Shown: one piece after another, positions 1 through 35,659 of the stretch
Layout of the letters: each line of letters begins with the position of its first letter
Position numbering within the stretch: the first letter of the stretch is position 1
Assembly (NCBI GenBank): GCA_030655835.1
Contig: JAUSPC010000037.1
Coordinates: forward strand, 1 to 35,659
Length of the DNA stretch: 35,659 nucleotides
Reading direction: 5' to 3'
Source: Pelolinea sp.
GTDB lineage: Bacteria; Chloroflexota; Anaerolineae; Anaerolineales; Anaerolineaceae
Position numbers and translations under genes: made by a program
Notes under the pieces: generated by a model
The model's input: only the letters and a program-made list of their open reading frames with translations
What the model was told of the DNA's origin: nothing
Databases searched by the model: none

Positions 1-181
1 CCATTTCTTTTCTCCTATTAATTCCGATTTCATAATAAATTTAATTTTTTACACATGAATAATAAGTCCAGGATGCCGATAAGGCATATGGAAGCAGTAA
101 CCAGATGTGGTGAGGCGGGGCACACATTGGTATGATTGGTGTCACATCAAGAAATCAATCAAATCATGCTAATATCATCCC

Positions 182-1441
182 ATGGCGAAAGAGATCATCG
201 ACCAGCGGGTTCTGCGAACCCTGCGCTGGTCCATATTTGTGCAAATCTTATTCTTACTACAAAGTTCCTTCTCTCCAAGGTTCTACATCATGGAACGTGG
301 GATCAGGCCAGGTATTGACTTCATTTCTATCGCGCCAATTCTTTTAATGGCGCTGATACTTCTCCTTCTTTCCTTTAAAGGAATCCAGAGCAGGATCACG
401 AAACCGATTTTCTTTATCACCCTGAACGTGTTAGCGTTGACAACTATTTTCTCGCGCCAAATCATCTCGGCTGATTCAATGAAAGGATTCCGTTCATTGA
501 TGCCTTTGCCAAACTTTCGATGGGATATGATCTTCTTCTTGATCATCCCTCTTATGTTCATTGCCTGGCAGTACACCATGCGCGAAGTGATCTTTTATTG
601 CATATTGATCGTTCTGGCAGAAGCAGTCCCGCTTTTCTTTCCAGATGGTGAAAGAGATTTGTTTTTCGCGGTGGCGAATATTATCAGTGATATCGCCCGC
701 AGTGTGATCCTGGCAATAGTCGGCTGGATTCAAAATCAGCTGGTGACCCTTCAGCGCGGCCAGCATGCTCAGTTGGCAGACGCCAATAAACAGCTGCGGA
801 AATACGCCCTGACCAATGAGAAATTAGCTCAGACGCAGGAACGCAACCGTCTGGCGCGTGAACTGCATGATACGCTTGCCCACACACTCAGCAGCGTGTC
901 TGTACAACTGGAAGCGACCAAGGCATTGTTTGACCGTGACCCAGAAGGTGCAAAGAAAATGCTCGGACAAACCATCGCCAACACAAAGAATGGCCTCACA
1001 GAAACACGCCGCACGCTGGTAGATTTACGTTCTTCTGAGCTTGAGAGTTATGGCCTTACCCAGGCAATCCGCAACGTGGGAAAATCAGCCGCTGAACGGG
1101 GCGGATTTAAGATCACTTTTCATCTGGATAAAGGTATGGATATCCTTTCTGATGAGATCGGGCACTGCATATACCGCACCACTCAGGAAGCATTGGAAAA
1201 TACATTGAGACACGCAATCGCAAAAAATGTTTCCGTAAACTTGTTTTTCGAAGAGGATGCCATTAAGTTAGAAGTGATTGACGACGGGCAGGGGTTTGAT
1301 ACAACTGAAGTCACAAAGGAACACCTCGGAATCCGCGGGATGAGGGAGCGTGTGGAAATGCTGGGCGGTACAATTACCGTTGAAAGCACCGTTGAACACG
1401 GAACAAAAGTAACCGCTGCGTTGGAAAGAGAAAATGATTGA
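182..1441 (+). CDS. Sensor histidine kinase, NarL/LiaS-like (HisKA_3 + HATPase), multi-TM N-terminus
   Basis: 419-aa ORF; hydrophobic N-terminal half; H-box RNRLARELHDTLAHTLSSVSVQLE; HATPase motif VIDDGQGFD...GIRGMRERVEMLGG. Confidence 0.93.
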   Translation: MAKEIIDQRVLRTLRWSIFVQILFLLQSSFSPRFYIMERGIRPGIDFISIAPILLMALILLLLSFKGIQSRITKPIFFITLNVLALTTIFSRQIISADSMKGFRSLMPLPNFRWDMIFFLIIPLMFIAWQYTMREVIFYCILIVLAEAVPLFFPDGERDLFFAVANIISDIARSVILAIVGWIQNQLVTLQRGQHAQLADANKQLRKYALTNEKLAQTQERNRLARELHDTLAHTLSSVSVQLEATKALFDRDPEGAKKMLGQTIANTKNGLTETRRTLVDLRSSELESYGLTQAIRNVGKSAAERGGFKITFHLDKGMDILSDEIGHCIYRTTQEALENTLRHAIAKNVSVNLFFEEDAIKLEVIDDGQGFDTTEVTKEHLGIRGMRERVEMLGGTITVESTVEHGTKVTAALEREND

Positions 1442-2075
1442 CCTCATAATTTGTGACGATCAGGAAGTCGTGTGCCAGGGTCTTAAAGCCATTCTCAACA
1501 CTTCTGAGAACATACGTGTGGTCGGGATCGCCAACAACGGGCTGGAAGCGCTCGATCTGATCAAAAAACATAAGCCTGATGTGGCATTGATGGACCTCAA
1601 GATGCCGATCATGAACGGCATCCACGCCACAAAAGAGATCAAGGAAAAATATCCATCCACGAAAGTACTCGTGCTGACCACCTACGACGCGGACGCGTGG
1701 CTGTTCGATGCCATCCGCAATGGCGCTGATGGGTACCTTTTAAAAGATACCTCTCGTGAAACGCTGATCAATGCCATCGAGGAGATCCACGAAGGGAAAA
1801 CACCGCTGGATTCAAAAGTTGCCGGGAAGTTGTTCCACCAATTATCCAAGCAGGCACTCCCCGGTGATACCACTCTGGGACAGGACCTCACCAAGCGGGA
1901 AAAAGAGATCCTCAAATTCATCTCACATGGGATGACCAACGCCGAGATCGCGCAGAATCTTTTCCTTTCAGAGGGTACCGTGCGCAATTATGTCAGCGGG
2001 ATCCTCGAAAAACTTCAGGTGGATGACCGCACACAAGCAGCTGTGTTAGCTCTGCGTTTCGGGTTGGTTGAATAA
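1434..2075 (+). CDS. NarL/FixJ-family response regulator (REC + LuxR HTH)
   Basis: 213-aa ORF overlapping the kinase by 8 bp; ICDDQEVV, DVALMDLKMPIMNG, and HTH LTKREKEILKFISHGMTNAEIAQNLFLSEGTVRNYVSGILEKL. Confidence 0.95.
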   Translation: MIDLIICDDQEVVCQGLKAILNTSENIRVVGIANNGLEALDLIKKHKPDVALMDLKMPIMNGIHATKEIKEKYPSTKVLVLTTYDADAWLFDAIRNGADGYLLKDTSRETLINAIEEIHEGKTPLDSKVAGKLFHQLSKQALPGDTTLGQDLTKREKEILKFISHGMTNAEIAQNLFLSEGTVRNYVSGILEKLQVDDRTQAAVLALRFGLVE

Positions 2076-2279
2076 TTTTCTTCCTGCAACAACTCTTTTT
2101 CGTTTTTCTGAGTGCTTGTCTATGGAACAGGATATTGCCCTTTCAGGACTTCCTTCGGTCGCGGGTTTGCCCCTTCGAATTACTTCGCAACCCCTGTCAG
2201 CCACCCCAAATTATGAGGACTACTAGTAAGTAGACCTTTTTAAATATTTTGAGATATTTATAGAAATAATTTAATGGAG

Positions 2280-2402
2280 TACCTGACTTCGAATCCCCAA
2301 AGGGACAAGTGTCAGGAAGTTGTGGGTTCGCCCTGATGGGCGCAGTCAGGTAAATCCCGCCGCACTCAAGAGTGGGCAACGCGCGGGTCGCCTCATTTGC
2401 CC
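2280..2402. other. Inverted-repeat-rich intergenic block upstream of dnaK
   Basis: TACCTGACT (2280-2288)/AGTCAGGTA (2344-2352); alternative partner GTCAGG (2311-2316); CGCCC-TGAT-GGGCG (2329-2342); GGGCAA (2374-2379)/TTGCCC (2397-2402). Confidence 0.45.
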
Positions 2403-2708
2403 CGTTTTCCCTATTTTATACCCATATCTAGGGGTGTTTTCCTTTTAATACTGGGTTTGCTAATTATCCCAGATACAACTAGATCCAAGTGTTATGCTCT
2501 GGCTTATAAATATCCACAAGTTTGTGGCACTAATTTTTGGAGCTAGATATTCGTTTTATGGTGCTGTATATCATGCGGGCTTGTATATCTTTTTTTTCCT
2601 ATCCGCATTAATCTATTAACATTTCTCATACGTCTTTCTGATTTTCTTCTTGCATTCACTGATTACCATTTAACTATATAAAAAGGTAAGTTTTGTAAGG
2701 AGAAAATA

Positions 2709-4568
2709 ATGTCAAAAATAATAGGAATTGATCTAGGAACCACAAACAGCGCAGTAGCTGTGATGGAAGGCGGCACCCCCACCGTGATCAGCACGGCAGA
2801 AGGGTCGCGTTTATGCCCGTCCATTGTCGCTTTTAATAAAAATGGGGAACGTTTGGTTGGTCAGACTGCCAAAAGACAGTCGGTCATCAACCCGGAGAAT
2901 ACGGTCTTCTCGATCAAGCGCTTCATGGGTCGCAAATTCAACGAAGTCGAACAGGAAAGAAAAATGGTACCTTACCAGGTCGTCGAAGGTTCTGCTGGGG
3001 ACGCGCGCGTAAAAATAGCTCAAAATAACACAATCTATACGCCTCAGGAAATTTCTGCGATGATTCTCGCCAAATTAAAAACGGACGCTGAAGCGTATCT
3101 GGGCGAGAAGGTGACAGACGCTGTGATCACCGTACCCGCATATTTCAACGACAGCCAGCGGCAGGCAACCAAGGATGCCGGCAAGATCGCAGGATTAAAT
3201 GTTCTGCGCATCATCAACGAGCCGACCGCGTCCGCGCTCGCTTATGGCCTTGATAAGAAAAAAAATGAAAAGATCCTGGTATTTGACCTTGGCGGCGGCA
3301 CATTCGATGTGTCCATCCTTGAAATTGGGGACGGCGTGTTTGAGGTCAAATCCACATCCGGAGACACCCATCTGGGTGGAGATGATTGGGACCAGGTGAT
3401 CGTCAACTGGGCTGCAGATGCATTCCAGAAAGAGCAGGGTATTGACCTGCGCAGCGACCGCCAATCTCTGCAGCGCTTACGCGAAGCAGCGGAAAAAGCG
3501 AAGATGGAGCTGTCTTCTGTGATGGAGACAGAGATCAATCTGCCGTACGTGACCGCAGATGCCAGCGGGCCAAAACACCTGGTTGAAAAACTCACCCGTT
3601 CAAAATTCGAGCAGCTGAGCATCGACCTGACGGAACGGTTGAGGGAACCTGTTTTTTCCGCCATGGCTGATGCAGGGTTAACTGCAAAAGACATTGACGA
3701 GGTCATTCTGGTTGGCGGCGCAAGCCGTATGCCAATGATTCAAGAACAGATAAAAGAATTAACCGGTCAAGAAGGCAATAAAAGTGTCAATCCTGATGAG
3801 GTTGTCGCTGTTGGCGCTGCCATTCAGGGCGGCGTATTAACTGGTGAAGTTCAGGATGTGCTCTTGCTAGACGTAACCCCACTCTCATTGGGTGTGGAAA
3901 CGCTTGGCAGTGTGATGACAACACTGATCCCGCGCAACACAACTGTCCCGGTGAAGAAAAGCGAAACTTTTTCAACCGCTGAGGACAATCAGACCTCCGT
4001 AGATGTTCATGTGCTGCAGGGTGAACGCCAGATGGCAGCCGACAACATGAGCCTGGGCCGTTTTCGGTTGGATAACATCCCGCCTGCACCGCGCGGGCTG
4101 CCGCAGATCGAAGTAACTTTTGATATTGACGCCAACGGCATTCTGAACGTGACCGCGAAAGATAAGGCCAGCGGCAAAGAGCAGAAGATCACCATCACAG
4201 CGTCCACCAACCTGAACAATAGTGAAGTGGAAAAGCTGGTGCAGGAGTCCAAGGAAAACGAAAAGACAGATACTGAGCGGCGCGCGGTGATTGATGCCCG
4301 TAACCAGGCAGATACGGTTATTTACCAGATCGAAAAAACACTCAAGGAGCAAAACATAGCTAAAACTGCGGATCTGGATGCCAAACTCATCACATTGAAA
4401 AACGCTATGGAAGGCAGCGATCGGTCAGCCATTCAAACCCTGACCAACGAACTACAGCAGATCTACACCACGCTGGTGCAGCAATCAGCGGCCCAGAAAG
4501 AACAATCTGAAAACAGCCCCGATAAAAACGGAGAAGATGTAGTAGAAGGCGAATTCCGTGAAGCATAG
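2709..4568 (+). CDS. dnaK: Chaperone DnaK (Hsp70)
   Basis: 619-aa [82 protein letters not shown] upstream. Confidence 0.98.
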
Positions 4569-4591
4569 ACTTCACTAAATCACAATTACTC

Positions 4592-4620
4592 AGGCGCACA
4601 TACGTGCGCTTGATGTTTTT
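4592..4620 (+). terminator. Rho-independent-like terminator after dnaK
   Basis: GCGCAC-ATAC-GTGCGC stem-loop followed by TTGATGTTTTT. Confidence 0.6.
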
Positions 4621-4894
4621 AAGACATTATTTTACATTTGGGAAGAAATTCAGGAACGATCGTGATGTGAAAAAAATAAAATTAAAATAACCTCCGTCAA
4701 GATCTTGACCATTTCTAAACCGGGAAGAACGGCTGTCCGTAGAAATATCTTTTATAACGGGAAAATTAGTTTTTGAATAATCAATCCCTATCGATGATCT
4801 AAAAATATGGTTTCGAAAAATACGATTAAAATATCCACGGTATGATACATCACAGAAATCAATCATAATTGAAAAACTATTTAAGGCTTGCTAT

Positions 4895-6067
4895 ATGAAT
4901 AAAAAACAATACTCAAACAAAGACCGAGCCGCTGTGTTGGTGGCTTTTTTTACCAATGGTGCGCTGATGGCAACGTGGGTTTCCAGGATCCCCGCCATGC
5001 AAAGCAAATTGAGCTTGAGTGAAGGTGCGCTGGGACTGGTATTGCTTGGGTTGTCGAGCGGTATGCTCCTGGCCTTGCTGATCTCTGGCGGATTGATCGC
5101 GCGCATGGGCAGCCGGAAAGTACTACTGATCGCTGCTTTGATAAGCTGCTTATCCCTACCCATCTTATCGCTGGCATCCCATCCGCTCCTATTGTTCACT
5201 TCTCTGCTGGCATTTGGCGGTGGGATCAGCATAATGGATATGGCTATGAACGAGCAGGCAGTGCTGGTCGAAAGAACGGCGGGCAAGCCGATGATGTCGT
5301 CTTTCCACGCCGGCTACAGTGTGGGGGGTGTTGCAGGTGCCCTGGTCGGAGCCGGTATGGCGGCGCTGCCCGGTATACCCGTCCTATTTCATTTCATATT
5401 GGTGATGCTGTTTTTTGGCGCAATCGTTGTGCTTATATACCAGCATCTACAGCCTACTCAAGCGGACACACAAGCGAAAGGCACGGTTTTCCGTCTGCCG
5501 GAGCGCGCTCTTTGGGTAATGGGCGCCATCGCGTTCTCATCTGCGATAGGCGAAGGCGCGTCCGCGGACTGGAGCGCGGTCTACCTGAAAAATGTGCTGC
5601 AGACCAATGCGTCCACAGCAGCGCTGGGCTTTGCTGCTTTCTCATTAACAATGACTCTCGGACGCGTCTTCGGGGATTGGCTGACGAGCAAATGGAAACC
5701 GGCAGCCATTGTGCGCGCGGGCGGTTTGACCGCCGCGTTGGGCTTTGCGGCAGCCGTTCTAACCAGTAATCCATGGATCGCAATCGCCGGGTTTGGGTTG
5801 GCCGGTTTGGGATTGGCAAATATCATTCCGCTGTTGTTTGGTGCCGCAGGCAACCTGCCGGGTTTTCCACCCGGTACAGGCATCGCCGGTGTGGCAACCA
5901 TCGGTTATGTTGGTTTCCTGGTTGGCCCGCCTCTGATCGGGACGATCGCGGAAATATTCTCATTGCGGGCGTCTTTTTTCATCGTTGCGTTAATGACGGG
6001 GACGCTGATGATCTCAGCCAAAGTCATCTCTGTAAATAACACAACCACCACAACAGAAGGCGATTAG
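4895..6067 (+). CDS. MFS transporter (YbjJ-like)
   Basis: 390-aa ORF with about 12 hydrophobic segments; ATWVSRIPAMQSKLSLSEGALGLVLLGLSSG, ARMGSRKVLL. Confidence 0.88.
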   Translation: MNKKQYSNKDRAAVLVAFFTNGALMATWVSRIPAMQSKLSLSEGALGLVLLGLSSGMLLALLISGGLIARMGSRKVLLIAALISCLSLPILSLASHPLLLFTSLLAFGGGISIMDMAMNEQAVLVERTAGKPMMSSFHAGYSVGGVAGALVGAGMAALPGIPVLFHFILVMLFFGAIVVLIYQHLQPTQADTQAKGTVFRLPERALWVMGAIAFSSAIGEGASADWSAVYLKNVLQTNASTAALGFAAFSLTMTLGRVFGDWLTSKWKPAAIVRAGGLTAALGFAAAVLTSNPWIAIAGFGLAGLGLANIIPLLFGAAGNLPGFPPGTGIAGVATIGYVGFLVGPPLIGTIAEIFSLRASFFIVALMTGTLMISAKVISVNNTTTTTEGD

Positions 6068-6100
6068 TTCTGATCAAGTACCAATAAACTCTTTCTTCGG

Positions 6101-6112
6101 TAAAATACCTAT
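6101..6112 (+). promoter_or_regulatory. -10 element TAAAAT placed 6 nt upstream of ATG (putative leaderless promoter)
   Basis: TAAAAT 6101-6106, acctat, ATG at 6113; no Shine-Dalgarno. Confidence 0.5.
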
Positions 6113-6907
6113 ATGGCCAAAGCATCTTATGATGGGTTCAGCACCGATTACGACCGCTTCGTGAACTGGAAAGAACGACTGTTGGTTGAAATGCCTTTTA
6201 TTCAGGAGCAGCTGCTCATCATCCAGTCTGGAACCGATCATCCTCTGCGGATATTGGATGCCGCCTGCGGAACCGGTATGCACGCCATTGCTCTCGCGAA
6301 AGAGGGCAGCGAGATGTCCGGTGCAGACATCAGCCCGGAGATGATCAAAAAGGCTCAAAAGAACACGCGCGCTGCACAGGTGAATGTGGACTTAAAGCCA
6401 GTGGGGTTTGGAGATCTGGAACAGGCATACATGAACTCAAACTTCCATCCATTTGATGTGCTCATCTGTCTGGGAAATTCCCTTCCGCATTTACTCTCTC
6501 CCGATGAAATACTAGCCGCTCTGAAAGATATGGCTGCCTGCCTGCGCCCGGGCGGCATGCTCCTGCTTCAGAACCGTAATTTTGATGCTGTCATGGCAGA
6601 GCATAACCGCTGGCAGGGGCTCCAGTCGTATAAAGAAGGCAGTCAGGAATGGCTGTTCCTGCGCTTTTATGATTTTGACCCGGATGGATTGATCACGTTC
6701 AACATCTTTCGATTACATAAGGGTGAAAACGAGATCTGGACCCAAAAAGTCTCCACAACCCGTTTATTTCCATTGAAACAGGAAATACTCCTTCCGCTGC
6801 TTGAAAAAGCAGGGTTTCATCAGCTTTCCTGCTTCGGAAAAATGGAAGCCAGTATGTTTGACCCGGAAAAAAGCGGCAACCTGGTAGTTACCGCGATCAA
6901 AAATTAA
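6113..6907 (+). CDS. Class I SAM-dependent methyltransferase
   Basis: 264-aa ORF; RILDAACGTGMHAIALAKEGSEMSGADISPEMIKKA. Confidence 0.9.
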   Translation: MAKASYDGFSTDYDRFVNWKERLLVEMPFIQEQLLIIQSGTDHPLRILDAACGTGMHAIALAKEGSEMSGADISPEMIKKAQKNTRAAQVNVDLKPVGFGDLEQAYMNSNFHPFDVLICLGNSLPHLLSPDEILAALKDMAACLRPGGMLLLQNRNFDAVMAEHNRWQGLQSYKEGSQEWLFLRFYDFDPDGLITFNIFRLHKGENEIWTQKVSTTRLFPLKQEILLPLLEKAGFHQLSCFGKMEASMFDPEKSGNLVVTAIKN

Positions 6908-6944
6908 TTTGGACAATATTTATCCTAATTACCACACGGAATGA

Positions 6945-6956
6945 TATAATCGCCTA
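6945..6956 (+). promoter_or_regulatory. -10 element TATAAT placed 6 nt upstream of ATG (putative leaderless promoter)
   Basis: TGATATAAT (extended -10 type) 6942-6950, cgccta, ATG at 6957; no Shine-Dalgarno. Confidence 0.55.
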
Positions 6957-8243
6957 ATGCGGAAACGCTTTTTTATTATCGTTACGTTACTTTCTGTGGC
7001 TACCATCATCTCTTACGCATTGATCCTCAGCCCCACCTTCCAGGAAAAAATCGGTTGGCGCCTCAATAGTTGGATCATCCGCGCAAGGGTATGGCTGAAT
7101 CCACCGCAAGAGGTTGTTTTTTCATCTGAACCAATTGGCACACCCGATCCAGACGCTCTCCCCAGTCCAAATGTGGATAGCGAACAAACTGGAGAAGACG
7201 CTCCGATCGAGATCCTGCGCCCAACAGCTACGTTCGCCCCGATCCCTGAGACCTTCGAACTCGTGCGCGGCGAATATTTTTCACAGCACAACCGCTGGAA
7301 TTACTGCGGGCCGGCGAATATCGCCATGCAGCTTTCGATGTGGGGCTGGGAGGGGACGCATGATGACGCGGCGCGGGCTATAAAACCCTATAAGCTGGAT
7401 AAGAATGTCATGCCTTATGAAATGGCGGCTTTCGCCGACCAACAGCCCGGACTGGGCGCGCTTGTCCGTGTGGGCGGCAACCTGGATACGCTAAAACGCT
7501 TGATCGCGGCAGGTTACCCTGTGGTGGTGGAAAAAGGGCCTCAATTCCGCGATATTAGTTTTCACATCACCTGGATGGGGCATTACCAGCTTTTCAACGG
7601 CTACAATGACCGGGAAGAATTCTTCATTGCGCAGGACTCTTACATTCAGGCTGATTATGAGCAGCCGTACGAAACATTGATCAGTGAATGGCGCTCATTC
7701 AATTACACCTATCTGGTCGTATTTCCCGAGACGCAGAAAAATGACGTCCTTAATCTGATAGGAGATAACGCGGACGTGAACCAGAATTATAAGAACGCGC
7801 TTAAAAAAGCACAGGATGAGATCTACCAGTTAACCGATGTGGACCGCTTCTTCGCCATTTTCAATTACGGTACCAATCTGGTCAACCTGCGCGATTACGA
7901 AGGCGCGGCTGATGCCTATGACCAGGCGTTCGCGCTGTATGATGACCTGCCGGAAGGCATCTCTGTGCCATACCGCATCCTGTGGTATCAGACCGGACCG
8001 TTCTTTGCCTACTATTACACCGGGCGTTACACGGACGTGATCAAGCTCGCCACGGAGAACTCGATCGAAATGGTGCGCGACGATGAACCAGCTCTCGAGG
8101 AAAGCTACTATTGGCGCGGAATGGCCAAGATCGCGGTCGGCGACAAACAGGGCGGAGTCGAGGATTTCAGCACCTGTCTGGAATATCATCCCGGATTTGA
8201 CTCCTGTATTGAGGAACTCAACAAACAGGGAGTTTATCCTTAG
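6957..8243 (+). CDS. Membrane-anchored C39-like (papain-like) peptidase with C-terminal TPR-like repeats
   Basis: 428-aa ORF; N-terminal TM; WNYCGPANIAMQLSMWGW (Cys), HITWMGHYQLFNGYND (His), then helical repeat region. Confidence 0.8.
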   Translation: MRKRFFIIVTLLSVATIISYALILSPTFQEKIGWRLNSWIIRARVWLNPPQEVVFSSEPIGTPDPDALPSPNVDSEQTGEDAPIEILRPTATFAPIPETFELVRGEYFSQHNRWNYCGPANIAMQLSMWGWEGTHDDAARAIKPYKLDKNVMPYEMAAFADQQPGLGALVRVGGNLDTLKRLIAAGYPVVVEKGPQFRDISFHITWMGHYQLFNGYNDREEFFIAQDSYIQADYEQPYETLISEWRSFNYTYLVVFPETQKNDVLNLIGDNADVNQNYKNALKKAQDEIYQLTDVDRFFAIFNYGTNLVNLRDYEGAADAYDQAFALYDDLPEGISVPYRILWYQTGPFFAYYYTGRYTDVIKLATENSIEMVRDDEPALEESYYWRGMAKIAVGDKQGGVEDFSTCLEYHPGFDSCIEELNKQGVYP

Positions 8244-8392
8244 GTTCTTGCTCTGAGATAACTCAATCTTATTAGATCATTCCGTAAAAAATGCGATCTC
8301 ACCCTTGCCAAAAACCACAGCCATTCTTAATTTTTCTCACTACTGGGATTGAGTTTGTCATGCCTTTCTAAGTAAACCCTATATTATTAAAA

Positions 8393-8414
8393 ATCGCCCT
8401 CATAAGAGGGCGAT
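8393..8414. terminator. Bidirectional terminator between convergent genes
   Basis: ATCGCCCTC-ATAA-GAGGGCGAT perfect 9-bp stem, A/T-rich flanks. Confidence 0.75.
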
Positions 8415-8435
8415 CTCTATATTAGATAAGGTTAA

Positions 8436-9395
8436 TTATTTAAGAATTTTTTCGATCGCTTCCATCACATCCGGGGTCAGTTTTTCAACCACATCCACCG
8501 CTTTTAAATTCTGATGGAGCTGCTCCACGCGGCTGGCACCGGTGATGACTGTGCTCACGTTGGGGTTCTTCAGCAGCCAGGCAATGGACAACTGCGCCGT
8601 GGTCGCTCCCAGATCATTGGCAATGTCTGATAATTTCTTGACCTTATCCAAGCGCCCTTGATCGGTAACCGAATCCTGCAGCCAGTCATAATGATCCAAC
8701 GTTGCGCGTGAACCTTCCGGTATGCCGTCATTATATTTTCCTGTCAGCAGTCCGGACGCCAGCGGGCTCCATGTGGTTGCGCCGTATCCATAATCTTCAA
8801 ACAGGCGCGCGTATTCCACCTCAAAGCGTTCCCGGTGGAACAGGTTGTATTGCGGCTGCTCCATGACCGGTTTATGCAGATGGTGCCGGTCGGCGATCTC
8901 GATCGCCGCGACGATCTCCGCAGCAGACCATTCTGATGTACCCCAGTAAAAAGCTTTTCCGGATTCCACGATAGTATGCATCGCCCAAACCGTTTCTTCG
9001 ATCGGGGTAGAGGGGTCCGGCCGGTGGCAGAACACCAGATCGACATGCTCCAATCCCAGGCGCTTCAAAGAGCCATCAATAGCTTCCAATAAATATTTCC
9101 GGTTAAGGGTATCTTTTTCATTAATACCTTCATTGAGCCCCCAGTAGAACTTTGTCGAGATCAGATAACTGGAACGCCGCCATCCTAATTTCTTCAGCGC
9201 CGCGCCCATGACGTTTTCAGATTCGCCCTTGGCATAAATTTCCGCGTTGTCAAAGAAATTGACCCCCGCGTCATACGCCGCAGCCATCATCTCCACCACC
9301 GCATCCAAATTCACCTGGGTGTGGAAAGTCACCCACGAACCCAGGGATAATTCACTCACACGCACGCCAGCACGCCCCAAATGTCTATATTCCAT
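8436..9395 (-). CDS. Aldo/keto reductase (voltage-gated K+ channel beta-subunit-like)
   Basis: 319-aa [67 protein letters not shown]. Confidence 0.95.
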
Positions 9396-9508
9396 GATAG
9401 ATCCTCTTAATTAAATTCTTATGTTTAAATAACTCTACTCTAATCAATAAATAATTTCTATCAGTATTTCATTAATATCAAGATTTATTTGAAAATGGGA
9501 TTGCGTTA

Positions 9509-10642
9509 TTATGCACTCAGATGCTTGATAAAGATGCGCCGGCGCCTGTGCTGGCGGCGCTCAAAATGCTTCCACTGCGCCTGCACGGCAATATTGGATT
9601 CCAGTTCCGGGTTCGATTCCACTTTCTTGATCCCGAAATCCCGGAACACTTCAAACATGCGGTTGATCAGCACCGCGTTGACGCCCTTGCCCTGATACTT
9701 TTTCGCTACTGCCACCAGCAGCAGGTCCGCGCGGTCATTTTTCTTCAGCGCCCGCAGGATATGCACAGCGCCAAACGGGAATAAGCGCCCTTTTGAGCGC
9801 CGCAGCGCTTTGGACAGCGAGGGAAGCGTCACACCAAAAGCGGCCATGCGTCCGTCCGCGTCCACAATGACCGGCACAAATTCCGGAGAGATAAAGCCAA
9901 AATACTGCTCGATATAGGCGTTGATCTGTTCCTCGCTCAATGGCACGACTCCGTACAAATGCTCATACTCCGCGCCCAGCATATCGAACAGCTCACGCGC
10001 GTATGGCAGCAGGTCTTTTTTACGCTTCACTTCCAGCAAATGCAGATTGTTGCGCTTCAACACCAGCTCGGAAAGTCTACTGATCTTGGGGTCCATCTCC
10101 TCGATCATGGGCATCTCGTATTCCAGATAGTCCACATCTTTCTGATACCCGGCCTGCTCCATATGGTCGCGGTAATAGGCGTAGTTGTATCCCGCCGCCT
10201 GAGTGGCTAATTCTTCAAATCCTTCGATCAGCATCCCGGCGTGATCCAGGTTGGTAAATCCCATTGGCCCGTGCACGGCGGTCAATCCTTCATTACGCGC
10301 CCAGCTTTCCACTTTTTCTAATAGCACCAGCGTTACCGTGGGATCATCGATCACATCAAACCATCCAAAGCGCACATAGGGCTGGCCCCATTTTTCGGTA
10401 TGCCTGCGGTTGATAATTCCGGCGATGCGCCCCACCACCTTGTTTTCAGCATAAGCCAGCCAGCAGCGCGCCTCGCAGTACGCGAAAGCGGGATTCTTTA
10501 TGGGGTCAAGCGTGTGCATCTCATCAGAACGCAGGGACGGTACCCAATACGCGTTTCCCGCATACAAACTATGCGGGAAATCTACGAACTTTTTTAATTC
10601 TTTTTTATTATGGACTTCTTGTATATGTACATCCATAAACAC
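9509..10642 (-). CDS. Conserved hypothetical protein with GNAT-like acyltransferase region
   Basis: 377-aa ORF; FVDFPHSLYAGNAYWVPSLRSDE..., C-terminal LLLVAVAKKYQGKGVNAVLINRMFEVFRDFGIKKVESNPELESN (GNAT-like). Confidence 0.75.
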   Translation of the reverse strand: MFMDVHIQEVHNKKELKKFVDFPHSLYAGNAYWVPSLRSDEMHTLDPIKNPAFAYCEARCWLAYAENKVVGRIAGIINRRHTEKWGQPYVRFGWFDVIDDPTVTLVLLEKVESWARNEGLTAVHGPMGFTNLDHAGMLIEGFEELATQAAGYNYAYYRDHMEQAGYQKDVDYLEYEMPMIEEMDPKISRLSELVLKRNNLHLLEVKRKKDLLPYARELFDMLGAEYEHLYGVVPLSEEQINAYIEQYFGFISPEFVPVIVDADGRMAAFGVTLPSLSKALRRSKGRLFPFGAVHILRALKKNDRADLLLVAVAKKYQGKGVNAVLINRMFEVFRDFGIKKVESNPELESNIAVQAQWKHFERRQHRRRRIFIKHLSA

Positions 10643-10654
10643 CTTATTTAATAA

Positions 10655-11182
10655 TTAATTTTCGATGATCGTAACCGATTCCATCGTGTCACCAACGAGT
10701 TCCGGCCTGCCGGATGGGTCGCGGCGGGTAAGCGCGTTGACCGTATCCATGCCTGAGACCACTTGTCCAAAAATCGTGTAACCTCCGTTCAAATGCGGAG
10801 TCGCCCCAAAGGTGATGAAAAACTGGCTGCCGTTCGTGTCGCGTCCGGCATTCGCCATCGCCACTACGCCAGCTGCATTGAACTTCAGGTCAGAATTCTC
10901 ATTCACAAATTGATACCCCGGCCCGCCGGAGCCAGTGCCGGTTGGGTCGCCGCCCTGCGCCATAAATCCGTCCAGCACGCGGTGGAAGGTCACGCCGTCG
11001 AAAAACCCCTCTTTCGCAAGGAACACAAAACTATTCACAGTGATGGGTGCTTTTTCCGAATGCATGCCGATCGTGAAAGAATTTCCATTCTCCATCTTCA
11101 CCACCGCGCTGTATTCTTTATCAGCGTCAAGCGTCATTTCCGGGACGGCGTCATACTGATTTTTGTTTAAATTATCTGTCAT
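10655..11182 (-). CDS. Peptidyl-prolyl cis-trans isomerase, cyclophilin type
   Basis: 175-aa ORF; APITVNSFVFLAKEGFFDGVTFHRVLDGFMAQGGDPTGTGSGGPGYQF, GSQFFITFGATPHLNGGYTIFGQV. Confidence 0.96.
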   Translation of the reverse strand: MTDNLNKNQYDAVPEMTLDADKEYSAVVKMENGNSFTIGMHSEKAPITVNSFVFLAKEGFFDGVTFHRVLDGFMAQGGDPTGTGSGGPGYQFVNENSDLKFNAAGVVAMANAGRDTNGSQFFITFGATPHLNGGYTIFGQVVSGMDTVNALTRRDPSGRPELVGDTMESVTIIEN

Positions 11183-11245
11183 AGGTCCTTTTTCTTTCTA
11201 ATATGGTTTATTCAGCGCGGGCAATTATACCCCCCGCTGAACGAA

Positions 11246-12100
11246 TTATTCCGAATATCCGCACAGCGCCACAGCGCCCGGACCGGTATGCACACCCAGG
11301 ATGGGGTTGACGATCTCGATGAATAATTCTGCCGGATCGTATTCCGCTTTGATGCGCGCGGCCATTTCCTCCGCGTCCACCAACACATTGTTGTGCAGGA
11401 CGGTGATATGCATGGGTTTAGTGGTGTCCAGCTGCTTGAAAAAGGTCTTATACAGGTTCTGCAGCCCGATCTTGCGCGAGCGCGAAGGCATTCCGATCCC
11501 CACTGTGCCGGTATCCCGTTTCACTGTGATGAGCGGTTTGATCTGCAGCACCGAATCAACCCACTTGACCGCGTCACCGATGCGCCCGCCCTTACTGAGA
11601 TATTCGATCGTATCCAGCGAGATGTAGTACACGATCCTGTCGCGGATTTGTTCCGCCGCGGCAAGCATTTCTTTCATTCCGCCGCCTGCTTCCCTCGCCC
11701 GAGCAGCAGCGATCATCTGCCAGCCCAGCCCCATCGAGTTGTTGCGGCTGTCCATCACGTGCACCGGGATCGGGAAATCCGCCGCCGCGTTCACTGCAGA
11801 CGCCATTGTCCCGCTCATCGCGCTGCTGATGGTGATGCACAGGATCTCTTCCGCCCCCGCGTCCATCACCTTTTTAAAGATGGTCGTGAAATCATTGGGG
11901 GTCGGCTGCGAAGTGGTCGGGTGGTGCGGGTCTGTCCCGAGCCGTTCGTAGAACGCCACCGCGCTGATATCCACGCCGTCCAGCAGCTGCTCCTCACCAA
12001 ACACGATCGTTAGCGGGAGCACCGTGATCTCATGTTTTTTGCGCCACCCCTGCGGGATGTCACACGTGCTGTCGGTCACCAATGCGATGCGATGGGTCAT
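11246..12100 (-). CDS. DegV family fatty-acid-binding protein
   Basis: 284-aa ORF; MTHRIALVTDSTCDIP, LPLTIVFGEEQLLDGVDIS, HPTTSQPTPNDF, YLSKGGRIG. Confidence 0.95.
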   Translation of the reverse strand: MTHRIALVTDSTCDIPQGWRKKHEITVLPLTIVFGEEQLLDGVDISAVAFYERLGTDPHHPTTSQPTPNDFTTIFKKVMDAGAEEILCITISSAMSGTMASAVNAAADFPIPVHVMDSRNNSMGLGWQMIAAARAREAGGGMKEMLAAAEQIRDRIVYYISLDTIEYLSKGGRIGDAVKWVDSVLQIKPLITVKRDTGTVGIGMPSRSRKIGLQNLYKTFFKQLDTTKPMHITVLHNNVLVDAEEMAARIKAEYDPAELFIEIVNPILGVHTGPGAVALCGYSE

Positions 12101-12234
12101 TTTATACCTGCCTTATTAATCTAATTTTATTTTTGTTTTATAGAATACCTTATTTTATATGAAACGATTTATATTTTCTACCTCTGCTAATCAGTTAAAT
12201 ACCTTCACTTAAATTGACACTCCTAGTCAGAAAG

Positions 12235-12458
12235 CCAACGGTTTACGTAAGTCCCGCGTGCATTTTGCGGGATACTGGCAGATGGGTGGACTATCCAGGG
12301 AAAATTGCTTGCGCGAAGCGCGACAACGATTGGGCGAGTGAGCAGCCCACTGCGGCCACACTTGTCCCAGGAGAGCAACGGATGGGATCGCCCATCCCAG
12401 CGCTCCTGCGCTGGGGCTCCCACCTGCCGAAGTGTAACGAAGGTGTGTACACTTTTTT
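12235..12458 (+). other. Hairpin-dense intergenic block ending in a plus-strand terminator-like structure; possible structured ncRNA or repeat element
   Basis: TCCCGC/GCGGGA (12252-12272); TGGGC/GCCCA (12331-12349); GGATGGG-ATCG-CCCATCC (12380-12397); CCCAGCGC-TCCT-GCGCTGGG (12396-12415); AAGTGT...ACACTTTTTT (12430-12458). Confidence 0.45.
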
Positions 12459-12474
12459 AGGCGCTTTTTTGTGC

Positions 12475-13560
12475 TTATAATTGCGTAGCTACAATTTTCT
12501 CTATGGCTTCTAAAAGATTTTTTCCCATATCGGGTTTTGATAATTGTAGTAACCCATTTAGTCCACTATTACTTTTGAATAATAATTCCGAATAAAGAAC
12601 AATCGGTAATTGTCTGTTATCCTTAAATCGCCTATCTGGCCCGCCACTCTTGTTTACATATCGCCAAGTAGTATCGACAGTTTTAGCATCGGTAGGCAAA
12701 GATTCATTTTCAATAAATCTCTTATTTCCTAACTCAACTTTGAGATCAGAATATGAAACTGCGCCGAACTGTTTATCTTGGTAAACAAAAAGACAATCTG
12801 GGAAGAAATATAGGAACAATTTTCCAACAGGAATTGTTGGAATTGAAAGATTAGTGCTTACATATGGTGGGGCCAAAAATGAGTACTTTATAGGATTTCT
12901 GCTAACTAGTTGACTTGCCCCTGATTGCCTCTTCCACTCGAGTAAACTTGTTATCTGTCCTGATGAAGAAATATGCCAGGATTTTTCACAAAGAGCTAAA
13001 TCTTGAATTGCATTGTGTAGTGCTTGGTATGCTTTTTCTGCTTCCTCATCCAAATCATAAAAGAGGATGGTTGTTTTTGATAATTGATCATGGCGATGGA
13101 TCAAGAATATTACAATTCCAGCTACTGGAATTGTAATTAGCATACTCCAAACAGGAGCCTTAAGAGCTATTAGAAAAATCAGCAAAAATGTTGAAAGCAT
13201 GGTTGCAAAAGGCCACACAATCATTTTTTGTTGTTTGTCATTCATTTCCGATAATAAATCAGAGGATGTACTATCTTTGAGATCCAAAATGTTTGCACTC
13301 TCAATTTCGCGCATATCAACAGTGCTACTTTGATTTGAACGTGGGCTTATACGAGAACTATTTTGCGATTCGGGTGAATGAGTGCCACTAGGAAGTGTTG
13401 TTCGATAATACAATCCGTTTCGACCAACATGAACATAGTTTCCACGTGGGCCAGTTCCTACTCTGAACCCTGTTATGCCAGCCGAAACTCCAATGCCAGA
13501 TTTCGATAAATTAAAACGTAATGGACCCGCTCGTAAACTTTTGCGAATGTAAAAACCCAT
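12475..13560 (-). CDS. DUF4236 domain protein with central TM segments
   Basis: 361-aa ORF; MGFYIRKSLRAGPLRFNLSKSGIGVSAGITGFRVGTGPRGNYVHVGRNGLYYR is DUF4236-like; two hydrophobic helices. Confidence 0.8.
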   Translation of the reverse strand: MGFYIRKSLRAGPLRFNLSKSGIGVSAGITGFRVGTGPRGNYVHVGRNGLYYRTTLPSGTHSPESQNSSRISPRSNQSSTVDMREIESANILDLKDSTSSDLLSEMNDKQQKMIVWPFATMLSTFLLIFLIALKAPVWSMLITIPVAGIVIFLIHRHDQLSKTTILFYDLDEEAEKAYQALHNAIQDLALCEKSWHISSSGQITSLLEWKRQSGASQLVSRNPIKYSFLAPPYVSTNLSIPTIPVGKLFLYFFPDCLFVYQDKQFGAVSYSDLKVELGNKRFIENESLPTDAKTVDTTWRYVNKSGGPDRRFKDNRQLPIVLYSELLFKSNSGLNGLLQLSKPDMGKNLLEAIEKIVATQL

Positions 13561-13584
13561 CTCTCCTTCTCCTTGTTTTTAGCG

Positions 13585-13630
13585 CCAACTAATAATTATA
13601 CGGACTCTTGATACACTGCAATTAACCCAT
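13585..13630. repeat. Direct repeat copy 1 (about 46 bp)
   Basis: CCAACTAATAATTATACGGACTCTTGATACACTGCAATTAACCCAT; about 39/46 matches to copy 2, offset exactly 720 bp. Confidence 0.65.
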
Positions 13631-13734
13631 ATAACCAACCAATCCACTGTAAAAACGCTTGATTATCTCGAATATACAACTGTAATCCAACCTTAAGAAT
13701 AATTATATATTACATTCTTCTGATTCGATCATCC

Positions 13735-13824
13735 ATGAGCGATCCATTAACTCCAAAATCCAGAAAACTGCTCGACCAAATCCGTGATGCAATCTATTTA
13801 AAGCATTACTCCCACAATACCTAA
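13735..13824 (+). pseudogene. N-terminal relic of an integron-type tyrosine recombinase/integrase
   Basis: Manual translation MSDPLTPKSRKLLDQIRDAIYLKHYSHNT*; resembles the N-terminal SAM-like core-binding start of IntI-like integrases (KLLDQVRDAIRLKHYSxRTE...). Confidence 0.6.
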
Positions 13825-13841
13825 CGGAATGGTTGAGCGGC

Positions 13842-14228
13842 TCAATTGCTTTTCACAGCGCGAGGTCTTACTTGAAGATACCAGGCTCGATCCTTGATGA
13901 GCAAAATAATCGGAATGATGTTGATGGCGAGGATAACAAGATCGGCCAACCCGAACTGATCAAAGATGCTTAGGAGAGAGGTAGCAGCGAAGAGCCCTAA
14001 CGTGATGAAATAAGCAATTCGGCTATGTTTACCAAGAAAAATGAACAGCCCCACCAAGATGCCAGCGGTGGCAAGTGCCAGGAAAGCCATTGTCCCCTTG
14101 ATGAGAGGCACATCTGGAAGTGCAGGATGGGCATCGGCAGCAATGATTACACCGAGCACGAGCCAAACGAGGGCATTAAGCAAAATAAAGATCAATGCTG
14201 CGGAGACTGAGAGAGGGCGATTGGTCAT
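13842..14228 (-). CDS. Small integral membrane protein (about 4 TM), unknown function
   Basis: 128-aa ORF with about 4 hydrophobic helices; GGAAAGGA RBS upstream on the minus strand. Confidence 0.65.
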   Translation of the reverse strand: MTNRPLSVSAALIFILLNALVWLVLGVIIAADAHPALPDVPLIKGTMAFLALATAGILVGLFIFLGKHSRIAYFITLGLFAATSLLSIFDQFGLADLVILAINIIPIILLIKDRAWYLQVRPRAVKSN

Positions 14229-14304
14229 GTAAATATCCTTTCCAGCACATCCAGAAATTTGTGCCCTTTTGTTTATATTGCCTCGTTCCTTTTGGGTAGG
14301 CCGC

Positions 14305-14350
14305 CCAACTATTAATTATACGGACTCATGATACGTTTCAATTATGCCAT
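14305..14350. repeat. Direct repeat copy 2 (about 46 bp)
   Basis: CCAACTATTAATTATACGGACTCATGATACGTTTCAATTATGCCAT; pairs with copy 1 at 13585-13630. Confidence 0.65.
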
Positions 14351-14354
14351 AAAA

Positions 14355-14390
14355 TCAAAAAACGCCCTCCGTTTCCGGAGAGCGCCGCAT
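14355..14390 (-). terminator. Rho-independent terminator of the mevalonate cluster
   Basis: Minus strand GCGCTCTCCGGAAACGGAGGGCG followed by TTTTTTGATTTT. Confidence 0.8.
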
Positions 14391-14405
14391 TATCTTAAGA
14401 ATTAT

Positions 14406-14804
14406 TTATCCCATCACTGGGCGAAATTTATACCCGTAAATGAGCATGCCGCGCTCATCGCCGTCTTCTTTGATGCGGCGCGTCACCATCTGCACCGGCA
14501 TGCCAATCTCGACTTTATTCGCACCCAGGTCGGTCAATTGAGCAGTCACAGTCGGACCTTCATCCAGCTTCACGAGTGCGATGGTGTACGGCAGCCCGCG
14601 CTCAAAACCAACCGGAGCGTTGTTCATCACGGTGTAGGAATAGATGGAGCCCTTTCCGCTGAAGCGGAACGGTTCTTTTGCTTCGCCGCCGCATTCAGGA
14701 CAAACGTCCCGCGCCGGGAAGATCTTCGCGCTGCAGTGCGGGCAGATCTCGCCCACCAATCCGTAGCGCTGTTTTTGTAACCGCCAATGTCGAGGTATTT
14801 CCAT
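14406..14804 (-). CDS. DUF35 zinc-ribbon/OB-fold protein (thiolase/HMG-CoA synthase partner)
   Basis: 132-aa ORF; ICPHCSAKIFPARDVCPECGG zinc ribbon then OB-fold-like GSIYSYTVMNNAPVGFERGLPYTIALVKLDEGP. Confidence 0.9.
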   Translation of the reverse strand: MEIPRHWRLQKQRYGLVGEICPHCSAKIFPARDVCPECGGEAKEPFRFSGKGSIYSYTVMNNAPVGFERGLPYTIALVKLDEGPTVTAQLTDLGANKVEIGMPVQMVTRRIKEDGDERGMLIYGYKFRPVMG

Positions 14805-14898
14805 TTCACACCTATATCTTTAACTGTATTAAGCATTATTTTAGGGATATTTTTCTATCAGAAGCTATCAAGATGGTTTTTTCGAATAAATGAGATTT

Positions 14899-16056
14899 TT
14901 ACAGTTTCGAGAAGATGTGCGTGATCACGTTCGACGCCGGGCCGCCCATCGCCTGTATCATGGCGGTCTTTGCCCCGTCCACCTGGTTCGCCCCCGCCTC
15001 ACCGCGCAGCTGCTGAACAGCTTCCACTGCCTGGTAGACTCCCGCCGCGCCCAGCGGGAAACCGCGCGCCTTGTTTCCGCCCATCGTTACCAGGGGCAGC
15101 CTGCCTTTCGGAGAATGGTCGTCCTCCGCTAACCAGCGCCAGCCCTCTCCGTGCGCTGCCAGCCCGCACGCTTCCACGCTCAAGATACCAAAAATGGAAT
15201 ACGCGTCCCACAGTTCAAACAGGTCGATCTCGCTCCAGCTTACACCCGCCCGAGCGAGTGCTTTCTGGACAGATATGGTCACCGCGCTGAAAGCGAGCGC
15301 GTCCGGCCGGTCATGCAGCGCCAGCGCGTCGATGGTTGAGGTGGAAGCGGTGATCTCGATCGGTGCTTTTTCGGCTGTCTGGCTTAGCTTTTCATCAGAC
15401 GTGATCAGCAGCGCGGCTGCCCCATCGGCGTACGGCGCCGCGTCATACAAGTTCAGTGGGTCGCACACCAATCCCGCTTTATGGTAAGCATCAGTGGAAA
15501 TGGCTCTGCGGTACATGGCATATGGGTTATTTATCGCATTCGCATGTGCCAGGATCGGCAGCGCGCCCAACGCTTCGCGCGGTGGGTGATAGGAGTCAAG
15601 ATAGCGTGCCATCAGCAGCCCTGCCTGCCCCAAAGGGGTCAGGCCCTGCATCGCTTCAAAATCGTAATCCATGGTTTGCGAGATCACATTTTCCACACTG
15701 CTGCCCACTATATCGGTGTATTTTTCAACCCCCACGACCAGTGCAGTGCGCACATAGCCAGACCTCACCGCCAGATATCCCAGGCGCAGCGCAGCCGCGC
15801 CGGATGCCTCTCCAGCTTCCGTGGTCATTGTCTCTATCCCATCCAAACCTGAATTGGTGGCGATCTTGACCCCCAAATTTGCCTGGCTGGATGCGGCAGA
15901 CGCCAGCAGATTACCCGCATACAGCGCGTCCACTTCCGGTTTGCCCGCTTCTTTCAGCGCGCCTTGGATCGCCTCGTTAGAGAGACTCTCCAATGAACGC
16001 TTCCACAGTTCTCCCACCGCGGTCTGTCCGATGCCAGCGATATAGACTTTTTCCAT
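14899..16056 (-). CDS. Thiolase-like protein (archaeal/SCP2-type), probably catalytically degenerate
   Basis: 385-aa ORF; thiolase framework but TEAGEASGAAALRLGYLAVRSG, ELWDAYSIFGIL and GGNKARGFPLGAAGVYQ replace the usual ACASG, HDxF and GHPxGA motifs. Confidence 0.88.
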   Translation of the reverse strand: MEKVYIAGIGQTAVGELWKRSLESLSNEAIQGALKEAGKPEVDALYAGNLLASAASSQANLGVKIATNSGLDGIETMTTEAGEASGAAALRLGYLAVRSGYVRTALVVGVEKYTDIVGSSVENVISQTMDYDFEAMQGLTPLGQAGLLMARYLDSYHPPREALGALPILAHANAINNPYAMYRRAISTDAYHKAGLVCDPLNLYDAAPYADGAAALLITSDEKLSQTAEKAPIEITASTSTIDALALHDRPDALAFSAVTISVQKALARAGVSWSEIDLFELWDAYSIFGILSVEACGLAAHGEGWRWLAEDDHSPKGRLPLVTMGGNKARGFPLGAAGVYQAVEAVQQLRGEAGANQVDGAKTAMIQAMGGPASNVITHIFSKL

Positions 16057-16067
16057 CTCAGATATCC

Positions 16068-17144
16068 TTAGCGTGTTTGCAGTATCCCGCGGTAGCGCGT
16101 ATAGGTCGCGTAATCAATTTCGATCCGCCGGGCGATATATTCCGCTGTCGTAGGCGCAGCATGTCTGCGCTCAGCAATACGGTCAGTTACACGCAGATCC
16201 AGCGCATCAGAGCCCGCGCCAGAGCCATATGACACCATCAGAATGCGGTCTCCGGGCTGCGCCTCATCCAGGATCGCCGTCAAACCCACCGGGGACGCGC
16301 CCGCATAGGTGTTGCCGATCACAGGGGAGAGCAGTCCAGTCTTAATTTGCTCATCCGTAAAACCCAGCTTTTTTGCCGCGCTTCGAGGAAATTTGGAATT
16401 TGGCTGATGGAAGACCGCGTATGTGTAATCCTGCGCGCTTGTGCCGCTTTCGTCCATCATGGTTTGCGCCGCAGTATGCATGTGTTTGAAATACGCCGGT
16501 TCTCCGGTAAAGCGCTGCCCATGTTCCGGGTAGCGCTGGTAGGCCCGCCGCCAGAAATCCGGCGTATCGGTCACATAAGAATAGGTTGAAATAATTTCTA
16601 CCAGTGCGATTTCAGCCGGTCCGATCACAAAAGCCGCGCCCCCCGCAGCGGCTGTATATTCCAATGCGTCGCCCGGTTTTCCCTGGGCGGTATCCACACC
16701 CAACGCAAGCGCGAAATCGCCCATGCCCGAGCCAACCAGCCCAATAGCCATTACCATCGCTTCGGTGCCCGCCTTGCAGGCGAACTCAAGATCTGCCGCC
16801 TGGATATGGGGGGATGTGCCAATCGCTTCCGCGATGATGGTCGAGCTTGGTTTCACCGCGTATGGATGCGATTCGGACCCTGTCCACACAGCGCGAATGA
16901 GCTCCGGATCTATATCCGCACGCGCCAACGCGTTGCGCGCTGCTTCAATACCGATCGTGATGGTATCCTCATCCAATCCGGGGACTGCCTTTTCTTTAAT
17001 AGGTACTGCTTTCTCAGATTGACCCCACACCCGTGCGATCTCCGCCGCAGGCAGCCGGTACTGTGGAATATATGCGCCGTAGCCCACGATCCCCACCGGA
17101 CGAATTGTTTTCAGAAGCAGCGATCCCTTTTCTTTTTCCGCCAT
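16068..17144 (-). CDS. Hydroxymethylglutaryl-CoA synthase (archaeal type)
   Basis: ORF track 17165-16068; internal ATG at 17144 has GAGG upstream. [26 protein letters not shown] (Cys), [18 protein letters not shown] (His), [12 protein letters not shown]. Confidence 0.95.
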
Positions 17145-17149
17145 CAGGT

Positions 17150-18430
17150 TTACCTCGTTCTCCATTCTTCCATGATCTCCATCGCGCGGTCAACGTGAAT
17201 ATTGCCTTCTTTGACCATCTGTTCAACGATCGGATGGATCCGTTCTTGAGGCACACCCGCCGCAACTGCCACCTGGCGTGCGTGCAGGGACATATGCCCG
17301 CGCTGGATACCTTCCGTTGCCAGCGCCCGCAGCGCGCCCAAATTCTGCGCCAGACCGACCGAAATAATAATTTCAGCCAGATCCACAGCGGTCTTGGCAC
17401 CCATTAATTTCAACACAGCGGCAGCCGCCGGATGGACACGAGTCGCCCCGCCCACCGTACCGACCGCCATTGGCATCTCAAGTTCTCCAACCAGGTCACC
17501 ATTATCGCCTTTTGACCAGGTACTCAAGCTGGTATATTTCCCGGAGCGGGCCGCGTATGCGTGCGCGCCTGCTTCCACCGCGCGCCAGTCATTCCCAGTT
17601 GCAAGCACCACCGCATCCACACCATTCATAATGCCTTTGTTATGCGTGGCGGCGCGATATGGGTCTACCGCCGCAAACGCCCACGCCTCAATGATGCGGT
17701 CGCGCACCATCTCGCCCGAATACTCTCCAAACGCGAGCGCCTCCGCAGGAATGGAGCACTCCGCGCGCGCCAGGCGCCTGTCAGCCAGGTTGGTCAGGAT
17801 GCGCAGCAGCGCCCGCCCACCCGTGATGCTTTCCACCAGCAGGGTCAGGCGTTCCAGAGCTGTATTGATCGCGTTCGCACCCATCGCGTCGCGCACATCC
17901 ATCACCAGATGCAGCACAAGGAACGCGCCGATCGGAGAATCTTCAATTTTTCGCAGGGTGATGTCTCGCGGTCCGCCCCCCAGCTTTACCAACAGCGGAT
18001 CCGCCTGTGCGGCTTTTTCTAATAATTCGGGTGTTGCTTCTTCAAGAGCATGTATCGCCTGATCAAGGTCATCCACATCAAGGATCTGGATCTGCCCGAC
18101 CATTTCCGGTGCGGTTGCGCTTGCGCTGAAACCGCCCCCCGAGCGGATCAGGCGTGCCATAAAGGACGCCGCCGCCACAACCGACGGTTCTTCGATCACC
18201 ATCGGCACCTGCACATCGCGTCCATTGATCAGAAAATGCTGGGCGATACCCATCGGCAGCGCGTACGTACCAACCACATTCTCGATCATGTGGTCTGCCT
18301 GCTCGGTTGTCAGCCCGGGACTGCCAGAAAGCGCCTTAAGATCAGCATCCGAAAGCGATCCATCATCTTTCAGTTGTGCCAGTCGTTCAGGTACCGTTAA
18401 CTGGTAAAATTTTTTCTGTTCTTTGTTCAT
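17150..18430 (-). CDS. mvaA: Hydroxymethylglutaryl-CoA reductase, class II-like
   Basis: 426-aa [87 protein letters not shown]. Confidence 0.97.
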
Positions 18431-18483
18431 TGTTTCAATTCTGAGGATAATAAGGTCGAAATCCTCGCAAAAGCTATCAAGCT

Positions 18484-19173
18484 CTAAATGCTGGCGCTGT
18501 CCCCCGGCTGCATCACCAGCACCTGCGCGTCGGTTTCTTGTTCCACGCGTGCTTTCCAGGCCTGTACATCCTGTTGGATCATATCAAACGTGTCGTAATG
18601 CATCGGGATGACGATATTGGGGCGTAGAAATTGAACCGCTCTGAGCGCGTCTTTTGGACCCATCGTATAGTTATCACCAATTGGGATCACGGCCGCGTCC
18701 AGACCTTCGTCTCCGATCAGGCGCATATCGCCAAATAACCCCGTGTCGCCCGCAAAATAATACTGCGACCCGTCTGTCAGGCTCAGGAAAAATCCGCCCG
18801 GGCTGCCCCCATAACTTCCGTCAGGCATTGAAGAGCCGTGCAATGCTGGCGTCATCTTCACATATCCGAAGGAAAATTCATGACCGCCGCCAATGTGCAG
18901 CGCGTGCGTGCGTACGCCCTTTTCCCGCAGCCACGCGCAAATTTCCGCGTTGCTGATCGCAACCGCGAGCGTGCGTTCGGCGATCTCCACCGTATCCCCC
19001 ACATGATCTCCGTGGCCGTGCGTCACAAGAATGTAGTCCGCTTCCGCTTTATCCGGTGTGATGGTCGCGGTCGGATTGCCTTTTAAATAGGGGTCAATCC
19101 AGATCTTGACACCGCCTGTTTCCAACATGAATGCGGCATGTCCATAATAAGTCAGTTCTGCCATACCAACCAC
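18484..19173 (-). CDS. UPF0173-type metal-dependent hydrolase (metallo-beta-lactamase fold)
   Basis: 229-aa ORF; LTYYGHAAFMLETGGVKIWIDPYLKGNP, ILVTHGHGDHVGDTVEIAE, YYFAGDTGLFGDM, VIPMHYDTF. Confidence 0.95.
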   Translation of the reverse strand: MVGMAELTYYGHAAFMLETGGVKIWIDPYLKGNPTATITPDKAEADYILVTHGHGDHVGDTVEIAERTLAVAISNAEICAWLREKGVRTHALHIGGGHEFSFGYVKMTPALHGSSMPDGSYGGSPGGFFLSLTDGSQYYFAGDTGLFGDMRLIGDEGLDAAVIPIGDNYTMGPKDALRAVQFLRPNIVIPMHYDTFDMIQQDVQAWKARVEQETDAQVLVMQPGDSASI

Positions 19174-19299
19174 CTTTCATATTAAAGCTTCTAATCTATC
19201 ATATCAAAAATAAGGTCATTATGCATATCCACAGTTGTTTACCATTAAGTCCGTTAGAGTAAAATATAAACATAAAATTTCGTTTTTACAGGAGACACA

Positions 19300-20409
19300 A
19301 TGAAAGACCCGCGCGTTGATCAATTAGCAGACCTGTTGGTCAATTTCAGCCTCGAAGTTCAGCCCAAGCAGCGCGTCATGCTTCAGGGAATGACCGGTGG
19401 TGAGCCGCTCATGGGCGCTATCATGCAGAAATGCCTGCAGGCCGGCGCCTACCCATTGTATGTCCCTTACTATTCAGAATATTTCGAAAACATCTTCCGC
19501 TACGCAACACCAGACATGTATGAAGATCTGATCCTGCCATATAAGAACCTGGTCGAGTCCTTTGACGCGCGCGCATATGTTTATGGTGAGCACAATACAA
19601 AATTCGCGTCCCAATTCGACCCCGAGATCGTCAGCAGTTACTACGCGGAAGCCTCCAAAGTGTCCAAGATCATGATCGACCGTGAGGCAAAAGGGGAGAT
19701 GAAGTGGGTCGTATCCCTCTTCCCCACCAATGCTTATGCCCAGGATGCCAATATGAGTCTTACGGATTACGAAGACTTTGTTTATTCCGCCTGCATGCCT
19801 GACCCTAAAGACCCGGTCGGGTATTGGAAGAAGGTTGCGGCACGGCAGGATAAGGCCATCGCCTGGCTCAAGGGCAAGAAACAAGTGCACGTCACTGCAC
19901 CCGGCACCGACCTGACACTCAGTGTTGAGGGGCGCCCTTTTATTAATTGCGCCTGTCAGGTAAATGTGCCCGATGGTGAGATCTTCACTTCTCCAGTCGA
20001 GGACAGCGCCAATGGCTATGTCCACTTCACCTACCCAACCATGTATGAGGGTTTTGAGGTGGATAACGTACGTTTAGAGTTTAAAGACGGCAAGGTCGTC
20101 AAAGCCAGCGCCAATAAGAATGAAGAATTTCTACTTAAGAAGCTGGACACTGATCCCGGTGCGCGCTTTTTGGGTGAATTTGCCATCGGCACGAACGAGG
20201 GCATCGACCGTTTCACCGGAAAAATCCTCTTTGATGAAAAGATCGGCGGCAGCTTCCATCTGGCAGTCGGCCACGGCTACCCAGAAGCGTTGACGCAGAA
20301 TGACTCTGCCATCCACTGGGATATGATCTGCGATCTGCGCGATGGCGGCGAGATCACCGTAGATGGCGAATTATTTTATCAGGACGGCGCGTTTGTGATC
20401 GATTTTTAG
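19300..20409 (+). CDS. Aminopeptidase, M29 family (AmpS/PepS-like)
   Basis: 369-aa ORF; VNVPDGEIFTSPVEDSANGYVHFTYP, LGEFAIGTNEGIDRFTGKILFDEKIGGSFHLAVGHGYPE, HWDMICDLRDGGEITVDG. Confidence 0.95.
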   Translation: MKDPRVDQLADLLVNFSLEVQPKQRVMLQGMTGGEPLMGAIMQKCLQAGAYPLYVPYYSEYFENIFRYATPDMYEDLILPYKNLVESFDARAYVYGEHNTKFASQFDPEIVSSYYAEASKVSKIMIDREAKGEMKWVVSLFPTNAYAQDANMSLTDYEDFVYSACMPDPKDPVGYWKKVAARQDKAIAWLKGKKQVHVTAPGTDLTLSVEGRPFINCACQVNVPDGEIFTSPVEDSANGYVHFTYPTMYEGFEVDNVRLEFKDGKVVKASANKNEEFLLKKLDTDPGARFLGEFAIGTNEGIDRFTGKILFDEKIGGSFHLAVGHGYPEALTQNDSAIHWDMICDLRDGGEITVDGELFYQDGAFVIDF

Positions 20410-20433
20410 CGCCACTGGAAAAAGGCGGTTGGA

Positions 20434-21303
20434 TTGAAACTAAAATTAGCTCTGGCACAGATCAACACAAAACTGGGTGTGGTCGAAAGCAACCTGGAAA
20501 AACATCTCGCGCAAATTGAAAAAGCGTCCAAAGAGAAAGCGGATCTGGTCGTCTTTCCTGAATTATCACTCACTGGATACAGTCTCCAGGACCTCGCTCC
20601 CACCGTTGCCCATCGGGCGGTACCGGAAGATTTGGTTTTTAAGCGCCTATTGGACGCCAGCCAGGATATTGATGTGGTGGTTGGATTTGTCGAAGAAGAC
20701 CTCCGCAATCGCTTCTTCATCTCCAGCGCCTATCTATCCCGCGGCGAAGTTTCCCATGTCCACCGCAAGGTGTATCTCCCCACATACGGACTGTTTGATG
20801 AAGGACGCTTTTTTGCATGGGGCGATACTACTGCGGCTTTCAATACCCGCTTTGGGCGGGTCGGCATTCTCATTTGCGAGGATTTTTGGCACGTCTCGCC
20901 GCCTTATCTGCTGTGGCTGGATGGCGCGGACATCTTTCTCTTCGTCTCCGCTTCTCCAGGTCGCGGACTGACCAGCGCTCCGCAGTTGAGCACCGCGCAG
21001 TGGGTTGAAAGCATCAACCGGGCCTACGCCAGCATTTTCACCTCATTCGTCGTGCACTGCAATCGGGTTGGTTATGAAGATGGGCTGCATTTTTCCGGCG
21101 GTTCCACTGTGTTTGGCCCGGATGGAGACCTGCTCGCCAAAGCGCCTTACGAAGATGAATCGCTCACTTTCTGTGATCTGGATCTCAATCAGCTGCACCG
21201 CAGCCGATCCCGCCTTCCGCTGCTGCGTGATGAACGCACCGCGCTGACCCAGCGGGAACTGAATCGCATACTGAACCGGGACGGCAGTTCGTCCGGCCGA
21301 TGA
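20434..21303 (+). CDS. Nitrilase-superfamily amidohydrolase, likely glutaminase partner of NAD+ synthetase (TTG start)
   Basis: 289-aa ORF; triad motifs FPELSLTGY (E), HRKVYLPTYGLFDE (K), GILICEDFWH (C); 13 bp upstream of nadE. Confidence 0.9.
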   Translation: MKLKLALAQINTKLGVVESNLEKHLAQIEKASKEKADLVVFPELSLTGYSLQDLAPTVAHRAVPEDLVFKRLLDASQDIDVVVGFVEEDLRNRFFISSAYLSRGEVSHVHRKVYLPTYGLFDEGRFFAWGDTTAAFNTRFGRVGILICEDFWHVSPPYLLWLDGADIFLFVSASPGRGLTSAPQLSTAQWVESINRAYASIFTSFVVHCNRVGYEDGLHFSGGSTVFGPDGDLLAKAPYEDESLTFCDLDLNQLHRSRSRLPLLRDERTALTQRELNRILNRDGSSSGR

Positions 21304-21316
21304 ACAGGAGAATTAG

Positions 21317-22138
21317 ATGAAAAATCTGGATATTAATACTGATCTGGCAACCGAGATCATCAGCGGGTTCATTCACAGCGAAACCACCCGGGCTGGTTTT
21401 TCCAAAGCGGTGATTGGCGTATCCGGCGGCATTGATTCCGCCCTGTCCTGTTTTCTGGCCGCGCATGCTCTGGGCGGGGAGAACGTGCTCGCGGTACGCA
21501 TGCCCTATACTACCTCCAGCCAGGATTCATTGGACCATGCCCAGCTCGTGATCGATAAAACTGGGGTACAGTCAACGACCATCCCGATCGGCGCCATTGC
21601 TGATGGACTGATCAACCAATTTCCTGACATGTCAAAAATGTGCCAGGGCAACATCATGGCCCGCAGCCGGATGATCGTGCTGTATGACCGCTCAGTGGAA
21701 TTCAAAGGATTGGTGGTCGGCACCAGCAACAAGACCGAGATCCTATTGGGATATTCCACGCTCTTTGGCGATTCCGCCTGCGCGTTCAACCCGATCGGCG
21801 ATCTGTATAAGACCCAGGTGCGTCAGCTTTCACGGGCTCTGGGTGTGCCGGATATCATTGTAGATAAAGCCCCTACGGCAGACCTGTGGGCAGGGCAAAC
21901 CGACGAAGGTGAATTGGGGTTCACATACGCGGACGTTGATCAACTTCTGTATCTGCTGGTGGATGAACGTTATACACCGGAAGAATGCGTGCAGGAAGGT
22001 TTTGATAAGAAGTTTGTTGAAACAGTGGTCAAACGCATCCAGCGCTCGCATTTCAAACGCATTATGCCGCCCATCGCCAAGCTCAGCAACCGTACCATCG
22101 GTTACGATTTCCTTTACCTGCGCGATTGGGGCACGTAA
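21317..22138 (+). CDS. nadE: NAD+ synthetase (stand-alone synthetase domain)
   Basis: 273-aa ORF; GVSGGIDSALSCFLAAHALG, CQGNIMARSRMIVLY, VVGTSNKTEILLGYSTLFGDSACAFNPIGDLYKTQVRQL. Confidence 0.97.
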   Translation: MKNLDINTDLATEIISGFIHSETTRAGFSKAVIGVSGGIDSALSCFLAAHALGGENVLAVRMPYTTSSQDSLDHAQLVIDKTGVQSTTIPIGAIADGLINQFPDMSKMCQGNIMARSRMIVLYDRSVEFKGLVVGTSNKTEILLGYSTLFGDSACAFNPIGDLYKTQVRQLSRALGVPDIIVDKAPTADLWAGQTDEGELGFTYADVDQLLYLLVDERYTPEECVQEGFDKKFVETVVKRIQRSHFKRIMPPIAKLSNRTIGYDFLYLRDWGT

Positions 22139-22143
22139 GCAAT

Positions 22144-22758
22144 ATGCATACACGAGCAAACAGATTCATCCTTCTCGGGCTTCTGTTTGTCACTGTACTC
22201 GCATGCGGGCCGGTGTCCACAGAAAACACGCCTGATGACACCAAACTTCCACAACCAACATTACCCCTGCAGAACACCCCAACCCAGGAACCTCTTCCGA
22301 CTATCACGCCGGAAACTGCTTCAACCCAACCACCGGGGTCAGCCGGGCTTGACCATGTCAACATCTATCTAGTTGCAATGGGAGATAACGGCGCATCCGG
22401 TGAGTATATCGGCTGCGGGGACAGTCTTGTGCCGGTTGAAATTACCATTGAACCAACGCTGGGTGTCCTGCGTGCAGCGATCAATGAGCTGCTCAAACTG
22501 CAGGGACAATTCCAATATGGCCAATCCGGGTTATACAACGCGCTGTATCTGTCAGAACTTACTTTGAAAGATGTCGCTGTGATCAACGGGAAAGCAGTGA
22601 TCGAATTAACAGGCTCGCTAATCTTTGGCGGCGAATGTGATATTCCCTGCATTGAAGAGCAGCTTTCCGCGCTCGCGCTGCAATTTTCCACAGTGGATAG
22701 CGTGAGCATTTTCGTCAACGACGAACCATTAAAAAAACTGCTTGATCTGAGCGGATAG
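22144..22758 (+). CDS. Putative lipoprotein with GerMN-like domain
   Basis: Start chosen at ATG 22144 (track opens at TTG 22126); signal peptide with lipobox-like LACG; LGVLRAAINELLKLQGQFQYGQSGLYNAL...LTLKDVAVINGKAVIELTG. Confidence 0.7.
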   Translation: MHTRANRFILLGLLFVTVLACGPVSTENTPDDTKLPQPTLPLQNTPTQEPLPTITPETASTQPPGSAGLDHVNIYLVAMGDNGASGEYIGCGDSLVPVEITIEPTLGVLRAAINELLKLQGQFQYGQSGLYNALYLSELTLKDVAVINGKAVIELTGSLIFGGECDIPCIEEQLSALALQFSTVDSVSIFVNDEPLKKLLDLSG

Positions 22759-22764
22759 AACGCT

Positions 22765-23826
22765 TTAGATCAACCCGTTCCTTTTCATCCCCGCGTCCAG
22801 GATCATATTCACTAATTCCGTATGCTCGATCCCGTCTGCTTTCGCCTCGATTACCAGATCAGATATACCAGGAGATAAGCCGGGCAGTGGATTGATCTCC
22901 AGGATATACGGTTTCCAGTTATCATTCACATCCAACCGAAAATCAACCCGTGCGACATCCAGAGCGCCCATGACCCGGAAGACAGCAGCCGCCAGCCAAT
23001 TGAGCTCATCGACCATGTCATCATCAAGAGGTGCAGGGGCAAGATAATTTAATTTATCCGCCAGTGCCACCTTCAACCGGTTGCTGTACACTGTATCAGT
23101 CAGCTCATACGGTCTGAGATCTACTTCCATTGGCGGCAGAAAATAGAGTCCTGCCTGAATGCGGGGAGCATTTTCATTTTCAGGAAGCCGCCTGGCCACC
23201 GGACCATTCAGGTTTCCCACCATTCCAACGGTTATCTCTCGTCCATCAATATATGATTCCACCAATGCGGGCTGTTTATAACGTTCAATGATAAATCTAA
23301 CCTGCTCTCTCAGTTCATCTTCAGTTTTTACGATCGATTTTGCACTGATGCCGATGCTGGTACCTTCTCTGCTGGGTTTCACAAACAAAGGGAACTTCAG
23401 GTCGTCCTGAAGCGGCTCATCGGCTCGGTCAAATTCCTGGAATGCGGGGGTTGGCAGTTCGTGCCACCACAAAATGCGTTTCGTCATTGGCTTATCCAAA
23501 GCCAGCGCCAGAGTGAATACCCGTGAACCGGTATAAGGAATTTGCAGCATCTCCAGCATCGCGGGCACCTGCGCTTCGCGTGAATCACCGAAATGCCCTT
23601 CACAAATGTTAAAACAGATGTCCGGTTTGAATTTGGGAATGGTCTGCAGTAATGTGCGATCTCCTTCCAGAAATTCACAATCATGTCCGCCTGACTGAAT
23701 GGCTTCGATCAGCGATTGGATCGTCTTTTCGGAATCAAGATCATCCCAATGGTCCTCAGATATGCCTTCCCATTTCGGGGCATTAATTTTCAGGTTTGCT
23801 AATAACGCGACCCTTTTCTTTTTCAT
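22765..23826 (-). CDS. D-alanine--D-alanine ligase-like ATP-grasp protein
   Basis: 353-aa ORF; FNICEGHFGDSREAQVPAMLEMLQIPYTGS, FPLFVKPSREGTSIGISAKSIV, VARVDFRLDVNDNWKPYILEINPLPGLSPGISDL. Confidence 0.92.
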   Translation of the reverse strand: MKKKRVALLANLKINAPKWEGISEDHWDDLDSEKTIQSLIEAIQSGGHDCEFLEGDRTLLQTIPKFKPDICFNICEGHFGDSREAQVPAMLEMLQIPYTGSRVFTLALALDKPMTKRILWWHELPTPAFQEFDRADEPLQDDLKFPLFVKPSREGTSIGISAKSIVKTEDELREQVRFIIERYKQPALVESYIDGREITVGMVGNLNGPVARRLPENENAPRIQAGLYFLPPMEVDLRPYELTDTVYSNRLKVALADKLNYLAPAPLDDDMVDELNWLAAAVFRVMGALDVARVDFRLDVNDNWKPYILEINPLPGLSPGISDLVIEAKADGIEHTELVNMILDAGMKRNGLI

Positions 23827-23843
23827 TCTGCCTCTCGAATTAT

Positions 23844-25727
23844 TTAGTTCTCAAATAAAGCATGCCATTCATGCCATTTTTGATCTAACTCTTTTTCCAG
23901 AGAAACATACTTCTCGCCCAGATCTGCGATTGATTCTGATGCCTCAATGGGATTTTCTAATTTTTTTCCGATTTCCGCAAGGGTTTCTTCCAGATCGCTG
24001 ATCGCAGCTTCCAACTCACGCAGACGCCTGGGGTTAATGCGCTGGCTCTTCTTTTTATCCTGTTGGCTGTCATGCGATACTTTTTTCTCCGGTGTCACCG
24101 CTGTTTCCGCCGATTTTTTCTGTTCCTGTTTTGCCTTCAACTCGCTGTAATCACCTTTGAAGATCTCAATATCCTTCTGGTCAGGGAGTACTTCCCACAC
24201 CTGAGTAGCAATCCCGTCCACAAGAAAACGGTCATGTGTAACAAGCAGGATCGTACCGCCGAATTCCGCCAATACACGCTGCAGGATCTCCTGTGAAGGC
24301 AGGTCAAGGTGGTTGGTGGGTTCATCCAACAGAAGAAGGTTTGCACCCTGCAGCGCCAAACATGCCATCGCCAGTCTTCCGCGCTCCCCGCCGGAAAGCA
24401 CGCCAACCGTCTTAAAAGCATCATCACCGGTAAACAGGAATTTTGCCAGATACGACCTGACCTCAGCTTCCAGCATCTTTGGCGAGGTGGATTGGATCTC
24501 TTCCACAAGTGTCCAATCTTCGTGTAAACCCTCATGCGCCTGCGCAAAATATCCCACCCGCACGCTGCCTCCCAGCTCCACTTCCCCTGCCAAAGGTGGA
24601 ATTTGTCCTAACAGAGTTTTAAGGAATGTGGTCTTTCCCGCCCCATTCGGACCCATCAGCGCAGCACATTCCCGCCGATGGAGGATAATATCCGGCGCAT
24701 GGATCAGCACCTTTTGGTCATCCTGATAACCAACCCTCAAACCATAGGTTCGCACAACCAGATCCCCGGATCGTTCTGCGGCCTGGATTTTTAAATGCAT
24801 GCGTTTGGTATTCTTTGGCGGTGCTAATTTCGCATCTTTTAATAACCTTTCCAAACGCGTTCGCCTGCCCTGTGCCTGACGCGTGTTCTGCCCGGCTATG
24901 TTACGGCGAATAAATTCTTCTTCCTTTTCAATAAATTCCTTCTGTGTCTCAAATTCCTTGAGTTGGCGTTCGTAGCGGGCTTCACGCTGCCGCAGATACG
25001 CGCTGTAATTGCCGTGGTAGATCTCCATCGCAGGTGTCATTTCCCAGATCACATTCACGGTTTGGTCAAGAAAATACCGATCATGTGACACCAACACGAC
25101 AGCCCCATCCCATGATCGGAGGTACCCTTCCAGCCACTCCATCGCTTCAATATCCAGATGGTTGGTCGGCTCATCTAAAAGCAGCAGGTCCGGGTCAGAT
25201 AAAAGCAATCTTGCTAATACCGCTCGTGTTCGCTGGCCTCCGGAAAGAATGTTGACTGGTTTTTTATAATCACTCTTCTCAAAGCCCAATCCGGTCAGTG
25301 TTCGCTCGATCTTGTTCTCATAAATATATCCACCCCTGCGTTCAAATGCGTTCTGGAGGCGGCTGTATCGTTCCAGCATATCTTCATCTGCGCTGCCCGC
25401 AGCCATGGCTGCTTCCATCTCTCTCAACTGATCCCGCATCTTATCCAAATGGGCTAAGGCGATCCGGCATTCATCCCATAAGGTTTTTTCTGAATCAAGC
25501 ACAGATTCCTGCGGAAGGTAACCGATCTTGAGCTGTTTGGTCTTCTGTACGCTTCCCTCAGATGGCGATTCTTCTCCGATCAGAATACGCAGCAGGGTCG
25601 TTTTACCGACCCCATTTGAACCAACCATACCGACACGCGCACGTCTGGGAATACTGACCGCGATCCCGCTGAAGATATCATCAGGTCCGTATGATTTGGT
25701 CAAATTAACAGTTGTGAGTAGTGACAT
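23844..25727 (-). CDS. ABC-F family ATPase (two NBDs)
   Basis: 627-aa ORF; GSNGVGKTTLLRIL, LSGGQRTRAVLARLLLSDPDLLLLDEPTNHLDIEAMEWLE, GPNGAGKTTFLKTLLG, LSGGERGRLAMACLALQGANLLLLDEPTNHLDL. Confidence 0.98.
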   Translation of the reverse strand: MSLLTTVNLTKSYGPDDIFSGIAVSIPRRARVGMVGSNGVGKTTLLRILIGEESPSEGSVQKTKQLKIGYLPQESVLDSEKTLWDECRIALAHLDKMRDQLREMEAAMAAGSADEDMLERYSRLQNAFERRGGYIYENKIERTLTGLGFEKSDYKKPVNILSGGQRTRAVLARLLLSDPDLLLLDEPTNHLDIEAMEWLEGYLRSWDGAVVLVSHDRYFLDQTVNVIWEMTPAMEIYHGNYSAYLRQREARYERQLKEFETQKEFIEKEEEFIRRNIAGQNTRQAQGRRTRLERLLKDAKLAPPKNTKRMHLKIQAAERSGDLVVRTYGLRVGYQDDQKVLIHAPDIILHRRECAALMGPNGAGKTTFLKTLLGQIPPLAGEVELGGSVRVGYFAQAHEGLHEDWTLVEEIQSTSPKMLEAEVRSYLAKFLFTGDDAFKTVGVLSGGERGRLAMACLALQGANLLLLDEPTNHLDLPSQEILQRVLAEFGGTILLVTHDRFLVDGIATQVWEVLPDQKDIEIFKGDYSELKAKQEQKKSAETAVTPEKKVSHDSQQDKKKSQRINPRRLRELEAAISDLEETLAEIGKKLENPIEASESIADLGEKYVSLEKELDQKWHEWHALFEN

Positions 25728-25806
25728 AATGAAAACTGATTATATCTTTTTATCTTTCTTCTGTACGGATTTCCATCAAACAAATTCAAAAAAATAATAA
25801 TACAGG

Positions 25807-25818
25807 TAAAATTGCCCT
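25807..25818 (+). promoter_or_regulatory. -10 element TAAAAT placed 6 nt upstream of ATG (putative leaderless promoter)
   Basis: TAAAAT 25807-25812, tgccct, ATG at 25819; no Shine-Dalgarno. Confidence 0.5.
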
Positions 25819-26703
25819 ATGAAAACACCACCGGTCTGCAACTATGAAGGCTCTGATTATCAGGAAAGTTTTTGGGAGCAGGGTAATCGCGCCTATGAAG
25901 ATGCCGCTGAAGAGCTTGCGCTCAAGCGGCTGCTGCCTTCAGGAAGCGGTCATTTGCTTGAGTTGGGCGCCGGAGCGGGCCGCAACACCCACCGCTATAA
26001 GGGGTTTGACCGCATCACACTTTTGGATTATTCAACCACTCAACTGCAAAGGGCGATAGATCGCCTGGGTGATGACAAGAAATACAGATTTGTAGCCGCG
26101 GATGTGTACCACATGCCATTCGCGCCGGGAGTTTTTTCGGCCGCCACAATGATTCGCACGCTGCATCATTTAGCCGACCCCGTGATCGCGCTCGAACAGA
26201 TCAACACATGTCTTTTCAACAGCGCTGTGTTCATTCTTGAATTCGCGAATAAAAGAAATATTAAATCCGTATTCAGATATCTATTTAAAAAGCAGGACTG
26301 GAATCCATTTGATCGTGATCAGGTGGAATTCGTTGAATTGAATTTTAATTTCCATCCCGCACGGGTCAAAGAAATGCTAAAACAAACCCGCTTCCTAATC
26401 AAAAAGCAGGTGTCAGTTTCTTATCTACGTACCGGGTTCTTAAAAAAAACGCTTCCGCTGTCAGTCATGCGCGTTCTTGAAAAAATGCTTCAGTTTTCGT
26501 TTTCCTGGTCTGCCTATAGTCCCAGCATCTTTCTCGGTACCCTTGTTAAAAATGAAATTGAAGCCCAGACGGATGACATTTTCTTTCGCTGTCCAGCATG
26601 CGGGCACTTTCCGCTTGCAGACACACCGCCCCTCCTGAAATGCGATCAATGCGGTCGTGAATACCCGGTCGAAAACGGGATCTATGACTTTCGCCTTGAT
26701 TAA
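25819..26703 (+). CDS. Class I SAM methyltransferase with C-terminal Trm112-like zinc-ribbon tail
   Basis: 294-aa ORF; LLELGAGAGRNTHRYKGFDRITLLDYS; C-terminus FRCPACGHFPLADTPPLLKCDQCGREYPVENGIYDFRLD. Confidence 0.85.
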   Translation: MKTPPVCNYEGSDYQESFWEQGNRAYEDAAEELALKRLLPSGSGHLLELGAGAGRNTHRYKGFDRITLLDYSTTQLQRAIDRLGDDKKYRFVAADVYHMPFAPGVFSAATMIRTLHHLADPVIALEQINTCLFNSAVFILEFANKRNIKSVFRYLFKKQDWNPFDRDQVEFVELNFNFHPARVKEMLKQTRFLIKKQVSVSYLRTGFLKKTLPLSVMRVLEKMLQFSFSWSAYSPSIFLGTLVKNEIEAQTDDIFFRCPACGHFPLADTPPLLKCDQCGREYPVENGIYDFRLD

Positions 26704-26719
26704 TTAAAATTAAGATCTT

Positions 26720-27466
26720 CTATTCTTTGCGTAAAACCCAGAAGTGCGATAAACCCAACCGTTTAAGGGGGGTGGCTTCAAGAAATTGGAGTATAGCGCG
26801 GAGTACTTTTCCGATGAACGAGGATTTCTCAATGATGTTGTCATACGCGCCAAAGATCGTGGTCTTTAATTCTGCAATCAGCGGAAGCCCATTGAATAAC
26901 TTGTGCAAGTCTCTTCTTGAATAAACCCGCACATGCGGTGCCAACCGATCCCGCAATCCGCACGGCAAATAATTAACGAATAACTTGTTCCCAAAATAAT
27001 ATCTACCCCGCCAATATACCCCGTGGGTTTCAAAAGGATATCCCCGATTAGGGCAAAAAAGAATGAATACGCCGCCAGTTTTCAAAGAACGCGAGCTCTC
27101 TTTTATCGCCAAGCGATCGTCCTCGACATGTTCGATGACCTCATTGCTAAGCACCGCCGTGAATTCTTTTGACCGGAAAGGAAGGTGCTCTCCGGCAGCG
27201 CACACCAGATGGGCATTTGATTTCTTCGCGTTCAGTAACCGCGGTAATTCGATGTCCAGTCCCACAGCCAATTCAGCATCGGTCGCTAAACGAGCCAGGT
27301 ATTCCCCCACTCCGCACCCATTAACCAATAGTTTCCCGCGCACATTTTCCGCCCCATGTTCCCGGATCATTGCCAATCGGCGTTCCTGTCCAGCCCGCCA
27401 TACGTAAGAAGGTTCTCCGCGTTGGGCAGCTTTTTGCAGATCACTGGGTTTATATACGACAGCCAT
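26720..27466 (-). CDS. Class I SAM-dependent methyltransferase
   Basis: ORF track opens at 27553; ATG at 27466 preferred (MAVVYKPSDLQ). KLLVNGCGVGEYLARLATDAELAVGLDIELPRL; NEVIEHVEDDRLAIKESSRSLKTGGVFILFCPNRGYPF. Confidence 0.88.
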   Translation of the reverse strand: MAVVYKPSDLQKAAQRGEPSYVWRAGQERRLAMIREHGAENVRGKLLVNGCGVGEYLARLATDAELAVGLDIELPRLLNAKKSNAHLVCAAGEHLPFRSKEFTAVLSNEVIEHVEDDRLAIKESSRSLKTGGVFILFCPNRGYPFETHGVYWRGRYYFGNKLFVNYLPCGLRDRLAPHVRVYSRRDLHKLFNGLPLIAELKTTIFGAYDNIIEKSSFIGKVLRAILQFLEATPLKRLGLSHFWVLRKE

Positions 27467-28634
27467 TAATTTCCTCTTCCCTGATATACGGCATCCAGGC
27501 TCGTAACGTCGTGCCTTGCTTCCTGATCGAGACAACTTCGATCCCGCCGCCAACCGCCTCCACTCGGGCTTTCATATTGGTCAGCCCATGCCCGATCCTG
27601 TGGTCTGGTTTTGAAAGCTCAAATCCTGTTCCGTCATCGCTCACACGCAGCATCACCCTGTCGTCCTGCCGCCATAGGCGAACAGACACGTTCGAAGCAT
27701 GGGCATGTTTGGCAGTATTGGATAATGATTCCTGGAAGATATGGAACAACGCTTCCATCTGCGGACGTGCCAATCCATCCACATCCTGAGGAGATCCGGT
27801 CAGATCCACTTCAACCATCGTATTTGCCCTGAATTCTCTGATCAGGCTCTTCATTCCTTCCAGTAAATTACTGTGCCGAAGCTTACGCGGACGCAGATCC
27901 AAAATATATGCCCGAATATCCGATATCGCGGATTCTAATGCGTTTATAGAATTTTCAATCTCGGTAACACCGGTTTTCTTCCCGTTTGTCTGACCCAACC
28001 GGGTGTTTTCCAAAGACAACCCGATCCCATATAGGGATTGGATGATCCCGTCATGAAGATCCATCCCAATACGTTCACGCTCTTCTACAACTATTTCCGC
28101 CCGTATTCTTTGATTTTGAAACTCGTAATCCATTAATCCAGCGATCCATTCAGCGACCGATTGAAAAAAGGTCATTTCTTTATCATTGAGAAATCTTTTA
28201 CGGGTATGAGCGGCGCAGATAATTCCGATTGGCTTGGTCCTCAAAAGGATCGGAAGGCAAAGCACCTGACCGAAGGCTTTGTCTTTCAAAAAGGGGCTTA
28301 GCTCTTCCGTCCTTCGGTTGGGCAAATTGATCACGCGCGCTTCCCCCTTTAATAAGTACTTTCGTAAAAGACCATCGCTGCCTGAATACGCGCCAGCTGT
28401 CCAGATTTTTTCTAGATGTCCTGCATGAAAAAGTTGCTCCACTTCCATCCCATCAGGAAGTTTGATAAACACTTCAAGCCCGTCCAGTTCCTGCAGATCC
28501 GCCAGTGCATGGAGAATGTGTCTGATATTCTTTAGCAAAAATGCGTTGATCAGTGTAGTTTCATCCTGAATGGAGTCAGACAATCCATCTAATTCTGTGT
28601 CTTCCATTTCCTGAGGCAGGGTTATTTCATCCAT
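27450..28634 (-). CDS. GAF-like sensor histidine kinase (HisKA_3/NarX type), no adjacent response regulator
   Basis: 394-aa ORF; ERERIGMDLHDGIIQSLYGIGLSLE; IFQESLSNTAKHAHASNVSV; VSDDGTGFELSKPDHRIGHGLTNMKARVEAVGG. Confidence 0.93.
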   Translation of the reverse strand: MDEITLPQEMEDTELDGLSDSIQDETTLINAFLLKNIRHILHALADLQELDGLEVFIKLPDGMEVEQLFHAGHLEKIWTAGAYSGSDGLLRKYLLKGEARVINLPNRRTEELSPFLKDKAFGQVLCLPILLRTKPIGIICAAHTRKRFLNDKEMTFFQSVAEWIAGLMDYEFQNQRIRAEIVVEERERIGMDLHDGIIQSLYGIGLSLENTRLGQTNGKKTGVTEIENSINALESAISDIRAYILDLRPRKLRHSNLLEGMKSLIREFRANTMVEVDLTGSPQDVDGLARPQMEALFHIFQESLSNTAKHAHASNVSVRLWRQDDRVMLRVSDDGTGFELSKPDHRIGHGLTNMKARVEAVGGGIEVVSIRKQGTTLRAWMPYIREEEINGCRI

Positions 28635-28744
28635 AATTTTTCTTTTCGCATCTGATTGTAAACCAGGGGTACATAAAGGTCAATTAAGTCACTTCATAGA
28701 ATTATTTACATTCTTGATATGGGTATAATTGGTTCAAAACTGAT

Positions 28745-29383
28745 ATGAACAATAATCCTCAGGAAAGAAAAAAGCGTGAGATAGCTATGCGTAAAGCAGG
28801 CAGATTACCCCCGGGGCAGGTGCTAACCGATAAATTCCCTGTGCTGCATTATGGCTCCATACCTGCATTTGATACTTCGACCTGGTCATTACGTATCTGG
28901 GGAGAGGTGGAGGATCCTGTTGAGATATCCTGGCAGAATTTTATGGAACTGCCGCGTACCAAAGCATCATTTGACATTCATTGTGTGACCCGTTGGAGTA
29001 AATTTGATACCAATTGGGAAGGTGTCCGCTTCAATACGCTGATCGATACGGGGTTGGTTAAATTAAAATCATCTGCAAAATATCTGCTTCAGCATGCGGA
29101 AAATGAGTACACCACCAACCTTCCCCTCGACATTATGCGGGCAGACACATTCCTTTTAGCCACCCACTTTGAAGGTGAGCCGCTCACACCAGAACATGGT
29201 TACCCTCTAAGGGGTTTGGTCGGAGCGATTCCCGGCCGAAAAGACCTTAAAGATGTGTACCTCTGGAAAGGCGCAAAATGGCTGCGCGGGCTCGAGATCC
29301 TACCCGAAGACAAAAAAGGTTTCTGGGAATTGGCTGGCTACCATAATGAAGGGGATATTTGGAAAGAAGAGCGTACCGCATAA
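28745..29383 (+). CDS. Sulfite-oxidase-like (YedY-type) molybdopterin-dependent oxidoreductase
   Basis: 212-aa ORF; SWQNFMELPRTKASFDIHCVTRWSKFDTNWEGVRF (Moco-ligand Cys), PLTPEHGYPLRGLVGAIPGRKDLKDVYLWKGAKWLRGLE. Confidence 0.92.
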   Translation: MNNNPQERKKREIAMRKAGRLPPGQVLTDKFPVLHYGSIPAFDTSTWSLRIWGEVEDPVEISWQNFMELPRTKASFDIHCVTRWSKFDTNWEGVRFNTLIDTGLVKLKSSAKYLLQHAENEYTTNLPLDIMRADTFLLATHFEGEPLTPEHGYPLRGLVGAIPGRKDLKDVYLWKGAKWLRGLEILPEDKKGFWELAGYHNEGDIWKEERTA

Positions 29384-29387
29384 AAAA

Positions 29388-29430
29388 AAGATACCTCATT
29401 TTAAAAAACGATGAGATATCTTCTTGTTTT
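29388..29430. terminator. Bidirectional terminator-like hairpin between convergent genes
   Basis: AAGATACCTCAT...ATGAGATATCTT (one mismatch) followed by cTTGTTTT. Confidence 0.65.
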
Positions 29431-29461
29431 ATAAATTTTTATGGCAGAAAATAAAACGTGC

Positions 29462-30232
29462 TTATCCTGTCATTCTCCGCATGTAAAACCACAATCCAAC
29501 ACCTGCACCAATGAAGAAAATTCCCAATACAAGCAGCAAAGGCGATGGATTCTCTTCGCTGAAAGCAGGTCGCAAACCAGAGCCGGGCTGCGCGCCAAAA
29601 TCGACGGTGGATACTTCCCCGGCGCCAATTGAAAGCGCGTAATTCATTACCGTTGTCGGGTTGTATCCTTCCGGGATAGCAACACTAATGTTGTAATCTC
29701 CTTCCGGGATCTCCGTGAAACAGATCGCTTCCCCGGTCGCATCAGTGGTACCCGTTAAATTGACCGTGTTCAGTCGATCAGTAACGCTGACTGCACCGCC
29801 TGCGAGCGGTAGCTCAGTTTCTTCAGCTAACGCGTTGCCGTTCTCATCATTGAATAAAAAGATACAGATGCTGCCGTTACCTTTAAAGGGAGTGGGCGTT
29901 GGAGCAGCTGTCACCTCGGCAGTTGGCACAGGGGTGTCCTCTTCTTTGATGCCGACGAGCAGTTCCTGGCCGGCATAAATGAAACTGCAGTCATCCGCTA
30001 CAAGATTATTAAAGTCCCGCAGCTCCTGTTCTTCTATACCCATCAGAAGGGCAATACTGATGCAGGTATCATTTTCTTTAACAATATAGATGATGCGTCC
30101 ATCCGCCTGCGGTGTGGGTGTAGCGATCACTGCCTGCGGGAGTGGTGCGCTCGCTATCGTGGGGATCATTATCAATATCGAAAGAACGATCATATAAAGC
30201 AGACCTAAAGTCCGCAGCATTTTCTTTGTCAT
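29462..30232 (-). CDS. Secreted/membrane LysM protein with SdrD/Cna-B-like domain and C-terminal TM
   Basis: ATG at 30232 (MTKKMLRTLGLLYMIVLSILIM signal); LysM IIYIVKENDTCISIALLMGIEEQELRDFNNL...YAGQELLVG; GNALAEETELPLAGGAVSVTD...; C-terminal TM. Confidence 0.8.
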   Translation of the reverse strand: MTKKMLRTLGLLYMIVLSILIMIPTIASAPLPQAVIATPTPQADGRIIYIVKENDTCISIALLMGIEEQELRDFNNLVADDCSFIYAGQELLVGIKEEDTPVPTAEVTAAPTPTPFKGNGSICIFLFNDENGNALAEETELPLAGGAVSVTDRLNTVNLTGTTDATGEAICFTEIPEGDYNISVAIPEGYNPTTVMNYALSIGAGEVSTVDFGAQPGSGLRPAFSEENPSPLLLVLGIFFIGAGVGLWFYMRRMTG

Positions 30233-30395
30233 ATCAATTACCTTTTTTGCGATTATAACATTATATCGGTTGCAACCGGATAAACTTAAAAACAACTAAA
30301 AAAGTACCCAATCCAGTTAAAAAATCAATCAACAAAGCGTATAATATTCATATGTTAATTAATCTATTTTCTATATAAGAGAAAGGAAAGTAAAC

Positions 30396-30809
30396 ATGAG
30401 TTTTCATACGATCATCATTGTAGGTAATTTGGGAAAAGATCCTGAAATGCGGTATGTACCCAATGGCAGCGCTGTCACATCTTTTAGCGTAGCCAGCAAC
30501 CGCCAATATACGGATTCCAACGGCCAGAAGGTCAAAGAAACCACCTGGTTTAATGTATCTGTATGGGGTAAACAGGCGGAAAACGTGAACACATATTTAC
30601 AAAAAGGGAGCACTGTCTTGATCGAGGGAGAACTTCGCCCAGACAAAGAGACCGGCAGTCCCCGCACCTATACACGCTCTGATGGATCTACCGGAGCGTC
30701 ATATGATATAAACGCCCGCACTGTCCGCTTCCTTTCTTCTAAAGGCAGCAGCACTGACGGTTTTGCGGATAGCGGCGGTGGAGATGGGGACGAAGATATC
30801 CCATTTTAA
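30396..30809 (+). CDS. ssb: Single-stranded DNA-binding protein
   Basis: 137-aa ORF; IIIVGNLGKDPEMRYVPNGSAVTSFSVASNR; acidic C-terminus GGGDGDEDIPF. Confidence 0.97.
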   Translation: MSFHTIIIVGNLGKDPEMRYVPNGSAVTSFSVASNRQYTDSNGQKVKETTWFNVSVWGKQAENVNTYLQKGSTVLIEGELRPDKETGSPRTYTRSDGSTGASYDINARTVRFLSSKGSSTDGFADSGGGDGDEDIPF

Positions 30810-30835
30810 ATAATAATTAGAAAAGAAAATTAAAT

Positions 30836-31474
30836 ATGTTTACAGACCTAACTGATAGAGCTCATCAGGATTTTGAAGCACGCCATCAGGTACGTGAGGA
30901 TGCGCTGAAACAAACCAGAAAATTGACCCGTCATGCGGCCAACGCGATCCGCGCTATTCACCGTAATGAGCATGAAAACGCTGAAGAAAATATGACCGCC
31001 GCTGTGAGTATTGTGGCTGGTCTGCATGAATCTTTAAAGAGTTTCCCGGAATTTTATTTTTCTGGCTACACCCAGGATTCGTTAAAAGAATACGTGGAAG
31101 CGCGCTTGACAATAGATTTTCTGGGAAACAAACCCCTACCCACTCCTGAAGAATTGGGAGTGGAATACAGCACCTATTTGCGCGGCCTGGCTGAGACAAT
31201 TGGCGAGATGCGGCGCAGATGCCTGGATATTTTGCGACAGGGGTACTCTGATGATGCCGAACGTCTGCTTTATCTGATGGATGAGATCTACTCACTTTTG
31301 GTTACGATGGATTACCCGGACGCGATCACATACGGATTAAGACGTCAAACGGATCTGGTACGCGGCATCATCGAGCGAACCAGGGCGGACCTCACGCTCA
31401 GCCTGCGCGAACAGCACATGCAGGATGCACTCAAGGAGTTTGAAGAACGCATCATCAATCGTGACTCCCAGTAA
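30836..31474 (+). CDS. Translin-family protein
   Basis: 212-aa all-helical ORF; REDALKQTRKLTRHAANAIRAIHR, LKEYVEARL, LPTPEELGVEYSTYLRGLAETIGEMRRRCLDILRQG, DYPDAITYGLRRQTDLVRGIIERTRADLT. Confidence 0.8.
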   Translation: MFTDLTDRAHQDFEARHQVREDALKQTRKLTRHAANAIRAIHRNEHENAEENMTAAVSIVAGLHESLKSFPEFYFSGYTQDSLKEYVEARLTIDFLGNKPLPTPEELGVEYSTYLRGLAETIGEMRRRCLDILRQGYSDDAERLLYLMDEIYSLLVTMDYPDAITYGLRRQTDLVRGIIERTRADLTLSLREQHMQDALKEFEERIINRDSQ

Positions 31475-31702
31475 ACGCACAATTCGCGCATCAGAGATTG
31501 TACATTCATATACTGCCAGCGCGCATGGTGGTACCAACGAAAGAAAGTCAAACCGATCAACACAGCGGAACTTGCGGCTGGGCAGAATTTTCATCAGCTG
31601 CATATCAACCATTCGCGCATTGGGAAATTTCTCAAGGATCTCGCGTGGTTGTTGGTTGTTGTATTACTCATTCTCTTGAGTACCTTGATCTCAAATAGAT
31701 GA
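31461..31702 (+). pseudogene. Cas4-like N-terminal half, membrane-anchored, frameshifted
   Basis: Manual translation: (GTG)TPSKRTIRASEI [frameshift about 31500-31504] FIYCQRAWWYQRKKVKPINTAELAAGQNFHQLHINHSRIGKFLKDLAWLLVVVLLILLSTLISNR*; N-terminal cluster Cys (YC) and C-terminal TM; overlaps the translin stop. Confidence 0.65.
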
Positions 31703-31716
31703 TCATCTTCTAACGC

Positions 31717-32243
31717 ATGAAAAACATTTCACCCGTTCTATTGACTGTGGGAATTCTTGCTCTCATTGCTTTCTTCCTATTCTCGATCTCGCGTCTGCTG
31801 CTAAAAAAGACGGGCATTCCGGAATGACGGATCATTTATTCCGACCCCGGTGTGTGGAATAAAACCCAGAAACCGCTATATAATGCGGCCATCGAACTTA
31901 CAGGTAAACCTGACTATCTTATCAAGCAGGGCAGCCACATCATCCCCGCGGAAGTGAAATCATCCTGGGCGCCCAGCAGCCCTACGATAGCCATATCCTG
32001 CAGTTAGCCGCGTACTGTGTCTTAGTAGAGAATGCTTATGAACAACGTCCTCCCTATGGAATTCTGCGCTACCGCAACCGCACATTTACAATTTAATATA
32101 CTGTGGAATTAGAACAGCGGGTGATGGGGTTGATCGAAAGCATTAGATTTCAGAAGAGTAAAAATGAAATGCAAAGATCACATGAGCATAAATCCAGATG
32201 TTCGGGTTGCGGGTACCGGAACATCTGTGATCAGCGTTTATGA
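31717..32243 (+). pseudogene. Cas4/PD-(D/E)XK nuclease-like half with N-terminal TM; in-frame TGA, frameshift and TAA
   Basis: Manual translation: MKNISPVLLTVGILALIAFFLFSISRLLLKKTGIPE*RIIYSDPGVWNKTQKPLYNAAIELTGKPDYLIKQGSHIIPAEVKSSWAPS/fs/PYDSHILQLAAYCVLVENAYEQRPPYGILRYRNRTFTI*YTVELEQRVMGLIESIRFQKSKNEMQRSHEHKSRCSGCGYRNICDQRL*; TGA at 31825, -1-type shift about 31980, TAA at 32094. Confidence 0.8.
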
Positions 32244-32278
32244 AAATCTTGATTAACCGCATATAATTTATATCAGTA

Positions 32279-33139
32279 ATGGAAAAAAAGATATCTAATT
32301 TCGGGATCGCCTTCAACGAGCAGATCAGCGATGTGGCTGAGATCAGTAGTGAGATCTCTGCCTACTTAATAAAAGCGGGCGCGCAGGTATCTGTATTTGG
32401 GGCGATCCAGGAAGAAAAGATACGGCGGGACATCTTAGAATCAAAATCGGAAGCGCTCATCGTTTTAGGCGGAGACGGATCCATGCTGCGTGCATGCCAT
32501 CTTTGCTCATCAGCACAGATACCCATCATTGGAATAAATTTTGGAACCATGGGGTTCTTGATCGAACTGCAGCGTAATGAATGGAAACAATATTTTCCGC
32601 GACTGCTTAATGGGGATTACAGAATAGAAAAAAGAATGATGCTCCAGGCAGAGCATTTCCGCGGAGAAAAAAGTCTGGGATGCTGGCAGGTGGTCAATGA
32701 AGTGGTCGTCTGCCGTGGGCAGATCGTTCGTCCTGTTCGTTTGACCACCGAAGTTGATGGATATCCCATGGCCAGTTATGTGGCGGATGGTATTATCGCC
32801 GCAACGCCAACCGGATCCACCGCATACGCGCTTGCTGCCGGAGGGGCGATCTTGCCGCCGGATATCCGTAACATCATCATTGTCCCCATTGCACCGCACC
32901 TCTCGCCCGATCAAGCCATCGTCTTATCAGAAGGCGCGCAAGTGACAATCAGGGTCCACTCATCATATGCTGTATTCAGTATTGACGGACACCCTCCCGT
33001 AAATATTGATGGCGGAGATCATGTTCGGGTCGGAGCAAGTTCGGATAATTCCTTGTTTATCAGATTCCATGATCCCGGCTTTTTTTACCGAACATTAAAC
33101 CGGTATCTGGAAAACAATCCTTCTTTTCCAATTAGTTAG
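32279..33139 (+). CDS. nadK: NAD kinase
   Basis: 286-aa ORF; ALIVLGGDGSMLRACH, IIGINFGTMGFLIEL, VADGIIAATPTGSTAYALAAGGAI. Confidence 0.97.
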   Translation: MEKKISNFGIAFNEQISDVAEISSEISAYLIKAGAQVSVFGAIQEEKIRRDILESKSEALIVLGGDGSMLRACHLCSSAQIPIIGINFGTMGFLIELQRNEWKQYFPRLLNGDYRIEKRMMLQAEHFRGEKSLGCWQVVNEVVVCRGQIVRPVRLTTEVDGYPMASYVADGIIAATPTGSTAYALAAGGAILPPDIRNIIIVPIAPHLSPDQAIVLSEGAQVTIRVHSSYAVFSIDGHPPVNIDGGDHVRVGASSDNSLFIRFHDPGFFYRTLNRYLENNPSFPIS

Positions 33140-33202
33140 GGCATACTTTTTGAATTTATCGCGCAGGTATAATTGGGTGCATAATAGAATAGAATAATTT
33201 CA

Positions 33203-33733
33203 ATGACAGAAACCAATACACTTTATTGCATAAACCACCCAAATAAAGAAACCCTGCTTCGTTGTAACCAATGCGAACAGCCGATCTGCACCCAATGTGC
33301 AATTCCTACACCTACCGGTTACCGCTGTAAGTCATGCGTGCGCGGACAACAGAAAAAATTCAATACTGCTCAGGTATCCGATTATATTTTCACTCCCATC
33401 CTCGCGGGAGTTCTCTCTTATATCGGATCGTATATTATTGGCAGACTGGGGTTTCTTACCATTTTTATTACCCCATTCATCGGTATGGCTATTATGCGTA
33501 TAGCGCGTGCAGTTATTAAGAACCGAAGATCAAACACACTTTTTCTGGTCACAGCGGGTGCAGTTTTGCTTGGCAGCCTTCCGCTGCTTGCCATTGACCT
33601 TCTGATATTGATCAATGGATTGAGAGCAGATGCATTCAGCATCTATGCTTTGCTGCCCTTGATATGGCAGGGTGTATATACAGTACTGGTTACCGGTTCG
33701 GTTTATTATCGGTTAAAGGGAATTTCTTTCTAA
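33203..33733 (+). CDS. Membrane protein with N-terminal B-box-like zinc finger
   Basis: 176-aa ORF; CINHPNKETLLRCNQCEQPICTQCAIPTPTGYRCKSC followed by about 4 TM helices. Confidence 0.85.
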   Translation: MTETNTLYCINHPNKETLLRCNQCEQPICTQCAIPTPTGYRCKSCVRGQQKKFNTAQVSDYIFTPILAGVLSYIGSYIIGRLGFLTIFITPFIGMAIMRIARAVIKNRRSNTLFLVTAGAVLLGSLPLLAIDLLILINGLRADAFSIYALLPLIWQGVYTVLVTGSVYYRLKGISF

Positions 33734-33746
33734 GAGACCAACAATT

Positions 33747-35486
33747 ATGCTTAAAGAACTCCGAATTGAGAATTTTGCAATTATTGACAAGTTGGTATTA
33801 ACCTTTGGAGAAGGGCTTACAACATTTACAGGGGAAACAGGTGCGGGAAAATCCATCCTGCTCGATGCGATCGAGGCACTCATGGGGGGAAGAGCAGAGA
33901 CCACAATGATCCGGGCAGATGCGGAACGCGCAAACCTCGAAGCTGTTTTCTCGATCCCCATTCAACACAAGGACAAGATCCTTCAACTTTTAGAAGATGA
34001 AGAGTTGCGGGAAAATGAGGATGAAATCCTTTTTAATCGAGAGATACGGCGGGAGGGCAGGAATATCGCCCGATTAAATGGACGCGTGGTGACGGTATCC
34101 TTCATGCGAGAGATCGGTAGCTACCTGGTGGATATTCATGGACAGTCAGAACACTTATCACTTCTAACCATACGCCATCATCTAAACTTATTAGACAGGT
34201 TTGCAGATAATCAGGATATCCTCTGCCAGTACCAGATTGTTTTTCAATCAATAAAAAGCGTACGTGATGATCTCGATGAATTACGGAAAGCGGAACAAGA
34301 TGCAGCCCGACAGACTGATCTCCTTCAATACCAGATCCATGAGATCGAAGCCGCGAAATTAGAACCCGGTGAGGAGGAAGAACTGCGCCGAGAGCTCAGC
34401 CGGCTGGCAAACGCGGAGAAATTGGCTTCTTTGGCGCAAAATGCGTATGCCCTGCTCGAGGAAGCTTCACCCGACAATCCATCTATAAGCGATATGTTTG
34501 GGGATGCAGCCAAGTCGATCCATGCCTTAGCTGAGATCGATCATGGACTTGAGGATTTAGCTTCCCAAAGCGAAACGATCAGTGCCCTGCTTGCGGACAC
34601 CAGCCTGACCCTTCAGGATTATATCGAACAGATCGAATACAATCCCAAGCGGCTGGAACAAACAGAAACCCGCTTGGCGCTGATCACGACTTTAAAGAAA
34701 AAATATGGAGCGGATGAAACCGCTGTACTAAATTTTGCAGACATTGCGCGCGAAAAACTCGAGAAAATATCACATACAGAAGAACAGATCGAAGAATTGG
34801 AGCAGCAGGAAAAAGAACTGCTTCAAAAATTAACCCGGGCAGCCCTCGCCTTATCCGAATCGCGCAAAAAAGCAGCCAGGGAAATGGGAGATCAGGTAGA
34901 AGGTGAACTTCTCGAACTCAAGATGGCTGGCGCACGATTCTCAGTCTCCATCACCCACAAAACGAGTGAGAATGGGATCGAGATCGGTGGTGGAGAAAAA
35001 GTTGACTTCAACAGCAGCGGGATTGACCATACGGAATTCCTTATAGCTCCGAATCCAGGTGAGGGTCTGAAACCACTGGTCAAGATCGCATCTGGCGGGG
35101 AAACATCTCGCCTTATGCTCGCACTTAAGAATGTGCTAGTAAATGCGGATACGATCCCAACCCTCATCTTTGATGAGATCGATCAGGGGATTGGTGGGTG
35201 CGTCGGTGCTGTGGTTGGAGAAAAACTATGGCAGCTTGGCAGGTCACATCAGGTTCTATGCGTCACACACCTTCCCCAACTTGCCGCCTACGGACATCAG
35301 CACTTCCATGTACTCAAGAAAGTAACTGATGGGCGCACCGTCACAGCAGTAGAAAAACTGGATACTGTCCGCCGGCAGGGCGAATTGGCACATATGTTTG
35401 GCGGTGATAGCGAGGCCAATCGAGCAGCTGCTCAAGAAGTGCTGGAAACTGCCTCCCAATTTAAACAAAATAATTCTCTCAGCTAA
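33747..35486 (+). CDS. recN: DNA repair protein RecN
   Basis: 579-aa ORF; MLKELRIENFAIIDKLVLTFGEGLTTFTGETGAGKSILLDAIEALMGGRA; IASGGETSRLMLALKNVL; PTLIFDEIDQGIGG; VLCVTHLPQLAAYG. Confidence 0.98.
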   Translation: MLKELRIENFAIIDKLVLTFGEGLTTFTGETGAGKSILLDAIEALMGGRAETTMIRADAERANLEAVFSIPIQHKDKILQLLEDEELRENEDEILFNREIRREGRNIARLNGRVVTVSFMREIGSYLVDIHGQSEHLSLLTIRHHLNLLDRFADNQDILCQYQIVFQSIKSVRDDLDELRKAEQDAARQTDLLQYQIHEIEAAKLEPGEEEELRRELSRLANAEKLASLAQNAYALLEEASPDNPSISDMFGDAAKSIHALAEIDHGLEDLASQSETISALLADTSLTLQDYIEQIEYNPKRLEQTETRLALITTLKKKYGADETAVLNFADIAREKLEKISHTEEQIEELEQQEKELLQKLTRAALALSESRKKAAREMGDQVEGELLELKMAGARFSVSITHKTSENGIEIGGGEKVDFNSSGIDHTEFLIAPNPGEGLKPLVKIASGGETSRLMLALKNVLVNADTIPTLIFDEIDQGIGGCVGAVVGEKLWQLGRSHQVLCVTHLPQLAAYGHQHFHVLKKVTDGRTVTAVEKLDTVRRQGELAHMFGGDSEANRAAAQEVLETASQFKQNNSLS

Positions 35487-35512
35487 TACACTGTGTTAAT
35501 TATACATATTGT

Positions 35513-35659
35513 TTATTTATTTTTATGACATGTAATAACAAGGTACTGTGCCAAGAGATTGTATCCACTCCATGGGCCGATTTCGACAGAAGCTTTATCA
35601 AGCATAACAGGAATTATATAGCGGATAGAATCATCCACATCAGGTAATTGCTGCTTCAA
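35513..35659 (-). CDS. C-terminal end of a truncated CDS, possibly a methyltransferase
   Basis: Open frame to the window edge: ...LKQQLPDVDDSIRYIIPVMLDKASVEIGPWSGYNLLAQYLVITCHKNK*. Confidence 0.45.
   Translation of the reverse strand: MKQQLPDVDDSIRYIIPVMLDKASVEIGPWSGYNLLAQYLVITCHKNK

What the first reader, a model, noticed from the sequence alone, without database searches (positions are those of the whole stretch)
31461..32243. Decayed split, membrane-anchored Cas4-like nuclease hidden in an apparently ORF-free gap
Seen: no single ORF covers this gap, but joining frames gives two adjacent half-genes. Half A carries the Cas4-like N-terminal segment SEI..FIYCQRAWWYQRK..AELAAGQNFHQLH followed by a TM helix. 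Half B begins with a TM helix, then carries a PD-(D/E)XK-like core (GKPDYLIKQGSHIIPAEVKSS, PYDSHILQLAAYCVLVE) and a Cys cluster RCSGCGYRNICDQ. Lesions: a frameshift near 31500, TGA at 31825, a frameshift near 31980, and TAA at 32094. Established: Cas4-family nucleases bind an Fe-S cluster through one N-terminal and three C-terminal cysteines around a PD-(D/E)XK core. Inference: the ancestor was a two-polypeptide, TM-tethered Cas4-like system not tied to CRISPR, with the cluster cysteines split between two proteins.
Basis: partly seen in the sequence, partly recalled or inferred. Interest (0 to 1): 0.78.

Follow-up and report, generated by a model that had tools for sequence, protein, structure and literature searches.

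The report
Broken copy of split Cas4-like nuclease
This gap holds a recently broken copy of a DNA-cutting enzyme that healthy relatives build from two separate membrane-anchored proteins, each carrying part of one active site; the two-part form is conserved across much of the bacterial phylum Chloroflexota, and I found no published description of it.

Summary
Window 31461-32243 encodes two broken half-genes, with two frameshifts and two in-frame stops. Half A matches positions 5-44 of Pfam Cas4 and half B positions 53-158: complementary parts of one domain.

The main inference also holds, and goes beyond this pseudogene. In the window's family, 65 loci (62 distinct pairs) carry intact A and B as two adjacent ORFs, never one. 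A is about 80 aa with a C-terminal TM helix; B is about 170 aa with an N-terminal TM helix. Charge bias puts both soluble parts in the cytoplasm. A holds the invariant first Cys and a His; B holds Asp, Glu, Lys, Gln and three Cys. All 90 strong-B genomes in a 400-genome phylum sample also have A, even where the genes are far apart. Both genes are under purifying selection. A read-through A+B model is confident and matches Cas4 structures best. There is no association with Cas1. In one large-genome family A and B are fused as A-TM-TM-B, nested among split relatives.

The usual context is SSB-translin-like-A-B-NAD kinase-RecN, which suggests DNA-end processing at the membrane; function is inferred. 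Closest known: solo-Cas4. I found no report of the split, tethered form. Decay is favoured over assembly error, not settled.

The parts
31461..31702 (+). Half A pseudogene (Cas4 N-terminal segment with first Cys and His, then C-terminal TM helix); frameshift near 31500
   Evidence: Peptides in two frames; Pfam Cas4 positions 5-44; profile of intact A hits 31502-31693 at E 8.4e-20
31717..32243 (+). Half B pseudogene (N-terminal TM helix, PD-(D/E)XK core, three-Cys cluster); TGA 31825-31827, frameshift near 31971-31986, TAA 32094-32096
   Evidence: Peptides; Pfam Cas4 positions 53-158, E 2.5e-9; TIGR00372 E 1.1e-18; intact orthologs 52-58% identical in three same-genus genomes
30396..30809 (+). 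SSB, conserved upstream neighbour
   Evidence: PF00436 E 1.1e-31; near the pair in 61 of 71 loci
30836..31474 (+). Translin-like (PRK14562) gene, immediate upstream neighbour overlapping the start of A
   Evidence: PF01997 E 9.7e-8, NF011160 E 5.7e-73; present in 62 of 71 loci
32279..33139 (+). NAD kinase, downstream neighbour
   Evidence: PF20143 E 2.1e-27; 38 of 71 loci
33203..33733 (+). Gene with weak B-box zinc-finger match, conserved between NAD kinase and RecN
   Evidence: PF00643 E 5.6e-5, just under its cut-off; 36 of 71 loci
33747..35486 (+). RecN, downstream neighbour
   Evidence: TIGR00634 E 2.6e-161; 36 of 71 loci

Best explanation
The window holds a recently inactivated copy of a two-gene, membrane-tethered Cas4-like nuclease. 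In the intact form A and B are two polypeptides. A gives the first helices with one cluster Cys and the conserved His, then crosses the membrane outward. B starts outside, crosses inward, and gives the catalytic Asp-Glu-Lys-Gln core and three cluster Cys. The two TM helices form an antiparallel hairpin that takes the place of a connection within a normal Cas4 chain, so a complete active site and Fe-S site exist only when both proteins meet at the inner face of the membrane. Shown here: two genes, complementary coverage of Cas4, invariant residues, TM helices and charge bias, near-perfect co-occurrence, purifying selection, natural fusions, predicted fold. Inferred: physical assembly, Fe-S binding, nuclease activity, and the role, most likely processing of DNA ends or ssDNA together with SSB, the translin-like protein and RecN.
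For: Complementary Cas4 coverage. 65 loci with A and B as separate ORFs, 25 overlapping and 35 within 40 nt, none fused. Invariant residues: A10, C19, G41, H45 in A; PD57, K72, Q87, Y91, C153, C156, C162 in B. 90 of 90 strong-B genomes have A, including genomes with the genes far apart. TM >=1.6 in both in 60 of 65; K+R bias puts both soluble parts inside in 62 and 64 of 65. dN/dS 0.04-0.11 (A) and 0.05-0.16 (B) in the five closest pairs. AF2 of a read-through A+B: pLDDT 94.5, pTM 0.89; top Foldseek hits are I-C Cas4 chains 8d3l_J/I, E 2e-6, TMt 0.66, aligned over 271-279 columns. Natural A-TM-TM-B fusions, nested among split forms. Ordinary single-chain Cas4s of the same phylum match A then B in one ORF without TM. 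Context.
Against: Half A alone matches Cas4 only weakly (E 0.018; 23 of 52 intact A proteins match PF01930 at E<=0.1). The A+B model used a stop read as a residue and an alignment in which A-only rows put their TM on B's TM columns, so the hairpin geometry is less certain than the score suggests. The model of a natural fusion was poor (pLDDT 64.5, 20 rows). No coordinates were available to measure cluster or active-site geometry. The repair context is absent in other lineages.
Confidence: 0.8

Rival explanations
1. Same two-part nuclease, but its role is a barrier to incoming DNA (phage, plasmid or transforming ssDNA) at the membrane rather than repair.
For: Membrane tethering with the nuclease parts facing the cytoplasm. 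A Cas4-like nuclease of Synechococcus reduces transfer or maintenance of RSF1010 plasmids (PMC10653904). Foldseek also matches Argonaute-associated Cas4 proteins.
Against: The conserved operon with SSB, translin-like, NAD kinase and RecN and low dN/dS look like housekeeping; no relative found in viral contigs with one query.
Confidence: 0.3
2. The lesions are sequencing or assembly errors and the organism has intact A and B.
For: All 11 conserved positions of A and 27 of 28 of B are kept; catalytic residues and cysteines intact; the genome is a 223-contig assembly.
Against: Four lesions lie in about 0.78 kb while the five flanking genes are intact against same-genus orthologs; two of the lesions are in-frame stops.
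Confidence: 0.2
3. B alone is the nuclease and A is an unrelated small membrane protein that happens to sit next to it.
For: A matches Cas4 weakly by sequence; B alone passes NCBI's Cas4 cut-off.
Against: A and B cover complementary Cas4 positions; 90 of 90 co-occurrence, also when unlinked; natural fusions; B lacks the first cluster Cys, which is invariant in A.
Confidence: 0.04
4. Remnant of an ordinary CRISPR-associated Cas4.
For: TIGR00372 hit above cut-off.
Against: No cas genes among the neighbours identified; Cas1 found in 36 of 93 genomes with B and 16 of 54 without, Fisher p=0.29; split/TM clade separated from single-chain Cas4s apart from two long-branch rows.
Confidence: 0.02

Closest known systems
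Solo-Cas4 (COG1468/PF01930), described for many Chloroflexi by Hudaiberdiev et al. 2017 (PMC5704561)
   Same: PD-(D/E)XK motifs, four cysteines, predicted Cas4 fold, encoded away from CRISPR; the Chloroflexi solo-Cas4 in that paper may well include half B
   Different: Two polypeptides with the active site and cysteines divided, each with a TM helix; the paper's text does not mention split or transmembrane forms
CRISPR adaptation Cas4 (type I-C 8d3l; Cas4/1 7mi4)
   Same: Best structural and profile matches
   Different: Single soluble chain, works with Cas1-Cas2; ours is tethered, split and not associated with Cas1
Argonaute-associated Cas4 family (ACE1, 9iac/9iab) and MGME1/Dna2-type nucleases
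   Same: Related fold in the Foldseek search
   Different: Weaker match; single chain
AddB/Dna2 Fe-S nucleases (own knowledge)
   Same: One N-terminal and three C-terminal Cys around a PD-(D/E)XK core
   Different: Single large helicase-nuclease chain; ours has no helicase

Membership tests
Cas4 family (PF01930/TIGR00372) | PD-(D/E)XK catalytic motifs (D, E, K, Q..Y) plus conserved His | tested here: met
   D57, K72, Q87, Y91 invariant and E70 nearly so in 57 B; H45 invariant in 52 A
Cas4 family (PF01930/TIGR00372) | Four cysteines, 1 N-terminal + 3 C-terminal | tested here: met
   C19 in A; C153, C156, C162 in B, all invariant, but on two chains
Cas4 family (PF01930/TIGR00372) | Cas4 fold | tested here: met
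   Predicted only: AF2 pTM 0.89, best PDB match Cas4 8d3l
Cas4 family (PF01930/TIGR00372) | One continuous chain (usual form of described members, not a stated requirement of the profile) | tested here: not met
   0 of 65 loci in one ORF; exceptions are three fusions in f30
Cas4 family (PF01930/TIGR00372) | Fe-S cluster and DNA nuclease activity | not testable with these tools
   Needs purified protein
CRISPR-associated Cas4 | Encoded with cas1/cas2 | tested here: not met
   Neighbours are SSB, translin-like, NAD kinase, RecN; no association with Cas1
Solo-Cas4 | Cas4 homolog outside CRISPR and MGE contexts | tested here: met
Pseudogene | Disrupted reading frame while relatives are intact | tested here: met
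   Lesions; intact in three same-genus genomes
Pseudogene | Lesions confirmed by reads or a second genome | not testable with these tools
   No reads available; no near-identical genome found

The most novel reading that the evidence does not exclude
An obligate two-protein, membrane-embedded Fe-S nuclease in which a TM hairpin interrupts the Cas4 fold and the gene is divided at the outer loop, so that catalysis and cluster binding are switched on only by assembly in the membrane; it serves as a core DNA-end processing (or DNA-entry surveillance) factor in much of Chloroflexota, independent of CRISPR.
Probability: 0.5. Interest if true: 0.78.

Novelty: new variant of a known kind. Interest (0 to 1): 0.67.

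Why it matters
Cas4-type nucleases are treated as single soluble chains. Here the active site and the cluster ligands are divided between two membrane proteins that nearly always occur together, in a conserved DNA-repair-like operon. Half B alone passes the automated Cas4 cut-off, while half A only weakly matches any family and is probably annotated as hypothetical, so the pair is easily missed. The long-open question of what solo-Cas4 does gets a testable system: remove either half in a culturable relative and look at DNA damage survival and DNA uptake. The natural fusions and the genomes with unlinked halves are ready-made controls.

Tried and rejected
Two reference or input errors. Viral scan with the B alignment could not be run; with one intact B it found no relative. 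AF2 of a natural fusion with 20 rows gave a poor model, from which nothing is concluded. Rejected: simple single-ORF Cas4 (no single-ORF relative among the 65 loci inspected in the family); CRISPR link; A as an unrelated protein. B found without A nearby in Caldilineaceae first looked like a counter-example, but A is elsewhere in all five genomes. Literature searches for split or membrane Cas4 found nothing, limited to open-licence papers. Other phyla could not be surveyed beyond one single-sequence scan whose 12 hits were all Chloroflexota by title.

Full report
Observation. Half A starts at GTG 31461, overlapping the end of the translin-like gene, shifts frame near 31500, and ends in a TM helix with stop 31700-31702. 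Half B starts at ATG 31717 with a TM helix, meets TGA at 31825-31827, shifts frame near 31971-31986, meets TAA at 32094-32096, and ends with the three-cysteine motif at 32243. Pfam Cas4 aligns to A at positions 5-44 (weak, E 0.018) and to B at 53-158 (E 2.5e-9); TIGR00372 aligns to B at 52-178 above its cut-off. The search of the genome found no other Cas4-like gene and no second half A.

Intact relatives. A genome scan gave 12 relatives and a search of 147 genomes of the window's family gave 93 with B. In the three other genomes of the same genus B is intact, 52-58% identical to the window copy. In 71 inspected loci, 65 (62 distinct pairs) have A directly upstream of B as a separate ORF: 25 overlap, 35 are within 40 nt, 5 are further apart, and none is one ORF. 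A is mostly 71-93 aa, B mostly about 165-185 aa.

Anatomy. In 52 A proteins A10, C19, G41 and H45 are invariant; in 57 B proteins G54, P56, D57, P68, K72, Q87, Y91, C153, C156 and C162 are among the invariant columns and E70 is nearly so. So the catalytic set and the four cluster cysteines of a Cas4 are complete only when A and B are taken together. A TM-strength segment is found in both proteins in 60 of 65 loci. Lys+Arg counts favour N-inside for A in 62 of 65 and C-inside for B in 64 of 65. This predicts both soluble parts in the cytoplasm and an antiparallel TM pair.

Partnership. In a phylum sample of 400 genomes, 90 have B at 170 bits or more (the window's own broken copy counted among them), and all 90 have A. 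By reading the hit positions, 11 of those 90 have A and B on different contigs or far apart, for example G347 (one contig) and G422. Five Caldilineaceae genomes with B alone at the B locus each carry A elsewhere, and G052 has SSB-translin-A on one contig and B-NAD kinase-RecN on another. The closest pairs give dN/dS of 0.04-0.11 for A and 0.05-0.16 for B, so both are maintained.

Fusions. In a large-genome family (f30) three genomes carry a single ORF of 330-339 aa from the likely start: A domain, TM, short loop, TM, B domain. On the B-domain tree they are nested among split relatives, with at least two changes forced by well-supported branches, so the split form is older within this clade. 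Several f30 members, fused or split, have lost catalytic residues (PD Asp to Ala, Thr or Ser; Glu to Ala or Val) but keep the cysteines. Ordinary single-chain Cas4s in the same phylum match profile A and then profile B in one ORF and have no TM segment; they form a separate branch, apart from two long-branch rows (L224, L187) of unsure place.

Structure. One relative (L055) has A and B in the same frame; reading the A stop as a residue gave a 251-residue chain that AlphaFold2 folded with mean pLDDT 94.5 and pTM 0.89. The best PDB matches are Cas4 chains of the type I-C Cas4-Cas1-Cas2 complex (8d3l, E 2e-6, TM-score 0.66 by target length), followed among others by Cas4/1, MGME1, Argonaute-associated Cas4 and Pcal_0546 Cas4. 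Caveats: the stop read as a residue, and A-only rows that aligned their TM to B's TM columns. A model of a natural fusion with only 20 rows was poor.

Context and function. Upstream are SSB (61 of 71 loci) and a translin-like gene (62); downstream are NAD kinase (38), a small conserved gene (36) and RecN (36). Cas1 is present in 36 of 93 genomes with B and 16 of 54 without (p=0.29), so the pair is independent of CRISPR. I infer a membrane-tethered nuclease for DNA ends or ssDNA in a repair setting (about 0.5); a barrier to incoming DNA is the main rival (about 0.3), supported by a Cas4-like nuclease limiting plasmid transfer or maintenance in Synechococcus (PMC10653904). The confidence of 0.8 given for the best explanation is for the two-part tethered architecture, not for the role.

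Decay. The window copy keeps 11 of 11 (A) and 27 of 28 (B) of the positions conserved in at least 90% of relatives, so loss is recent. Four lesions in under 0.8 kb, with intact flanking genes, favour real decay over random error, but without reads this is not settled.

Known versus new. Solo-Cas4 in many Chloroflexi was noted in 2017 (PMC5704561), without mention of a split or of TM helices in the text; other searches of the open library found nothing. I therefore call it a new variant of a known kind: a Cas4-family nuclease in two membrane-anchored parts.

Noticed in passing
L177, L178, L179, L180, L188, L189, L192, L193 (family f30): Related TM-Cas4 proteins, fused or split, in which catalytic Asp or Glu is lost (GKPAY, GKPTY, GKPSY, ARPAY; PIALK, PIVLK) while the cysteines stay, suggesting a non-catalytic Fe-S role.
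   Followed up: partly
window 2076-2708: About 630 bases without a long ORF just upstream of a gene starting [11 protein letters not shown] (DnaK-like by eye); no Rfam family at gathering score and only a chance-level match below it.
   Followed up: partly
window 30836-31474: A translin-family protein sits next to SSB and half A in most relatives; it is also directly upstream of half A in one Caldilineaceae genome and in G205 of family f27 (L196, L191), so the translin-A link may be older than the whole operon.
   Followed up: partly
G000:C130:19092-19721: The genome has a weakly matching, probably type I-E-like Cas1 (285-codon open frame) although its only Cas4-like gene is broken.
   Followed up: no
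L070 5418-6656: 486 bases lie between A and B in this relative, against 40 or fewer in most; content not examined.
   Followed up: no
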